DNA of 64,000 nucleotides from Microbacteriaceae bacterium (lineage in GTDB: Bacteria > Actinomycetota > Actinomycetes > Actinomycetales > Microbacteriaceae). The position numbers and the translations under genes are program-made. Positions 1 to 64,000 of this stretch are shown here, one piece after another. The notes under the pieces were generated by a model, which made no database searches, was not told the origin of the DNA, and saw only the letters and a list, made by a program, of their open reading frames with translations. Location of the stretch: NCBI GenBank assembly GCA_027487865.1, contig JAIYCT010000002.1, positions 403,038-467,037 on the forward strand. Direction: 5' to 3'. Positions within the stretch are counted from its first letter, which is position 1. Each line of letters starts with the position of its first letter.

Positions 1-1119
1 TTCGTAGCTAGGGGTCAAGACCTAGAGCTAGTTGGCATTCACAAGGAGTTCCCTGGCTTCACCGCCATTGAGAACCTTGACCTAAAGATTCCAGCCGGCG
101 AGTTCTTTGCACTGCTTGGACCTTCGGGTTGCGGCAAGACCACCACTTTGAGAATTGTGGCGGGATTGGAAGAGGCCACTCGCGGCAAGGTGCTAATTGG
201 CGGCAAGGATGTCACAGCATCCAAGCCTCACGAGCGTCCAGTGAACACTGTGTTCCAGAGCTATGCGCTGTTCCCTCACATGTCCGTTTTGGAAAACGTG
301 GCGTTTGGACTTCGTCAGCGTAAGGTCTCTGATCCGCTTGCCAAGGCGACCGAAGCTCTGCAACTGGTTGAGCTAGAACACTTGGCACTGCGCAAGCCCC
401 AGCAGCTCTCCGGCGGTCAGCAGCAGCGTGTTGCATTGGCTCGTGCCCTGGTAAACCGCCCGGCGCTATTGCTGTTGGATGAGCCACTTGGTGCATTGGA
501 CCTCAAACTCCGTCGACAGATGCAGGTTGAGCTAAAGGCCATCCAGATGGAAGTTGGTCTTACCTTCTTGCACGTCACCCACGACCAGGAGGAGGCCATG
601 GACATGGCCGACACCGTAGCGGTTATGAATAAGGGTGAGATTGAGCAGATGGGTGCCCCAGAAGCCCTCTACGACAGACCAAAGACCGCCTTTGTTGCCA
701 GATTCCTAGGTCAGTCCAACATCTTTGTTGGAGATGTGGTTGAGGAAAACGACCACAGCATTTCCATTAGCTGCAATGGCCAAAGAATTGCTGCACCGAA
801 AAAGCGCTCCGAAAAGCACAGTGGCAAGGTTGCTTTGGGTGTGCGCCCAGAGAAGGCAACTTTCCACGCTGACAAGCCTGACCTAGATTCCAACCACAAC
901 CTGGTTGGCCCCGGTGAGATCATTGACATCCGCTTCACCGGAGTTTCCAACCAGTACCTAATCGACGTTCCAGGCTTTGGTGACATCACTGTCTTTGCGC
1001 AGAATGTCGGCAAGAGCCCGGTGGTCGAGCTGGGCGCTCATGTTTGGGTGAGCTGGAAGGTCGAGCACGCATTTGGCCTAAGCGATCTGCCACTCAAGGC
1101 AGATAACGACGAGGCATAG
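1..1119 (+). CDS. potA: Polyamine ABC transporter ATP-binding protein (PotA-like), 5' end truncated by window
   Basis: ATPase subunit that powers import of spermidine/putrescine-type substrates through the PotB/PotC channel encoded next. The reading frame is open from base 1, so the start codon lies just outside the window; only a few residues are probably missing. Visible in order: Walker A GPSGCGKT at about codons 40-47, Q-loop region, signature LSGGQQQR near codon 136, Walker B LLLLDEPLGALD, and H-loop HVTHDQEEA. The last ~100 residues form a C-terminal regulatory (TOBE-type) domain, as expected for the PotA/MalK class. It ends 5 nt before the permease gene, so it is operonic with potB and potC. 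The substrate assignment (polyamine rather than iron or another compound) is inferred from permease similarity and the neighbouring GABA aminotransferase; the binding protein PotD is not in the window. Confidence 0.85.
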   Translation, partial: FVARGQDLELVGIHKEFPGFTAIENLDLKIPAGEFFALLGPSGCGKTTTLRIVAGLEEATRGKVLIGGKDVTASKPHERPVNTVFQSYALFPHMSVLENVAFGLRQRKVSDPLAKATEALQLVELEHLALRKPQQLSGGQQQRVALARALVNRPALLLLDEPLGALDLKLRRQMQVELKAIQMEVGLTFLHVTHDQEEAMDMADTVAVMNKGEIEQMGAPEALYDRPKTAFVARFLGQSNIFVGDVVEENDHSISISCNGQRIAAPKKRSEKHSGKVALGVRPEKATFHADKPDLDSNHNLVGPGEIIDIRFTGVSNQYLIDVPGFGDITVFAQNVGKSPVVELGAHVWVSWKVEHAFGLSDLPLKADNDEA

Positions 1120-1124
1120 AGCCC

Positions 1125-2039
1125 GTGGCATTCGTAGCGCTAGGGCAGGGTTCAGCGGGTAATTCCTCCGCACCGAAAAAGGCTTCCAGGGTAGCCTTCA
1201 TCCTGTTGGCTCCGGGCATGATTTACCTGGGGTTGTTCTTTCTAACCCCACTGGTTTCGCTGGTTATCACCTCGCTAAAGACCGCCTCGTTTACCGGCGA
1301 AATTGGCATGTATGACTACGGATTCCAGGTCTCGAACTACGCCTATGCGCTTGATCAGTACCTTCCACAAATCACCAGAAGCTTTATCTATGCGCTAATC
1401 GCAACCCTGATGGCGCTGCTGATTAGCTACCCAATCGCTTACTTCATCGGCGTTAAGGCGCGCAACAAACCGATCCTGCAGGCGTTTTTGCTGACCTTGG
1501 TTATCGCACCATTCTTTATTAGCTTTTTGCTTCGCACTTTTGCCTGGAAGCAGATCTTCTCCAACGAATCTCCAGCCACGCAGTTCCTACAGTCAATCGG
1601 CGTGCTGGCTCCAGACCAGTATGTGATCGGCAGCAGCTTTGCGGTGATTGCAGGTTTGACCTACAACTTCATTCCCTTTATGACCCTTCCCATCTATACC
1701 TCTTTGGAGCGACTAGATACTCGATTGGTTGAGGCCGGGGCAGATCTTTATGCAACTCCGGTTCAGACCTTCTGGAAGGTGACGTTCCCGCTCTCGCTAC
1801 CGGGTGTTATCTCAGGAACTTTGTTGACCTTCATTCCGATCTCGGGTGACTATGTTTCGGCCTCCAGGGACTTCTTAGGTGGTTCTGACACCGCGATGAT
1901 TGGAAACGTGGTTGAGGCGAACTTCTTCCGCATCCAGGATTACCCAACCGCCTCAGCGCTGTCGGTAATGCTGATGGCTGCCATCGTGGTTTTGGTTTCG
2001 GTCTATGTTCGAAAGAGTGGAACGGAGGAGCTACTGTGA
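1125..2039 (+). CDS. potB: Polyamine ABC transporter permease (PotB-like)
   Basis: First membrane subunit of the importer. 304 residues from a GTG start, with a short cytoplasmic N-terminus followed by about six membrane segments (the first, AFILLAPGMIYLGLFFL, near residues 25-41). The EAA loop that docks on the ATPase is visible as VEAGADLYATPVQTFWKVTFP, with the following LPGVISG segment. It starts 5 nt after potA stops and overlaps potC by 4 nt (GTGA), so the three are translationally coupled. Length and topology are normal for PotB/PotH permeases. The exact ligand cannot be read from the sequence. Confidence 0.85.
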   Translation: MAFVALGQGSAGNSSAPKKASRVAFILLAPGMIYLGLFFLTPLVSLVITSLKTASFTGEIGMYDYGFQVSNYAYALDQYLPQITRSFIYALIATLMALLISYPIAYFIGVKARNKPILQAFLLTLVIAPFFISFLLRTFAWKQIFSNESPATQFLQSIGVLAPDQYVIGSSFAVIAGLTYNFIPFMTLPIYTSLERLDTRLVEAGADLYATPVQTFWKVTFPLSLPGVISGTLLTFIPISGDYVSASRDFLGGSDTAMIGNVVEANFFRIQDYPTASALSVMLMAAIVVLVSVYVRKSGTEELL

Positions 2040-2830
2040 AATTTTCACTGGGGAAGTGGCTTCTTCCGACCTATGTCACATTGGCGTTTATCTTCACCAT
2101 GATTCCAATTGGCTACACCTTTGTTTTCTCATTCAACAAAGTTGAAAAGTCGAATATTGCTTGGAAAGAGTTCACATTCGACAACTGGCTAAACATGTGT
2201 GACCAGCCGGTGGTTTGTGAAGCATTTGGTAATTCGTTGGCGATTGCCGTTATCTCCACCCTGATCTCCACCGCGCTTGGAACTGCCATCGCTATCGCGC
2301 TTGGTCGCTATAAGTTCAAGGGACGCTCAGCAACCAACCTACTTTTGTTCTTGCCAATGGCAACCCCAGAGGTTGTTATGGGTGCCGGCCTTGCCGCGCA
2401 GTTCCTAAACGTTGGTATCTCTAAGGGCTTTTGGACCATCGTGGTTGCCCACGTCATGTTCACCTTGAGCTTCGTGGTGGTAACTGTGAAGGCCAGAGTG
2501 GCAACTCTGGACCCAAGACTTGAAGAGGCTGGTCGCGACCTCTACGCAAACGCATCCTCGGTGTTCTGGAGAATTACCTTCCCACTTTTGCTACCTGGCA
2601 TCATGGCCGCGGCAATGCTTTCGTTCGCATTGAGTTTTGATGACTTCATCATCACCCAGTTCAACTCGGGACCTGAGACTACGTTCCCGAAGTTTGTCTA
2701 CACGGCGGCGGCCCGTGGAATTCCACCTGAGGCCAACGTGATTGGATCACTGGTATTCATCGTGGCAATTGCAATCGTGATGATTGTTCAGGTTCGTGCC
2801 TCGCTAAAGGCTAAGAAGCTTCGCGCTTAG
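2036..2830 (+). CDS. potC: Polyamine ABC transporter permease (PotC-like)
   Basis: Second membrane subunit, 264 residues, GTG start overlapping the potB stop by 4 nt. It shows the usual six-helix PotC layout and an EAA loop (EEAGRDLYANASSVFWRITFP near residues 168-188, followed by LLPGIM). The conserved SFDDFIITQFNSG segment near residues 200-212 is typical of PotC/PotI proteins. Its last four bases overlap the 3' end of the minus-strand aminotransferase, so the two transcripts converge with no spacer. It presumably forms a heterodimeric channel with PotB; there is no independent promoter. Confidence 0.85.
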   Translation: MKFSLGKWLLPTYVTLAFIFTMIPIGYTFVFSFNKVEKSNIAWKEFTFDNWLNMCDQPVVCEAFGNSLAIAVISTLISTALGTAIAIALGRYKFKGRSATNLLLFLPMATPEVVMGAGLAAQFLNVGISKGFWTIVVAHVMFTLSFVVVTVKARVATLDPRLEEAGRDLYANASSVFWRITFPLLLPGIMAAAMLSFALSFDDFIITQFNSGPETTFPKFVYTAAARGIPPEANVIGSLVFIVAIAIVMIVQVRASLKAKKLRA

Positions 2831-4185
2831 CGGTAAAGCGATTCGACAGCATCGCGGAAGTGCGCGTTGTGGTGAGCAACATCTTCTTCGTTGGACGCTG
2901 GTGACATCAATACCATGTTGTGGAACGGCGTCATCAAAATACCGCGGTTGATTGCGTGCAGCTGCAGGTACTGCTGCAACTCGAAGTCATCTGCATCAGC
3001 TGCCTGGCGGCCATTTAGCGGCGCTTGAGACCTAAAGCTGTATTCGCCTCGGCAACCAATTTGCGAGACCTGCCAGGGTAGGTCGTACTCATCAATGACC
3101 GCCTGAATGTTTTGTGTCCAGATCGTCGCCAGTGCCTCCATGCGGACAAATGCCTCAGTGGTCAAAACCTCGCTCAAGGTGGCGCGAACTGCCGCCATCG
3201 AAAGAGCGTTTCCGGCCAAGGTGCCGCCAACGCCACCGACGTCGATGGACTCTAGGTTGGTTGAGGTTGCAATTCGATTCGCAAGCTTCTCGGTTAGGCC
3301 AAATGCACCTACCGGAACACCACCCCCGATTGTCTTACCTAGAACAACAGCATCTGGATTCAGGTCGTACTGCCTAGTCATTCCGCCAGTGCCTGCCGAG
3401 ATGGTGTGGGTTTCATCCAAAATCCAGATCACGTCATACCTCTGACACAACGCCTGCATGCCCTCCAGGTAGCCAGGCTCTGGGAGCACGATGCCGATGT
3501 TCGTAAGTGCCGGCTCCATTAGCATTGCGGCCACCTCGCCGCTGGCGAATGCCTTTTCGGCAGCCTCCAGATCGTTGAATGGAATAACGATGGTGGTCTG
3601 GTTAGGGTGAACCGGCATTCCGACGTTGTCATGGCGAGGAACGGTGTTGCCGTTATCGTCCAGGACAGCAAAGGTTTCATCCACGGTGCCGTGGTAGCAG
3701 TAGTCGTGGACCGCAATCTTCGCTCGTCCGGTAACGTGACGGGCGTAGCGCAAAATGTGCCTATTGGCGTCGGTTGCGGTTAGTGTGAACTGCCACTTTG
3801 GCATTCCAAAGCGCTCTGCTAGAAGATTTGCTGAAGCGATCGCATCTGCAGTTGGCAACATGTAGGTCGAGCCCTTGGCGATCTGGTTCTGCACGGCCTT
3901 GACGGTTGCATCGGGCGCGTGTCCACACATTGCACCGGTGTCACCCAGGCAAAAGTCGGTGTAATCCAGGCCGTCAACGTCGGTGAAGTGTGAACCCTTG
4001 GCGTGGTCAACGTAGATCGGGAAAGGACCTGGCCACTTGGACATCCAAATCATTGGAACACCCTGCACCATAGGACCTAGGGCCTGCTGGTGGTTTTTAC
4101 CCGACTGCGGGTGGGTTTCGATGAAGCGGTTTATTTCTGCCTTGAAGAGGTTGTCTAGGCGCGCTCTGTCGCCGTAGGCATGCAC
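2827..4185 (-). CDS. Class III PLP-dependent aminotransferase, substrate unknown
   Basis: 452-residue fold-type I aminotransferase of the glutamate-1-semialdehyde mutase/ornithine aminotransferase superfamily. The PLP lysine is K284 in VLGKTIGGGVPVG, and the cofactor-binding aspartate is in LDETH (D257). The motif that normally binds PLP phosphate, G-[AT]-E-A, is replaced by TATDANRH, marking a separate subfamily rather than true GSA aminomutase or GabT. GTG start at 4185, chosen because GAAGGTGAT lies just upstream and the N-terminus is contiguous with homologous sequence. It sits between potABC and gabT, so a role in polyamine or amino-acid catabolism is likely, but the amino donor and acceptor cannot be named from sequence. 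Confidence 0.75.
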   Translation of the reverse strand: MHAYGDRARLDNLFKAEINRFIETHPQSGKNHQQALGPMVQGVPMIWMSKWPGPFPIYVDHAKGSHFTDVDGLDYTDFCLGDTGAMCGHAPDATVKAVQNQIAKGSTYMLPTADAIASANLLAERFGMPKWQFTLTATDANRHILRYARHVTGRAKIAVHDYCYHGTVDETFAVLDDNGNTVPRHDNVGMPVHPNQTTIVIPFNDLEAAEKAFASGEVAAMLMEPALTNIGIVLPEPGYLEGMQALCQRYDVIWILDETHTISAGTGGMTRQYDLNPDAVVLGKTIGGGVPVGAFGLTEKLANRIATSTNLESIDVGGVGGTLAGNALSMAAVRATLSEVLTTEAFVRMEALATIWTQNIQAVIDEYDLPWQVSQIGCRGEYSFRSQAPLNGRQAADADDFELQQYLQLHAINRGILMTPFHNMVLMSPASNEEDVAHHNAHFRDAVESLYR

Positions 4186-4238
4186 GATGAATCACCTTCG
4201 ATTCTGATTGAATGTCGCATTCTGAGCCCGAGAGGCTC

Positions 4239-4262
4239 TAAATCAACCCTAGGGGGTGATTT
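4239..4262 (-). terminator. Possible hairpin terminator at gabT 3' end
   Basis: AAATCA at 4240-4245 pairs with TGATTT at 4257-4262, followed inward by one mismatch and a CCC/GGG stem. The structure contains the gabT stop codon. It lacks a clear T-tract on the minus strand, so it is a weak candidate. Confidence 0.3.
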
Positions 4263-5586
4263 ACAACTTTGCCAAACCGGCAGCTAGCACGTCCATGGCA
4301 TCGTGAAGCAGCTCATCGGTGATAACCAGCGGAGGCAAGAAGCGAATCACGTTGTTGAAGGTACCGGCATTGAGAATAAGCACACCGTTTTGGTGGCAGT
4401 GCTTCACAAGTGCCTCTACAGCAGCAGCATTTGGAGTCTTGGTGCCAGGCTCAACCAACTCGATTGCGATCATCGCACCCTTACCGCGAAGGTCACCGAT
4501 TACCGGATACTGGCTCTTTAGTTCGCCTAGTCGAGAAAGAAGAACTTCCCCAATTTCCAGTGCACGCTCTAGCCAGCCGCCTTCTTCGAGCTGCTCCAAA
4601 ACTGCGACACCGGCTGCGGTAGCGGTAGGGGAGCCACCGAAAGTTCCACCAAGTCCACCCGCGTGAGACGCATCCATAATATCGGCGCGACCGACCACAC
4701 CAGATAGCGGCATACCGCCGGCAATACCCTTGGCAACAGTAATCAGGTCAGGCTCAAAGCCCTCTTCCCACTCAGATGCAAACCACTTACCGGTTCTTGC
4801 GATACCGGACTGGACCTCATCGGCGACCATCACGATGCCATTCGCTCGGCACCAGGTTGAAAGCGTTCTTAGGAATCCAGGGGCTGGAACGATAAAGCCA
4901 CCCTCACCCTGAATTGGCTCGATGAATACTGCAGCTAGCTGAGTGGCACCAACGCGCTTCTCCAGGTAGGTGATTGCTCTGGTAGCAGCTTCCTCACCGG
5001 TCATGCCTTCGGCATCACGGAACGGGTAGCTCATTGGAGCGTGGTGCACGCTGCCGGCAAGCGGGCCAAAGCCGGTGCCGTAGGGGTGCATCTTGAAGTT
5101 CATGCTCATGGTCAAATTGGTTCTACCGTGGTAAGCGTGGTCAAAGACCGCAACCTCGGTGCGACCGGTTGCCTTGCGAGCAATCTTTACCGCGTTCTCA
5201 ACGGCTTCGGCACCGGAGGTAAAGAAGGCAGCCTTCTTGGCAAAGTTTCCTGGCGCGTGCTTGGTGATTAGCTCACCAACCCGAACGTAAGGCTCGTATG
5301 GCGCAACGGTGAAAAGCGTGTGGGTTAGCTTTGCAACCTGGTTCTGAACCGCTTCGACAACGCGCGCGTTCGTGTGACCGATGGTGACAACACCAATTCC
5401 GCTACCCATGTCAATCAGCTGGTTGCCGTCCACATCCTTCATGATCGCGCCGTGGGCGTGGTCAATAAAGACCGGTAGGGCGGTACCAACGCCGGCAGCA
5501 ATTACCTGCTTGCGACGTTCTTGCATCTGGGTGGAAAGGGGACCCGGAATTGCTGTTGCGAGGATTCTCTTTTGCTCAAGGCTCAT
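4261..5586 (-). CDS. gabT: 4-aminobutyrate aminotransferase
   Basis: Transfers the amino group of GABA to 2-oxoglutarate, giving succinate semialdehyde and glutamate; in polyamine catabolism it acts after putrescine is converted to GABA. 441 residues, normal for GabT. Motifs: FTSGAEAVENAVKIAR (PLP phosphate site) near 122-137, HAYHGRT near 150-156, IQGEGGF near 225-231, ADEVQSG with D256, and K286 in VAKGIAGGMPLSG. The frame stays open for 72 codons upstream, but that part is uncharacteristic. The ATG at 5586 is chosen because homology begins there and a TAGAAT hexamer sits 7 nt before it. The ArgD family is closely related, and no argD lies in the arg cluster of this window, so a secondary acetylornithine role is possible but unproven. 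Confidence 0.88.
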   Translation of the reverse strand: MSLEQKRILATAIPGPLSTQMQERRKQVIAAGVGTALPVFIDHAHGAIMKDVDGNQLIDMGSGIGVVTIGHTNARVVEAVQNQVAKLTHTLFTVAPYEPYVRVGELITKHAPGNFAKKAAFFTSGAEAVENAVKIARKATGRTEVAVFDHAYHGRTNLTMSMNFKMHPYGTGFGPLAGSVHHAPMSYPFRDAEGMTGEEAATRAITYLEKRVGATQLAAVFIEPIQGEGGFIVPAPGFLRTLSTWCRANGIVMVADEVQSGIARTGKWFASEWEEGFEPDLITVAKGIAGGMPLSGVVGRADIMDASHAGGLGGTFGGSPTATAAGVAVLEQLEEGGWLERALEIGEVLLSRLGELKSQYPVIGDLRGKGAMIAIELVEPGTKTPNAAAVEALVKHCHQNGVLILNAGTFNNVIRFLPPLVITDELLHDAMDVLAAGLAKL

Positions 5587-5593
5587 ACTTCTT

Positions 5594-5599
5594 ATTCTA
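5594..5599 (-). promoter_or_regulatory. -10 hexamer, leaderless gabT start
   Basis: On the minus strand TAGAAT lies 7 nt before the gabT ATG at 5586, so transcription would start at the A of the start codon. No Shine-Dalgarno is needed or seen. Confidence 0.5.
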
Positions 5600-5651
5600 A
5601 TTTCGCGTAGGGATTGTTGGCCCTCATTTACACAGAATTGAGAGCGAGTTC

Positions 5652-5657
5652 TAAGCT
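5652..5657 (+). promoter_or_regulatory. -10 hexamer, leaderless dxr start
   Basis: TAAGCT is followed by 6 nt and then the dxr ATG at 5664, predicting an mRNA that begins at or within a base of the start codon. TTTACA at 5627-5632 is a possible -35 with a long 19-nt spacer. Confidence 0.45.
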
Positions 5658-5663
5658 TTTGGC

Positions 5664-6752
5664 ATGCGCAGAGTAATTGTCCTTGGCTCCACCGGTTCGA
5701 TTGGCACCCAGGCCCTTGAGGTAATTGCCGCAAATCCGGGCCAACTGGAGCTAGTTGGCCTTTCTGCTTTCTCAAACAAAGAACTTGTTTCAGCGCAGGC
5801 AAAACAATTTGGACTCACCGAAAACTCGGTTGCTATCGGTGCTGAGGCAGCGGCGCAGCTGGTTGCCGATCTGGATGCCGATGTTGTCGTAAACGGAATC
5901 ACCGGTTCTGTTGGACTTGCAGCGACCCTTGCGACTTTGAAATCGGGCAAGGTATTGGCACTTGCCAATAAAGAGTCATTGATCGTGGGTGGACCGCTGG
6001 TCAAACAGCTTGCTCGCCCCGGTCAAATCGTCCCGGTTGACTCAGAGCACTCAGCCATTGCGCAGTGCCTTCGGTCGGGTACCGAAGCCGAGGTGGCAAA
6101 GCTGATTCTTACCGCCTCTGGAGGGCCATTCCGCGGTTTTAGCAAGCAGCAACTCGAAGCGGTAACCCCACAGCAAGCTCTCAAGCACCCAACCTGGAGT
6201 ATGGGAAAAGTCGTTACGACCAATTCCGCGAGCTTGGTAAATAAGGGTCTGGAGCTAATAGAAGCTCACCTTTTGTTTGACATTCCTTTTGACCGAATCG
6301 AGGTAACCGTGCATCCGCAATCGGTGGTGCACTCAATGGTTGAGTTTGTCGACGGTTCGGTAATTGCGCAGTGCTCACCACCGGATATGAAGCTTCCGAT
6401 CGCGCTCGGTATGGCATGGCCCGACAGATTGGGGCACGTAAGCGCTGCGGTGGACTGGACTAAGTCGCACAACTGGGTGTTTGAACCGCTGGATGAGGAA
6501 GTCTTTGGCTCTGTGGCGCTTGCCCGACAGGTCGGTATTGCTGGAGAGACCTACCCTGCGGTTTACAACGCAGCCAATGAGCAAGCGGTAGAGGCATTCC
6601 ACGCCGGCAAGATTCGATTCACCGGAATCTTTGAGATCATCGAAGAAGTGGTTTCCCAGCACCAAGCATCTAGTGAGCTAAGTCTCGATTCTGTGCTGGA
6701 TGCCGAGATGTGGGCTCGCAGGACTGCGGATTCGCTGATAGCTAACGCTTAG
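5664..6752 (+). CDS. dxr: 1-deoxy-D-xylulose 5-phosphate reductoisomerase
   Basis: Catalyses the NADPH-dependent rearrangement and reduction of DXP to 2-C-methyl-D-erythritol 4-phosphate, the committed step of the non-mevalonate isoprenoid pathway. 362 residues. The N-terminal NADPH fold carries LGSTGSIG at 7-14; the metal and substrate region carries PVDSEHSA near 123-130; [11 protein letters not shown] and HPTWSMG follow, then HPQSVVHSM near 215-223, as in all Dxr enzymes. It is divergent from gabT with a 77-nt spacer, and it begins a run containing the site-2 protease and ispG, so two MEP-pathway enzymes flank a protease, the usual order in Actinobacteria. Confidence 0.96.
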
Positions 6753-6783
6753 GTCAGGGTTTAGCAGGTAGCGTTAGAAGCAA

Positions 6784-8082
6784 ATGGATATCGTTCTCTA
6801 CATACTGGGCATCTTTGCCGTCATCGTGGGAATTGCGCTGTCTATCGGCCTTCACGAACTTGGTCACTATCTACCCGCGAAGCGCTTCGGGGTTCGAGTC
6901 AAGCAATTCATGATCGGCTTTGGCCCAACCGTGAAGTCCTGGCGTCGGGGAGAGACCGAGTTTGGCATCAAGGCCATTCCACTTGGTGGCTACATCCTGA
7001 TGACCGGAATGTATCCGCCGGAAAAAAAGCCAGCCAGAGGTCTGTTCTCGAAGTGGATCAACGAGGCTCGGGCTATAGAGCGCGAAGACATCTCAGAATC
7101 TGATTCCAATCGACAGTTCTATGCGTTAGCGCCATACAAAAAGCTGATCATCATGCTCGGTGGTCCTGTAATGAACTTCTTACTGGGGCTCTTGCTGATT
7201 GCAATTGCCCTCAGCGGCATCGGCACCATGCAGCAGAGCTTGAGTATCCAAAAGGTTTTCGAGTGTGTAGATGTGCAAGAAGACGGCAGTTGCCCAAGCG
7301 ATTCGCCACTTTCCCCGGCGGCGCTCGCGGGTATTGAACCAGGCGACACCTTCACCGCCGTGAATGGCAATCCGGTCGCGAGTTGGCAAGAAGTCATTTC
7401 TGGGTTCAATCAAAATCTCGGCAGTCCATCCCAGGTTTCGGTGTCTCGCGCTGGTGAAAAGTTAGAGCTTTCAATTACTCCGGTGTTCTTGGAGCGTCCG
7501 ATTTACGGTTCCGATGGCAAGGCTTTGCTTGACGATCAAGGTGCTCCTCAGACAGAGTTCAAGCCGCTTTTAGGAGTGCTACTCGAGCCTAAGAACATTC
7601 CGATGCCAATCGGCGAATCACTGAGCTATGGCCTAGGTGCCACCGGCGCAACCTTTGGTTTTATTCTCACTTTGCCGCAACAGGTCTGGGCTGTTACCAG
7701 CTCAACATTTGGGCTTTCAGAGCGCGACCAAAATGGTGCGGTGTCAATTGTCGGCGTCGGTCAAATCGCGGGGGAGCTGAGCCAGTCTGAGCTGCCACTT
7801 GAGTCAAAGGTTGCCTCTCTTTTGATGTTGCTTGGGGCTTTGAACCTGGCGCTATTTGCATTCAACCTGATTCCGCTATTGCCACTTGATGGCGGTCACG
7901 TGCTGGGGGCAATCTACGAATCGCTCAAGCGCAGATTCGGTCGAGTTTTTCTCAAAAAGGACCCGGGTCCAATCGACACCGCAAGGACATTGCCTTTGGC
8001 ATATGGGGTTTGGTTGGTGTTGATTTTTGTCGGTGTGCTTTTGATCATGGCGGATTTGGTAAACCCAATCACGCTCGGCTAG
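6784..8082 (+). CDS. Site-2 intramembrane zinc metalloprotease (RseP/Rip1 type)
   Basis: Membrane protease that cleaves transmembrane anti-sigma factors or signal-peptide remnants within the bilayer. 432 residues. The zinc site HELGH is at residues 24-28 in the first membrane segment; a PDZ domain spans about 165-240 (SPAALAGIEPGDTFTAVNG); the second conserved motif NLIPLLPLDGGH lies near residue 365, and a final hydrophobic helix closes the chain. Position between dxr and ispG is conserved in Actinobacteria. A loop after residue 75 (KWINEARAIEREDISESD) is longer than in proteobacterial RseP. A TAGCGT hexamer lies 9 nt before the ATG, so its leader may be nearly absent. The partner anti-sigma factor is not in the window. 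Confidence 0.9.
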   Translation: MDIVLYILGIFAVIVGIALSIGLHELGHYLPAKRFGVRVKQFMIGFGPTVKSWRRGETEFGIKAIPLGGYILMTGMYPPEKKPARGLFSKWINEARAIEREDISESDSNRQFYALAPYKKLIIMLGGPVMNFLLGLLLIAIALSGIGTMQQSLSIQKVFECVDVQEDGSCPSDSPLSPAALAGIEPGDTFTAVNGNPVASWQEVISGFNQNLGSPSQVSVSRAGEKLELSITPVFLERPIYGSDGKALLDDQGAPQTEFKPLLGVLLEPKNIPMPIGESLSYGLGATGATFGFILTLPQQVWAVTSSTFGLSERDQNGAVSIVGVGQIAGELSQSELPLESKVASLLMLLGALNLALFAFNLIPLLPLDGGHVLGAIYESLKRRFGRVFLKKDPGPIDTARTLPLAYGVWLVLIFVGVLLIMADLVNPITLG

Positions 8083-8136
8083 GAACAAAGTAGCCCGGCA
8101 AATGTTTATGCTTTGTTGGGTAAAGAAGGGAATCAA

Positions 8137-9294
8137 TTGCCTGCTGTAAATCTAGGTCTGCCTAAGTCGCCACCTCCAACGCTGGCTCCTCGGAGAAAGA
8201 CCCGCCAGATCATGGTCGGCAAGGTTGCCGTAGGTGGAGACGCCCCAATCTCGGTGCAGTCAATGTGCACCACCCCAACCACCGACATCAATGCCACCTT
8301 GCAGCAGATCGCAGAGCTAACTGCATCGGGTTGCGACATCGTGCGCGTTGCAGTTCCCAGTCAGGATGACGCGGATGTGCTTCGCATCATCGCAAAGCGC
8401 AGCCAAATTCCGGTGATTGCAGATATTCACTTCCAGCCGAAGTATGTCTTTCAGGCAATTGACGCCGGTTGCGGTGCCGTTCGAGTAAACCCAGGCAATA
8501 TTCGTAAATTTGATGACCAGGTTGGCGACATCGCCAAGGCAGCAAAAGCGGCAGGCGTTTCGATTCGCATCGGTGTAAACGCCGGTTCTTTGGACCCGCG
8601 CCTTTTGGAGAAGTACGGCAAGGCCACCCCTGAGGCACTGGTTGAGTCAGCGGTTTGGGAAGCCAGCCTGTTTGAAGAGCACGACTTCCACGACTTCAAG
8701 ATCTCCGTGAAGCACAATGACCCGGTGGTAATGGTCAAGGCCTACGAGATGCTCTCTGAGCGCGGCGACTGGCCACTTCACCTCGGTGTAACCGAGGCAG
8801 GACCTGCGTTCCAGGGCACCATCAAGTCTTCGGTTGCTTTTGGTGCACTTTTGGCCAAGGGCATCGGCGACACCATTCGCGTTTCGCTCTCTGCTCCGCC
8901 GGTTGAGGAAATCAAGGTTGGATCTCAGATTCTTGAGTCGCTAAACCTTCGTCCTCGCAAGCTAGAAATTGTTTCCTGCCCATCTTGTGGTCGTGCTCAG
9001 GTTGATGTTTACACCTTGGCAAACGATGTCACCGCAGGGCTTCAGCACCTAACCGTTCCAATTCGAGTTGCCGTTATGGGCTGCGTGGTAAACGGACCAG
9101 GTGAGGCACGTGAGGCAGACCTAGGTGTGGCATCTGGCAATGGCAAGGGACAGATTTTTGTGAAAGGTGAGGTCGTAAAGACTGTGCCTGAATCTGAGAT
9201 TGTTGCCACCTTGATCGAAGAGGCAAATCGTATTGCTGCTGAAATGGACCCTGCTCTTATTGGCACGGCTCAGGTAATGGTGGCTGACAAGTAG
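8137..9294 (+). CDS. ispG: 4-hydroxy-3-methylbut-2-en-1-yl diphosphate synthase
   Basis: Fe4S4 enzyme converting MEcPP to HMBPP, the penultimate step of the MEP pathway. 385 residues from the TTG at 8137; this start has GAAGGG six bases upstream and gives the family's usual short N-terminus (PAVNLGLP). An in-frame TTG at 8113 would add eight residues without a better binding site. Cluster ligands are in CPSCGRAQ and [11 protein letters not shown]; the substrate region [11 protein letters not shown] and the barrel segment [15 protein letters not shown] are intact. It follows the site-2 protease by 54 nt and precedes proS by 14 nt. Confidence 0.95.
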
Positions 9295-9295
9295 C

Positions 9296-9301
9296 TAACA
9301 T
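9296..9301 (+). promoter_or_regulatory. -10 hexamer, leaderless proS start
   Basis: TAACAT sits 7 nt before the proS ATG at 9309 and directly after the ispG stop (TAG 9292-9294). The spacing predicts transcription starting at the ATG. Confidence 0.45.
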
Positions 9302-9308
9302 TGAGCCC

Positions 9309-11081
9309 ATGCCTATTCGCTTGAGCTCACTTTTCCTGCGCACCTTGCGCGAGGACCCTTCCGACGCGGAAGTAAACAGCCACCGCCTATTGGTGCGTGC
9401 TGGTTACATTCGTCGCAATGCACCTGGTGTATTCACCTGGTTGCCGCTTGGGCTTCGAGTAAAGGCCCGCATCGAGCAGATCATTCGCGAAGAGATGGCC
9501 AATGCCGGAGCGCAGGAAGTTTTCTTCCCAGCCCTTTTGCCAAGAGAGCCTTTTGAGATCACCGGACGCTGGAAAGAATACGGCGACAACCTATTTAGGC
9601 TTCAAGACCGCAAGAAGGCGGACTACCTACTAGCTCCCACCCACGAAGAAGTCTTTACCCTGTTGGTGAAGGATCTTTATTCGTCTTATAAAGACCTACC
9701 GCTGTCGATTTACCAGATCCAAAACAAGTACCGCGATGAGGCAAGACCAAGAGCGGGTCTATTGCGCGGTCGCGAATTCGTTATGAAGGATGCCTACTCG
9801 TTTGACGTCACCGACGAAGGTTTGGCTATTAGCTATCAGGCGCAGCGCGATGCCTACGAGCGAATTTTCCAGCGCCTCGGTGTTGAGTATGCAGTCGTCA
9901 AGGCAGATGCCGGTGCGATGGGTGGTTCTAAATCAGAGGAATTCCTGAACCCATCTCCAATTGGTGAGGACACCTTCGTTCGCTCGAAAGGTGGTTTTGC
10001 CGCCAATGTTGAGGCGGTCAAGTTCTCGGTTGCTGAGGATATTGATGGCTCCAAGAACCCAAGCGCTGTGGTGCACGATTCTCCAAACACTCCTACCATC
10101 GCGACTTTGGTGGACTACTCAAACGCAAGCTTCCCTAAGGGCGATGGTCAGTGGGGCGCATCCGACACCCTAAAGAATGTGGTTTTGGCATTGATTTCCC
10201 CAGAGGGCAAGCGCGAGCTAGTAATCGTTGGTGTTCCTGGTGATCGCGAGATCGACCAGAAGCGTGCCGAGGCATTTTTTGGCCCTAACGATGTTGAGGC
10301 TGCCAACGAAGAAGACTTCGCAAAGCATGCGCTTTTGGTCAAGGGGTACATCGGACCAATCAAGGACGGCGCTCAGCTTTTGGGTAGGGATGCTGCAACC
10401 GGCATCAGGTACCTAGTTGACCCACGTGTTGCCAAGGGCAGCCAGTGGATCACCGGTGCGAACGTTGACCAGAAGCACGTTTATCACCTCACCTACGGCC
10501 GCGATTTCACCGCCGACGGCGTTGCAGACATTGCGGAAATCCGCGATGGGGACCCAGCCCCTGATGGTTCTGGACCGCTGGAGCTTGCTCGCGGAATCGA
10601 GATCGGGCACGTCTTCCAGCTCGGTCGCAAGTATGCCGAAGCGCTGGGTCTTCAGGTGCTGGATGAGAACGGCAAGCTAGTGACCGTAACCATGGGCTCC
10701 TACGGAATCGGTGTCACCCGTTTGGTTGCGGTTATCGCCGAGGCATCTCACGATGACAATGGCTTGATCTGGCCTGAGAGCGTAGCTCCGGCAGATCTCC
10801 ACATCATCGCCGCCGGCAAGGACGAACTACCTTTCGAAGCCGCTGAGCAGCTTGCTAAAGAGGCGGAGAAGTTCAATCTTTCGGTGATTTTGGATGACCG
10901 CGACAAGGTGAGCCCGGGTGTGAAATTTGCCGATGCTGAGCTGATTGGCGTTCCCTGGATCATCATTTGCGGTCGCGGAGTTGCCGACGGCGAGGTTGAA
11001 TTGTGGAACCGCCGAAGCGGCGAGCGGGTTCAGGTCAAGCTAGACTCTGCTATAGCTGAGCTTTTAGCTAGGCGCGCATAA
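9309..11081 (+). CDS. proS: Prolyl-tRNA synthetase, bacterial type with editing insertion
   Basis: Charges tRNA-Pro. 590 residues, the length of the bacterial (ProS type 1) form, with the YbaK-like editing domain inserted between class II motifs 2 and 3 (about residues 225-400). Motif 1 region is [24 protein letters not shown]; motif 2 is [19 protein letters not shown] near 140-158; motif 3 is [17 protein letters not shown]. The C-terminal anticodon-binding domain (ADLHIIAAG to the end) is complete. No Shine-Dalgarno is seen before the ATG; a -10-like TAACAT at N7 suggests a leaderless message. nusA follows after 23 nt, with no rimP between them. Confidence 0.96.
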
Positions 11082-11104
11082 GAAAATACGTTAGGAGCGG
11101 CCTC

Positions 11105-12082
11105 ATGGATATCGATATTTCGGTGCTGCGACTTTTGGAGCGCGAAAAAGACATTCCTTTTGATGACCTGGTCAACATCATCGAGTCCGCAATTTTGGCA
11201 GCTTTTTCCAAGACTGGCCAGGACCAGCCCAAGGGCCCACGCGCAGAATTAGACCGCAAGACCGGTCACGTCACCATCTTCACCCCAGAGCTCAATGAAG
11301 AGGGTGAGCAGATCGGCGAGAAGGATGTAACCCCTGAGGGCTTTGGTCGCGTCGCAGCGGCTGCAGCGAAGCAGGTTATTGCCCAGCGCATGCGCGAGAT
11401 TTCCGATGAGGGCCTACTCGGCGAATTCAAGGGTAAAGAGGGCGACATCGTCGCAGGTGTCATCCAGCAGGGTTCCCGCTCCAACATGGTTTACGTAAAC
11501 CTAGGTTCCATCGAAGCACTGATGCCTCCCGAGGAGCAGGTGCCGGGTGAGGATTACTCCCACGGCAGCCGTATCCGGGTTTATGTCACCAACGTTCAGC
11601 GCGGACCTCGTGGCCCGCAGATCACCGTTTCCCGCACCCACCCGAACCTAGTCCGCAAGCTATTCGCACTTGAGGTGCCAGAGGTGGCATCCGGTCAGGT
11701 GGAGATTGCATCGGTGGCTCGCGAAGCCGGCCACCGCACCAAGATTGCCGTTATCGCTAAGGAGCCAGGCATCAACGCCAAGGGCGCTTGCATTGGTGAA
11801 CTTGGCCAGCGCGTTCGTGCGGTATCTGCAGAGCTCAACGAAGAGAAGATCGACGTCGTGGACTTCAGCGAAGATCTACCCAGGTTTGTAGCTCAGGCGC
11901 TATCGCCTGCCAGGGTCTCAGATGCATTTGTGATTGATGCTGCCACCAAGGCGGTCAGAGTTTTGGTTCCTGATTTCCAGCTTTCGTTGGCGATTGGCAA
12001 AGAGGGTCAGAACGCTCGATTGGCAGCGAAACTCACCGGCGCCAAGATCGATATTCAGCCCGACAGCATTCTCGAGGGCTAG
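11105..12082 (+). CDS. nusA: Transcription termination/antitermination factor NusA
   Basis: Binds RNA polymerase and nascent RNA, controlling pausing, termination and rRNA antitermination. 325 residues, the short actinobacterial form: N-terminal RNAP-binding domain (1-110), S1 domain (about 115-185, from EGDIVAGVIQQG), then KH1 and KH2 (GACIGELGQRVRAV and SLAIGKEGQNARLAAKLTGAKIDI). The acidic C-terminal repeats of enterobacterial NusA are absent, as is usual here. Start ATG at 11105 is preceded by TTAGGAGCGG, a good binding site. In most Actinobacteria rimP lies directly upstream; here proS does. A small hairpin (TAGCCC/GGGCTA) begins at its stop codon. Confidence 0.95.
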   Translation: MDIDISVLRLLEREKDIPFDDLVNIIESAILAAFSKTGQDQPKGPRAELDRKTGHVTIFTPELNEEGEQIGEKDVTPEGFGRVAAAAAKQVIAQRMREISDEGLLGEFKGKEGDIVAGVIQQGSRSNMVYVNLGSIEALMPPEEQVPGEDYSHGSRIRVYVTNVQRGPRGPQITVSRTHPNLVRKLFALEVPEVASGQVEIASVAREAGHRTKIAVIAKEPGINAKGACIGELGQRVRAVSAELNEEKIDVVDFSEDLPRFVAQALSPARVSDAFVIDAATKAVRVLVPDFQLSLAIGKEGQNARLAAKLTGAKIDIQPDSILEG

Positions 12083-12096
12083 CCCAATTAGGGCTA
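12080..12096 (+). other. Small hairpin at nusA-ylxR junction
   Basis: TAGCCC (12080-12085) pairs with GGGCTA (12091-12096) across a 5-nt loop, starting at the nusA stop codon. No T-tract follows, so it is more likely an mRNA-processing or stability element than a terminator, or incidental. Confidence 0.3.
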
Positions 12097-12106
12097 AGGG
12101 CCTAGA

Positions 12107-12376
12107 ATGAAGCCGGTAAGAACCTGCGTTGGCTGTCGCCAGCGCGATTCGAGAGAAAATCTGGTTCGAGCAGTAGCAGAAAACGGTGTTGTGAGAGTTG
12201 ATCTCGCAGCCCGGCTTCCAGGCCGAGGGGTTTGGTTTCACAGCCACTGTTCACAATTAGTTTTGGATCGAAAAGGGTTCAGAAAAGCCTTGGGCGAAGC
12301 AAGTACCGCTGAGTTTGAGGCCTGGCATAGACAGGCAAGAGAAGATGCTGGAAACAAAATGAGTTCCTCGAAATGA
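12107..12376 (+). CDS. ylxR: YlxR/DUF448 family RNA-binding protein
   Basis: 89-residue basic protein of the YlxR family, found between nusA and infB in most Gram-positive bacteria. It shows the family motif MKPVRTCVGCRQRDSREN at the N-terminus and the LPGRGVWFH turn near residue 38. YlxR of other organisms has been linked to RNA binding and RNase P; its job here is not shown. Preceded by the nusA hairpin and followed by the structured infB leader. The last ~15 residues (QAREDAGNKMSSSK) are variable between species. Confidence 0.9.
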   Translation: MKPVRTCVGCRQRDSRENLVRAVAENGVVRVDLAARLPGRGVWFHSHCSQLVLDRKGFRKALGEASTAEFEAWHRQAREDAGNKMSSSK

Positions 12377-12394
12377 GATTCGCTCACAACTAAA

Positions 12395-12423
12395 GCCTGC
12401 CCTGTTCGGCAGGCCCGAACAGG
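12395..12423 (+). promoter_or_regulatory. Two mutually exclusive hairpins overlapping infB ribosome binding site
   Basis: Hairpin A pairs GCCTGCC (12395-12401) with GGCAGGC (12408-12414), 7 perfect pairs. Hairpin B pairs CCTGTTCGG (12401-12409) with CCGAACAGG (12415-12423), 9 perfect pairs, and its 3' arm covers the first bases of the AGGAG site (12421-12425) used by infB. A and B share bases, so both cannot form together. When A forms the binding site is free; when B forms it is hidden. This could tune IF2 synthesis; it is inferred from pairing only. Confidence 0.5.
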
Positions 12424-12432
12424 AGAAACTAA

Positions 12433-15060
12433 GTGGCGCTTCCACGCGTATATGACCTAGCCAAAGAACTTGGCATTGACACAAAGGTCGCACTATCCAA
12501 GCTTGAAGAGCTCGGCGAGTATGTCAAGGGTGGCTCTTCCACCATCACACCACCGGTAGCAGCAAAGCTTCGCGCCGCGTATCCAAACGCTGGCAAGGCC
12601 GCACCTAAGAAGGCAGAGCCAAAGGCAGCTGCCCCAGAGGTTGAGGCTTCGGCTCCTGTCGCTCCAGTTAGCAAGCCAGCACCTCGAGAAGAGTCTTCGG
12701 TAGCAGAGGCTCCAGCTCCAGCCGCACCGGTTGCTCCGGCAGCCCCCGCTTCGGCGAGCTCAATCATTGGAATTCCACGTCCGGGTAACAACCCGTTCAG
12801 CTCGAACCAGGGCATGGGCATCCCACGCCCGATGGCTCGCCCGGGCAACAACCCGTTTAGCTCAAACCAGGGCATGGGCCGCGGCCCTCGCCCAGCTGGT
12901 GCTCCACGTCCAGGCGGTGCAACCGGTGCGCCCGGTGCTCGTCCAGGTCAGGGTGGTGCTCCTCGCACAGGCGGTGCCCCTCGTCCAGGTGGTGCCCCTC
13001 GTCCAGCCGGTGCTGGTTTTGGTAGCCCACGTCCAGGCGGAGCTCCAGGATTCGGTGCTCCAGGTGCCGGTGCAGGTGCTCCGGGCGGTCGCCCAGGTCC
13101 AGCCGGTCGCGGAGGTCGCGGAGCTGGTACCGCAGGTGCATTTGGAAAGGGTGGCTCTAAGAACAAGGGCCGTAAGTCCAAGCGCACTAAGAGAGAAGAA
13201 TTTGAGCAGAGATCTGCCCCGAGCCTCGGTGGTGCAGTGGTGCCACGCGGCGACGGTAACACCGTTGTTCGCATCCGCCGCGGAGCTTCGATTCAGGACT
13301 TCGCAGACAAGATTGGCGCTAACGCCGGCCAGTTGATTACCGTGCTGTTCCACCTGGGTCAGATGGCTACCGCAACTGCATCCTTGGATGAGGACACCTT
13401 CCAAATTCTCGGTGTTGAGCTCGGCTACAAGGTCGAGGTCGTATCTCCTGAGGACGAAGAGCGCGAGCTATTCGAAGGGTTTGGATTGGACATCTCAACC
13501 GGTATTGAGGATGAGGATGACGAGGACCTACAGCCAAGGCCTCCAATTGTCACAGTTATGGGTCACGTTGACCACGGTAAGACCAAGCTTTTGGACTCGA
13601 TTCGAAGTGCAAACGTGGTGGCAGGCGAAGCCGGTGGAATTACTCAGCACATCGGTGCCTACCAGGTTCACACCATTCACGAAGGCACTGACCGCGCCAT
13701 CACCTTTATTGACACCCCGGGTCACGAGGCGTTCACCGCTATGCGTGCTCGTGGTACTCAGGTAACTGACATTGCAGTCTTGGTGGTTGCAGCTGACGAC
13801 GGCGTTATGCCTCAGACCATTGAGGCACTAAACCACGCTCAGGCCGCCAAGGTCCCAATTGTGGTTGCAGTGAACAAGGTCGACAAGGAGGGTGCAAACC
13901 CTGCCAAGATTCGTCAGCAGCTAACCGAGTTCGGTTTGGTTGCCGAAGAATACGGTGGCGACGTGATGTTCGTTGACGTCTCGGCACTAAAGAACGAGGG
14001 CATTGACCGTCTGCTGGATGCAGTCCTGCTAACCGCAGATGCTGCGCTAGACCTTCGCGCTAACCCTGATCGCGATGCTCGCGGTGTTGCGATTGAAGCC
14101 AACCTAGACCGCGGTCGCGGTTCGGTTGCAACCGTTCTGATTCAGTCCGGAACTCTTGAGGTTGGAGACGCAATCGTTGCCGGTAGCTCACACGGTCGTG
14201 TTCGTGCGATGTTCGATGAGAACGGTGTCGCGGTTGAGAAGGCATACCCTTCCCGTCCGGTTCAGGTTCTTGGTCTTCAGTCAGTGCCTCGCGCTGGTGA
14301 CACCTTCGTGGTGGCAGAAGACGAGCGTCAGGCACGCCAGATCGCCGAGAAGCGTGAAGCTGCTGACCGAAATGCGCTATTGGCCAAGACCCGCAAGAAG
14401 CTATCGCTTGAGGACTTCACCAAGGCACTCGAAGAGGGCAAGGTTGAATCCCTTAACCTCATCATCAAGGGTGACGTTTCCGGTGCCGTTGAGGCCCTGG
14501 AAGACAGCTTGCTCAAGATTGTGGTCGACGATTCAGTTCAGCTTCGAATCATCCACCGTGGTGTTGGTGCGATAACCGAGTCTGACGTCAACCTTGCAAC
14601 TGTTGACTCCGCAGTCATCATTGGATTCAACGTGCGACCAGACAACAAGGCCAGAGAGCGTGCCGACCGCGAAGGCGTCGACGTGCGTTTCTACTCGGTC
14701 ATCTACAACGCACTTGATGACATCGAGAGCTCACTCAAGGGCATGCTCAAGCCAGAGTACGAAGAGCAGCAGATGGGTACCGCAGAAGTGCGCGAGATCT
14801 TCCGCTCCTCCAAGTTCGGCACCATCGCAGGTTCATACGTTCGCTCGGGTCTAATCCGACGCAACGCAATGGCTCGCGTGTTGCGTGATGGCGTGATGAT
14901 CAAGGAAGGTCTGAAGGTTGACTCCTTGAAGCGATTCAAGGATGACGCAACCGAAGTGAAGACCGACTACGAGTGTGGTATCGGTCTTGGTGACTTCAAC
15001 GACATCTTGGTCGATGACGTAATTGAAACCTACGAGATGGTCGAGAAGCCGAGGGTCTAG
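12433..15060 (+). CDS. infB: Translation initiation factor IF-2
   Basis: GTPase that places initiator tRNA on the 30S subunit and promotes subunit joining. 875 residues from a GTG start with AGGAG nearby. Order: short N-terminal IF2N helix bundle ([14 protein letters not shown]), a Pro/Ala/Gly/Arg-rich linker (about 55-255), second IF2N region, then the G domain with GHVDHGKT at 377-384, DTPGHEAF and NKVD, followed by domains II-IV to the C-terminus. The linker contains a near-exact tandem duplication of [13 protein letters not shown] (12781-12819 and 12841-12879, 60-bp period) and many GAPRPGG repeats. These low-complexity repeats produce long spurious open frames on both strands. It overlaps rbfA by one base. 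Confidence 0.96.
12781..12879 (+). repeat. Tandem 39-nt duplication within infB linker
   Basis: Two copies (12781-12819, 12841-12879) encode [13 protein letters not shown] and differ at only a few third positions, separated by 21 nt. They lie in the disordered IF2 linker. Confidence 0.8.
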
Positions 15061-15491
15061 TGGTTGATCACGCACGCGCTCGCAGGCTAGGGGAGCGAAT
15101 CAAGGTATTGGCCGCAGAGGCTATGGAAAAGGTTGTAAAAGACCCGGACCTAGGTTTTGTGACCATTACCGATGTTCGCGTAAGCCCGGACCTCTCGCAG
15201 GCAAAGCTTTACTTCACCGTCTTCGGTAGCGCCGAGGACCTTGAGGTTTCAAAAGATATTCTGGAGAGCCACAAGGGCAAGCTTCGCAGCGAGATCGGTC
15301 GCCACCTTGGCATTCGAATCACGCCATCTATCGAGTTCATCAACGACGAAGTGCCGGTTGCTGCCGGTGCCATGGCTGATCTTTTGGCTGAGGCAAAGCG
15401 TCGCGATGCCGAGCTGGAAAAGATCGCCAAGAATGCTGCGCCTGCCGGCGATGCCGATCCGTACATCAAGCCAAAGACCTCGGAAGATTAA
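15060..15491 (+). CDS. rbfA: 30S ribosome-binding factor A
   Basis: Binds helix 1 region of immature 16S rRNA and assists late 30S maturation, especially at low temperature. 143 residues with the type II KH-like fold: VKDPDLGFVTITDVRVSPDLSQAKLYFTV is characteristic. GTG start; the stop of infB and this start share one base (TAGTG), so translation is coupled. The C-terminal tail (AAPAGDADPYIKPKTSED) is a variable extension. It ends sharing one base with truB. In this cluster, nrnA, often found between rbfA and truB, is absent. Confidence 0.94.
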   Translation: MVDHARARRLGERIKVLAAEAMEKVVKDPDLGFVTITDVRVSPDLSQAKLYFTVFGSAEDLEVSKDILESHKGKLRSEIGRHLGIRITPSIEFINDEVPVAAGAMADLLAEAKRRDAELEKIAKNAAPAGDADPYIKPKTSED

Positions 15492-16357
15492 TGCCTTCCG
15501 CACTCGTGCTGATCGATAAGCAGCAGGGTTGGACCAGCCACGACGTGGTTGCAAAGCTTCGCGGCATTCTGGGCACCAGAAAAATCGGTCACGCCGGAAC
15601 TTTGGACCCAATGGCAACAGGTCTGTTGGTGCTGGGCGTTGAAGGCGGCACAAAGTTGCTGCAGTTCATTTCCGGTAGCGACAAGCAGTACATCGCAACC
15701 ATTCGCCTGGGCGCTTCAACCCACACGGACGATGCGGAAGGCGAGATACTTTCCTCAGCTTCCGCAGTAGCGGTCACCAAAGATCAGATTGATGCTGAGA
15801 TTGCAAAACTGACCGGTGAAATAACACAGGTTCCATCATCGGTAAGTGCAATCAAAGTCGATGGCAAACGCGCTTATGACTTGGTTCGTGAAGGCCAAGA
15901 GGTCGAGCTAAAGGGCCGCCAGGTTACGGTTTCCACTTTTCAAAGGACATCTGACCTCAGACAAGTACAAGACTTTCTAGATTTCGATGTCGTGGTTGAC
16001 TGTTCTTCCGGCACCTACATACGAGCCCTTGCTCGAGACATTGGTGCAGCCCTCGGCGTTGGCGGTCACTTGACACAGTTGCGAAGAACCAAGATCGGCA
16101 ACTTCGATCTGACTAACGCCACCGAAATAGATAAGCCACCAGTTGTGATTCCACTTAGTGAAGCAGTGCTAAAGCTGTTTCCAGCTATTGAACTCACTTT
16201 CGACCAAGCTCAGGACATTGTCCACGGCAAGCGCATCACCTGGGATGCAAATGAGATCGTTGCTGCCTCATGGAATTCAGAACTGCTTGCCGTGCTAGAG
16301 CCGGTTGGGACTGAGCTCAAATCAGTTGTCGTTTTCCCGGAGGTCTTCAATGCTTGA
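15491..16357 (+). CDS. truB: tRNA pseudouridine(55) synthase
   Basis: Converts uridine 55 of the tRNA T-loop to pseudouridine. 288 residues; catalytic aspartate is D39 in GHAGTLDPMATGLLVLG, with the conserved KQYIATIRLG and SGTYIRALARDIG segments later. The C-terminal part (after about 215) is the actinobacterial PUA-like extension. ATG start one base into the rbfA stop. Its last codons overlap the next gene by 8 nt through the sequence CAATGCTTGA. The same ten bases occur at the ribF junction 5.9 kb downstream. Confidence 0.95.
   Translation: MPSALVLIDKQQGWTSHDVVAKLRGILGTRKIGHAGTLDPMATGLLVLGVEGGTKLLQFISGSDKQYIATIRLGASTHTDDAEGEILSSASAVAVTKDQIDAEIAKLTGEITQVPSSVSAIKVDGKRAYDLVREGQEVELKGRQVTVSTFQRTSDLRQVQDFLDFDVVVDCSSGTYIRALARDIGAALGVGGHLTQLRRTKIGNFDLTNATEIDKPPVVIPLSEAVLKLFPAIELTFDQAQDIVHGKRITWDANEIVAASWNSELLAVLEPVGTELKSVVVFPEVFNA
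16348..16357 (+). repeat. Left copy of 10-bp direct repeat bounding the pst block
   Basis: CAATGCTTGA holds the end of truB (stop TGA) and the ATG of the next gene. An identical copy is at 22267-22276, where it holds the end of the 128-aa gene and the ribF ATG. Confidence 0.6.
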
Positions 16358-16727
16358 GTGGTGGTACCAGGCCCAACTCTGGTTTGGAGTTGTCGCGGGC
16401 TTATTGCTGGTTGTAATGGGACTGATCGGTCGCAAACCATCGGGCTTCTCGTTGGCACTGGTTGCCGGCAGCGAATTCGGATTACTGATGCAGCTAATTG
16501 CATCGATCACTCTGGTGATTTTGGGGGAGCGCGCCAAGCTCGACACCTGGGAGTTCTTTGGCTATTTGATTGTGGCGCTAATGGTGCCATTAGCAGCAGC
16601 GCTTTGGGCACTTGTTGACCGAAATCGCTGGTCTACTGTGGTTATGGGGGCTGGAATCTTGACTGTGACAGTAATGCTGGTTCGCATGCAACAAATCTGG
16701 AGTGGAACTCCAGTTTCATTCTCGTAA
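16350..16727 (+). CDS. Small membrane protein, function unknown
   Basis: 125 residues, almost entirely hydrophobic, with about four membrane segments (FGVVAGLLLVVMGLIG; a second near 35-55; YLIVALMVPLAAALWALV; a last near 100-115). No catalytic motif is recognised. ATG at 16350 is preferred over an upstream in-frame start because GGAGG (16340-16344) precedes it by a normal distance and the gene then overlaps the truB stop by 8 nt. It is the first gene of the block inserted between truB and ribF and lies just before the PHO box of pstC. Its arrangement mirrors the 128-aa membrane protein at the other end of the block. Likely co-transcribed with truB. Confidence 0.7.
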   Translation: MLEWWYQAQLWFGVVAGLLLVVMGLIGRKPSGFSLALVAGSEFGLLMQLIASITLVILGERAKLDTWEFFGYLIVALMVPLAAALWALVDRNRWSTVVMGAGILTVTVMLVRMQQIWSGTPVSFS

Positions 16728-16739
16728 CTCTCGCTCGTA

Positions 16740-16768
16740 GTTAACCTTTCGTTAACCTTCTGTTCGTG
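16740..16768 (+). promoter_or_regulatory. PHO box (PhoP-type direct repeats) upstream of pstC
   Basis: GTTAACC at 16740-16746 and again at 16751-16757, with GTTCGTG at 16762-16768: three units at exactly 11-bp spacing. This is the architecture of actinobacterial PhoP boxes (GTTCACC-like 7-mers plus 4-bp spacers). It covers the GTG that would otherwise be the first pstC start. Confidence 0.7.
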
Positions 16769-16801
16769 GAAATTCAACCCACAGACTCCACGGTAGAGAA
16801 C

Positions 16802-17776
16802 ATGTCAAATGATGTCGCGCCAAAGCGCCTAAAGCTGCGCAGCAAGCCATCTCGCACCGCGGACAAAGTGTTCTTTGCGGTTGCCAAGGCAGCCGGCTAT
16901 TCCTCATTCGTTTTGGTAGCCGCAATTCTGTTCTTCTTGATGCTTCGCGCCTGGCCGGCTTTTGAATCTCAAGGCGTGGTGAACTTCATCTTTGGAGCGG
17001 GCTGGAACTCAACCACTGACCCACAGATTTTCCACCTGGGGCCAATGCTTTACGGATCACTCCTAATCGCCGCAATTGGTGTGGCATTTGCAGTTCCAAT
17101 GGCTATTTCAATTTCCTATTTCATCTCGTTCCTTGCACCTGAGCGCGTGGCGAAGATCGCAACCGTAATTGTTGACCTGTTGGCAGCCATTCCTTCGATC
17201 GTGATCGGACTCTGGGGACTGGGAGTCTTCTCCCCGGTAGCTGCCGAATGGGGAAGGATGCTAAGCGAGGCACTCGGCTTTATCCCAATTTTCAGCAACG
17301 CAGTCGACATCTTCCTGCGCTCACCGTTCATTGCATCGCTAGTAATTGCTGTAATGATCGTGCCGATTATCGCTTCGATCACCCGAGAGATCTTCTCTCA
17401 AATGGATCAGGAAATCATCAAAGGTGCAATGGCTCTTGGCGGCACAAGAGAGTCAATCTTCCGCAAGGTGATTCTGCCTACCGCATCCGGCGGAATCGTC
17501 GGTGGAGTGCTTTTGGCTCTTGGGCGTGCGATGGGTGAGACCGTGGCAATCTTCTTCGTACTGAACCTAACCTTTGACGACTTCAACTGGTTCAAGATTC
17601 TTGAGCCATCCGGTGGTGCGGTTGCATCGCTGGTGCTAGCTCGCTTCAACGAAGCGCTAGACACTGAACTTTCTGCCCTACTCGCCGCCGGTGTGGTGCT
17701 GTTCGTAGTGACTTTGATTGTCAACACGATCGCCTCTTACATCGTTGCTAAGGCTCAGCCTTGGAGGAAGCTATGA
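16802..17776 (+). CDS. pstC: Phosphate ABC transporter permease PstC
   Basis: Membrane subunit of the high-affinity phosphate importer. 324 residues from the ATG at 16802. An in-frame GTG at 16766 would add twelve residues (EIQPTDSTVEN) but lies inside the PHO box, so it is disfavoured; both are weak in Shine-Dalgarno terms. Six membrane segments; the EAA loop KGAMALGGTRESIFRKVILP near residue 215 and the AMGETVAIFFV segment are typical of PstC. It overlaps pstA by 4 nt (ATGA). Expression is expected to rise under phosphate limitation through PhoP, judging from the 11-bp repeats upstream. Confidence 0.92.
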   Translation: MSNDVAPKRLKLRSKPSRTADKVFFAVAKAAGYSSFVLVAAILFFLMLRAWPAFESQGVVNFIFGAGWNSTTDPQIFHLGPMLYGSLLIAAIGVAFAVPMAISISYFISFLAPERVAKIATVIVDLLAAIPSIVIGLWGLGVFSPVAAEWGRMLSEALGFIPIFSNAVDIFLRSPFIASLVIAVMIVPIIASITREIFSQMDQEIIKGAMALGGTRESIFRKVILPTASGGIVGGVLLALGRAMGETVAIFFVLNLTFDDFNWFKILEPSGGAVASLVLARFNEALDTELSALLAAGVVLFVVTLIVNTIASYIVAKAQPWRKL

Positions 17777-18855
17777 CCGACACACTTGCACAGCCAAGAC
17801 CAAAGAACGCTGCTCCCTGGGAGAAACTCGGAAGCCGGGTTCGTTTTGCCTCTTGGATCACATCTTTGGTTCCAGCAGCAATCTTTGTGGCGGCTTGGCT
17901 TGGGTTGCAGCTTGACTTCATGGCGGCACTGTTAGCAATCTTCTTGCCGATTCAGTTGGCCTTTGGTGCCTGGGCAGGTTTTTACTCCTACGGTCGCAAG
18001 GGCGTCAACGATGGCCTATTAATGGTCGTCACCTTCTTCTTCTCGACCTTCGTGCTGGTGCTTTTGGCATCGGTTATCTGGAGCGTTATCTCCGAAGGTG
18101 CGGCCGCGCTTTCACCGCACTTTATCTACCAAAACAATCGCTATATCACCGGAACCACCGGACTTGAGATTGGTGGAGCGGGTCACGCGATTCTTGGTTC
18201 GGTAATCATTACCGGAATCACGACCGTCATTACAGTTCCGCTGGCTATTGCAACCGCTGTTTACCTAACCGAGACCCGAGACGGTGCAAGGGGAGTAGTG
18301 CGCACTTTGCTGCAGGCCCTAGCTGGTTTGCCTTCGGTTGTGGCGGGTCTGTTCATCTACTCAATGTTGATTGTTAGCGGCTGGTCTAGCCAGGTGGGCG
18401 TCATGGCATCGCTTGCGCTTATCCCGCTAATGCTTCCTACCATCTCGCGTGTTGCCGAAGAAGCGCTGCGTTTGGTTCCGAGTGAACTGCGCAACGGAGC
18501 GCTAGCTCTGGGCGCTCCAAGCTACAAGGCATTCTTCATGGTTACTCTTCCAGCTGCGAAGTCTGGAATCGTAACCGCTGTGCTTTTGGGTGTGGCTCGA
18601 ATCATTGGTGAGACGGCTCCGCTGATCTTGACTGCGGTCATTGCCAACGAGACCAACGCGAACCCATTGGCAGGCGGAATGGCAACCCTGCCTACCTACA
18701 TCTACAACTTCCTATACCTAGGAGATGCAACAAGCTTGCAGCGTGCCTGGGGAGCAGCTCTTGTGCTGTTGATCTTTGTTGGAATCCTGTTCGTCGGAGC
18801 GCGTGTAGCTTCAGCCACTCGCGTCGGCTCAAAGCCAAAGAGGAGAAAGAAATAA
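17773..18855 (+). CDS. pstA: Phosphate ABC transporter permease PstA
   Basis: Second channel subunit, 360 residues. ATG at 17773 overlaps the pstC stop and has GGAGG at 17763-17767; an in-frame TTG at 17761 lies upstream of that site and is rejected. An N-terminal region with two or three extra hydrophobic segments (to about residue 120) precedes the six-helix permease core. The core carries the EAA loop [21 protein letters not shown] and the [11 protein letters not shown] segment. The extra N-terminal membrane segments are common in actinobacterial PstA. The stop shares a base with the pstB ATG. Confidence 0.92.
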
Positions 18856-19631
18856 TGAGCAACCTCAATCACCTAGAGACCAAGGACATCAATGTTTGGT
18901 TTGGTGAGCGCCACGTTCTGCGTGATGTCTCCTTGCAGTTCCAGAACAACCACGTCACCGCGCTAATCGGACCATCCGGTTGCGGTAAGTCAACCTTTAT
19001 CCGCACCCTGAACCGCATGCATGAGCTCATCCCAACCGCTGGCCTAAGCGGACAAGTTTTGCTAAACGGCGAGGACATTTACGCTCAGGCGGTGGACCCG
19101 GTGAATGTTCGCATCAACATCGGCATGGTTTTCCAGAAGCCAAACCCGTTTCCTACTATGACAATCAGGGAGAACATCCTGTCCGGCCTAAAGCTCTCAG
19201 GTCGCAAGATTGAGGATGGCGATGGATTGGTTGAGACGTCGCTCCAGCGCGCGTCGATGTGGAACGAAGTCAAGGACCGTCTTTCTGAGCCTGCACTATC
19301 GCTCTCCGGTGGCCAGCAGCAGCGTCTATGCATCGCAAGATCATTGGCCATGGACCCGAATGTGCTATTGATGGACGAGCCTTGTTCGGCTCTTGACCCA
19401 GGATCCACTCGCCGCATCGAGGAGACCATCCTGGAGCTGAAGGAGAACATGACCATCGTCATCGTTACCCACAACATGCAACAGGCTCAGCGCGTTTCTG
19501 ACTCGACAGCATTCTTCCTTTCCGAGAACGGAAACCCAGGCGAGGTTGTCGAATTTGACACCACTGAGAATGTCTTTAAGCGTCCAAAGGACGACCGTAC
19601 AAACGAGTATGTAAATGGACGATTTGGTTGA
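18855..19631 (+). CDS. pstB: Phosphate ABC transporter ATP-binding protein PstB
   Basis: ATPase of the phosphate importer, 258 residues, the normal PstB length. Walker [10 protein letters not shown] at 36-44, PstB-specific [20 protein letters not shown] around the Q loop, signature [15 protein letters not shown], Walker [22 protein letters not shown], and H-loop [13 protein letters not shown]. Its start overlaps pstA by one base. pstS follows after 92 nt containing its own PHO box, so pstS can be expressed separately at a higher level. No phoU gene follows, although it often does in other bacteria. Confidence 0.96.
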
Positions 19632-19632
19632 T

Positions 19633-19658
19633 GTTCACCATTGGTTAACCTACTGAAC
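19633..19658 (+). promoter_or_regulatory. PHO box upstream of pstS
   Basis: GTTCACC at 19633-19639 and GTTAACC at 19644-19650 form an 11-bp direct repeat, with a degenerate third unit (GAACAGG) at 19655. GTTCACC is the best-known form of the actinobacterial PhoP unit. It starts 91 nt before the pstS ATG. Confidence 0.7.
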
Positions 19659-19723
19659 AGGGTGGGTTAATCCTGGAACTCGAGAATACAATCCGTCATC
19701 CAGACTTTCTAAAAGGAGAAACA

Positions 19724-20740
19724 ATGCGTTTGAGCAAGATCGCCAGCATTTCCGCTGGTGCAGCGCTAATGGCAGCAACCGCTTTTGGCGGACCAGCTGC
19801 AATGGCAGAGACCATCACCGGTACCGGTGCTAGCTACACCCTTTCACTTCAGACCGAGTGTGCCGCTGCGTACACCGCGCACCAAGTGACCTACGTATCC
19901 AAGGGTTCGACCACTGGCCGTTCGGACTACTCGAAAGGCGTTAGCGACTTCGGTGGATCTGACATCATTTTCAAGCCTTCTGAAGTCAAGCCAAAGAACT
20001 TCACCTACGTACCTCTACTAGGTGGACCAATTGCTATCTCTTACAACATCGCAGGCCTTACCCGCCTAAACCTAACCGCGGCAGTGATCAGCGACATCTA
20101 CCTGGGCAAGATCACCAAGTGGAACGACAAGGCGATTGTCAACTTGAACAAGAGTGCAAAGGCTCTTCTTCCAGACGCGACCATCACCCCGGTTTACCGT
20201 TCGGACGGCTCTGGTACCACCGCTAACTTCACCAACTACCTAAGGCAGGTAGCTGGCAAAGCATGGGCATTCAGCGACGCATTCAAGACTGCAGCAACTG
20301 GTGTTGTCGGTGTTGGAGCAAGCGGTAACTCTGCTGTTGCAACCACCATCAAGTCGACCGCTAACTCTTTCGGTTTCATCGACCTTGCGGATGCAAACAA
20401 GAACGCTCTACCAATCGCACACCTACAGAACGGTGCCGGCCAGTTCCTAAAGCCAACCATCGCAAACTCTAAGGCATTCATTGAGGCTACCTCGATGAAG
20501 GCCACCGGTGAGGTTGTATTCGACTACAACAAGAAGCTAAACGGCGCTTACAACCTGTCGCTAGTTTCTTACGGAATCGCTCCAACCAAGGCTGGCACCG
20601 CGAAGGCTGACGCTGTTCGCGAGTACCTGACCTACTTCATCAAGGACTGTGCACCTTCAAAGGCTGCAGCTGTCGGTTACGTAGCGCTATCTGGAAAGTT
20701 CCAGACCACCGCTCTGAAGCTGGTTTCCAAGGTCGACTAA
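19724..20740 (+). CDS. pstS: Phosphate-binding protein PstS, apparently secreted rather than lipid-anchored
   Basis: High-affinity phosphate receptor of the PstCAB importer. 338 residues. Signal peptide at 1-28 ending AMA/ET, cleavable by signal peptidase I; there is no lipobox cysteine, which is unusual because Gram-positive PstS proteins are normally lipoproteins. The four phosphate-contact regions are present: GTGASYTL (33-40), SKGSTTGR (59-66), GGSD (77-80) and RSDGSGTT (159-166). Two cysteines (C46 and one in KDCAPSK) could form a disulfide. Strong AAAAGGAG site before the ATG. It has its own PHO box upstream and a very stable hairpin directly downstream, consistent with high separate expression. 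Confidence 0.9.
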   Translation: MRLSKIASISAGAALMAATAFGGPAAMAETITGTGASYTLSLQTECAAAYTAHQVTYVSKGSTTGRSDYSKGVSDFGGSDIIFKPSEVKPKNFTYVPLLGGPIAISYNIAGLTRLNLTAAVISDIYLGKITKWNDKAIVNLNKSAKALLPDATITPVYRSDGSGTTANFTNYLRQVAGKAWAFSDAFKTAATGVVGVGASGNSAVATTIKSTANSFGFIDLADANKNALPIAHLQNGAGQFLKPTIANSKAFIEATSMKATGEVVFDYNKKLNGAYNLSLVSYGIAPTKAGTAKADAVREYLTYFIKDCAPSKAAAVGYVALSGKFQTTALKLVSKVD

Positions 20741-20760
20741 AACAACATAAAATGATTCAA

Positions 20761-20797
20761 AACATCTGGGGTGCGGTAATTCCGTGCCCCAGATGTT
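20761..20797 (+). terminator. Very stable hairpin between pstS and the PstS-like gene
   Basis: AACATCTGGGGTGCGG (20761-20776) pairs over all 16 positions, counting two G-U pairs, with CCGTGCCCCAGATGTT (20782-20797), leaving a 5-nt TAATT loop. No T-tract follows, so it may act as a partial terminator or as a 3' stabiliser that makes pstS mRNA more abundant than the downstream gene. Confidence 0.6.
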
Positions 20798-20816
20798 CCA
20801 TTTGGAGGGAAAGTAA

Positions 20817-21869
20817 ATGCGCCGCTTAGTTTCTGCAATCGCACTGTCGGGAGCAATCCTGGCAACCTTGACAGCCTGCGACCCTCCAATGCCTGACTCC
20901 CTTTTGGTTGAGTTGGCAGAACGAACCGTGGTCTGCCCCGAGAGTGCTGTAGACGTTTCGGTCACAGAGTCTGTGCTTGATGTCTCAAGCTTCTGGAATG
21001 ACAGCATTACCAACGCCTGTGCAATTAGCCTGAACATAGTTGAAGAGGCCGCAAGCGGCATTCAAATAACCGATCACGAGTCCTTCAAATGCGAGCCGTT
21101 CCTAACCGTGCCGGTAGCGATGGATGCAGCGGTGATTTCCTTCATGGTCGGCGATAACTACGAGCTCACTCTTGATGCGCCGACGCTTGCCGGAATCTTC
21201 TCTGGCACAATTACCAACTGGTCAGACCCAGCTATGGTCGCGCTGAATGAATACGCGATCTTGCCCGACCAGGAAATTGTTGTTTCACCATCTGCGCTAG
21301 GCCCTGCTAGAGATGCCATGGAGACATGGCTAGAAGGCGAGATCGGGGTGGATCTCGACTTGAGTTTTATCGAAGATACTTCAGGTCTGGAGTCTGAGAG
21401 TCTTTACGCCCTGGCAGACGGCGAGATTCGAATCACTGCTTTTTCGAGCACGCTAACAACCGGTTACCCACTGGCGAATATCGCAACCATTCCTGGAGAT
21501 CTGGCAAGTGTCGTGGTTCCTGATGCTCGTTTGATTCAGACCGCAGGTACGCAGGTTGATTTGATCAAAGACCTCGATGCGCAAACCGTGAACTTTGTCT
21601 ACAACAAGGAAAACGAAGTGAAGCCGCTTTTGGGTGCGGTAGATGCTCTGGTGCCATACGCTCCTGTTTATGCCATCAAGATGGGTCTTTGCGGTGAGGA
21701 CACTGTAGATCTTCGCAACACCGCCCGTTACCTTCTGCGTCTTGATGCCCAGGGTGTGGTCGCCACCGGTGTCTCATCTCCGCTACCGGAGCACATCCGA
21801 ATCGCAGCCGCAGCTCTGATTGATGCTGGAAACCCAAGCATCGACCTCGATGCTGAGGTAACTCAGTAG
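20817..21869 (+). CDS. PstS-like lipoprotein lacking the phosphate-binding residues
   Basis: 350-residue predicted lipoprotein: signal peptide with a perfect lipobox LTAC (18-21) and lipidation at C21. The body is related to PstS: FLTVPVAMDAAVISFMVG followed by LTLDAPTLAGIFSGTITNW (117-135) matches the PstS hinge region. All four phosphate-contact segments seen in the upstream PstS are lost; where PstS has RSDGSGTT, this protein has PSALGPAR near 158-165. Four further cysteines could form two disulfides. Strong TTTGGAGGG binding site. It follows pstS after a stable hairpin. Possible roles are a membrane-anchored docking partner for the soluble PstS, a receptor for another ligand, or a decaying paralogue; none is shown. 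Confidence 0.75.
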   Translation: MRRLVSAIALSGAILATLTACDPPMPDSLLVELAERTVVCPESAVDVSVTESVLDVSSFWNDSITNACAISLNIVEEAASGIQITDHESFKCEPFLTVPVAMDAAVISFMVGDNYELTLDAPTLAGIFSGTITNWSDPAMVALNEYAILPDQEIVVSPSALGPARDAMETWLEGEIGVDLDLSFIEDTSGLESESLYALADGEIRITAFSSTLTTGYPLANIATIPGDLASVVVPDARLIQTAGTQVDLIKDLDAQTVNFVYNKENEVKPLLGAVDALVPYAPVYAIKMGLCGEDTVDLRNTARYLLRLDAQGVVATGVSSPLPEHIRIAAAALIDAGNPSIDLDAEVTQ

Positions 21870-21877
21870 CTCTCAAT

Positions 21878-21883
21878 TACACT
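21878..21883 (+). promoter_or_regulatory. -10 hexamer, leaderless start of the 128-aa membrane protein
   Basis: TACACT is followed by 6 nt and then GTG at 21890, predicting a leaderless mRNA that could also drive ribF. Confidence 0.45.
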
Positions 21884-21889
21884 TATCCG

Positions 21890-22276
21890 GTGCCAAAACA
21901 ATCCTTGGGTGTCGGAAGAGTGTTGATTGCTATCTACGCAGTCTTTGCAATCTCCGCTACCGCTAGGGCTAGCTACCAGCTAATTCGTGAGTTTGACCAA
22001 GCTCCGCTGGCATATTCGCTCTCTGCAATCTCAGCGGTGGTCTATTTGTTGGCCACCTACTCGCTCTCCAAATCAGAGGCCAAGTGGCAGCGTATTGCGC
22101 TCTATACGATTTGGTTTGAACTAGTCGGCGTTATCGCGGTTGGGCTACTGAGCCTGGGCTTGCCTGACTTGTTTGCCCATCCTTCGGTTTGGTCGAATTT
22201 CGGTGCGGGTTATGCCTTTATCCCGCTACTGCTTCCAATACTTGGATTGCTCTGGCTTAGGAAGCGCAATGCTTGA
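21890..22276 (+). CDS. Small membrane protein, function unknown
   Basis: 128 residues from a GTG start, with four predicted membrane segments (VLIAIYAVFAISATARA; YSLSAISAVVYLLATYSL; LVGVIAVGLLSLGLPDL; FIPLLLPILGLLWL) and a basic tail RKRNA. No known domain is recognised. Similar small hydrophobic proteins are common next to ribF in Actinobacteria, so it may be an old ribF neighbour rather than part of the pst system. It overlaps the ribF start by 8 nt. The TACACT hexamer at N6 suggests its own promoter and a leaderless message. Confidence 0.7.
   Translation: MPKQSLGVGRVLIAIYAVFAISATARASYQLIREFDQAPLAYSLSAISAVVYLLATYSLSKSEAKWQRIALYTIWFELVGVIAVGLLSLGLPDLFAHPSVWSNFGAGYAFIPLLLPILGLLWLRKRNA
22267..22276 (+). 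repeat. Right copy of 10-bp direct repeat bounding the pst block
   Basis: CAATGCTTGA, identical to 16348-16357. It contains the ribF ATG and the stop of the 128-aa gene. Confidence 0.6.
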
Positions 22277-23198
22277 AGTAACTAACCCGTCTGAAATCGA
22301 CCTTGAATCAAGCCCTGGCACAGCGGTTGCCATTGGCAAGTTTGATGGCCTTCACCTTGGACACCAGCAGCTGCTTCACGAGTTACTGGAATACTCCGAA
22401 GAGGCTGGCTTGGTTCCGGCTGTTATCACTTTCGATCGACACCCAAAGGCGCTTTTGGATCCTGAGAACTGCCCTAGGCCAGTTATCGGGCCTAGACAAA
22501 AGGCTGCACTTATGACCGAGGCAGGGGTAGAGATTCTATTGACTCTGCCATTTACACAGGAGCTGGCAGACCTCAGCCCAAAGGACTTTATTGAGCAGGT
22601 GATTACCCCGCTCGGTGTGAAGATGATCTTCGTTGGTGAAGGCTTTAGGTTTGGAAGCCACGGCACCGGGACTGTAAATGATCTAAGGGACTTCGGTCCC
22701 CAGTTTGGTTTTAGAGTGCGCGAGGTTGCGCACGTGCAGGCTGCAGGTCGAAAGATCTCATCTACTGACCTCAGGGCAATTCTCGATGCTGGCAAGGTCG
22801 AGGTCGCGAGCCTTTTGCTTGGGCGCAATCACCGGGTCACCGGAATCGTGGAGCACGGTCGAAAGCTTGGTAGAACCCTAGGTTTCCCGACCGCAAACAT
22901 TTCTAGAAGTGCGGAAGGGTATCTTCCGGGCGACGGCGTTTATGCCGGCTACCTGTATGCCGAAGGAGTTCGCTACCCGGCTGCTCACTCGGTGGGCACC
23001 AACGACACCGTCGGACAGGTGCCAAAGATCTTGGAATCCCATGTAATCGGTCGGACCGATTTGGACCTCTACGATCTTGAGGTGACCTGCGAGTTTGTTG
23101 CTCAGGTCAGGGGCTGGGTCAAGTTTGCGTCGCTTGAAGAGCTGATTGCTCAGATAACTGTGGATGTCGAAAAGGCATCCGAAATTCTCGGGGAGTAG
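22269..23198 (+). CDS. ribF: Bifunctional riboflavin kinase/FAD synthetase
   Basis: Phosphorylates riboflavin to FMN and adenylates FMN to FAD. 309 residues. The N-terminal FAD synthetase domain has GKFDGLHLGHQQLL (23-36, nucleotidyltransferase H-x-G-H) and SSTDLRAIL; the C-terminal kinase domain has GRTLGFPTANI and the VYAGYLY segment. ATG at 22269 is chosen; the frame is open further upstream but overlaps a membrane-protein gene in another frame. In related genomes ribF directly follows truB; here a 5.9-kb block separates them. Ends 9 nt before the DUF805 gene. Confidence 0.94.
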   Translation: MLEVTNPSEIDLESSPGTAVAIGKFDGLHLGHQQLLHELLEYSEEAGLVPAVITFDRHPKALLDPENCPRPVIGPRQKAALMTEAGVEILLTLPFTQELADLSPKDFIEQVITPLGVKMIFVGEGFRFGSHGTGTVNDLRDFGPQFGFRVREVAHVQAAGRKISSTDLRAILDAGKVEVASLLLGRNHRVTGIVEHGRKLGRTLGFPTANISRSAEGYLPGDGVYAGYLYAEGVRYPAAHSVGTNDTVGQVPKILESHVIGRTDLDLYDLEVTCEFVAQVRGWVKFASLEELIAQITVDVEKASEILGE

Positions 23199-23201
23199 TC
23201 T
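23196..23201 (+). promoter_or_regulatory. -10 hexamer overlapping ribF stop, leaderless DUF805 start
   Basis: TAGTCT includes the ribF stop codon and is followed by 6 nt and the ATG at 23208, so promoter and stop codon share bases. Confidence 0.45.
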
Positions 23202-23207
23202 TCTTAC

Positions 23208-23795
23208 ATGAACTTCGTAGACGCCATAGCTTCTGGATTCAAAAACTATTTCAACTTCAAGGGTCGGGCCTCGCGCTCTGAGTTTTGGTACTGGGTGCTG
23301 TTCACCATTTTGCTCAGCTTGGTGCTAGGCACTATCGAGACCGTGATTTGGCCTGCTGCCCCGATCGACAGTGAGGATCTGGAAGCAGTCTTGAATTCAG
23401 CGCTGAGTGCTCCGACCCCGCTTACCTCGCTGGCAAACCTAATACTTTTCATTCCTGGCCTCTCGGTGAGCGCCAGAAGGTTCCACGACGCTGGATTTAG
23501 CGCGAAGTGGCTACTTTTGCTTCTGGTTCCGGCCGGTTATTCGATTTTTGCGATTGTTGGCCTGGTTGCCATTGGAGCCAGCTACTTCGGATCCACCATG
23601 CCAAGCGTGGAGGATTTCCCGGTCGAGGTCTTGATGTCGATCATCTTCTTGATTGCGCCGATCTTTGCCCTTGGGTTCGCGGTGTTTGTGATTCACATGA
23701 TTTTCGCGCTGAAGCCAACCAGATCTTTCTACGACGGCAACAAGTACGTCGAGCCAACTCCGTTGAGTTCGGTCGATGAGGGAACCACCGCCTAG
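23208..23795 (+). CDS. DUF805 family membrane protein
   Basis: 195 residues. The opening NFVDAIASGFKNYFNFKGRASRSEFWYW is the DUF805 signature (aromatic/basic segment before the first helix), and RRFHDAGFSAKWLLLLL is the second conserved block. Three or four membrane segments, with an insertion between the first two and a longer third region (VEDFPVEVLMSI). The molecular function of DUF805 proteins is unknown. The TAGTCT hexamer at N6 suggests a leaderless message. It lies between ribF and rpsO, where Actinobacteria usually have no gene or a small variable one, so it may be a recent lodger. Confidence 0.85.
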   Translation: MNFVDAIASGFKNYFNFKGRASRSEFWYWVLFTILLSLVLGTIETVIWPAAPIDSEDLEAVLNSALSAPTPLTSLANLILFIPGLSVSARRFHDAGFSAKWLLLLLVPAGYSIFAIVGLVAIGASYFGSTMPSVEDFPVEVLMSIIFLIAPIFALGFAVFVIHMIFALKPTRSFYDGNKYVEPTPLSSVDEGTTA

Positions 23796-23908
23796 ACGAA
23801 ATCGCTTTTTATCCCTAGACTTCTCAGGTTGCCGTGTAACGGCCGCGGATACAGAGAGCTTGAAACTCCCCGTTTCAGGCACCGCGCAGCGAGGGAAAGG
23901 AAAAAGCA
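23796..23908 (+). promoter_or_regulatory. Structured rpsO leader
   Basis: Contains hairpins GCCGT/ACGGC (23831-23843) and TGAAAC/GTTTCA (23861-23877), then GGGAAAGGAAA before the ATG. S15 represses its own mRNA in many bacteria through unrelated leader structures, including ones reported in Actinobacteria, so this is a candidate autoregulatory site; S15 binding is not shown. Confidence 0.4.
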
Positions 23909-24178
23909 ATGGCATTAGATCTAGCCGTAAAGACCCAAATCATCGAGGAATACGCCACTAAGCCAGGCGACACAGGTTCTCCTGAGGTTCAGATTGCTGT
24001 GCTCAGCCGCCGCATTGCTGACCTTACCGAGCACCTAAAGGACCACAAGCACGACCACCACTCCCGTCGTGGATTGTTGCTACTTGTTGGTCAGCGTCGC
24101 CGCCTACTCGGTTACCTACAGAACGTTGACATCGCACGTTACCGTTCACTAATCGAGCGCCTAGGCCTTCGTCGATAA
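23909..24178 (+). CDS. rpsO: 30S ribosomal protein S15
   Basis: Primary 16S rRNA-binding protein of the central domain. 89 residues, full length, with the conserved [22 protein letters not shown] and [18 protein letters not shown] segments. Preceded by a strong GGGAAAGGAAA site and a folded leader, and followed by an intrinsic-type hairpin, so it forms a separate short transcript before pnp. Canonical order ribF-rpsO-pnp is kept apart from the inserted DUF805 gene. Confidence 0.97.
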
Positions 24179-24193
24179 GTTTGGATTTACGCC

Positions 24194-24226
24194 AAGACCC
24201 CCGGACACAGTGTGTTCGGGGGTCTT
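24194..24226 (+). terminator. Terminator hairpin after rpsO
   Basis: AAGACCCCCGGACAC (24194-24208) pairs with GTGTTCGGGGGTCTT (24212-24226) with only one G-T mispair, about 15 bp, loop AGT. The following bases GCATTTCC are only weakly T-rich, but the stem is extremely stable. It separates rpsO from pnp. Confidence 0.8.
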
Positions 24227-24431
24227 GCATTTCCTAGGCATTTAGCTGTTTGCTTGTTAGGCTTTACCTAGGAGTTCCCGAAGGCGGGTCCTCGGTGGAA
24301 ATCTTTGGGTAGTGCCCCAGATGTTTTTACTGACGACCAGCACTTCATAAGGCCAATCGGCCTTCTCCAGCACGCAGCAAACTTGCAATTGCAAGTTGAC
24401 GTTTCGCGTGCGCTGAGGAAAAGGAGGGGCC
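24227..24431 (+). promoter_or_regulatory. pnp leader with attenuator-like hairpin and 18-bp palindrome
   Basis: Between the rpsO terminator and pnp lie: ATCT-TT-GGG (24301-24309) pairing with CCC-C-AGAT (24315-24322), then G and TTTTT at 24324-24328, an attenuator-like element; AAGGCC/GGCCTT, a short hairpin near 24350-24365; and the perfect palindrome AACTTGCAATTGCAAGTT at 24380-24397. A strong AAAAGGAGG precedes the ATG. PNPase represses its own leader in enterobacteria after RNase III cleavage; a similar role here is a guess. Confidence 0.4.
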
Positions 24432-26651
24432 ATGGAAGGCCCAGAAATCAAAGCAACAGAAGCAATTATTGACAACGGCAAGCACGGCAAGCGCGTAATC
24501 CGCTTCGAGACTGGGCGCCTAGCCCAGCAGGCAGCCGGTAGCGCAGCGGTTTACATTGACGAAGAGACCATGCTCTTTTCGGCAACCACCGCATCTAAGC
24601 AGCCAAAGGACCAGTTCGACTTCTTCCCGCTAACCATCGACGTTGAAGAGCGTATGTATGCGGCTGGAAAGATCCCGGGTTCATTCTTCCGTCGTGAGGG
24701 TCGCCCATCGACCGCAGCCATCTTGGCTGCTCGTCTGATCGACCGTCCACTTCGCCCATCATTCGTTGATGGTCTTCGTAACGAGATCCAGGTTGTTGTG
24801 ACCGTTATGTCTATTGAGCCAGATGAGCTCTACGACGTAGTTGCAATCAACGCAGCCTCGATGTCCACCCAGCTTGCAGGTCTTCCGTTCTCCGGCCCAG
24901 TCGCCGGTGTTCGCGTTGCACTTATCGATGGCCAGTGGGTCGCATTCCCTAAGTACTCACAGCTTGAGAAGGCCGTATTCGACATGGTGGTTGCAGGTCG
25001 CGTTGTCATCGAAGATGGCAAGGAAGACGTTGCAATCATGATGGTTGAGGCTGAGGCGACCGAGGGTTCGATGGACCTAATCGCAGCTGGCGCAATCGCT
25101 CCTACCGAGGAGATCGTTGCACAGGGCCTAGAGGCTGCAAAGCCATTCATCAAGGAATTGGTTCGCGCACAGGTTGAGCTAGCAAAGTTGGCAGCAAAGC
25201 CAACCGCAGACTTCCCAGTGTTCTTGCCTTACTCCGATGAGGTTTACGCGGCAGTTTCCAAGGCAGCTGAGACCGAGCTTGCTCGGGTCTACCAGATCGC
25301 AGACAAGCAGCAGCGCCAGGAGCAGGACGACGCCCTCAAGGCCAAGGTCAAGGAAGAGATGGTTTCAGTTCTCTCCGAAGAGCAGATGCCTCAGTTCTCT
25401 GCGGCATACAAGTCCGTGACCAAGAAGGTCATGCGCACCCGTGTTCTAAAAGAGGGTATCCGCATCGACGGTCGCGGTCTTCGCGACATTCGCGCCCTGG
25501 ATGCAGAGGTTGCAGTTATTCCTCGCACCCACGGTTCAGCTATCTTCCAGCGCGGTGAGACCCAGATCCTTGGTGTCACCACCTTGAACATGCTCAAGAT
25601 GGAGCAGCAGCTAGACGCTTTGACCCCAGAGACCTCAAAGCACTACATGCACCACTACAACTTCCCTCCTTACTCCACCGGTGAGACTGGTCGCGTTGGT
25701 TCTCCAAAGCGTCGCGAAATCGGTCACGGAGCATTGGCAGAGCGCGCACTTGTGCCGGTACTGCCAAAGCGTGAGGACTTCCCATACGCAATTCGTCAGG
25801 TATCCGAGGCGCTTAGCTCAAACGGTTCAACCTCGATGGGTTCGGTTTGTGCTTCAACCCTCTCGCTACTAAACGCTGGTGTGCCACTTCGTGCACCGGT
25901 TGCTGGTATCGCAATGGGTCTGATCTCAGACACCGTCGACGGCAAGGTTCAGTACGCAGCATTGACCGACATCTTGGGTGCAGAAGACGCACTGGGAGAT
26001 ATGGACTTCAAGGTTGCCGGTACTCGCGAGTTCGTAACCGCTATCCAGTTGGACACTAAGTTGGATGGAATTCCAGCTTCGGTTCTAGCAGGTGCTCTAA
26101 CTCAGGCCAAGGAAGCTAGAAACTACATCCTTGACGTGATGCTAGAGGCGATCGACGAGCCAGACGAGCTTTCTCCTTACGCTCCTCGCGTTATCGCGGT
26201 GAAGATCCCGATTGACAAGATCGGTGAGGTCATTGGTCCGAAGGGCAAGATGATCAACCAGATCCAGGAAGACACCGGAGCTGACATCTCGATTGAGGAT
26301 GACGGAACCGTTTACATTGGTGCAACCAATGGTGAGAGTGCTGAGGCTGCAAAGGCTGCGATTAACGCCATTGCAAACCCACACGTTCCTGAGATCGGTG
26401 AGCGCTTCCTAGGTACCGTTGTGAAGCTAGCTACCTTCGGTGCCTTCATTTCGCTAATGCCTGGCAAGGACGGCCTACTGCACGTTTCAGAGCTCAAGAA
26501 GATCTCTGGCGGAAAGCGCGTCGAGAACGTTGAAGACATTCTCGAGGTTGGTCAGAAGCTTCAGGTTGAAATCACCAAGGTTGATGACCGCGGCAAGCTA
26601 TCGCTTGCTCCAGTTGTCGAGGGCGAAGAAAGCGCTGCGGAAGCAGAGTAA
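24432..26651 (+). CDS. pnp: Polyribonucleotide nucleotidyltransferase
   Basis: Phosphorolytic 3'-5' exoribonuclease and polymerase of the RNA degradation machinery. 739 residues: two RNase PH domains (about 10-150 and 330-550) joined by a helical domain, KH domain ([26 protein letters not shown]) and C-terminal S1 domain ([21 protein letters not shown]). All catalytic-core segments such as FQRGETQ and [16 protein letters not shown] are intact. Start ATG at 24432 has an ideal AAAAGGAGG site. Followed after 3 nt by the M16 peptidase. Works alongside RNase J encoded at 31841. Confidence 0.97.
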
Positions 26652-26654
26652 GCA

Positions 26655-27965
26655 TTGCTCTTCGAACTAAATAAGTCACAGACGTTCACCGCTGAGGCAG
26701 CCCGGGTTTCTCGCTCGGTGCTGCCTAGCGGTGTTCGCATTTTGACCGAGGAGGTCCCCGGAGCACCCTCTGTCGCCATCTCCGCTTCGGTTGCAGTCGG
26801 TTCCAGGGATGAGACCGGCGGACACTTTGGCTCGACCCACTTTTTAGAGCATCTGCTGTTCAAAGGCACCAAGCGCCGCGGTCAAAAAGACATCTCGGTG
26901 GCTTTTGATTCGGTGGGCGGATCCTCAAATGCCGCAACCGCTAAGGAATACACCAGTTACTACGCCAGAGTGCAAAACTCGGCTTTGCCTTTGGCGATGG
27001 ATCTTTTGGTGGACATGTTCACCTCGGCGAGAATCGACGATTCAGATTTCACTGTCGAGCGAACTGTAATTCTTGAAGAGCTTGCGATGAATGACGATGA
27101 TCCTGAGGATGTCGCTCACGAAGCATTAGCCGAAGCCCTGCTGCCAGAGCACGAACTTGGCCGACCAATTGGCGGCACCCCGGACACCATCAACGCTGTT
27201 GATCGCGATTCGGTGTTTGAGCACTACCTAAAGCACTACCGACCAGAGAATCTGGTGATTACTGCCGCAGGCGGTGCCAGTCACGAGCAGGTAGTCGAGC
27301 TTGTAAACACTGAGCTTGCTCGAGTTGATTGGCAGGCAGCTTCGAGCCCAAATGCTCGTCGAGCTCAGTTTGATGCGGAACTGGGACAGGCTGAGAAGTT
27401 TAGATTTATCGAAAAGGATGTGGCGCAAGCCAATGTTCTTCTTGGGTTTCAGAGCATTCGTGGAAACGATGACGCTAGGTATGCCCTAGGGATAATGAAC
27501 ACCATCTTGGGTGGTGGAATGTCGTCCAGGCTCTACCAGGCTATTCGTGAAGAGCGTGGCTTGGCATACTCGACCTACTCTTACCAGCAGGGCTATGCCG
27601 ATGCCGGCTACTACGGCCTCTATGCCGGCACCAACCCGGAGAATGCTGTCGTTGTTACCAAGCTGATGTGGGAGATCTTCCAGGAGCTTGCAGACAACGG
27701 TGTGACCCAGGCTGAATATGATCTAGCGCTGGGAAACATCACTGGCGGCCTAGCGCTTCGATACGAGAGTTCTATCGCCCGCATGAACCGCTTGCTATCA
27801 GCTGAGATCGGCACCGGGGAGTACCTGTCGGTCTCGGAGGTAATGGAACGATTTAGTGCGGTAACTCTGTCGGATGTGCAGCAAATTGCGCAGAGAATCA
27901 TCACCTCACCGTCATCACTGATTGCGGTCGGCGAAGGACTTGAACATCTCCAAGAGTTAGCTTGA
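26655..27965 (+). CDS. M16 family zinc metallopeptidase (processing-peptidase-like)
   Basis: 436-residue member of the insulinase/mitochondrial processing peptidase family, always found after pnp in Actinobacteria. The inverted zinc motif H-x-x-E-H is at residues 62-66 (HFLEH), with the third ligand glutamate in VERTVILEELAMN about 75 residues later. Contains both N-terminal catalytic and C-terminal half domains. TTG start 4 nt after the pnp stop; no better start is available upstream. Natural substrates are unknown. Translation is likely coupled to pnp. Confidence 0.88.
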   Translation: MLFELNKSQTFTAEAARVSRSVLPSGVRILTEEVPGAPSVAISASVAVGSRDETGGHFGSTHFLEHLLFKGTKRRGQKDISVAFDSVGGSSNAATAKEYTSYYARVQNSALPLAMDLLVDMFTSARIDDSDFTVERTVILEELAMNDDDPEDVAHEALAEALLPEHELGRPIGGTPDTINAVDRDSVFEHYLKHYRPENLVITAAGGASHEQVVELVNTELARVDWQAASSPNARRAQFDAELGQAEKFRFIEKDVAQANVLLGFQSIRGNDDARYALGIMNTILGGGMSSRLYQAIREERGLAYSTYSYQQGYADAGYYGLYAGTNPENAVVVTKLMWEIFQELADNGVTQAEYDLALGNITGGLALRYESSIARMNRLLSAEIGTGEYLSVSEVMERFSAVTLSDVQQIAQRIITSPSSLIAVGEGLEHLQELA

Positions 27966-27971
27966 TAGGTT
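27966..27971 (+). promoter_or_regulatory. -10 hexamer, leaderless dapB start
   Basis: TAGGTT is followed by 7 nt and then the dapB ATG at 27979. No Shine-Dalgarno is seen in front of this ATG. Confidence 0.5.
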
Positions 27972-27978
27972 TATCAGC

Positions 27979-28704
27979 ATGATCTCAGTAGCGGTAGTGG
28001 GCGCAAGCGGCAGAATGGGCAGCCTTGCGCTGCAACTTATTGATTCCGATGCCAACCTCAAGCTGCACGCTTCCCTGACCTCAAAGTCTGACCTTTCACA
28101 CATGCTCGGTGCTGATGTCGTGGTTGACTTCACACTTCCTGAGGTGAGCCGGAAGGTGGTTGAGTACGCCATCAAGCACGATCTCAAGATCGTTGTTGGC
28201 ACCTCCGGTTGGAGCGAAATCCACCTTGCGGAATTGAGCAAGTTGCTCGCAGAGCACCCAAGCGCCGCAGCGATTGTGGTCCCTAATTTCTCAATTGGTT
28301 CGATGCTCGCTCAGCAGCTTGCGGCTTTAGCTGCCAAGTACTTTGACTCCATCGAAATCGTTGAGGCTCACCATGCCGGCAAGGTCGATTCGCCGTCTGG
28401 CACCGCAGTCAGAACCGCTGAACAGATTGCTGCTGCCCGCAAAGGCATGGTCCAGCCACTAATTCCAGGAGTTGAGCAGCCTGCTCGCGGTCAAGTGGTT
28501 GCGGGTGTGCCAATCCACTCACTTCGCCTGCAGGGAGTCTCTGCGAAGCAAGATGTGATTTTCGGTGCCGGTAACGAGATATTGACCATCTCGCACGAGG
28601 TTTCCTCTCACCACGCTTATGCCGAGGGCATTCGCCTGTGTATCGCATACGCCCAAAGTGCCAAGGGCCTAACTGTCGGACTTGATCAGGTCGTAGCGAA
28701 CTAG
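27979..28704 (+). CDS. dapB: 4-hydroxy-tetrahydrodipicolinate reductase
   Basis: Reduces the DapA product with NAD(P)H in the DAP/lysine pathway that feeds peptidoglycan. 241 residues. Nucleotide-binding motif VVGASGRMG at 6-14; active-site segment EAHHAGKVDSPSGTA, with the catalytic His pair and Lys. Works with dapA (30861) and dapF (41800), so three DAP genes are scattered in the same conserved region. Leaderless start predicted from TAGGTT at N7. Its stop shares one base with the next gene. Confidence 0.95.
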   Translation: MISVAVVGASGRMGSLALQLIDSDANLKLHASLTSKSDLSHMLGADVVVDFTLPEVSRKVVEYAIKHDLKIVVGTSGWSEIHLAELSKLLAEHPSAAAIVVPNFSIGSMLAQQLAALAAKYFDSIEIVEAHHAGKVDSPSGTAVRTAEQIAAARKGMVQPLIPGVEQPARGQVVAGVPIHSLRLQGVSAKQDVIFGAGNEILTISHEVSSHHAYAEGIRLCIAYAQSAKGLTVGLDQVVAN

Positions 28705-29141
28705 TGTCAGCAAAAATCTGGGCCTTGGTGATGGCCGCTCTGGCTGTTATTTATTTGGTTTTGCTGGGCCAAAAGGCTATCTTGCTGCTGTTAGATGCGA
28801 GCCTGGTGGCAAAGGCCATGGGAGTTGCACTTTTGGTGCTGCCGTTGATTGCCGCTTGGGCAATCCTCACCGAAATCAAGTTTGGGATGGACGCAGAGAG
28901 ACTTTCTCGCAGAAATTCTGAGCCCGCGTTGGAATTCGAACTTCGACCAAGCGGTAAACCAACCAAGGAAAGTGCTCAGGCTGAGTTTGAGCGAATCAAA
29001 TCCTTGGTGTCAAAAGATCTTTCCAACTGGGAACTCTGGTTTCGCCTGGGGGAGTGCTACGAAGCTTCCGGCGACCGCAAGCTAGCTCGCAAGTCAATCC
29101 GCAAGGCAATCAAACTAGCTAACGATCCCAAAGCGCTTTAG
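28704..29141 (+). CDS. Membrane protein with TPR-like C-terminal segment
   Basis: 145 residues from a GTG start overlapping the dapB stop. Two membrane segments (ALVMAALAVIYLVLLGQKAI and VALLVLPLIAAWAIL) are followed by a cytoplasmic helical tail. In the tail, NWELWFRLGECYEASGDRKLARKSIRKAI resembles a single tetratricopeptide repeat, suggesting protein-protein contact. Homologous proteins follow dapB in other Actinobacteria, but I know of no assigned function. Its last 27 bases overlap the convergent DUF4395 gene, the longest antisense overlap in the window. Confidence 0.75.
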   Translation: MSAKIWALVMAALAVIYLVLLGQKAILLLLDASLVAKAMGVALLVLPLIAAWAILTEIKFGMDAERLSRRNSEPALEFELRPSGKPTKESAQAEFERIKSLVSKDLSNWELWFRLGECYEASGDRKLARKSIRKAIKLANDPKAL

Positions 29142-29558
29142 GCCTAAGTACATCTGGCAACCCAGGCAGAAGTTGAAAAATGCGTTTAGGAAAGCGGCAA
29201 AGAAGATAAATCCAGCGCTCACTGCAACCAGTACCGGTGCAAACCAGAAACCAACCAATCCCAACAGCGCAAACCCAAGTCCTACCTTTTGGGCAAACTG
29301 TGGTGGGCGTGAATCCTCTAGCTCACTTGGCGCTGAAAGGCGCGGGCGAACTAGCTTCTTAAACACAAGTCCGTATGGGTGAGTCTTAGGGCTAAAAACG
29401 CTCCAGCTAAATAGCACTGCGAGCAACACGATTAGCGGGTAGGCGGCAGAGAAGCCCTCTGGGGCCGATACCGCGATACCGAACGCGGCTAGGGACAGCG
29501 CGCTTGTGATGGCGGCACCGAATCTTGGTCCGCGAGGATCGATTAGTTCTGCACTCAT
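29115..29558 (-). CDS. DUF4395 family membrane protein
   Basis: 147 residues, with four membrane segments arranged as two hairpins separated by a charged loop, and a conserved terminal CLGCQMY motif, whose CxxC pair suggests a redox partner. Typical DUF4395 start DPRGPRFGAAI. It overlaps the thioredoxin-like gene by 4 nt (start inside the upstream stop), so the two are translationally coupled; DUF4395 and thioredoxin-like genes commonly pair. A role passing electrons across the membrane to the thioredoxin domain is a reasonable guess. Confidence 0.85.
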   Translation of the reverse strand: MSAELIDPRGPRFGAAITSALSLAAFGIAVSAPEGFSAAYPLIVLLAVLFSWSVFSPKTHPYGLVFKKLVRPRLSAPSELEDSRPPQFAQKVGLGFALLGLVGFWFAPVLVAVSAGFIFFAAFLNAFFNFCLGCQMYLGLKRFGIVS

Positions 29559-29998
29559 TTGATTCCTAACTTTGTTAGCTCTTGTTGGATTAGTCCTTGC
29601 TTTGGAACACCGCTCACCCGGAATGTTAGCTCGCCTAGTGCGTTGAGGATAAAGACCGTTGGGGTTTGCGAAATATTAAACCGGGCCGCAAGATCTAGCC
29701 GGTCGGTTAGATCAACTTCGGCTTGCAGCACTCCGGCGGAGCCTTTTTCTATTTGCGTAAGAGAACGACGAACCCCAGGGCACTGCCCGCAATACTCCGT
29801 CGAAAATAGCAGCAGGGTAGCGCTCTTGCCCGGTTTGCTTACCGGGGAGCCATTCTTGTGAGCTCCAATTCGCGAAAGGTCAATGACCTCGCTTTTTTGG
29901 ATGCTTCGGCCTCTGCCCGCGGATACTTTGTAGAAGATGCCAGCAGCCAGCGTGAGGCCCAGTAGCCCAAGCGCTAGATACAAACCAGAGATTTCCAC
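29555..29998 (-). CDS. Membrane-anchored thioredoxin-like protein (CGQC)
   Basis: 147 residues: one N-terminal membrane anchor (LYLALGLLGLTLAAGIFY), a basic linker, and a thioredoxin fold from about residue 50. Active site is YCGQC, differing from the usual WCGPC, so redox potential is likely altered; the cis-proline loop SQTPTVFIL is present. GTG start at 29998. TACCCT lies 6 nt upstream, suggesting a leaderless message. It forms a minus-strand pair with the DUF4395 gene between dapB and thyX, interrupting the otherwise plus-strand cluster. Confidence 0.85.
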   Translation of the reverse strand: MEISGLYLALGLLGLTLAAGIFYKVSAGRGRSIQKSEVIDLSRIGAHKNGSPVSKPGKSATLLLFSTEYCGQCPGVRRSLTQIEKGSAGVLQAEVDLTDRLDLAARFNISQTPTVFILNALGELTFRVSGVPKQGLIQQELTKLGIK

Positions 29999-30004
29999 TT
30001 GCCA

Positions 30005-30010
30005 AGGGTA
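30005..30010 (-). promoter_or_regulatory. -10 hexamer, leaderless thioredoxin-like gene start
   Basis: On the minus strand TACCCT is 6 nt before the GTG at 29998. Confidence 0.4.
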
Positions 30011-30065
30011 AGCGATTGCACCGACCAGTTGCGGAGTGTTGCGCTTTTTTACTTTTTGGCTCGTC

Positions 30066-30071
30066 TAGGCT
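30066..30071 (+). promoter_or_regulatory. -10 hexamer, leaderless thyX start
   Basis: TAGGCT followed by 7 nt and the GTG at 30079, supporting this start over the longer open frame. Confidence 0.5.
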
Positions 30072-30078
30072 TTGTGCC

Positions 30079-30807
30079 GTGAGTGAAATTGAATTTAGAA
30101 CAGATATGACCGTTGAGCTGGTTCGAGCCTCTGCCAACGATGCCGACGTGCTTTATGCCGCAAGAGTTTCAACTCAGGGCGAGCAGACCCTTGAGGGCGC
30201 CCTAAAGTCCGATGCCGAGACTGATCAGCGCGACAAGGGTTTGATCAACTACCTGATGCGCGATCGCCACGGATCCCCTTTTGAGCACAACTCTCTTACG
30301 TTCTACGTTCAGGCCCCAATCTTTGTATTCCGCGAGTTCATGCGTCACCGCATCGCAAGCTACAACGAAGAATCCGGACGCTATCGTGAGCTTCGTCCGG
30401 TCTTCTATGTCCCGGGCCCTGAGCGCAAACTGATTCAGGTTGGAAAGCCTGGTCACTACGAGTTCCATGACGGCAGCGCTGAGCAGACCGCACTGGTTGA
30501 GCAGGAAACCATGGCGGTTACCCGCGCAGCCTACGAGGCATACCAGCGCATGCTGGAGGCAGGCATTGCCAGGGAAGTGGCTCGTATCGTGCTGCCACTG
30601 AACATCTACTCGAGCATGTATGTCACCATGAACTCTCGTGCACTGATGAACTTCCTATCGCTTCGCACCTCACGCGAGGGCACTCACTTCCCCTCTTACC
30701 CGCAGCGTGAGATCGAAATGGTTGCGGAGAAGATGGAAGATTTCTGGGCGGAGCTTATGCCTTTGACCTACGAATCCTTCAACGCGAATGGCCGAGTAGC
30801 CCCGTAG
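30079..30807 (+). CDS. thyX: Flavin-dependent thymidylate synthase
   Basis: Makes dTMP from dUMP using FAD, NADPH and methylene-tetrahydrofolate. 242 residues from the GTG at 30079. The frame is open to 30016, but that segment is not family-like, and a TAGGCT hexamer sits 7 nt before the GTG. The ThyX signature RHR-x2-S-x-NEESGRY is at 89-102. The C-terminal LSLRTS and YPQREIEMVAEKMEDFW segments are intact. Between dapB and dapA, as in many Actinobacteria. Confidence 0.95.
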   Translation: MSEIEFRTDMTVELVRASANDADVLYAARVSTQGEQTLEGALKSDAETDQRDKGLINYLMRDRHGSPFEHNSLTFYVQAPIFVFREFMRHRIASYNEESGRYRELRPVFYVPGPERKLIQVGKPGHYEFHDGSAEQTALVEQETMAVTRAAYEAYQRMLEAGIAREVARIVLPLNIYSSMYVTMNSRALMNFLSLRTSREGTHFPSYPQREIEMVAEKMEDFWAELMPLTYESFNANGRVAP

Positions 30808-30848
30808 CCTAAACAACCAGGTTCTTGGTTCCCCATTGCCCATGCGGG

Positions 30849-30854
30849 TAGGCT
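30849..30854 (+). promoter_or_regulatory. -10 hexamer and -35, leaderless dapA start
   Basis: TAGGCT lies 6 nt before the dapA ATG; TTGGTT at 30825-30830 is a -35 candidate with an 18-nt spacer. The same region can fold (TAGCCTA 30805-30811 with TAGGCTA 30849-30855), but a leaderless transcript would not contain it. Confidence 0.5.
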
Positions 30855-30860
30855 AGTCAA

Positions 30861-31841
30861 ATGGTTCAACAACATAAAGATCTCTTCGGTCAGGTGCTGG
30901 TCGCGCTCGTGACCCCGATGACCGCGGATGGTGAAGTCGATTGGGACGCTACCGAGCGTCACATGGACTATGTGATTTCAAATGGTGCAGACGGCGTAGT
31001 GGTTACCGGCACCACCGGTGAAACCTCAACCCTTACCGATGCTGAGAAGATCAAGCTTGTCGAGGTTGGAAAGTCCGTTTCTGCGGGACGTGCCAAGATC
31101 ATCACCGGCGGTGGCTCTAACGAAACCGCACACGCCATGCAACTTTACAAGGCCAGCGAAAAAGCGGGTGCAGACGGCGTCATGATTGTGACCCCTTACT
31201 ACAACAAGCCAACCCAGGCTGGAATTCTTACTCACTTCCGACTAATCGCTGACGCCACCGACCTGCCGGTTATCTTGTATGACATTCCAGGGCGCACCGG
31301 CGTTGCCATTGCCTACGACACTTTTCACCGCGCAGCCAAGCACCCAAACATCGTTGCAATCAAGGACGCTAAGGGTGATTTAGCGCAGGCTTCTCGATTG
31401 ATGTTGGAAACCGGATTGCTGTATTTCTCTGGCGATGATCCGAATGTTCTGCCTCATCTTTCGATTGGGGCCACCGGTCTGATCGGTGTCACCGCAAACA
31501 TTGCCCCTCATGCCTATCGCGAGATGGTGGATGCCACCAATAAGAACGATTTCCACTCAGCACTCAAGGTCCACAACGCACTTGAGCCGTTGCAGCGTGC
31601 GATTATGACTCACGTTCCAGGAACCGTTGCGGCAAAATACGTGCTGCACGGTTCGGGGCACATCAACTCGCCTCGCGTGCGTCTGCCGCTGGTTGGTCCT
31701 GAGGACCATGAGGCAGCAGCAATCGAAAGCGGCATCGACCAGGTGGTTTCGGTCCCAGGCTTGAACTTCGATAACTTTAGACCGGATCGCAATGCTGCTG
31801 CCGGTGGTGCCTTGCCCAAGGTGGCGGGAACTACTCGCTAG
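30861..31841 (+). CDS. dapA: 4-hydroxy-tetrahydrodipicolinate synthase
   Basis: Condenses pyruvate with aspartate semialdehyde, the first DAP/lysine step. 326 residues, about 30 longer than the family average because of a C-terminal extension after the (beta/alpha)8 barrel (from about residue 275). Motifs: GTTGETSTL near 50-58, TPYYNKPTQ (111-119), Y140 in LYDIPGRTG, and Schiff-base lysine K168 in VAIKDAKGD. Leaderless ATG predicted. Its stop shares one base with the RNase J GTG. Confidence 0.95.
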   Translation: MVQQHKDLFGQVLVALVTPMTADGEVDWDATERHMDYVISNGADGVVVTGTTGETSTLTDAEKIKLVEVGKSVSAGRAKIITGGGSNETAHAMQLYKASEKAGADGVMIVTPYYNKPTQAGILTHFRLIADATDLPVILYDIPGRTGVAIAYDTFHRAAKHPNIVAIKDAKGDLAQASRLMLETGLLYFSGDDPNVLPHLSIGATGLIGVTANIAPHAYREMVDATNKNDFHSALKVHNALEPLQRAIMTHVPGTVAAKYVLHGSGHINSPRVRLPLVGPEDHEAAAIESGIDQVVSVPGLNFDNFRPDRNAAAGGALPKVAGTTR

Positions 31842-33523
31842 TGGAGTTATCGGCACCAGCACCGCTTAGACCAGGCGTTTTGCGCATCATTCCGCTTGGC
31901 GGAATTGGTGAAATTGGTCGAAACATGACCGTATTTGAACTAGACGGTCAGATCATGATTCTGGACTGCGGTGTGCTGTTCCCAGAGGAAACTCAACCCG
32001 GTGTCGATCTGATTTTGCCGGATTTTGGTTACTTGGAGGACAAGCTGGACCGGATTGTCGGTGCTGTGCTCACCCACGGTCACGAGGACCACATCGGTGG
32101 CGTGCCATATCTTTTGGCGATGCGCAAAGACATCCCAATCATTGGTTCAACGCTAACCCTTGCGCTAGTTGAGGCAAAGCTAAAAGAGCACCGAATCACT
32201 CCTTTCTCGCACACCGTGAAAGAGGGTCAGATCGAGCAGCTTGGCCCGTTCAATCTTGAGTTTGTGGCTGTAAACCACTCGATCCCAGACTCGCTGGCGG
32301 TAATCATCAGAAGCACTGCCGGAACAGTTTTGGCTACCGGTGATTTCAAGATGGACCAGTTGCCTCTCGATGGCCGCTTGACCGATCTTCGGACCTTTGC
32401 ACGCATTGGCGAAGAGGGCCTTGATCTATTCATGGTGGACAGCACCAATGCCGATGTCCCAGGCTTCACACCGCTGGAGCGCGATATCGGTCCGGTTATT
32501 GAGAACGTGATTAGCAAGACTTTGGGCAAGGTGGTGGTTGCGTCATTCTCCTCACACGTTCACCGCGTGCAGCAGGTGCTGGATGCAGCGGTTGCAAATA
32601 ATCGCAAAGTGGCCTTTGTTGGCCGCAGCATGGTTCGCAACATGGGCATCGCGGCAGACCTTGGCTATCTCAAAGTTCCTGCCGGTTTGATTGTTGACCT
32701 AAATGACATCGATGAGATTCCAGATAACCGAATTGTGCTGATGTCAACCGGCAGCCAGGGTGAGCCGATGGCTGTGCTATCGAGAATCGCTAACCGCGAT
32801 CACCGCATCATCATTGGTGAGGGCGACACAGTTTTGATGGCGTCTTCTTTGATTCCGGGTAACGAGAATGCGGTCTACCGAGTAATCGATGGATTGATTC
32901 GCCTTGGCGCGAATGTGGTGCACAAGGGCAATGCCAAGGTTCACGTCTCTGGACACGCAGCCGCAGGGGAGTTGCTTTACTGCTACAACATCCTCAAGCC
33001 CAGAAACGTGCTTCCGATCCACGGTGAGGCACGACACCTGCACGCAAATGCCAAGCTCGCTATTCAAACCGGAGTGCCTGCCGAGCAGACTCTGATTGTT
33101 CACGATGGCGCGGTGATTGACCTGGTAGATGGTGTCGCCAAGGTTGTCGGCCAGGTCCCTTGCGACATGCTCTATGTCGATGGCAAGACGGTGGGAAAGA
33201 TCACCGATGAGGACCTCAAAGACCGCAGAATCCTTGCGGCCGAGGGATTTATCTCAATTTTTGCGGTGATTGATCCGAGCACCGGCAAGGTTGTCGAAGG
33301 ACCTGAGATTCGCGCTCGAGCGTATGCCGAAGATGACCATGTGTTTGACGACATCCTTCCTGAGATTGAGCGGGCACTAGAGCGCGCTGCGGTTGAGGGA
33401 ATCAGGGACACCTACACAATGCAGCAGGTTATTCGCAGGACCATCGGCGGTTGGGTGGCAAAAGCTCACCGCAGAAAGCCAATGATCATCCCGATCGTTG
33501 TTCACTCCTCCCGCCCTGCCTAG
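31841..33523 (+). CDS. rnj: Ribonuclease J
   Basis: Metallo-beta-lactamase/beta-CASP ribonuclease with endonuclease and 5'-3' exonuclease activity, central to mRNA and rRNA processing. 560 residues. Metal site HGHEDH at 79-84, then NHSIPDS, TGDFKMD, the beta-CASP STGSQGEP segment and the HVSGHA motif; the C-terminal domain is complete. GTG start overlapping the dapA stop, so the two are coupled, a conserved actinobacterial arrangement. It complements PNPase (24432) for opposite-direction RNA decay. Confidence 0.95.
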   Translation: MELSAPAPLRPGVLRIIPLGGIGEIGRNMTVFELDGQIMILDCGVLFPEETQPGVDLILPDFGYLEDKLDRIVGAVLTHGHEDHIGGVPYLLAMRKDIPIIGSTLTLALVEAKLKEHRITPFSHTVKEGQIEQLGPFNLEFVAVNHSIPDSLAVIIRSTAGTVLATGDFKMDQLPLDGRLTDLRTFARIGEEGLDLFMVDSTNADVPGFTPLERDIGPVIENVISKTLGKVVVASFSSHVHRVQQVLDAAVANNRKVAFVGRSMVRNMGIAADLGYLKVPAGLIVDLNDIDEIPDNRIVLMSTGSQGEPMAVLSRIANRDHRIIIGEGDTVLMASSLIPGNENAVYRVIDGLIRLGANVVHKGNAKVHVSGHAAAGELLYCYNILKPRNVLPIHGEARHLHANAKLAIQTGVPAEQTLIVHDGAVIDLVDGVAKVVGQVPCDMLYVDGKTVGKITDEDLKDRRILAAEGFISIFAVIDPSTGKVVEGPEIRARAYAEDDHVFDDILPEIERALERAAVEGIRDTYTMQQVIRRTIGGWVAKAHRRKPMIIPIVVHSSRPA

Positions 33524-33546
33524 GGCAAAATGACCTAAAGCCTTGC

Positions 33547-33552
33547 TAACTT
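33547..33552 (+). promoter_or_regulatory. -10 hexamer, leaderless ftsK start
   Basis: TAACTT followed by 6 nt and ATG at 33559. A GTG at 33553 immediately after the hexamer would be too close to be the transcript start. Confidence 0.45.
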
Positions 33553-33558
33553 GTGTGC

Positions 33559-36084
33559 ATGGCTTCAAAGACCCCACCGCCTAGAAAACCCAGCGGTAGA
33601 AAACCGGCGCGAACTGCAGCACCTAGAGCAGCAGCCACTAAGCCACGTCCGGCTAAGGCACAGGGTCCAGGGTTTTTGGCGGGGCTGAGCAAGTTTTACC
33701 TGGGAACTGCTCACCTAATGGGCAAGTTCGTGAGAGCGTTTAGCACCGAGAAGCTGGCAGACGAAGATCGTCGCGACGGCGCACCATTTTTTATCTTTCT
33801 GCTTTCCGTATTTGGAGCGGTTTTTGCCTGGTTTCTAATCAATGAACCTTGGGCAAAAGCACTTCACTCCTATACCTTCGGCATGCTTTTTGGCTTGGTG
33901 GCTTATGCGCTACCGGCAGTCTTCCTTTTCTATTCGCTGTTTTTGTTTAGGCACCCAGCCTCGGTGCGCGATAGTTCGCGATTCGCCGTTGGTTTTTGGT
34001 TATTTCTCTCGGTAATCTCAGGCTTCTTCCACATCTTTGGTGGAACGCCCTCCCCAAATGTTGAAGGACCTGAGGGACTAGCGCTAGCCGGAGGACTCTT
34101 CGGTTGGTTGATTGGCGGGCCGCTGTTGAGCATGCTCACCATCTGGGGGGCAACACCGGTGCTGGTGCTTTTGGTTGCTGTCTCGGTTTTGGTTATGACT
34201 GGCACCGCGCCAAACAAGATCAAGCCTCGGCTTAGCGAGTTCTACAACTTCCTGTTCGGCATCAAGCCAAAGGCTGAAATTCCAGATGCTTTTGACGGCA
34301 AGAAGTCCAGCTGGTGGAACAAGGACAAAGCTGTCAAGCCTGCATTTGACACCGCTGTGGTTGAAGCCATTGATGAATTTGTCGACGAGCACCTCGAAGA
34401 GCCTTACCCAGCGGTTGAAATGACTGATCCTGTCGAAGAACTCGAGTTTTTATCGCAAGAAGAGGGCCTCACCGAGCCAATTGATGTGCTCGAAGAAGCA
34501 GCCGTAGCAGCCCCCAAGGTAAAAAAAGCCAATAAACCATACGTGTTGCCATCGCTCTCGCTTTTGGCTCCTGGCTCTCCACCAAAAGCCAAGAGCGCGG
34601 TCAATGACCAAATCGTTGCTGCAATCAACGATGTCTTCAAGGAATTTGATGTCGAAGCTAGAGTCTCTGGATTCCAGCGCGGTCCGACGGTTACCCGCTA
34701 CGAAGTTGAGCTAGCGCCGGGTGTCAAGGTTGAGGCGGTGACTCGCCTTACCAACAATATTTCTTATGCGGTGGCGTCCAACGAGGTGAGAATCCTGGCA
34801 CCGATTCCCGGTAAGAGCGCTATTGGAATTGAAATTCCGAACACTGACCGAGAGACAGTGTCTTTAGGTGATGTGCTTCGCAGCAAAAACGCAGCTAACA
34901 GCACACACCCGCTAACCATTGGTGTCGGTAAAGATGTCGAGGGTGGTTACCTAGTTGCGAACTTGGCAAAGATGCCGCACCTTTTGGTTGCAGGTGCAAC
35001 AGGTGCGGGTAAGTCCTCTTTCGTGAACGCGATGATTACCTCGATCTTGATGCGCTCAAAGCCATCCGAGGTTCGCATGGTGCTAATCGACCCAAAGCGA
35101 GTAGAGCTCGCGGCTTATCAGGGCGTCCCGCACCTTGTCACCCCAATCATCACAAACCCCAAGAAGGCAGCCGAGGCACTGCAGTGGGTTGTGAAGGAGA
35201 TGGATTCTCGCTACGACGATTTGGCAAGCTTTGGCTTTAAGCACATCGATGATTTCAACCGGGCAATCGTGGCCGGTGAAGTCAAGGTGCCGGAAAATTC
35301 GCGTCGAGAACTACAGCCCTATCCATACCTACTGGTAGTCGTGGATGAGCTAGCAGATCTCATGATCGTTGCCCCGCGCGATGTTGAAGACTCGATCGTC
35401 CGAATCACCCAGCTTGCAAGAGCCTCCGGTATTCACCTGGTGCTTGCCACCCAGCGTCCATCAGTTGACGTTGTCACAGGGTTGATCAAGGCAAACGTTC
35501 CTTCGAGACTGGCCTTCTCAGTTTCCTCGGTCACCGACTCTCGAGTAATCCTGGATCAGCCAGGTGCCGAGAAGCTCGTTGGCCAAGGAGATGCGCTTTT
35601 CGCACCAATGGGTACGAACAAGCCGGTGAGGGTTCAAGGTGCTTGGATTTCAGAAGACGAGCTGCATCGAATCGTGAACCATGTCAAAGCGCAAATGGAG
35701 CCCGAATACCGCAGTGACGTCACCGTGGTTGCTCAAACGCGCGTTGTCGACAGTGACATTGGAGATGACCTTGATCTTTTGCTACAGGCCACCAACTTGG
35801 TGGTCAACTCGCAGTTTGGCTCAACGTCAATGCTGCAGCGAAAGCTCAGGGTGGGTTTTGCCAAAGCCGGAAGGCTCATGGACCTCATGGAATCCCGGGG
35901 TATCGTCGGTCCTTCGGAGGGTTCAAAGGCGAGAGATGTCCTGGTCAAACCAGACGAACTTCCGCAACTGCTCGCCAAGTTGTCAGGGGCTACCTCAGCG
36001 GTATTTGAGGGAGACCTGCCAGGCGAAGAGGATGACGGCGATGAAGATGCTTGGCAGCTAACCGGCAGGCGAGATGACTTCTAA
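33559..36084 (+). CDS. ftsK: DNA translocase FtsK/SpoIIIE
   Basis: Septum-located ATPase pumping chromosomal DNA during division and guiding dimer resolution. 841 residues: basic Pro-rich N-terminus, four membrane segments (about 75-215), acidic linker (about 265-320), alpha and beta motor domains with Walker A GATGAGKS near 479-486 and [12 protein letters not shown] as Walker [12 protein letters not shown], then the gamma winged helix ([19 protein letters not shown]). ATG at 33559 is preferred to the GTG two codons upstream. Overlaps pgsA by 11 nt. Confidence 0.95.
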
Positions 36085-36622
36085 ATCTTTTCTGTATCGC
36101 CAAACTCCAAACCTAATCACCACACTTCGAATTCTGATGGTTCCGCTGGTGCTCTGGTTGATCATGGTCGGTTGGGACTCCTTCACTGATCGCATGATTG
36201 CACTGGTGTTATTGGTTTTGGCTGCATCAACCGACGGTATTGACGGAGCCATTGCCCGCAAGCGAAACCTTGTCACGAACCTCGGCAAAATTCTTGACCC
36301 AATTGCAGACAAGGCTCTTCTATCAGGAGCGTTGATAGTGCTATCTATTCAGGGAGCTGTCCCGTGGTGGGCAACCGTGCTGATCTTGATTAGAGAGTTT
36401 GGAATTACGGTTTATCGCCTGGTGATCGCTAAGCGACGAGTGATTTCAGCATCCGGTGGTGGCAAGTTCAAGACCGTGATTCAAATTATCGGTGTATCGA
36501 TGGCGTTAGCACCGTTTGACTTTTTGGGCGCTTGGTGGGGCTGGCTTACCCAGGCCGTGATCACCTTCGCCGTTGTAATAACCTGGTACACCGGAATTCA
36601 ATACCTCAGGCCAGCCAAGTGA
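36074..36622 (+). CDS. pgsA: CDP-diacylglycerol-glycerol-3-phosphate 3-phosphatidyltransferase
   Basis: Makes phosphatidylglycerophosphate, precursor of phosphatidylglycerol. 182 residues, full length. The CDP-alcohol phosphotransferase motif D-x2-DG-x2-AR-x8-G-x3-D-x3-D is visible from [13 protein letters not shown] to LDPIADK (about residues 55-78). About five membrane segments. Starts inside the end of ftsK (11-nt overlap) and overlaps the cinA GTG by 4 nt, so it lies in one tight operon. A related actinobacterial enzyme makes phosphatidylinositol phosphate, but position between ftsK and cinA favours PgsA. Confidence 0.93.
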
Positions 36623-37107
36623 GTTTGAGCCAGCGGCTGATTCAACACGGTCTGTTTATTGCCACCGCTGAGTCGCTAACCGCTGGCCTTTTGAGTTCGG
36701 AACTCGCAACCGAGCCTGGAGCATCAGCATTCTTACTTGGGGGAGTGGTCTGCTACCAGGATGAGGTCAAGGTGAATACCCTGAATGTCGCCCCGCACTT
36801 GATTGAAACCCAATCCGCCGTATCTCCAGAGGTTGCAATATCCCTTGCGACAAACGTCAGGGGCCAGTTTGCGCTCGAAGGCTCAAAAAGCATCGATAGC
36901 GTCATTGGACTATCAACCACCGGTGTCGCAGGCCCCGATCCAGTTGGAATTCACCCAGCCGGCACTGTATTTTTGGGCATCTCTTCTGCCAGAGGCTCAC
37001 GCTCAGTTGCGTTGAAATTGTCTGGCACAAGGTCCGAAGTTCGAGCCACAACTGTTGCCAGCGCGCTTAGTGAACTCGAGGATGAAATTCAAGAGCTATT
37101 TGGTTGA
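36619..37107 (+). CDS. CinA C-terminal-domain protein (nicotinamide-nucleotide amidohydrolase type)
   Basis: 162 residues, equal to the PncC/CinA C-terminal domain alone; the N-terminal molybdopterin-binding-like domain of full CinA is absent, as usual in Actinobacteria. Key features: IATAESLTAGLLSSEL near 15-30, GGVVCYQDEVK, TTGVAGPDP and GTVFLGIS. The family deamidates NMN to nicotinic acid mononucleotide. GTG at 36619 overlaps the pgsA stop by 4 nt; the frame is open earlier, but only antisense-like sequence precedes. Upstream of the HTH regulator and recA, a competence/repair-linked context. Confidence 0.88.
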   Translation: MSLSQRLIQHGLFIATAESLTAGLLSSELATEPGASAFLLGGVVCYQDEVKVNTLNVAPHLIETQSAVSPEVAISLATNVRGQFALEGSKSIDSVIGLSTTGVAGPDPVGIHPAGTVFLGISSARGSRSVALKLSGTRSEVRATTVASALSELEDEIQELFG

Positions 37108-37183
37108 GAATCAGGAAACATTCAGCAACCAACTGTAAATTTGACGGAATCAACCGCTAGGTTACTTTCCAGGAGGAAACCCT

Positions 37184-37507
37184 TTGGTACTACTAAGGCA
37201 AGAAATCGGTGACGTATTACGCTCACATCGACTTCGTCGCGGCCAGACCTTGCGTCAGGTAGCTGCGAAGGCATCTGTCGCACTGGGTTACCTATCCGAG
37301 GTAGAGCGCGGCCAGAAGGAAGTTTCTTCTGAGATCCTCGCTTCGGTAGCAGAGGCACTCGAGCTGCCGCTGTCGGTAGTAATGCGCGAAGTTTCTGATC
37401 GAGTCGCCTCGGTTGAGGGTATTTACCTAGACGACACCTACATCCCTGACACTGTGCCAGACGCTTTCATGACAGAAGCAGGGCTTTACTCTCAGTCGAA
37501 GTTTTGA
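37184..37507 (+). CDS. XRE-family HTH transcription regulator (ClgR-like)
   Basis: 107 residues. N-terminal Cro/C1 helix-turn-helix: IGDVLRSHRLRRGQTLRQVAAKASVALGYLSEVERGQKE contains the scaffold, and SSEILASVAEALELPLS completes the five-helix domain. Length, sequence and position between cinA and DUF3046-recA match ClgR, which activates clp protease and, in some Actinobacteria, DNA-repair genes. TTG start at 37184 with an ideal AGGAGG 7 nt upstream. A short C-terminal tail (TEAGLYSQSKF) follows. Overlaps DUF3046 by 4 nt. Confidence 0.85.
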   Translation: MVLLRQEIGDVLRSHRLRRGQTLRQVAAKASVALGYLSEVERGQKEVSSEILASVAEALELPLSVVMREVSDRVASVEGIYLDDTYIPDTVPDAFMTEAGLYSQSKF

Positions 37508-37731
37508 AACTAAGCCAGTTTCATCAGCTACTGCACGATGAGTTCGGGGCACAATTCTCCCAGGTTCTGATTAGAGATTTTCGACTTCACCATTTCCAAG
37601 ACCAAACCGCAGAAGAGCTGATTAGAGCAGGCGTTGACCCAAAGGAAATCTGGTTAGAACTGTGCAAACAGCAATCCGTGCCTAAAGAGCGCTGGAGCGG
37701 AATTCCGGTAAAGAAAAGACACGCCGAATAA
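37504..37731 (+). CDS. DUF3046 protein
   Basis: 75 residues, actinobacterial DUF3046 family, conserved just before recA. The N-terminal KLSQFHQLLHDEFG and the middle DQTAEELIRAGVDPKEIWLELCKQ..PKERW segments are the family hallmarks. Start TTG at 37504 overlaps the HTH gene stop by 4 nt, so it is translated from the same mRNA. Function is unknown; linkage suggests a repair or recA-expression role. No signal peptide or membrane segment. Confidence 0.85.
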   Translation: MKLSQFHQLLHDEFGAQFSQVLIRDFRLHHFQDQTAEELIRAGVDPKEIWLELCKQQSVPKERWSGIPVKKRHAE

Positions 37732-37736
37732 ATCAT

Positions 37737-37752
37737 TCGAAATTTTGTTCGA
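37737..37752 (+). promoter_or_regulatory. LexA box (SOS box) of recA
   Basis: TCGAAATTTTGTTCGA matches the Gram-positive/actinobacterial consensus TCGAAC-N4-GTTCGA except for one base. It begins 6 nt after the DUF3046 stop and 120 nt before the recA ATG. Confidence 0.75.
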
Positions 37753-37871
37753 ACGTCTAGTGTTCTATCTAGATAGGTCCAAACCTGCGAGTTATCAACA
37801 GTCATTTGGTTGAACTCAAAAAAGTCAGACCTACGAATTAGCTTCTAGGGAGCTAAAGAAAGAGGTAGAAA

Positions 37872-38936
37872 ATGCCAAGTGCATCCGACAGAGAGAAAGC
37901 GCTAGATACTGCGCTAGCACAGATTGACCGCCAGTTCGGCAAGGGCTCGGTCATGAGACTCGGCAGCGAAGAGCGCGCTCCAATCGAGGCCATTTCCACC
38001 AGTTCGATCGCCCTAGACGTAGCACTGGGTATCGGTGGCCTGCCTAAAGGTCGAATTGTCGAGATCTATGGCCCAGAGTCCTCCGGAAAGACCACCTTGG
38101 CGCTGCACGCTATCGCCAATGCCCAACGCGCTGGCGGCATTGCTGCCTTTATCGATGCTGAGCACGCTCTCGACCCTGAGTACGCCAAAGCTTTGGGTGT
38201 AGACATCGACGCACTTTTGGTCAGCCAGCCAGACACTGGTGAGCAGGCCTTGGAGATTACCGACATGCTGATCCGTTCGGGATCAATTGACGTGGTCGTA
38301 ATTGACTCGGTTGCCGCTTTGGTTCCTAGGGCAGAAATCGAAGGCGAAATGGGAGACTCACACGTTGGCCTCCAGGCTCGTCTAATGTCCCAGGCTCTTA
38401 GAAAGTTGACCGGAGCTTTGAGCAACACCAACACCACCGCAATCTTTATCAACCAGCTGCGCGAAAAGATCGGTGTGTTCTTTGGTTCTCCTGAGACCAC
38501 CGCGGGTGGTAAGGCTTTGAAGTTCTACGCCTCGGTGCGTTTGGACATCCGCAGAATTGAAACTCTAAAAGAGGGTACCGATGCAGTTGGTAACCGCACC
38601 CGTGTAAAGGTTGTTAAGAACAAGCTAGCGTCGCCTTTCAAGCAGGCCGAATTTGACATCATGTTTGGTGAGGGTATCTCTCGCGAAGGTGGACTTATCG
38701 ATTACGGCGTCGAACAGGACATCGTCAAGAAGTCCGGAGCTTGGTACACCTTCGACGGCGAACAGCTTGGCCAGGGTAAGGAAAACTCTCGTCGCTTCCT
38801 CAAGGACAATCCAGAGATAGCGGACATCATCGAGAAGAAGATCAGGCACAAGCAGGGCATTGGCGTGCCGCGTGCAGTAGCAGACTTGCCAGCCGAGGAG
38901 GCCCCAGAGGTCGCCAAGGCCGCAAACGATGCCTAA
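37872..38936 (+). CDS. recA: Recombinase RecA
   Basis: ATP-dependent strand-exchange protein and co-protease for LexA. 354 residues: N-terminal helix, Walker A GPESSGKT at 67-74, Walker [16 protein letters not shown]-binding loops L1 ([12 protein letters not shown]) and L2 ([21 protein letters not shown]), and an acidic/alanine-rich tail. AAAGAGGT before the ATG. 140-nt leader containing a LexA box near its start. L2 reads [13 protein letters not shown] where most RecA proteins have a Met and TTTGG; these are conservative changes. The stop lies 8 nt inside the recX start. Confidence 0.97.
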
Positions 38937-39414
38937 CGAACCTAGTAGCGAGAAGCTGGAACAGCGGGCGAAAAACGTCCTGCTGTTCCAGCTTTCTCGT
39001 TCCATGAAAACTCGTTACCAGTTAGCCAATATTCTGAAAAAACGTGAAATTCCAGAGGAAATAGCAAACGCCGTCCTGGATCGCTTCACCGAGGCGCAGC
39101 TAATCGATGACGCCGCCTTTGCAAGGGCTTTCGTAAATTCCAGAATCGCGATCTCAGGCAAATCAAGGTCAGTAATTTCTCGCGAGCTAAATCAAAAAGG
39201 CGTCAGCGCGGAGGATGCTCATCAGGCGCTCAGCATCATCGACCAAGAGTCAGAGGATAAGACGGCTTACGCAATAGCCAAAAAGCGCTATCAGCAGCTG
39301 ACATCCCTTGCACCAGATGTCCGTAAACGCCGGCTCATGGGGTTTTTAATGCGCAGAGGTTTCTCCGGCGCCCTAGCATCAAGAATTCTGCGGGACCTAG
39401 AGCAGTCAGAGTAA
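38929..39414 (+). CDS. recX: Regulatory protein RecX
   Basis: Inhibits RecA filament growth. 161 residues with three tandem three-helix RecX repeats (for example [19 protein letters not shown], then [14 protein letters not shown], and the last repeat KRYQQLTSL). ATG starts 8 nt before the recA stop, so it is coupled to recA. Bases 38949-38999, encoding residues about 8-24, form a very strong hairpin that probably reduces transcription into recX. It ends 12 nt before miaB. Confidence 0.88.
38949..38999 (+). terminator. Long hairpin inside 5' coding region of recX
   Basis: CGAGA plus AGCTGGAACAGC plus GGGCG (38949-38970) pairs with CGTCC, GCTGTTCCAGCT and TCTCG (38976-38999), 22 bp with bulged T at 38981 and 38994, loop AAAAA. 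It starts 12 nt after the recA stop. recA and recX are separated by a leaky terminator in other bacteria; here it is within recX coding sequence. Confidence 0.65.
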
Positions 39415-39426
39415 AATTCACGGGCT

Positions 39427-40896
39427 ATGTCACTTACATACGAAGTCCGCACCTACGGCTGTCAGATGAACGTTCACGACTCTGAACGCATCTCCGGCCT
39501 GCTTGAGTCTGCCGGCTACATAAAAGCCGAAGACGTGGATCCGGACCTGGTTGTTTTCAATACCTGTGCGGTGAGAGAAAACGCGGACAACAAGCTCTAC
39601 GGCAACCTAGGCATGATGCTGCCAAAGAAAGAATCGAACCCTAATCTGCAGATAGCGGTCGGTGGGTGCCTGGCCCAAAAAGACCAGGACGTCATCATTA
39701 AAAAAGCCCCTTGGGTCGACGTGGTCTTTGGTACTCACAACATTGGCTCACTTCCGACCTTGCTAGAGCGTGCTAGGCATAACAACGAAGCTCAAGTTGA
39801 GCTCTTGGAAGCCCTTGAGGTTTTCCCGTCCACATTGCCAACCAAGCGCGAATCCGCTTACTCCGGTTGGGTCTCTATTTCAGTTGGCTGCAATAACACC
39901 TGCACCTTCTGCATTGTCCCAGCGCTTAGGGGTAAAGAGAAGGATCGTCGACCCGGGGACATTTTGGCTGAGGTAAATGCCCTGGTTCAAGATGGTGCCA
40001 TCGAAGTTACTCTGCTTGGACAAAACGTAAATACCTATGGCGTTGAGTTTGGTGACAAGGGTGCTTTTGCAAAGCTATTGCGAGCCTGTGGCCAAATTGA
40101 AGGTTTAGAACGTGTGCGTTTCACGTCACCGCATCCAGCTGCTTTTACAGACGACGTGATCGAGGCAATGGCTGGAACTCACAATGTCATGCCTCAGCTA
40201 CACATGCCGCTCCAATCGGGTTCTGATCGCATCCTCAAGGAGATGCGTCGCAGCTACCGATCCGAGAAGTATTTGGGCATTCTGGATCGAGTTAGAGACC
40301 TGATTCCTGATGCCTCAATTACCACCGACATCATTGTCGGTTTTCCAGGCGAGACCGAAGAAGACTTTCAAGAGACAATGCGGGTTGTCGAGGCTGCGCG
40401 ATTCGCTACCGCCTACACCTATCAGTACTCCAAGCGCCCGGGAACACCGGCAGCCGATCTTCCGGACCAAGTGCTCAAGGACGTCGTTCAGGAGCGCTAT
40501 GAGAGGCTTTTAGCGCTCGTCAACGACATAGCTTGGCAAGAGAACAAGAAACAGGTTGGAAAGACTGTAGAAGTCCTTGTAGCAACTGGAGAGGGCCGTA
40601 AGGATTCCCAGACCCACCGCCAAACCGGACGAACTCAAGACAGTCGTTTGGTTCACTTTGAAGTACCACAGGGTGGGGATATCGCTCGCCCTGGAGACTT
40701 GGTGACCGTTCAAGTGACTCAAGCTGCCCCTTACCACCTGCTTGCCGAAACTTCACCGGGGTCGACTTACCAGGTCCGTCGCACTCGAGGCGGAGATGCT
40801 CATGACCGACGCGAACTGGAGAGCTGTGGCGCGCCAGTGCCTGGAAGTGGCAAGGTTTCGCTTGGGATTCCGATCAGGTCCAAGAGTGTCCTTTAG
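39427..40896 (+). CDS. miaB: tRNA-2-methylthio-N6-dimethylallyladenosine synthase
   Basis: Radical SAM methylthiotransferase modifying A37 of tRNAs that read U-starting codons, acting after MiaA. 489 residues: N-terminal UPF0004 domain with three cluster cysteines C12, C47 and C81, the radical SAM motif CNNTCTFC near 155-162, and C-terminal TRAM domain (about 370-440), followed by a variable tail of about 45 residues. TAAAAT nine nt before the ATG could give a leader of only a few bases. Overlaps miaA by 11 nt. Some Actinobacteria have an extra gene between miaB and miaA; there is none here. Confidence 0.95.
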
Positions 40897-41803
40897 AGTC
40901 CTTGCAATAGTCGGGCCGACAGCGTCTGGAAAGACTGGCTTGGCACTCGAGGTCGCAGCTCAAATGACTGCGTTGGGTAGGCCGGTAGAGATCATCAATG
41001 CCGACGCAATGCAGCTTTATGCCGGAATGGATATTGGAACCGCAAAGCTTCCAGAATCTCAGCGCCAAGGCATCCCACACCACCTATTCGACATACTCAC
41101 GCCAGCGCAGGAAATGACTGCAGTTGAGTATCAGAGAGTGGCGCGAGAAGAGTGTCTGGAAATCTTTGCTTCCAACAAAACTCCAATGTTTGTCGGCGGC
41201 AGCATGTTTTATCTAGCGGCTGCGCTCGACAATCTCGATTTTGCTCCCACGGATCCATTAGTTCGTTCGGAATTAGAGCAACAGGGTCAAGAAATCGGAG
41301 CGCTGGCCATGCATGAAAAGCTGCAGCAGCTGGATCCGATAACGGCAGACAAGATTCCCTCGCAGAATGTTCGCAGAGTGATACGTGCACTCGAGGTGAT
41401 TCAGATCACGGGGGAGAGCTATGCATCCTCCCTGCCAGAGCCAAGCTATTGGGAGCCAACTTTGCAAATCGGCCTAGATGTCCCTCGAGAGCTACTGAAA
41501 AAACGCATTTCATCGCGAGTCGAGAAAATGTGGGAGGCGGGCATCGTTTCTGAGGTCCAGCAGCTTCTGAAGGCTGGTGAACTTGGCAGGACAGCAAGCA
41601 TGGCGATTGGATACAAACAAGCAATCGCCGAGCTCAATGGCGAAATGACTACTGAGGAGGCAAAGGCCGAGACTGTAGCGCTAACCAATCGATACTCCCG
41701 TAGGCAGATGTCTTGGTTTAGACGCGATAAGCGAATCCTCTGGCAGTCAGCGGGTGAGCAGATGACTGATGAGGTTATGAACTTGATTAGGCTTGAACAA
41801 TGA
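40886..41803 (+). CDS. miaA: tRNA dimethylallyltransferase
   Basis: Adds the dimethylallyl group to A37 of tRNA, the step before MiaB. 305 residues from the GTG at 40886, which gives the normal short lead (SFRVLAIV) into the P-loop GPTASGKT (about 10-17). In-frame starts further upstream (40742, 40799) would add unmatched residues overlapping the conserved MiaB tail and are rejected. Other motifs: [25 protein letters not shown] and [10 protein letters not shown]. Overlaps miaB by 11 nt and dapF by 4 nt. Prenyl donor comes from the dxr/ispG pathway. Confidence 0.92.
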
Positions 41804-42666
41804 ACATCGACTTCACCAAGGGCCACGGCACGGGCAATGACTTTGTGCTGGTCGATGATTTCGACGGTATCTTGGATCTCACCGAGGAGCAAATTCAGCT
41901 CATTTGCGACCGGCACTTTGGAATCGGTGCCGATGGATTGATCTTGGTGACCCGAACTGAAAACAGTGAGGTTGCTCACCTTTTGCATGACGAGCCAAAT
42001 GCCGAATGGTTTATGGACTATCGAAATGCTGACGGCTCAAAGGCCGAGATGTGCGGAAACGGTATTCGTCTGTTTGCCCGCTACCTAACCACCCGAGGAC
42101 TTGCCTCGATCATCGGTGGTTCGACCTTGCCAATTGCGACCCGCGCTGGCGTGAAGGATCTAACCAGCACATCGACTGGTTTTGCAGTTGACCTAGGTCG
42201 CTGGGGCGTTGAAACTGAGGAATACCTTGTCAAGGCCGACGGCATTGCGGTCGCGCGTCCAGGTCTGGGCCTGAACCTAGGTAACCCACATGTCGTAGTC
42301 GCACTTGCCGATCAGGGCGAACTTGAGGCGCTGGAATTGAACAAAGCTCCAAGGCTTGAACCGCAAGCTAGCAAGGGCGCAAATGTTGAGTTTGTAGTTC
42401 TCGATGACCCACTAATCAAAGAGGGAGTAGCCAGCATCTCAATGCGTGTTCACGAGCGCGGGGTGGGGGAGACCCTTAGTTGCGGAACTGGCATTGCAGC
42501 TGCTGCGTTGGCAATTAGGCACTGGGCGGACAATGGCCAAAACTTCTGGCGAGTCAGGGTTCCTGGCGGCGAGGTTGGTGTGCGAATGTTTCCAACCGAA
42601 GACGGCGAACATGTTGCAATTTCAGGTCCAGCGGAGATTGTCTACAGCGGAACCTTTAGTCTCTAG
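41800..42666 (+). CDS. dapF: Diaminopimelate epimerase
   Basis: Interconverts LL- and meso-diaminopimelate for peptidoglycan and lysine. 288 residues; the two catalytic cysteines are C85 ([10 protein letters not shown]) and C228 ([10 protein letters not shown]). Conserved [10 protein letters not shown] near the N-terminus. ATG overlaps the miaA stop by 4 nt. Its last 11 bases overlap the 3' end of the convergent methyltransferase gene, so there is no spacer for a separate terminator. Confidence 0.95.
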
Positions 42667-43261
42667 TTACCTCTAGGACCCGGAAACCCTTATCGGTTGA
42701 AAACCTACTAGCCGTCAGGTCTGGAAACTCAGCTTGAATCCAAGCCAACAGCGAGTCAGCCCCAAGTTGCTTCTGGACAACCAGCATGGCTCTCCCTCCG
42801 CTTTCTAGGCGAGGTAGCCAACTTCTAAGAAGATCATGCAGAGCTGCCTTGCCAATCCGTATCGGTGGATTAGACCAAATCGCGTCGAACTTTAGATCTT
42901 GCGGCACCTTGTCTGCGGTTATGACGTTTATATTTGTAAGTTGAAGCTTTGCCGCATTGTTTCTAGCCAGTTCCATGCTGCGCTGGTTGACATCGAGCGC
43001 CCAGACTTTGGTTTCTGGGCTGAGGGTGGCAATGGCAAGTGAGATAGGTCCCCAGCCGCAACCTAGGTCAAGGACATTTCCAGACTCCGGAAACTCTTCA
43101 AATTTGCTCAACAGGATTGAGGTTCCAGGGTCTAGCTTGCTGGCGCTGAAGGTGCCACTAGCAGCCTGAACGGCGAATTCTCGCCCCGCTACCTGGTAGG
43201 TGATTTCGCGAAGCGTCGCAGGTTTATCTGGGCTTGCGCTGAAATAGTGCTCCTGGGACAT
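42656..43261 (-). CDS. RsmC-like class I SAM-dependent methyltransferase
   Basis: 201 residues. SAM motif [17 protein letters not shown] near 63-78, acidic motif [10 protein letters not shown], and the catalytic NPPIR motif that marks N2-guanine/N6-adenine RNA methyltransferases of the RsmC/RsmD type. Only one Rossmann domain is present, whereas enterobacterial RsmC has two, so rRNA G1207 specificity is probable but not certain. Divergent from hflX with a 36-nt intergenic region and convergent with dapF. TAGGTT at N6 before the ATG suggests a leaderless message. Confidence 0.85.
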
Positions 43262-43267
43262 GTTGCA

Positions 43268-43288
43268 AACCTAATACAGCCCTAGGGT
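43268..43288. promoter_or_regulatory. Divergent promoter pair for the RsmC-like gene and hflX
   Basis: Minus strand TAGGTT (43268-43273) is 6 nt before the methyltransferase ATG. Plus strand TAGGGT (43283-43288) is 9 nt before the hflX ATG. The two -10 elements face outward 9 nt apart, so polymerases would compete. Confidence 0.4.
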
Positions 43289-43297
43289 TTAAGTGCA

Positions 43298-44731
43298 ATG
43301 GAAACCGAATCCACGATTGAACGTATCCTCAGGCGAGGAGCAGCTGCGCCGCGCAATGAATTTGATGGCGACCAGCTTGATCTCGAGGCGAGAGACTCGC
43401 TTCGTCGTGTGGCAGGACTCTCAACAGAGCTGCAGGACATCTCGGATGTGGAATACCGCCAGCTTCGCCTTGAGAAGGTCGTGTTGATTGGAGTATGGGG
43501 GTCTGGCACCCTCACCGATGCCGAGAACGGTTTGCGTGAGCTTGCTGCCCTAGCAGAAACCGCAGGTGCTGAGGTTTTGGATGGCTTGTTGCAGCGACGT
43601 AATTTCCCAGACCCAGCAACCTTCTTTGGCAAGGGCAAAGCGCAAGAACTAAAAGAACTCGTCGCATCATTAGGTGCGGACACAGTTATCGCTAATGCCG
43701 AACTCGCTCCCTCTCAGCGCCGAGCACTCGAAGACGCTGTCCAGGTAAAGGTCGTTGATAGAACTGCCATCATCCTGGACATCTTTGCTCAGCACGCTAA
43801 GAGTCGTGAGGGTAAGGCTCAAGTAGAGCTTGCCCAGCTGGAGTACCTATTGCCGCGACTTCGCGGTTGGGGTGATTCCATGTCGCGTCAGGCCGGTGGT
43901 CAAGCTGCCGGGGGTGTTGGTATTGGATCAAGAGGCCCCGGTGAGACCAAGATCGAACTTGATCGCAGGCGCATCAACACAAAAATGTCCAAGCTCAAGC
44001 GTGAAATCATCGACATGAAGCAGGCTCGAGACATCAAGCGCTCAAAGCGTGAAAAGAACAACGAGCCTCAGGTGGCAATTGCTGGATACACCAACGCTGG
44101 CAAGTCTTCTGTCCTAAACCGCATGACCAAGGCTGGCGTGCTGGTTGAGAACGCTCTTTTTGCAACCCTGGATCCCACGGTGAGGCAACATGCGACACCC
44201 GATGGCCGCGGTTACACGATTGCCGACACCGTCGGATTTGTTCGCCAACTCCCGCACCAGTTAATCGAGGCTTTCAGGTCAACGCTCGAGGAGATTTCTC
44301 ACGCGGACCTGATTGTTCACGTGGTGGATGGCACCGACTCGGATCCTATGGGGCAGATTCGCACCGTTCACGAGGTGATTTCCGAAGTGGAAGCTTCAAG
44401 TATTCCTGAGCTAATCGTCTTCAACAAGGTGGACCTTCTAAGCGACGAAGATCAAGTCCGGCTTCGCGGGCTCGTTCCCGGTTCACTTCTTATCTCAGCA
44501 AGAACCGGATTGGGCTTTGAGGAACTCGAAGCAAAGATTGCGGAGCTACTGCCAAGGCCCGATGTTGAGTTTGTCGGGGTTGTGCCATACAGCCGCGGCG
44601 ATCTGGTCTCAAGGGCGCACCTATCGGGCAAGGTGCTGGAACTTGAATATGTGGAATCGGGCACTCGCTTGAAGGCACTTGTAAAGCAAGACTTAGCGGC
44701 AGAATTGCTGCAGTTCGCTACACAGCCCTAA
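43298..44731 (+). CDS. hflX: GTPase HflX
   Basis: Ribosome-binding GTPase that splits or rescues stalled 70S ribosomes. 477 residues: N-terminal HflX domain with glycine-rich [20 protein letters not shown] preceding a coiled coil, G1 GYTNAGKS at 263-270, G3 [11 protein letters not shown]4 NKVD, then a C-terminal ferredoxin-like subdomain. Very short, possibly 2-3 nt, leader. Its last 14 bases overlap the 3' end of lexA on the other strand. Conserved hflX-lexA convergence is common in Actinobacteria. Confidence 0.94.
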
Positions 44732-45341
44732 GCACAGCCACAACCTTGCCAAGGATGACTGCGTGGTCACCAAGGATTGGTTCGAATGCCGAGTTACGTG
44801 GCAATAGCCAGGTGTGGCCATCTCTCTGCTTGAAAGTCTTCACCGTCGCTTCGTCTTCCAGCAGCGCAGCCACGATGTCGCCGTTCTCAGCGCTTTGCTG
44901 CTGCCTAACGACTACCCAGTCGCCATCGCAGATCGCGGCATCAATCATGGATTCCCCGACAACCTTCAAAAGGAACAGGTCACCCTGACCTACCAATTGG
45001 CGAGGCAGTGCGAAGACATCCTCGACATTCTGTTCCGCAGTAATAGGGCCACCGGCAGCAATCCGGCCAACCAGCGGGACCATTGCGGCGTCAGCTTTGA
45101 AAATCTCTCCCGCAAAGTCATCAAATCCCAACAGGTCAATCGTCCTTGGACGACGCGGGTCACGGCTTATGAATCCGAGCAGCTCGAGCTTGTTTAGCTG
45201 GTGGGAAACGCTGGCGGTGGAGCTTAGCCCGACCGATTCGCCGATCTCTCGCATCGACGGTGCGTAGTTCCTGGCCTGCATTGATTCACGAATTACAGCG
45301 AGAATTCTCTGCTGCACATCGGTCAACTCAGAGCTATCCAT
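44718..45341 (-). CDS. lexA: LexA repressor
   Basis: SOS repressor, self-cleaved with RecA filaments. 207 residues from ATG at 45341 (GAGAGGGG upstream); a TTG five codons earlier is rejected. N-terminal winged helix 1-65 ([23 protein letters not shown] is the recognition region). Cleavage bond A96-G97 in RIAAGGP, catalytic S131 in VGESM and K168 in EATVKTF. Its promoter carries a LexA-like box over the -10, so it is self-regulated. Convergent with hflX and divergent from a LysM gene that has its own LexA box. Confidence 0.96.
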
Positions 45342-45387
45342 AACTGCCCCTCTCAAAATGTCAGTGGGTGAAGCTTTACTTCTTATG

Positions 45388-45421
45388 TCGAAACTGTATT
45401 CGCTAAATCAGCGTTTGCCAA
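45388..45421 (-). promoter_or_regulatory. lexA promoter with overlapping LexA box
   Basis: On the minus strand TTGGCA (45416-45421), 17-nt spacer, TACAGT (45393-45398). The box GCGAATACAGTTTCGA (45388-45403 on the plus strand reads TCGAAACTGTATTCGC) covers the -10 and differs from the consensus at three positions; two are symmetric substitutions. Confidence 0.65.
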
Positions 45422-45461
45422 ACACATTTTCGAGTTATTTGAAGAATTTCTTGCAAAAAAC

Positions 45462-45505
45462 TTGAAAATGTCGGAAATGTTTCTATACTTAGAACAAATG
45501 TTCGA
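45462..45505 (+). promoter_or_regulatory. LysM-gene promoter with LexA box at +1
   Basis: TTGAAA (45462-45467), 16-nt spacer, TATACT (45484-45489), one of the best sigma-70-type promoters in the window. Immediately downstream, TAGAACAAATGTTCGA (45490-45505) matches TCGAAC-N4-GTTCGA except for one base and covers the expected transcription start. Confidence 0.75.
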
Positions 45506-45538
45506 AACAAAGAATCGAACAGAAGGGTGATGATCACA

Positions 45539-45832
45539 ATGAGTGCTGTTACTTCCTACCGACTAACCAGCCCAAGACGCCTGCTCCGCGGGCTCGCAAT
45601 CTTGGCCTTGGCTGCATCCTTCACCATGGCATCGATTTCGGGCTCCTTCGCAGGAAGCCAAGAGCCTGGCGAACTGCAGTACGTAACGGTTCAGTCCGGT
45701 GATTCGCTTTGGTCGCTTGCAGACTCTTACGCTTCAAATCAGGATCCACGCGACTGGATTGCTGAGGTTGTCTTGCTGAACGCACTTGAGACTGCTGAGC
45801 TAACTCCTGGACAGCAGATCGCCCTCCCATAG
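45539..45832 (+). CDS. LysM-domain protein under LexA control, probable SOS division inhibitor
   Basis: 97 residues from ATG at 45539 (GGTGAT 7 nt upstream; ATG 45530 and GTG 45527 are too close to that site). Basic N-terminus, one hydrophobic segment (LAILALAASFTMASI) ending in GSFAGS, then a single LysM domain (YVTVQSGDSLWSLADSYA to LTPGQQIALP). Divergent from lexA with a strong LexA-boxed promoter. This matches Bacillus YneA and mycobacterial Rv2719c/ChiZ, small LysM proteins next to lexA that block division during SOS. The protein ends after the LysM, so any inhibitory part must be the membrane or linker segment. The function is inferred from context. Confidence 0.82.
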   Translation: MSAVTSYRLTSPRRLLRGLAILALAASFTMASISGSFAGSQEPGELQYVTVQSGDSLWSLADSYASNQDPRDWIAEVVLLNALETAELTPGQQIALP

Positions 45833-45842
45833 CCCAATCGGG

Positions 45843-45848
45843 TAATCT
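45843..45848 (+). promoter_or_regulatory. -10 hexamer, leaderless hisC start
   Basis: TAATCT followed by 6 nt and the GTG at 45855. Confidence 0.4.
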
Positions 45849-45854
45849 CTACGG

Positions 45855-46925
45855 GTGACCAATCTCGATGACCTGCCAATTCGCGATGACCTTAGAGGAC
45901 TGAAACCCTACGGTGCTCCTCAGCTTGATGTGCCTGTTCAGCTGAACGTAAACGAGAACACTTTTGGCATTCCAGAGGCAGTGGCACTGGACATCATTCA
46001 AGAGTTAGCTTCCGAGGTACTAAGACTCAACCGCTATCCAGACCGAGAGTTCATAGAACTCAGGGGACAGTTTGCGGCTTTTCTGGGACATGGCCTAAGC
46101 GCTAGTCAGACCTGGGCAGCGAACGGCTCCAACGAAATCCTCACCCAAATCTTCCAAGCCTTTGGCGGACCGGGTAAATCAGCTCTAAGTTTTGGCCCGA
46201 CATATTCGATGTATCCAAACATTGCTCGCATAACCCTCACTGATTACCGCGAACTTCCTCGCGAGGCTGCTTTTGAACTGTCTTCGGGTTACGTGGCCGA
46301 GCAATTGGCTGCCCACAAGCCGTCAATTGCGATCTTATGCAACCCAAACAACCCAACTGGAACATCGATTGACAACGAGGTCGTTCGAGCTGCCTATGAC
46401 GCCTTTGATGGCATTTTGGTGATTGATGAGGCGTATGCGGAGTTCTCTTCAGAATCCTCCGCTGTTGAGTTGTTGGCAGGACGTCCACGTTTGATCGTTA
46501 GTCGCACCATGAGCAAGGCATTTGCATTTGCCGGAGCGCGAGTCGGATACATGGCTGCTGACGAGGCCGTTGTGGACGCGCTGCGGATTGTACGTCTTCC
46601 TTATCACCTGTCGGCTTTGACCCAGGCTGCTGCGAGAGCAGCACTTCGTCATGCACCGGAAATGCTTGCGAATGTTGAGCAGATTAAGGTTCAAAGAGAC
46701 CGAATGATTGCTCAGCTGGGGCTCTTGGGCCTGAGCGCATACAAATCAGAAGCTAACTTCGTGTTGGTAGAAGGTTTTGAGAATCCCAACGAGGTTTTTG
46801 AGGCGCTGTTGGCCAGGGGAGTAATAGTCCGTAACGTCGGAATCCCCAACACATTGCGCATAACAGCAGGTACTGAGGCAGAGACCAGCAAATTACTCGG
46901 TGAACTAGCCTTGATTCTTGGCTAA
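45855..46925 (+). CDS. hisC: Histidinol-phosphate aminotransferase
   Basis: PLP enzyme converting imidazole acetol phosphate to histidinol phosphate. 356 residues, GTG start. Motifs: LNVNENTFG near 31-39, [30 protein letters not shown]221 in [17 protein letters not shown], and LRITAGT near the end. Begins a his run (hisC-hisB-hisH-hisA) lacking hisD, hisG, hisF and hisI, which must lie elsewhere. TAATCT at N6 suggests a leaderless message starting after the LysM gene. Confidence 0.94.
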
Positions 46926-46957
46926 ACTTGGGACATCTTCCCAAACGAGGTCCAAAC

Positions 46958-47557
46958 ATGAGCCGAATTGCAAAGCTTTCCCGCGCAACAAGCGAGTCCA
47001 AGATCGAACTTGAGTTGAACCTTGATGGTTCAGGTCAGTCCGAGATTGAGACCGGTGTGCCATTTTTCGACCACATGTTGACCGCTTTTTCCAAGCACTC
47101 ACTCATTGACCTCAAGGTCAAATCTGTTGGCGATATCGAAATCGATGTTCACCACACCGTTGAGGACACCGCAATCGTCTTGGGCCAAGCCATCAAGCAG
47201 GCGCTTGGAGACAAGGCCGGTATCGCACGTTACGGCGACGCTACTGTGCCGCTGGATGAGGCCTTGGCACGTGCGGTTGTGGATGTTTCAGGTAGGCCGT
47301 TTCTGGTCCACTCTGGAGAGCCTCAAGGTTTTGAATTCCACCTAATCGGTGGTCACTTCACGGGTTCGATGGTGCGACACGTTTTTGAGGCAATCGCCTA
47401 CAACGCGGGCCTTACGCTGCACGTGACCGTGCTAGCGGGCCGTGACGCTCACCACATTGCCGAGGCCGAGTTCAAAGCACTGGCTCGCGCTATGCGCAAG
47501 GCAGTAGAGCTTGATGTTCGAGTATCTGGCGTTCCTTCAACTAAGGGAAGCCTTTGA
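46958..47557 (+). CDS. hisB: Imidazoleglycerol-phosphate dehydratase
   Basis: Manganese enzyme dehydrating IGP to imidazole acetol phosphate, just before HisC. 199 residues, the monofunctional length. Metal-binding histidine clusters are [21 protein letters not shown], and [20 protein letters not shown] at 46958 is preferred over an upstream in-frame start because ACGAGG precedes it and the added ten residues are not family-like. Overlaps hisH by 4 nt. Confidence 0.94.
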
Positions 47558-48183
47558 CTAAGACCGTCGCGGTCTTTGACTACGGCAGTGGCAATATTCA
47601 CTCAGCCTGTCGCGCCCTAGAGCACGCCGGTGCGGAGGTGTTTCTAACCTCAGATCGCAAGGTTCTTTTAGAAGCAGACGGCATGCTGCTTCCGGGAGTG
47701 GGGGCATTTGCTTCGGTGATGAGAAACCTAACCAAACACAATGCAGCCAGCCTTATCGACCAGCGCCTGACAGCGGGACGAGCTGTGCTTGGTATTTGCG
47801 TTGGCATGCAGGTGATGTTTGAGCATGGCGTCGAGCACGGGATTGATACCGAGGGCCTTGGACAGTGGCCAGGTTCAGTAACCATGCTTGAAGCTCCAAC
47901 TTTGCCGCACATCGGCTGGAGCAAGGTTTCAAGCGATCCCAAGAGTTCTCTATTCGAAGGAGTCGAGGATGAACGCTTTTACTTCGTCCACTCCTATGCC
48001 GCAAAAAACTGGGAGCTAGATATTCAGCCGCCTTTTGTGAAGGCAGCGTTGACCTGGTCCGAACACGGCGAACGTTTTTTGGCAGCGATCGAAAACGGTC
48101 CGCTCAGTGCAACCCAATTCCACCCCGAAAAATCAGGCGAAGCAGGTTTGCAGCTGCTTCGAAACTGGATTCGTTCTATCTAG
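47554..48183 (+). CDS. hisH: Imidazole glycerol phosphate synthase subunit HisH
   Basis: Glutaminase subunit supplying ammonia to HisF. 209 residues from a TTG start in the hisB stop (TTGA). Catalytic C82 in [13 protein letters not shown], His/Glu in TQFHPEKSG; oxyanion region PGVGAF. hisF is not adjacent, although it normally follows hisA, so the partner must be elsewhere. Followed 7 nt later by hisA/priA. Confidence 0.94.
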
Positions 48184-48190
48184 GAGACAC

Positions 48191-48916
48191 ATGAAACTCG
48201 AACTTTTGCCAGCGGTTGATGTTGCCAGCGGTAAGGCTGTCCGTCTGACTCAAGGTGAGGCCGGTAGCGAGGAGGACTTTGGTCACCCTCTTGCTGCAGC
48301 GCAGGATTGGATTAGCGCTGGGGCAGAGTGGATTCACCTGGTTGATCTGGATGCTGCATTTGGCAGGGGAGACAATCGGGCCGTGATCGCCGAAGTTGTT
48401 GGTCAAGCCGGAACTACCAAAATCGAACTCTCCGGTGGTATCCGCGATGACGCATCGCTGGCCGCCGCTTTGGAACTTGGTGCTACCCGCGTCAACCTTG
48501 GCACCGCTGCGCTGGAGAACCCAGAGTGGACTGAGAGCGTGATTGCTAAGTACGGGGATCAGATTGCTGTTGGTCTAGATGTCAGGGGTACAACTCTGGC
48601 TGCCAGAGGGTGGACTCAAGAGGGCGGAGATCTGTTCGAGGTGCTGGCCCGGCTGGAAGGCGCTGGCTGCTCACGCTATGTAGTAACGGATGTAACCAAG
48701 GACGGCACGCTACGCGGTCCAAACCTCGAGCTTTTGAAGCAGGTCATGCAGTTCACCAGCAAGCCGGTGGTCGCATCCGGTGGGATTTCATCGCTTCAGG
48801 ACATCAAGGACCTGCTGGAGCTAGTTCCACTTGGCTTGGAGGGAGCGATTTTGGGTAAGTCGCTCTACGCTGGCCGCTTTAGCCTGCAAGAAGCTCTCGC
48901 AATCGCCAACGGCTAA
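48191..48916 (+). CDS. priA: Phosphoribosyl isomerase HisA/PriA
   Basis: (Beta/alpha)8 isomerase for the ProFAR step of histidine synthesis; in Actinobacteria the same enzyme usually also serves tryptophan synthesis (TrpF reaction). 241 residues from ATG at 48191 with AGGAG upstream. D10 in [52 protein letters not shown]. The [10 protein letters not shown] loop resembles bifunctional PriA; dual activity is inferred, not proven, and hisA is the safer functional name. Overlaps the SseB gene by one base. Confidence 0.9.
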
Positions 48917-49656
48917 TGCACGACAAATTTCACGATTCTGCTGGCGTTCCCTGGGAAGGTCGAGAATTCTCGCAAAACAACTGGTCTCAAGACGATGGCT
49001 CAACCCCAAAAGCTTTAGCTGAAGTCCTGAATCGCGAGCTAGATAAAGAGGCTCTCTTTAGCGCGCTGTCGCAATCTCGATTGCTAATTCCATTGCTTGC
49101 AGAACTTGGGGAAAGTGGTGTTGGGGCGCACGGTGAAACTGTCGATAAGAGCGCAGATTTGGCAATCGTGGCAGTCAGCACACCCGATGGTAAAACTGCG
49201 ATACCGGCATTTAGCTCGGTTGCCGAGATGACCGCTTGGAATCAAACCGCGAGGCCAGTCCCGGTAGAGAGCGCAAAGCTGGCAATTGCAGCAATCGGCG
49301 AGGGGCATGAACGAGTAATTCTCAACCCAGCAGGTCTAGCAATCGGCATTCGCCGGCCGGCGCTCGCTGCATTGGCCCAGGGACTTAGCTGGAAGCCACC
49401 GCATAAAAACGAGTTGGTTTTGCAAATGATTTTCCAGGCTTCTGCACAGCAGTCTGAGATTCAGACGGTCAGAGCATTTGATGCCGACCCTACCGGGCAG
49501 CTACAAAAGCCTGAATTAGGCCTTGAAATTATGTTGGTTGGTGGTCTGACTCAAGAGCAGTTGCAGCAAGTGTTGACAAAGTTTGGAACCACTTTGCAAA
49601 CCCAAGAGTTCTTGCAGCTGGTGGACTCCTTCACCATCAAATTGGTTGCGGGCTAG
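48916..49656 (+). CDS. SseB family protein
   Basis: 246 residues, actinobacterial SseB-like protein that follows hisA/priA in many genomes. The N-terminal GVPWEGREFSQNNWSQDDGSTPKAL and the middle AIPAFSSVAEMTAWNQTARPVPVESAKLA are diagnostic, while the C-terminal half is variable. No enzyme motif, signal peptide or membrane segment is visible. Function is unknown in this setting. Its stop overlaps the convergent DUF1844 gene by 4 nt. Confidence 0.85.
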   Translation: MHDKFHDSAGVPWEGREFSQNNWSQDDGSTPKALAEVLNRELDKEALFSALSQSRLLIPLLAELGESGVGAHGETVDKSADLAIVAVSTPDGKTAIPAFSSVAEMTAWNQTARPVPVESAKLAIAAIGEGHERVILNPAGLAIGIRRPALAALAQGLSWKPPHKNELVLQMIFQASAQQSEIQTVRAFDADPTGQLQKPELGLEIMLVGGLTQEQLQQVLTKFGTTLQTQEFLQLVDSFTIKLVAG

Positions 49657-49973
49657 TTCACCGGACCGGTGTATTTCTCTCCGGGCCCTTTGCCTGGTTC
49701 GTCTGGGAATGCCGATGCTTCTCTAAAGGCAAGCTGCAGTGAACGTAATCCATCGCGAAGTGGTCGGGCATGGTGATCGCCAATCTCAGGTGCGGCAGCG
49801 GTAATCAGTCCAGCCAGCGCGGTAATCAGCTTTCTTGCCTCATCGAGGTCAGCCGGCGCATCTTCGGCGAGACCGCACTGCACGGCAGCCGCGCTCATCA
49901 GGTGCACAGCGGCAGTGTTGATAATTTCTACGGCAGGGACTTCGGCAATGTCTCTGGTGAGCTCTTCGGACAA
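49653..49973 (-). CDS. DUF1844 family protein
   Basis: 106 residues, TTG start with GAGGAATTT upstream. Conserved DUF1844 core: VPAVEIINTAAVHLMSAAAVQCGL followed by DLDEARKLITALAGLITAA. Always next to infC in Actinobacteria, on the opposite strand; function unknown. C-terminal Pro/Gly tail is variable. Upstream region is shared divergently with the infC promoter. Confidence 0.88.
   Translation of the reverse strand: MSEELTRDIAEVPAVEIINTAAVHLMSAAAVQCGLAEDAPADLDEARKLITALAGLITAAAPEIGDHHARPLRDGLRSLQLAFREASAFPDEPGKGPGEKYTGPVN
49659..49671. terminator. Palindrome at sseB/DUF1844 convergent ends
   Basis: CACCGGACCGGTG reads the same on both strands apart from its centre and can form a CACC/GGTG hairpin in either transcript. 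TATTTCTCT follows on the plus strand. Possible bidirectional terminator, weak. Confidence 0.35.
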
Positions 49974-50005
49974 AATTCCTCTTTCGAAAATGGGTTTTGT
50001 TCTGC

Positions 50006-50152
50006 TAGGCTACCTGAGGCTCTGGGCTAATAGCTCAGTGAAAGTGGATTACATTCCCACCTGTCTACCGCCTCTAAAGGTATCCGGGTTTGAGCGTTTG
50101 ATGCTTTTGCGCGCATATCGTGCGAGTCAAAACGGTACCTAAGGAGCTAGTT
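50006..50152 (+). promoter_or_regulatory. infC promoter and folded leader
   Basis: TTCGAA (49983-49988), 17-nt spacer, TAGGCT (50006-50011) is a plausible promoter. The roughly 135-nt leader contains CTGGGCT/AGCTCAG (50022-50038), GTGG/CCAC (50044-50060) and a CCT/AGG hairpin, then AAGGAG (50141-50146). IF3 operons are controlled through the leader or initiation codon in other bacteria. Confidence 0.5.
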
Positions 50153-50734
50153 ATCAGCGATCCGCGCATCAATGAGCGTATTCGTGTCACCGAGGTTCGA
50201 CTAATCGGACCTGCAGGTGAACAGGTTGGCGTTGTCCCTATTGATCAAGCATTGAGAATGGCCCGTGAGGCAGACCTAGACCTAGTCGAGGTAGCACCGG
50301 AAGCCAATCCTCCAGTTTGCAAGGTAATGGACTATGGCAAGTTCAAGTACGAAGCCGCACAGAAGGTTCGCGAAGCTAGAAAGAACCAGGTCAATACCGT
50401 GTTGAAGACGGTTCGTTTCGGTCTAAAGATCGACGATCACGACTACAACACCAAAGTTGGACAGGTTCGCAAATTCCTAAAGGCCGGCGACAAGGTGAAG
50501 GTGATGGTTGTCTTCCGCGGTCGCGAGCAGTCACGTCCAGAGATGGGTGTGAACTTGCTTCGCAAGCTAGCGGATGAAGTAACCGAATTCGGAACCGTGG
50601 AGTCGAACCCTTCGATTGATGGCCGCAACATGGTCATGGTCATTGGGCCGTTGAAGAACAAAGCAGAGGCAAGGGCCGAAGCTAAAAAGGCCCAAGCTAA
50701 GCCTGCACAGGCCGAAGCAACATTAGAGAACTAA
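50153..50734 (+). CDS. infC: Translation initiation factor IF-3, with AUC start codon
   Basis: Keeps 30S subunits apart and checks start-codon choice. 193 residues from ATC at 50153. The site AAGGAG (50141-50146) is 6 nt before this codon, and the family N-terminus [11 protein letters not shown] begins straight after it. A GTG at 50120 would add eleven residues containing the binding site itself. Non-standard AUU/AUC starts are known in infC and allow IF3 to limit its own synthesis. N- and C-terminal domains are complete, and the C-terminal [18 protein letters not shown] tail is an actinobacterial extension. Followed by rpmI after 9 nt. Confidence 0.9.
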
Positions 50735-50743
50735 GGAGAGATC

Positions 50744-50938
50744 ATGCCGAAAATGAAGACCCACTCGGGCGCCAAGAAGCGTTTCCGCTTTACCGGCAGC
50801 GGCAAGCTGATGAAGCAGCAGATCAACATGCGCCACAACCTGGAGCACAAGTCATCAAGACGCACCCGTCGTCTAAACCAGGACCAGGTAGTGTCCCCAG
50901 CAGATTTCAAGAAGCTAAAGAGACAGCTCGGCCGCTAG
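50744..50938 (+). CDS. rpmI: 50S ribosomal protein L35
   Basis: 64-residue basic protein of the large subunit. [20 protein letters not shown] at the N-terminus and [14 protein letters not shown] are the L35 signature. AAGGAG before the ATG. Part of infC-rpmI-rplT. Confidence 0.96.
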
Positions 50939-50964
50939 CCGACGCTTAGAAATAGGAGTAGAAA

Positions 50965-51348
50965 ATGGCAAGAGTAAAAAACGCCGTCAACTCGCTGAAG
51001 AAGCGTCGTGTTGCGCTTGAGCGCGCTCACGGTTACCGCGGCCAGCGTTCACGTTTGTACCGTATGGCAAAGCAGCAGCTACTGCACTCGTTGGTTTACG
51101 CATACAACGACCGCAGAAAGAACAAGGGTAACTTCCGTCGCCTTTGGATTCAGCGCATCAACGCAGCTGCTCGTCTAAACGGCATGACCTACAACCGCTT
51201 TATCCAGGGCCTAGCGCTTGCTGGTATCGAGGTTGACCGTCGCATCATGGCTGACCTAGCAATCCACGACCCAAAGGCCTTCGCGTCTTTGGTTGCATCT
51301 GCAAAGGCAGCACTGCCTAAGGATGTAAACGCGGCCAAGGCTAGCTAA
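50965..51348 (+). CDS. rplT: 50S ribosomal protein L20
   Basis: 127 residues, assembly-initiator protein of the large subunit. Signature [32 protein letters not shown] at the N-terminus and [22 protein letters not shown] in the body. Its C-terminal tail ([13 protein letters not shown]) is a short variable extension. Stop shares one base with the next ATG; the operon terminator is inside that next gene. Confidence 0.97.
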
Positions 51349-52145
51349 TGCTTGACGCCCCCAAATCCGAAAGGGTGAAGGGGGTCGCACGCCTACAACA
51401 AAAAGACGCCCGGTTAGAAACCGGGCTCTTTTTGCTTGAGGGGCCTCAGGGGCTCAAGGAGCTTTGTAAGCAACCGGAGCTGGCACAAGAGGTCTTTGCG
51501 ACCGCTAATGCCCTTGATCGGTATGAGAATTTATTCGATCAGCTCTATGACGCCTCGGTTCCAATTATTGAGGTCTCCGATTTGGTCATGGAGAAGCTTG
51601 CAGACACCAAGACTCCGCAGGGCGTTGTTGCTGTTGTTTCTCAGTTTGATGTCAGCCTCGAAGAGCTGATTGCCTCAGGTCCCCAGCTGATTGCCATCCT
51701 GGATCAGGCTCGCGATCCAGGTAATGGTGGCACTGTGATTCGCGCAGCTGATGCCGCAGGTGCGGACGCTGTCATCTTCACAACTGATTCAGTTGATCTT
51801 TACAACCCGAAGCTGGTTCGTTCAACCGCAGGCAGCATCTTGCATGTCCCCGCAGTTATCAATCAAGACCCCGCTGAATTAGTAGCAGCCCTCAAGGCAG
51901 CTGGTATTCAGGTATTCGCTGCCAGTGCCGGTGGAAAATTGATCACTGAAATCACAGCACAACTCTCAAAGCCAACCGCTTGGATCTTTGGTAACGAAGC
52001 CCACGGCGTCTCACCTGAAATGCTTCAGTTGGCGGATGAAATTGTCGCTCTGCCGATTTTTGGAGCAGCAGAATCGCTAAACCTTGCTACAGCAGCTTCA
52101 GTTTGCCTGTATGCCTCAGCGTTTGAAATGCGAAGCAATCGCTAA
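51348..52145 (+). CDS. TrmH/SpoU family RNA 2'-O-methyltransferase
   Basis: 265 residues, SPOUT fold. N-terminal RNA-binding region (about 1-95) and catalytic domain with motif 1 ARDPGNGGTVIRAADAAG, motif 2 WIFGNEAHGVS, and motif 3 PIFGAAESLNLATAASVCLY, forming the knot. Substrate is a ribose in rRNA or tRNA, probably 23S rRNA as in RlmB/TsnR proteins. ATG overlaps the rplT stop by one base. Codons 18-29 (QKDARLETGLFL) coincide with an intrinsic terminator, so this gene is transcribed only by readthrough or by weak internal promotion. Followed by pheS. Confidence 0.9.
   Translation: MLDAPKSERVKGVARLQQKDARLETGLFLLEGPQGLKELCKQPELAQEVFATANALDRYENLFDQLYDASVPIIEVSDLVMEKLADTKTPQGVVAVVSQFDVSLEELIASGPQLIAILDQARDPGNGGTVIRAADAAGADAVIFTTDSVDLYNPKLVRSTAGSILHVPAVINQDPAELVAALKAAGIQVFAASAGGKLITEITAQLSKPTAWIFGNEAHGVSPEMLQLADEIVALPIFGAAESLNLATAASVCLYASAFEMRSNR
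51400..51433 (+). terminator. Intrinsic terminator embedded in methyltransferase coding sequence
   Basis: GCCCGGTT (51408-51415), loop AGA, AACCGGGC (51419-51426), followed by TCTTTTT (51427-51433). Upstream AAAAAGA (51400-51406) can extend the stem with one bulged C. All elements of a rho-independent terminator are present, 52 nt after the rplT stop. Confidence 0.85.
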
Positions 52146-52148
52146 ACT
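52143..52148 (+). promoter_or_regulatory. -10 hexamer overlapping stop codon, leaderless pheS start
   Basis: TAAACT contains the TAA stop of the methyltransferase and is followed by 6 nt and the pheS GTG at 52155. Confidence 0.45.
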
Positions 52149-52154
52149 TTACGA

Positions 52155-53189
52155 GTGTCTGAACAACTAACAGCCGAAACAGTAAGCCAAGCGCTTGCTT
52201 CCTCTCTTGCGCTTGTGCAAAAGGCAGACAACTTTCAAGACCTAAAGGCCATCAAAGCTTCTGCAGTTGGCGAAGAGTCGCCACTTTCAAAGCTCAATGC
52301 CCTTATCAAGTCGCTTCCAAACGACCAAAAGGCTGAGGCTGGAAGGTTGGTTGGGGCCGCGAGGGCCGAGCTGAATGCCGCTTTCGCAACCAAGGAATCC
52401 GAGCTGCAGGCTGTTGCGGATTCAGAGGCTCTGGAATTAGAGCGCGTTGACATCACCGCCTACCCAAGAGTTGCTCCAAAGGGTGCAAGGCACCCGCTGT
52501 CGCTTCTAATGGATTCGATTAGCGATGTTTTCATCGGTATGGGTTGGGAAATTGCAGATGGTCCGGAGCTTGAAAACGAGTGGTTCAACTTTGATGCACT
52601 GAATTTCCACCCGGATCACCCGGCACGTGCCATGCAGGATACGTTCTTTGTAGCGCCAGTGGACAACCACCTACTGCTGCGCACGCACACATCTCCGGTG
52701 CAGGTGCGCTCACTGCTAGAGCGCGAATTGCCGCTTTATGTGCTTTGCCCGGGACGGGTTTTCCGCACCGATGAGCTCGATGCCACCCACACCCCGGTAT
52801 TTCACCAGGTGGAAGGGCTAGCGGTCGACAAGGGTCTAACCATGTCTGATCTCAAGGGCACCCTGGAGCACTTCGCACGGGTGATGTTTGGACCCGAAGC
52901 CAAGATCAGATTGCGCCCGAGCTTTTTCCCATTCACTGAGCCATCGGCAGAGTTGGATGTGTGGCACCCAGGCGCTAAGGGCGGCGCACGCTGGGTTGAG
53001 TGGGGCGGCTGCGGAATGGTCAACCCCAATGTTTTGCTTGCCGCAGGCATCGACCCTGAGGTTTACACCGGATTCGCCTTCGGCATGGGCATTGAGCGCA
53101 CCTTGATGTTCCGCAATGGAGTTCGAGACATGCACGACATGGTGGAAGCCGACGCTCGGTTCTCCCAGCAGTTTGGCTCGGTGATCTGA
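52155..53189 (+). CDS. pheS: Phenylalanyl-tRNA synthetase alpha subunit
   Basis: Catalytic subunit of the (alpha-beta)2 enzyme. 344 residues from a GTG start: N-terminal coiled coil (1-85), then the class II core with motif 1 RHPLSLLMDSISDVFIGMGWEI, motif 2 VFRTDELDATHTPVFHQVEGL, and motif 3 FGMGIERTLMFRNGV. No Shine-Dalgarno; a -10-like TAAACT 6 nt upstream suggests leaderless transcription, allowing expression after the embedded terminator. Overlaps pheT by one base. Confidence 0.96.
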   Translation: MSEQLTAETVSQALASSLALVQKADNFQDLKAIKASAVGEESPLSKLNALIKSLPNDQKAEAGRLVGAARAELNAAFATKESELQAVADSEALELERVDITAYPRVAPKGARHPLSLLMDSISDVFIGMGWEIADGPELENEWFNFDALNFHPDHPARAMQDTFFVAPVDNHLLLRTHTSPVQVRSLLERELPLYVLCPGRVFRTDELDATHTPVFHQVEGLAVDKGLTMSDLKGTLEHFARVMFGPEAKIRLRPSFFPFTEPSAELDVWHPGAKGGARWVEWGGCGMVNPNVLLAAGIDPEVYTGFAFGMGIERTLMFRNGVRDMHDMVEADARFSQQFGSVI

Positions 53190-55660
53190 TGAGAGTTCCT
53201 TTGAGCTGGTTGGCAGAGTTCGTAGAACTGCCTCAGAATTCCACCCCGGACGATGTCATGGCGCAGCTTGTAAAAGTTGGGCTTGAGGAAGAGGGCTCTC
53301 ACGGCGGAGATATCCGCGGTCCAATTGTGGTTGGCAAGGTTTTGGAGTTTGTCGAGGAGCCTCAGTCGAACGGCAAGACCATTCGCTGGTGCCAGGTTGA
53401 GGTTGCCCCAGGTGTCGTAAACGGCGTGGTTTGCGGTGCAAGAAACTTCTTCGAGGGCGACAAGGTGGTCGTTACTCTGCCAGGGGCAGCGCTTCCTGGT
53501 GGCTTTGAGATTGCAGCGCGCAAGACTTATGGGCACGTCTCCGATGGAATGATCGCCTCCTCAAGGGAACTCGGACTCAGCGATGACCACGAGGGAATTC
53601 TCAGGCTTTCAACTCTTGGGCTTGACCCTGAAGTTGGCACCGATGCCCTAGAACTTTTGGGGCTAAATGAATCTGCCGCTGAGGTCAATGTCACCCCAGA
53701 TCGCGGTTACTGCCTTTCGATTCGCGGCATAGCGCGCGAGTACAGTCACGCCTCAGGCGCAAAGTTCACGGACCCTGCAACCAAAGTTTCCGCTAAAGCC
53801 GGCAGTGGATTTAGCGTCCAGGTTCAGGACGATGCTCCAATCCACGGCGTTCCCGGATCTTCTATTTTTACAACCCTTGGAGTCTCAGGGATTGACGCAA
53901 ATGCACCTGTACCGAGCTGGATGGCGAATCGTCTCAAGCTTGCGGGCATGCGTTCGATCTCGATCGCTGTCGACATCACCAACTATGTGATGTTGGAACT
54001 TGGACAGCCAATTCACGCCTATGACCAGGACAGACTCGTTGGCGGGATAACCGTGCGACGCGCTGTTGCTGGGGAACAACTTCAAACCCTGGATGAGAAG
54101 GTTCGCACCCTTCACCCTGAAGACCTTTTGATCTGCGACGACTCTGGACCAATTGGTCTGGCAGGAGTCATGGGAGGAGCCTCTTCCGAGGTCAGCTCAG
54201 CCACAAAGAACGTGCTGATTGAAGCGGCGTTGTTTGATCCGATTTCAATTGCTCGTACTGCTCGCAGACACAAGCTGGCATCGGAGGCATCCAAGCGCTT
54301 CGAGCGCGGAGTTGACCCGGAAGTTGGTCCAATTGCGGCCGCTCGTGTGGCACAGCTTTTGGTTGAACTTGCCGGCGGGCAGCTCAATGGTTTTGGCTCG
54401 AGCTACCGAACTGACCTTCCAAAGATTGAGATCGAGCTACCGTTTGCTTTTGCGTTGGAGCTGGTGGGAGTCGACTACGCCAACCAACAGATTTTGGATC
54501 TTTTGCATCAGATCGGTTGCGAGCTTCGAGTCCACGATGACGCTGTCACAGTAACTCCTCCAAGTTGGAGACCAGATATTCGTCACAAGACAGATTTGGT
54601 CGAGGAGGTCGCAAGACTTGCTGGTTACCACCTGATTCCTTCCAGGATTCCAGTTGCCCCTCCAGGTCGAGGTCTGACACCAAGGCAGCAATTCCGTCGC
54701 AGGGCACTTGCTGGTTTAGCTGGAGCGGGTTTCACCGAAGTTTTGAACTACCCGTTTTACTCCGAACAGCAAAACCGTGAGTTCTCACAGAGCCCTGCAC
54801 TCAGGCTAGAAAACCCAATGCAGGGGGATAGTCCGGAACTGAGAAACAGCTTGATCCCAGGACTGCTGCAGGCAGCGGCCAGAAATCTTTCGCGTGGAAC
54901 CACCGACGTTGCTTTGATTGAAGAGGGCTCGGTATTCCTTCCAGCTCAGGGCAATGCGACTACCTCACTTCCGGTCGGCAACGTTCGCCCAAGCTCTGAA
55001 CAACTTGCTGAGTTGAACGCCTCAATTCCAGTTCAGCCAAGGCACCTAGCTGGAGTTGTGCTAGGAGACTGGATCCCTCAGGCTCCTGGGCAGCAGGCAG
55101 TTCAGTCCGGCTACCCGCAGGCAATTTTGGCTGTTGAGCAGATCACTCGTGCCGCCGGAGTTCCGTTTGAGATTAGACAGTCAACCGTGTTGGGTTTCCA
55201 CTCGGGAAGAGCCGCCGAGGTATTGGTCGAAGGTGAAATCGTTGGTCATCTGGGCGAGGTTGCTCCGGCGCTAACAGCCGAGTATCACCTGCCTCGAAAA
55301 GTTGCAGCATTCGAGATAAATCTTGATGCGCTATTCGCTCACGCTCCGGAAGTTTTGCAGGCTGCAGAGCTCCGAGTCATGCCGGCCGCTACTCAGGATC
55401 TATCGCTTTTGGTTTCCCTGGATGTTCCAGCCGCGGACCTGATTGCTGTTATTCGTGAGGGTGCGGGAGATCTTCTGGAAGATGTTTCGCTGGTCGATGA
55501 TTACCGCGGCGACAACGTGCCAGCGGGCAGTAAGTCTGTCACGTTCAGCCTTCGCTTCAGGGCAGCTGATCGCACATTGACTCAGGCTGAGGCCACCTTG
55601 TCTAAAGACGCAGCGGTTGCTTTGGCAAGTCAAAAATTTGGCGCAACCCTAAGGGCGTAG
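53189..55660 (+). CDS. pheT: Phenylalanyl-tRNA synthetase beta subunit
   Basis: 823 residues, full length. Domains: B1 with EMAP-like tRNA-binding fold (about 40-150), B3/B4 editing region with VTPDRGYCLSIRGIAREY and GLAGVMGGASSEVS, B5 (LPKIEIELPFAFALELVGV), class II-like core (RHKTDLVEEVARLAGY), and C-terminal ferredoxin-like anticodon-binding domain (SLLVSLDVPAADLIAVIREGAGDLL). ATG shares one base with the pheS stop; argC begins at the next base after its stop. Confidence 0.96.
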   Translation: MRVPLSWLAEFVELPQNSTPDDVMAQLVKVGLEEEGSHGGDIRGPIVVGKVLEFVEEPQSNGKTIRWCQVEVAPGVVNGVVCGARNFFEGDKVVVTLPGAALPGGFEIAARKTYGHVSDGMIASSRELGLSDDHEGILRLSTLGLDPEVGTDALELLGLNESAAEVNVTPDRGYCLSIRGIAREYSHASGAKFTDPATKVSAKAGSGFSVQVQDDAPIHGVPGSSIFTTLGVSGIDANAPVPSWMANRLKLAGMRSISIAVDITNYVMLELGQPIHAYDQDRLVGGITVRRAVAGEQLQTLDEKVRTLHPEDLLICDDSGPIGLAGVMGGASSEVSSATKNVLIEAALFDPISIARTARRHKLASEASKRFERGVDPEVGPIAAARVAQLLVELAGGQLNGFGSSYRTDLPKIEIELPFAFALELVGVDYANQQILDLLHQIGCELRVHDDAVTVTPPSWRPDIRHKTDLVEEVARLAGYHLIPSRIPVAPPGRGLTPRQQFRRRALAGLAGAGFTEVLNYPFYSEQQNREFSQSPALRLENPMQGDSPELRNSLIPGLLQAAARNLSRGTTDVALIEEGSVFLPAQGNATTSLPVGNVRPSSEQLAELNASIPVQPRHLAGVVLGDWIPQAPGQQAVQSGYPQAILAVEQITRAAGVPFEIRQSTVLGFHSGRAAEVLVEGEIVGHLGEVAPALTAEYHLPRKVAAFEINLDALFAHAPEVLQAAELRVMPAATQDLSLLVSLDVPAADLIAVIREGAGDLLEDVSLVDDYRGDNVPAGSKSVTFSLRFRAADRTLTQAEATLSKDAAVALASQKFGATLRA

Positions 55661-56707
55661 ATGGTATTCAAGGTCGCAGTAGCTGGAGCCAGCGGTTATG
55701 TCGGTGGTGAATTGCTGCGCCTGATTGCTATGCATCCAGAACTTGAACTTGGCGCTGTTACCGCCAACACAAATGCCGGCCAACCAGTCTCCGCCCTGCA
55801 TCCTCACCTAAAAAGTTATGAAGATCGAGTTTTCGTGGAGACCAGCAGGGAGAGCCTTGCAGGTCACGACATTGTGTTCTTAGCGCTTCCGCATGCCACC
55901 AGCGCTGAAGTGGCCGCTTACCTGCCAGAGAGTTTTTTGGTTTTGGACTGCGGTGCAGACTTCCGGCTCAAGGATTCCAAGGCCTGGGAGAAGTTTTACG
56001 GCACCGCACATGCTGGCACCTGGGCCTACGGTATGCCGGAGCTCACTTTGGCTAGCGGAGGAAAGCAACGTGAGAATCTGCGCGGGGTGAATCGGGTGGC
56101 GGTTCCGGGTTGCAATGTCACAGCAATCACCTTGGCACTAGCTCCAGCTCTTACCGCCGGGCTTATTGAACCAAAGGACATCGTTTCAGTTCTCTCGGTG
56201 GGAACTTCGGGTGCTGGAAGAAGCTTGAAGGCAGACCTACTCGCTAGCGAAGTTCAAGGATCAGCCCGCGCATACGGTGTCGGTGGAATCCATCGACACA
56301 CTCCAGAGATTGAACAGAATTTGGCACATGCATCGGGTGCGGAGGTGAAGGTGTCTTTCACACCGGTTTTGGTTCCAATGTCCCGCGGAATTTTGGCCGT
56401 GAACACCGCGAAGGTGAGCAATAGCTTTAGCTTTACCAAGTTAGTTGCTGCATATGAGCAGGCTTACGGTGATGAGGTATTTATCCAGGTATTAGGTGAG
56501 GGGCAGCAGCCCAACACCTCATCGGTTTTGGGAGTCAACACCGCTCAGATTTCTTTGAGTTTTGATCAGTCAGCGCAGCGCGTGGTTATTGTTTCTGCAA
56601 TTGACAACTTGGTCAAGGGAACCGCCGGAGCTGCCATTCAGAGCATGAACCTCGCACTTGGCTTGCCGGAAACCCTTGGGTTGCCAATCGATGGAGTGGC
56701 GCCGTGA
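55661..56707 (+). CDS. argC: N-acetyl-gamma-glutamyl-phosphate reductase
   Basis: NADPH-dependent reduction in arginine biosynthesis. 348 residues. NADP motif [14 protein letters not shown] (8-21), catalytic C151 in [11 protein letters not shown], and [16 protein letters not shown]. It begins directly after the pheT stop with zero spacing, so its promoter must be in or before pheT. Overlaps argJ by 4 nt. First gene of argCJBFH. Confidence 0.95.
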
Positions 56708-57858
56708 GCGTGACCTTTGCCAAAGGCTTCGCCGCCAGCGGTGTGGCCTGCGGGCTCAAGACCTCGGGCAAGAAAGATCTCGCAGTAGTTGTAAACCAGG
56801 GACCGCTGCAGTTAGCTGCCGCTGTTTTCACTACTAACCGCTGTCAGGCGAATCCAATCCTTTGGTCCAAAGAGGTCATCAAGGATCAGAAAGTATCGGC
56901 AATTGTCCTGAACTCCGGGGGTGCCAATTGCTACACCGGACCGCAAGGTTTTCAAACCACTCATGCCACAGCGGAAGCTCTTGCTAATCACCTAGAGGTC
57001 TCATCTTCGGATGTATTGGTGTGCTCCACTGGCCTAATTGGCGAGCAGTTGGATCGCGAGAAGCTTTTGGACGGCGTGAAGAGCGCGGTTGACACCTTGT
57101 CTCACGATGGCGGAGTTGTTGCAAGCGAAGCCATCATGACCACCGACTCGGTTGCCAAGCGCGCCGAAGCTGAATCACCCAGCGGCTGGCGAATCGGTGG
57201 TATGGCCAAAGGCGCAGGAATGCTTGCTCCGGGGCTTGCAACCATGCTGGTGGTCATCACAACTGATGCGGTAGTTGGCTCAGCAGAGTTAGATTCAGCA
57301 CTCAGGGCGGCCACTCGGGTTTCTTTTGATCGCTTGGATTCCGATGGCTGCATGTCCACTAACGACCAGGTGACCTTGATGGCGTCTGGTGCTTCGGGGA
57401 TTGCGGCTCAATTGGATGAATTTCAAGAGCTTCTCACTCAGGTTTGCAAAGAGCTGGCGTTGAAATTGCTTGATGATGCAGAAGGTGCTTCCCACAACAT
57501 CCACATCACTGTCGAGGGTGCGGCAAGTGAGGACGATGCCGTTGAGGTTGCCAGGTCGGTAGCTCGCAACAACTTGTTCAAGGCGGCAATCTATGGCAAC
57601 GATCCAAACTGGGGCCGAATCCTTGCCGCGGTTGGAACCACTAAGGCCGAATTTGACCCATACAACATCGATGTTGCCATCAACGGAGTACTAATCTCCA
57701 GCAATGGCCAACCAGCAGGGGATAGAGGTTTGATTGACCTTGCGCCTCGCAAGGTGGAGATCAACATCAACCTAAATGTCGGTGTTGATTTCGCAACCGT
57801 GGTGACCAATGACTTGACCCACGAATACGTCGAAGAGAACAGCGCATACTCCAGCTAA
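56704..57858 (+). CDS. argJ: Bifunctional ornithine acetyltransferase/N-acetylglutamate synthase
   Basis: Recycles the acetyl group from N-acetylornithine to glutamate. 384 residues, GTG start overlapping argC. Autoprocessing site A179-T180 in [12 protein letters not shown], with T180 the new N-terminal nucleophile; KGAGMLAPG precedes it. The C-terminal [14 protein letters not shown] segment is intact. Because ArgJ recycles acetyl groups, no argE is needed. It overlaps argB by one base. Confidence 0.95.
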
Positions 57859-58745
57859 TGATTCCTGCCAACCCAGACCAAGCGCTCGCCCGCATCAAGG
57901 CCGAGACTCTAATCGAGTCTCTGGATTGGTTGCGCGAGTTTCACGGGCGAATTGTGGTTGTGAAGTTTGGTGGTAACGCGATGGTCGATGAGGCTTTGCA
58001 GACAGCATTCGCGCAGGACATGGCGTATTTGAGATTTGTCGGTATCAAGCCGGTGGTGGTTCACGGCGGCGGACCTCAAATCACCGCTCGTCTTTCGGAG
58101 CTTGGTATTCAAAGCGAATTTAAGCACGGCTTTAGGTACACCGACGAACAGACCATCAAGGTCGTTCGCGATGTATTGCGAAATCAGGTCAGCAAACAGC
58201 TTGCGGAACTTATCGAAGCCTCTGGAGCCCAGACTGTGGTGCTTTCAGGCGAAGACGACAATCTCTTCAGGGCCGAGAAGGTAACTGCCTCAACACAAGA
58301 GGGTGAAGTAGATCTGGGACTTGTCGGAGAGGTCCGCACGGTAAACCCAAGAAGCGTGCTGCAGGCCATCGACGCTGGCAAGATACCGGTTATCTCAACC
58401 GTCGCACCAACGGTTTATGGTGAGCTGCTAAATGTGAACGCAGATCTGGCAGCCTCGTCCTTGGCTGTAGCGCTGGGCGCAGAGAAACTCATGGTTCTCA
58501 CCGACGTTCCTGGGCTCTATGCCGACTGGCCAAACTTGGACTCACTGGTATCTGAGATCACGGTTTCGGAATTGCGGGAACTTATTCCAGCATTGGAATC
58601 TGGCATGATTCCAAAGATGCAGGCTTGTCTTGAGGCGGTAGAGGGTGGTGTGCCAAAAGCACACATTATTGATGGCCGTCAACCGCACAGCATTCTGCTT
58701 GAGATTTTTACTGAGTCCGGTGTCGGCACTCAGGTAACTAACTAA
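57858..58745 (+). CDS. argB: Acetylglutamate kinase
   Basis: Phosphorylates N-acetylglutamate; normally feedback-inhibited by arginine in organisms with the ArgJ cycle. 295 residues: N-terminal helix (ALARIKAETLIESLDWLREF) of the arginine-sensitive type, VVKFGGNAM near 34-42, VVHGGGPQI near 69-77, and LNVNADLAASSLAVALGAEKLMVLTDVPG. ATG overlaps argJ by one base. The next gene is argF, so argD is missing at the position it normally holds. Confidence 0.95.
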   Translation: MIPANPDQALARIKAETLIESLDWLREFHGRIVVVKFGGNAMVDEALQTAFAQDMAYLRFVGIKPVVVHGGGPQITARLSELGIQSEFKHGFRYTDEQTIKVVRDVLRNQVSKQLAELIEASGAQTVVLSGEDDNLFRAEKVTASTQEGEVDLGLVGEVRTVNPRSVLQAIDAGKIPVISTVAPTVYGELLNVNADLAASSLAVALGAEKLMVLTDVPGLYADWPNLDSLVSEITVSELRELIPALESGMIPKMQACLEAVEGGVPKAHIIDGRQPHSILLEIFTESGVGTQVTN

Positions 58746-58753
58746 GGACTGAC

Positions 58754-59677
58754 GTGACTAGACACTTTCTAAAAGACGATGACCTGACACCAAAAGAGCA
58801 GGCTGAGATTCTTGAGCTTGCCTTAGAACTAAAAGCCAATCGTTTTGCACACAAGCCATTTGCCGGTCCTCAGACCGTGGCAGTTATTTTTGATAAGACT
58901 TCAACTCGAACCCGAGTCTCGTTCGCCACCGGCATCGCAGACCTCGGTGGAGTCCCGCTGATTATTGATAGCGGATCCTCGCAGCTTGGCAAAAAGGAGT
59001 CGGTAGCAGACACCGCTCGAGTTTTGGATCGTCAGGTAGCGCAGATTATTTGGCGTACCTATTCCCAAGCAGGGCTTGAGGAGATGGCCGCGAACTCCAA
59101 AGTTCCTGTCATCAATTCGCTTTCCGATGACTGGCACCCGTGCCAGCTTTTGGCAGACCTGCTCACAATCAGGGAAGAGTTTGGCAAGACCCAAGGACTC
59201 AAGCTTGCGTACATTGGTGATGCTGCTAACAACATGGGTAACAGCTATCTTGTGGCTTGTGCGCTAGCGGGTATGAGCGTTTCGATTGGCGCTCCAGCCG
59301 GATTCCAGCCGGCTGCCGAGGTAGTAGCTAGGGCTCAGGCGATAGCGCAGCAGTTTGGTCAGCACATCGAAGTCTTTGAAGATCCAGCTCTGGCTGTTGC
59401 AGGAGCAGATGTAGTTACTACCGACACCTGGGTTTCAATGGGCATGGAGGACGAGAAAGAAAAGCGCGTGAAGCTATTTGCGGGCTACACGGTGGATTCA
59501 GCACTTATGGCAAAGGCCAACCCAAGTGCGATCTTCCTGCACTGCTTGCCCGCCTATCGCGGCTACGAAGTAGCTGCTGAGGTGCTTGATGGTGCGCAGT
59601 CTCGAATCTGGGATGAAGCGGAGAATCGTTTGCATGCGCAGAAGGCGCTAATGCTTTGGCTCTCAAGGCAAAACTAG
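58754..59677 (+). CDS. argF: Ornithine carbamoyltransferase
   Basis: Forms citrulline from ornithine and carbamoyl phosphate. 307 residues, GTG start with AAGGAC upstream. Carbamoyl-phosphate loop STRTR at 50-54, HPCQLLADLLT, ornithine motif near DTWVSMG, and HCLPAYRG near 263. Follows argB by 8 nt; argH follows after 30 nt with its own binding site. argR and argG, usually between argF and argH in Actinobacteria, are absent here. Confidence 0.95.
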   Translation: MTRHFLKDDDLTPKEQAEILELALELKANRFAHKPFAGPQTVAVIFDKTSTRTRVSFATGIADLGGVPLIIDSGSSQLGKKESVADTARVLDRQVAQIIWRTYSQAGLEEMAANSKVPVINSLSDDWHPCQLLADLLTIREEFGKTQGLKLAYIGDAANNMGNSYLVACALAGMSVSIGAPAGFQPAAEVVARAQAIAQQFGQHIEVFEDPALAVAGADVVTTDTWVSMGMEDEKEKRVKLFAGYTVDSALMAKANPSAIFLHCLPAYRGYEVAAEVLDGAQSRIWDEAENRLHAQKALMLWLSRQN

Positions 59678-59707
59678 ACTTAGCAGGATAAAGAAGTAAG
59701 AGGACAG

Positions 59708-61105
59708 ATGGCACAGAGCAATGACTCACTTTGGGGCGGACGGTTCGCGTCTGGCCCAAATGACGCCTTGGCTGCACTTTCTCGATCCACGCACTTCGAT
59801 TTTCGACTAGCTCCCTATGACCTGCGCGGCACCAGTGCTCACATCCAAGCGCTTCACAAAGCCGGCTATCTTTCCAGTTCCGAATTGGCGGTCCTTGAGG
59901 ACGCAATCGCTCAGTTGTTGGAAAAAGTTTTGGCCGGAAGCTTTGGACCGTTGCCGCAGGAGGAGGATGTTCACGCAGCATTAGAGCGTGGACTCATTGA
60001 AATCGCAGGAAGCGACATTGCCGGCAAGATTCGCGCTGGTCGCTCACGCAATGACCAGATTGCCACTTTGATTCGTTCATTTTTGCTGGATGCGGCTTCA
60101 GAGATAGAAAAGCAACTGCACAGTTATCTGGCAGCGCTGGTAGCCCAAGCCACCAAGCACCGCGGTGTTGCAATGCCTGGCCGAACTCACTTTCAGCACG
60201 CCCAGCCGGTGCTGCTTTCTCACCACCTGCTAGCCCATGCCTGGCCGATGGTTAGAAACTTGGAGCGCTTAGAAAATTGGCGTGACCGGGCAAACCTGTC
60301 TCCCTATGGCTCTGGCGCACTGGCCGGTAACACGCTTGGCCTTGATGCAAATCTGGTGGCAAAAGAACTTGGTTTTGCTTCGGTTACTCAGAACAGCATG
60401 GATGCCACCGCCTCCAGAGACGTGGTCGCAGAATTTAGCTTTATCGCAACCATGATTGCGGTTGATCTATCGAGGTTCGCCGAGGAGATTATTGCTTGGT
60501 CGACTTTTGAATTCGGGTATGTCCAGTTGGATGATTCTTTCTCAACCGGTTCCTCGATCATGCCGCAGAAAAAGAACCCTGATATTGCCGAGCTTGCAAG
60601 AGGCAAGGCCGGAAGGTTGATTGGTAATCACATTGGACTACTTGCAACCCTGAAGGGATTGCCGCTGAGCTACAACCGAGATTTGCAGGAAGACAAAGAA
60701 CCGGTATTTGATTCGGTGGACAGCCTGCTTTTGGTTTTGCCAGCATTCTCCGGGATGGTTGCAACCCTTAGCTTCAATACCGAACTGCTGGAGTCTCTTG
60801 CGTCAATGGGTTACTCACTGGCCACCGATGTTGCGGAGTGGTTAGTCAAACAAGGTGTGCCTTTTAGAGACGCTCACGAGATCACAGGTGAACTTGTGAA
60901 GTTCTGCGAGCAGCACAACCTACAGCTTCAAGATCCAACCGATGCCCAGTTGGCGGCAATCTCCAACCACCTCACCCCGGAGGTCCGTAAGGTAATCGAC
61001 GTTCAGAGCGCTATCTCAGCTAGAAGCACAGCCGGTGGAACCTCGTTATCCGAAGTGGACAAGCAGCTTGGAGCTTTGAATAAATTGCTAGCGGGGGAGA
61101 AGTAA
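59708..61105 (+). CDS. argH: Argininosuccinate lyase
   Basis: Cleaves argininosuccinate to arginine and fumarate. 465 residues; LWGGRFASGPNDALAALSRS start, AGRSRNDQIAT, GRTHFQHAQPV, and the superfamily signature GSSIMPQKKNPD near residue 280 (the catalytic serine in the GSS). AAGAGGACAG before ATG. It must rely on argG from elsewhere. Overlap with tyrS is zero: tyrS begins at the next base. Confidence 0.95.
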   Translation: MAQSNDSLWGGRFASGPNDALAALSRSTHFDFRLAPYDLRGTSAHIQALHKAGYLSSSELAVLEDAIAQLLEKVLAGSFGPLPQEEDVHAALERGLIEIAGSDIAGKIRAGRSRNDQIATLIRSFLLDAASEIEKQLHSYLAALVAQATKHRGVAMPGRTHFQHAQPVLLSHHLLAHAWPMVRNLERLENWRDRANLSPYGSGALAGNTLGLDANLVAKELGFASVTQNSMDATASRDVVAEFSFIATMIAVDLSRFAEEIIAWSTFEFGYVQLDDSFSTGSSIMPQKKNPDIAELARGKAGRLIGNHIGLLATLKGLPLSYNRDLQEDKEPVFDSVDSLLLVLPAFSGMVATLSFNTELLESLASMGYSLATDVAEWLVKQGVPFRDAHEITGELVKFCEQHNLQLQDPTDAQLAAISNHLTPEVRKVIDVQSAISARSTAGGTSLSEVDKQLGALNKLLAGEK

Positions 61106-62401
61106 TTGGCCAGCGCAGAAACTATGAATAAACAGCGCAATGACGCATCCTTTAGCCACATTCTGGATGAGCTGAAGTGGCGCGGGCTGGTAGCGCTCTC
61201 AACCGATGAGGAAGCCTTGCGCAAAGAGCTCTCGGAAAACTCGATCACCTACTACTGCGGCTTTGATCCAACTGCCCCTAGCTTGCACCTAGGAAACCTG
61301 GTCCAGCTTTTGACCATGCGTCGGTTGCAGCTGGCCGGTCACAACCCGCTGGCACTTGTGGGTGGAGCAACCGGATTGATCGGTGACCCAAAGCCAAATG
61401 CTGAGCGCACGCTGAATGACAAGGCAACGGTTTCCGAGTGGGTCAGCCGCTTGGCAGACCAAACCGAACGTTTTTTGGATTACCAGGGGCCTAACGCAGC
61501 GCGGCTGGTGAATAACCTGGACTGGACCCAGAACTACAGCGCGCTTGATTTCCTAAGAGATGTAGGCAAGCACTACCGCGTCGGCAAGATGCTCGCAAAA
61601 GATGCTGTGTCGGCTCGCCTGAATTCGGACAGTGGTATCAGCTACACAGAGTTCAGCTACCAGATTCTCCAGGGACTGGATTTCTTAGAGCTAAACCGTC
61701 GCTACAACTGCGTGCTGCAAACCGGTGGTAGTGATCAGTGGGGAAACCTAACCTCGGGCACGGATTTGATTCACCGCGTCGAAGGTTCATCTGTTCACCT
61801 GATAGCGACTCCGTTGATTACCAACTCTGACGGTAAGAAGTTTGGAAAGAGCGAGGGCAACGCGATTTGGCTCGATGTCGAACTCACTAGCCCTTATGCG
61901 ATGTATCAGTTCTGGCTAAACACCGATGACGCAGACGTTATTGATCGACTCAAGGTATTCACCTTCCTACCCCGGGCTGAGATTGAGCAGTATCAGCAAA
62001 AGGTTGAAGCTGAGCCATTCAAGCGCGAAGCACAGCGTCGCCTAGCCCTAGAGGTTACTGAGCTTGTTCACTCGCATGCAGAGGCCATTGCGGCCCAAGA
62101 TGCAGCCATGGCACTATTTGGCGCGGGAGATATTCGGTCACTTGATGCTAAGACTTTGCGTTCAGCGCTCAATGAGCTGCCAAATGCCGAGGTTTCCAAG
62201 GGTTCCTTGGTAGTTGATGCTCTGTTGGCTACTGGGCTGTGTGAGTCCAAGTCAGACGCGCGCAGAGCTATCGAACAAGGTGGAGTCTCGGTCAATAAAA
62301 CCAAGATCGATAGCGAATCTGCGGTTTTAGATGATGTTTTGCCGGGAAATCAGGCTGTTTTGGCTCGCGGAAAGAAGTCGCTCGCCGGGCTTTTCTTCTA
62401 A
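61106..62401 (+). CDS. tyrS: Tyrosyl-tRNA synthetase
   Basis: Charges tRNA-Tyr. 431 residues, TTG start directly after the argH stop with GGGGGAG upstream; an ATG six codons later (61124) has no binding site. Class I motifs: HLGN at 61-64 (HIGH equivalent) and KFGKSEG near residue 247 (KMSKS equivalent). The C-terminal S4 RNA-binding domain (SKSDARRAIEQGGVSVNKTKI) is present. Last gene before the rRNA operon. Confidence 0.95.
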   Translation: MASAETMNKQRNDASFSHILDELKWRGLVALSTDEEALRKELSENSITYYCGFDPTAPSLHLGNLVQLLTMRRLQLAGHNPLALVGGATGLIGDPKPNAERTLNDKATVSEWVSRLADQTERFLDYQGPNAARLVNNLDWTQNYSALDFLRDVGKHYRVGKMLAKDAVSARLNSDSGISYTEFSYQILQGLDFLELNRRYNCVLQTGGSDQWGNLTSGTDLIHRVEGSSVHLIATPLITNSDGKKFGKSEGNAIWLDVELTSPYAMYQFWLNTDDADVIDRLKVFTFLPRAEIEQYQQKVEAEPFKREAQRRLALEVTELVHSHAEAIAAQDAAMALFGAGDIRSLDAKTLRSALNELPNAEVSKGSLVVDALLATGLCESKSDARRAIEQGGVSVNKTKIDSESAVLDDVLPGNQAVLARGKKSLAGLFF

Positions 62402-62624
62402 TTTGAAGACTCAACACGCCGTTTCTGCCCTCGATTTGACAGCTTTACCAAATCGTGACTAAGCTCTACGAGTTGTCCAAAGTTTGGCAAGATCCGATTG
62501 AGATCGCCGGCTCAAGTTTCAACAGTCTTAGACCAGAAACTAGCCCTTGTGGCTTGCAATTTTTGCGTCTAGGATTTAGGTCTCCCGCTGAGATAACTGG
62601 TGGAAATTCCTCGGAAACGAGGAG
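62402..62624. other. tyrS-rrn intergenic segment
   Basis: About 220 bp without a supported gene. A possible upstream promoter is TTGACA (62436-62441), 18-nt spacer, TAAGCT (62460-62465). A TCCTCG-GAAA-CGAGGA hairpin with a GNRA-type loop (62608-62623) ends just before the main rRNA -35. No convincing terminator for tyrS is seen. Confidence 0.4.
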
Positions 62625-62652
62625 TTGACATGGGGTGTCAAATCGGTAGACT
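62625..62652 (+). promoter_or_regulatory. Main rRNA operon promoter
   Basis: TTGACA (62625-62630), 16-nt spacer, TAGACT (62647-62652); transcription would start near 62659. The -35 lies in an inverted repeat, TTGACA-tgggg-TGTCAA (62625-62641), a possible operator. Confidence 0.7.
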
Positions 62653-62658
62653 TGAAAA

Positions 62659-62894
62659 GTTGCTCTGGAGTTGACCCGCGAGGGAAAGCCAGATGCATCC
62701 GATCTTTGAGAACTCAACAGCGTGCACAATGTCGATGCCAAAAACCTCGGCTGGAACTTCGGTTCTGGCAGAGATTCCTTTTGGATAAAGATACAAAACA
62801 TGAATTGTCAGTTGACAGTTCGAAAGCCAAATCAAATTGATCACCCCTTTTTCCGGGGTGTTCGTAGAAGCTTGCCTACTTGTAGGCAGAATGA
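62659..62894 (+). other. rRNA leader with antitermination-like and processing elements
   Basis: About 235 nt. TCTTTGAGAACTCAACAGCG from 62703 resembles the actinobacterial boxA region. TTGACA at 62812-62817 may be a second, weak promoter. CACCCC/GGGGTG (62842-62860) and GCCTAC/GTAGGC (near 62873-62886) hairpins come just before mature 16S and are probably used in processing. An open frame at 62625-62840 is not considered a gene. Confidence 0.55.

Positions 62895-64000
<1,106 letters not shown>

Follow-up and report, generated by a model that had tools for sequence, protein, structure and literature searches.

Within the window (the whole 64,000-nt stretch of Microbacteriaceae DNA that was analysed), infC, rpmI and rplT are followed by a gene for a SpoU-family methyltransferase and then by pheS, as assigned from the ORF list and Pfam matches; the long ORF 3' of pheS is presumably pheT. 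The features at this junction are as follows.

50120–50734, plus strand: infC (IF-3; Pfam IF3_N/IF3_C and ORF list; predicted start codon)
50744–50938, plus strand: rpmI (L35; Pfam Ribosomal_L35p)
50965–51348, plus strand: rplT (L20; Pfam Ribosomal_L20), in which the last A of the stop codon TAA is the first base of the methyltransferase ATG
51348–52145, plus strand: gene for a SpoU-family (MRM3-like) 2'-O-methyltransferase of 265 aa (Pfam SpoU_methylase, 1.2e-38; MRM3-like_sub_bind)
51400–51407, plus strand: A-tract AAAAAGAC, codons 18–20, which can pair with the T-tract and thereby lengthen the stem
51408–51426, plus strand: putative terminator stem-loop GCCCGGTT-AGA-AACCGGGC, codons 21–27, conserved in 21 of 21 loci of the genus
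51427–51433, plus strand: T-tract TCTTTTT, codons 27–29; the RNA 3' end would fall at about 51431–51433
52155–53189, plus strand: pheS (Pfam), next gene of the putative operon

SpoU catalytic and substrate-binding domains of the methyltransferase scored above the Pfam cut-offs (PF00588, PF22435 and PF08032), and the cut-off of no NCBIfam model was reached. The MRM3-like_sub_bind domain spans residues 8–95, hairpin codons included, and the residues encoded by the hairpin (A-R-x-x-T-G-L-F-L-x-E-G) recur in hairpin-less relatives, often via other codons. The hairpin thus does not lie within a mis-annotated leader, and the statement in an earlier note on this DNA that its bases encode conserved residues is borne out by both the domain and the motif. 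At all 21 loci of the genus, the rplT stop and the methyltransferase start share 1 nt and pheS follows in the same direction, with a gap of 8–14 nt as measured by our script. Outside the genus, pheS lies within the flanks of 8 of 27 loci examined; bearers of the embedded hairpin such as L086, L095, L101 and L106 have no pheS in their flanks, so that the embedded form is not tied to this gene. A pattern scan between 51433 and 52155 returned no sigma70-like site, which is weak evidence on whether the downstream gene has a promoter of its own.

The stem arms (51408–51415 and 51419–51426) form eight pairs, six of them GC, around the 3-nt loop AGA (51416–51418), as is typical of intrinsic terminators, and the U-rich tract expected of such elements is provided by TCTTTTT at positions +1 to +7 after the stem, with a single C. 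The coordinates, pairs, loop and tail given in the earlier note are all correct, although that version of the hairpin was shorter than the one found here, since the A-tract pairs with the T-tract; its distance of 52 nt into the gene holds for the A-tract at 51400, while the stem itself begins at nt 61 of the ORF (ATG at 51348). The 66-nt segment 51380–51445 folds at -30.8 kcal/mol (z -3.47), and none of 200 shuffles was as stable. A generic terminator-pattern scan of 46000–58000 showed no enrichment (15 hits found, 14.3 expected) and listed the methyltransferase hairpin first.

Elsewhere, the segment 49990–50150, 5' of infC, appears structured by eye and may be a ribosomal-protein leader; it matched no Rfam family and no tRNA. 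Rfam searches gave no match over 49500–53500 at E values up to 1 and, at gathering thresholds over the whole window, nothing but the SSU rRNA at the end of the window, where a 16S rRNA gene (62897–64000) is cut off.

Selection on the hairpin bases and codon choice

An orthologue of the methyltransferase gene was present in 21 of 22 same-genus genomes (the genome without one, G011, is 76% complete), and the hairpin is kept in all 21. Codons 21–30 rank first of 257 ten-codon windows for synonymous identity (0.949 versus a median of 0.412), with a drop to 0.42 in the window starting at codon 31. In a count made without selection for the stem, standard pairs occupied 156 of 168 core pair cells, versus 37–93 with the partner slid by 1–3 nt. 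Three stem pairs have changes on both sides, all in one lineage (L009), and the flanking pairs between A-tract and T-tract are standard in 21 of 21 loci. The loop-side pair 68–72 is open in 11 of the 21, arguing against a strict need for the eighth pair. The conservation at synonymous sites indicates that the hairpin is under selection as nucleic acid and is not there by chance. Free synonymous breakage of the stem, which the earlier note had said would speak against its reading, was not seen; the stem is kept across relatives.

Codon choice could be followed further in the family outside the genus, where 107 of 113 matches were examined (rplT adjacent in 101). Bearers were redefined by the stem alone, avoiding circularity, which gave 37 of 107. 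Leu30 is spelled TTG, TTA or CTT in 34 of 34 stem-bearers versus 8 of 53 others (T-rich Leu codons elsewhere in the same genes: 82 of 564), and Phe28 is spelled TTT in 21 of 35 bearers versus 7 of 70 others. At Leu27 (7/35 versus 5/49) and Leu29 (8/36 versus 8/65), T-rich codons did not differ significantly between bearers and others. T-rich codons thus travel with the stem at two of the four tail positions. The T content of three control windows is equal in bearers and others, and their GC contents are 0.674 and 0.682, respectively. Upstream codons are enriched in A in the family's stem-bearers (p=2e-6), and these codons pair with the T-tract; part of the T signal may therefore reflect a lengthening of the stem. 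A bidirectional terminator would give the same A-rich/T-rich pattern.

These data bear on the idea that conserved residues and codon bias produce the hairpin and the T-run as a protein-driven coincidence. When codons 1–40 were recoded synonymously with the codon usage of the window, 6 of 20,000 versions gave an equal hairpin and T-tract (at least eight pairs with G-T allowed, at least six GC pairs and at least five T in eight), and 13 of 20,000 reached the strength of the real hairpin with the gene's own codon usage. A laxer rule (at least six pairs, at least four of them GC) was satisfied by 1,044 of 20,000; such weaker versions, arising in 5% of recodings, are what the coincidence has in its favor, and they show that the protein motif itself predisposes to weaker hairpins. 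We think that the motif makes the site easy to evolve, its R...G codons supplying complementary GC runs and GGN-CTN-TTY-YTN a T-rich tail. Yet so few recodings reach the real strength, and stem-less relatives so often spell the same residues as CGC, GGC, TTC and CTC, that coincidence is very improbable; codon choice already contradicts it.

Distribution of putative embedded and intergenic terminators

The criteria for a hairpin were chosen after an initial view of the family loci and then applied uniformly. At the 107 family junctions, we counted embedded terminators at 38, intergenic ones at 51 (both kinds at 4) and neither at 22; a detectable terminator is hence not obligatory. The embedded form is associated with a short gap between the rplT stop and the methyltransferase start. 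With a gap below 60 nt, 27 of 28 loci have the embedded form and none has an intergenic terminator, while 11 of 73 have the embedded form at gaps of at least 60 nt (Fisher 1e-14 over the 101 loci with rplT adjacent; p=9e-13 with one locus per genus, 75 genera). Moreover, the two kinds avoid each other (both at 4 of the 101 loci, embedded only at 34, intergenic only at 45, neither at 18; p=2e-9), and this avoidance persists at gaps of 60–100 nt (p=0.014), where seven family members use only an embedded terminator.

Counting the genus of the window, 32 of 80 genera include the embedded form. Both states are present in five of them; the character therefore turns over, and the best single-gene tree requires at least 20 changes of the embedded state. 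The family counts are not phylogenetically independent, and only 4 independent pairs lie on well-supported branches, too few for a correlation test; among these pairs, an average of 1.6 have the gap changing in the same direction as the embedded state, and in none does it clearly go the other way.

A further 129 loci comprised 42 outside the genus (some of them in the family) and 87 outside the family, after six in-family loci had been dropped and the partial locus L079 excluded. Fifteen passed the criteria for an embedded terminator; several high-GC passes among them, with irregular stems and C-rich tails, are probably chance, and we place weight only on seven. Five are mycobacterial (two Mycobacteroides, three Mycobacterium sp.) and have, at the same codons, a hairpin of another sequence, ACCGGCCCGCCG...CGGCGGGCCGGT, followed by CTTTTTCT, a T-tract without an upstream A-tract. 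The other two (L252 and L259) are single loci from two other families of the same class with a similar embedded hairpin.

Nineteen of the 129 loci have a strong hairpin around the methyltransferase start codon, where the same terminator seems to be placed differently. Such hairpins were seen in Dietzia (L048, L049, L053, L055, L063 and L064), Amycolatopsis (L051, L062, L065, L071, L072 and L074), f81 (L246–L248) and others. In a clostridial contig (L069:3053–3085), a 13-bp hairpin with the tail TTGTTGTG lies at the same methyltransferase codons; rplT was not found beside the methyltransferase gene there.

The core GCCCGG-N7-CCGGGC occurs once in the 1.47-Mb genome, and an origin as a dispersed repeat or uptake sequence was ruled out on this ground. 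A palindrome acting at the DNA level, as an operator or an uptake/repeat sequence, would fit a core that is palindromic and similar across genera. It would recur genome-wide, which this core does not, and it accounts neither for the T-rich tail nor for the different sequence at the same codons in the mycobacterial loci; we consider it exceedingly improbable.

An RNA structure with a function other than termination is better placed, if still improbable. It might slow the start of methyltransferase translation, protect the 3' end of rplT mRNA after cleavage or serve as an RNase site. The lengthening of the stem by A/U pairing would suit such a role, and the E. coli pheM terminator hairpin is described as an RNase III site as well (PMC5371410). 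Such a structure gives no reason to expect a T-rich tail, mutual avoidance with intergenic terminators or an effect of gap length, and at the five mycobacterial loci the T-tract is present but an upstream A-tract is not.

Hairpins inside other ORFs

A second example of this architecture appears to lie 3' of recA, involving two features.

38929–39414, plus strand: recX-like ORF, whose ATG overlaps the recA stop
38954–38993, plus strand: hairpin in the recX ORF, from nt 26 of the code (-29.8 kcal/mol), followed by TTCTCGTT

We take the ORF to be recX from its position 3' of recA (itself assigned by motifs) and from the label used in the earlier note, whose mention of a hairpin there proved real: the hairpin was detected in 11 of 18 loci of the genus. 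No comparable hairpin was found in the best-matching 28 of 54 family loci outside the genus, in which L329 has a weak one further in. The genus thus appears to have two sites at which such a step-down lies within the following gene.

ORF-internal hairpins were also sought in a sample of 464 kb (the window plus 400 kb), with a detector that needs long uninterrupted stems and consequently misses structures like the recX hairpin. Ten terminator-like hairpins fell in the first 150 nt of ORFs versus nine in mid-ORF segments of about four times the length (p=0.002). Four of these first ten are weak (no more stable than -9.5 kcal/mol), one (L292) has no long ORF running through it and one looks protein-driven; since several are weak, protein-driven or outside a real ORF, a genome-wide policy is unsupported. 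In the window itself, an ORF that we take from its sequence to be dxr-like has, 74 nt into it, a terminator-like hairpin at 5738–5761 (-14.8 kcal/mol, tail TTCTGCTT). Near position 7911 of L291, on the minus strand, a hairpin of -21.9 kcal/mol lies 81 nt into an ORF and close 3' of the upstream gene's stop, a possible third embedded terminator; this ORF presumably encodes a TctB-type membrane protein. An sdhC-like ORF in the genome sample has an ORF-internal hairpin, as do the dxr-like and tctB-like ORFs.

The earlier note had seen in the methyltransferase and recX hairpins a space-saving strategy. This idea did not hold up: terminators at the same codons occur in relatives of 3–4.3 Mb (L101 and L109, 4.2 Mb; L125 and L140, 4.3 Mb), so that genome size is not the driver, the seven relatives with gaps of 60–100 nt embed only, and the recX hairpin went undetected in the 28 family loci.

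Proposed read-through and attenuation at the rplT junction

The hairpin is very probably the intrinsic terminator of infC-rpmI-rplT, built into codons 18–29 of the next gene and throttling the methyltransferase and, in the genus, pheS. What is observed is a hairpin with a T-tract that is coding, is conserved at synonymous sites, is nearly exclusive with intergenic terminators and goes with a short or absent gap. Of the operon terminator proposed in the earlier note, a terminator-like element that doubles as code and is kept at synonymous sites in relatives is thereby supported, whereas we infer termination at the hairpin, its strength, a low expression of the methyltransferase and the purpose of a step-down. 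Polymerase leaving rplT would transcribe the hairpin, which would fold, and most polymerases would come off within the T-tract, about 84 nt beyond the stop codon of rplT. The remaining minority would read through to give the messages for the methyltransferase and, in the genus, pheS, so that a low-copy enzyme would be expressed at a lower level than the ribosomal proteins. Transcript ends reported for Streptomyces fall at a median of 66–76 nt beyond the preceding CDS (PMC12207403), which makes the distance from the rplT stop ordinary.

Terminators controlling how much transcription passes into a following gene have been described before, and E. coli has an attenuator between rplT and pheS. In the E. 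coli rplT-pheM-pheST operon, the pheM attenuator is reported to limit pheST transcription from the syntenic place, 3' of rplT and 5' of pheS (PMC5371410). That attenuator comes after a leader peptide rich in Phe and responds to charged tRNA via alternative structures, while the element described here is inside the gene of a full-length enzyme, and neither a leader peptide nor a consistent alternative structure was seen. About 10% read-through is cited for the terminator between E. coli recA and recX, and in Shigella/E. coli dksA-gluQ-rs the terminator structure contains the first predicted AUG of gluQ-rs (both in PMC3542578). These systems share the order of an upstream gene, an intrinsic terminator and a gene fed by read-through, here presumed, and the position of the rplT/methyltransferase hairpin matches this layout of co-directional genes, with a presumed contrast in expression. 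As described there, their terminators are intergenic or surround the start codon; in the present case, stem, loop and T-tract all lie within a conserved coding motif, and, unlike in those systems, an embedded terminator has shaped codon choice in about thirty genera.

RNA 3' ends inside ORFs have been recorded by Term-seq in E. coli, some with intrinsic-terminator scores (PMC7815308), and in Streptomyces clavuligerus, at 342 of 1,769 ends (PMC8269248). Such ends are discussed as premature or regulatory in the E. coli study and were left out of the S. clavuligerus one; neither account of them describes an operon terminator conserved in the code of the next gene. In the open-access literature, we found no description of a terminator that lies whole within a conserved coding motif of the gene downstream and is retained across genera.

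As the hairpin is translated, closely following ribosomes could override termination, a testable refinement. It is possible, though on balance we doubt it, that the terminator is a translation-responsive attenuator, a special case in which a ribosome re-initiating at the overlapping ATG melts the hairpin. Read-through would then report how tightly ribosomes trail polymerase, or how freely the L20 mRNA is translated. The 1-nt overlap in 21 of 21 genus loci fits such a mechanism, as do the site within rather than before the code, retained in the seven relatives that have intergenic room, and the E. coli pheM attenuator at the same junction (PMC5371410). Yet in 14 of the 38 family bearers, the two genes are separated by 18–52 nt instead of overlapping. 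In addition, inspection by eye of minimum-energy folds for 59 embedded loci showed the terminator retained, with upstream hairpins that vary and no consistent alternative structure, and no Rfam family matched. Codons 1–30 contain a single Phe and belong to a 265-aa enzyme, so that this is not a leader ORF of the pheM type. In species described as having runaway transcription, the stretch of nascent RNA in front of the ribosomes is exposed (PMC13323073).

Returning to the terminator built into codons 18–29, we regard it as natural dual coding in bacteria: a terminator and conserved residues share bases, and codon choice tracks the terminator across about thirty genera. Terminator finders and Term-seq studies that discard ORF-internal signals could miss the main terminator of an operon. 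More doubtful is an attenuator embedded in codons that has arisen repeatedly within a single actinobacterial family, in about thirty of its genera, and in scattered other genera, and at which the translating ribosome decides on read-through; if this were true, coupling between ribosome and polymerase where a ribosomal-protein operon ends would set the expression of the putative rRNA methylase and, in the genus, of pheS. The embedded terminators may also offer a comparative test of how closely ribosomes follow polymerase in Actinobacteria: if they follow closely, an embedded terminator should fail when translated.
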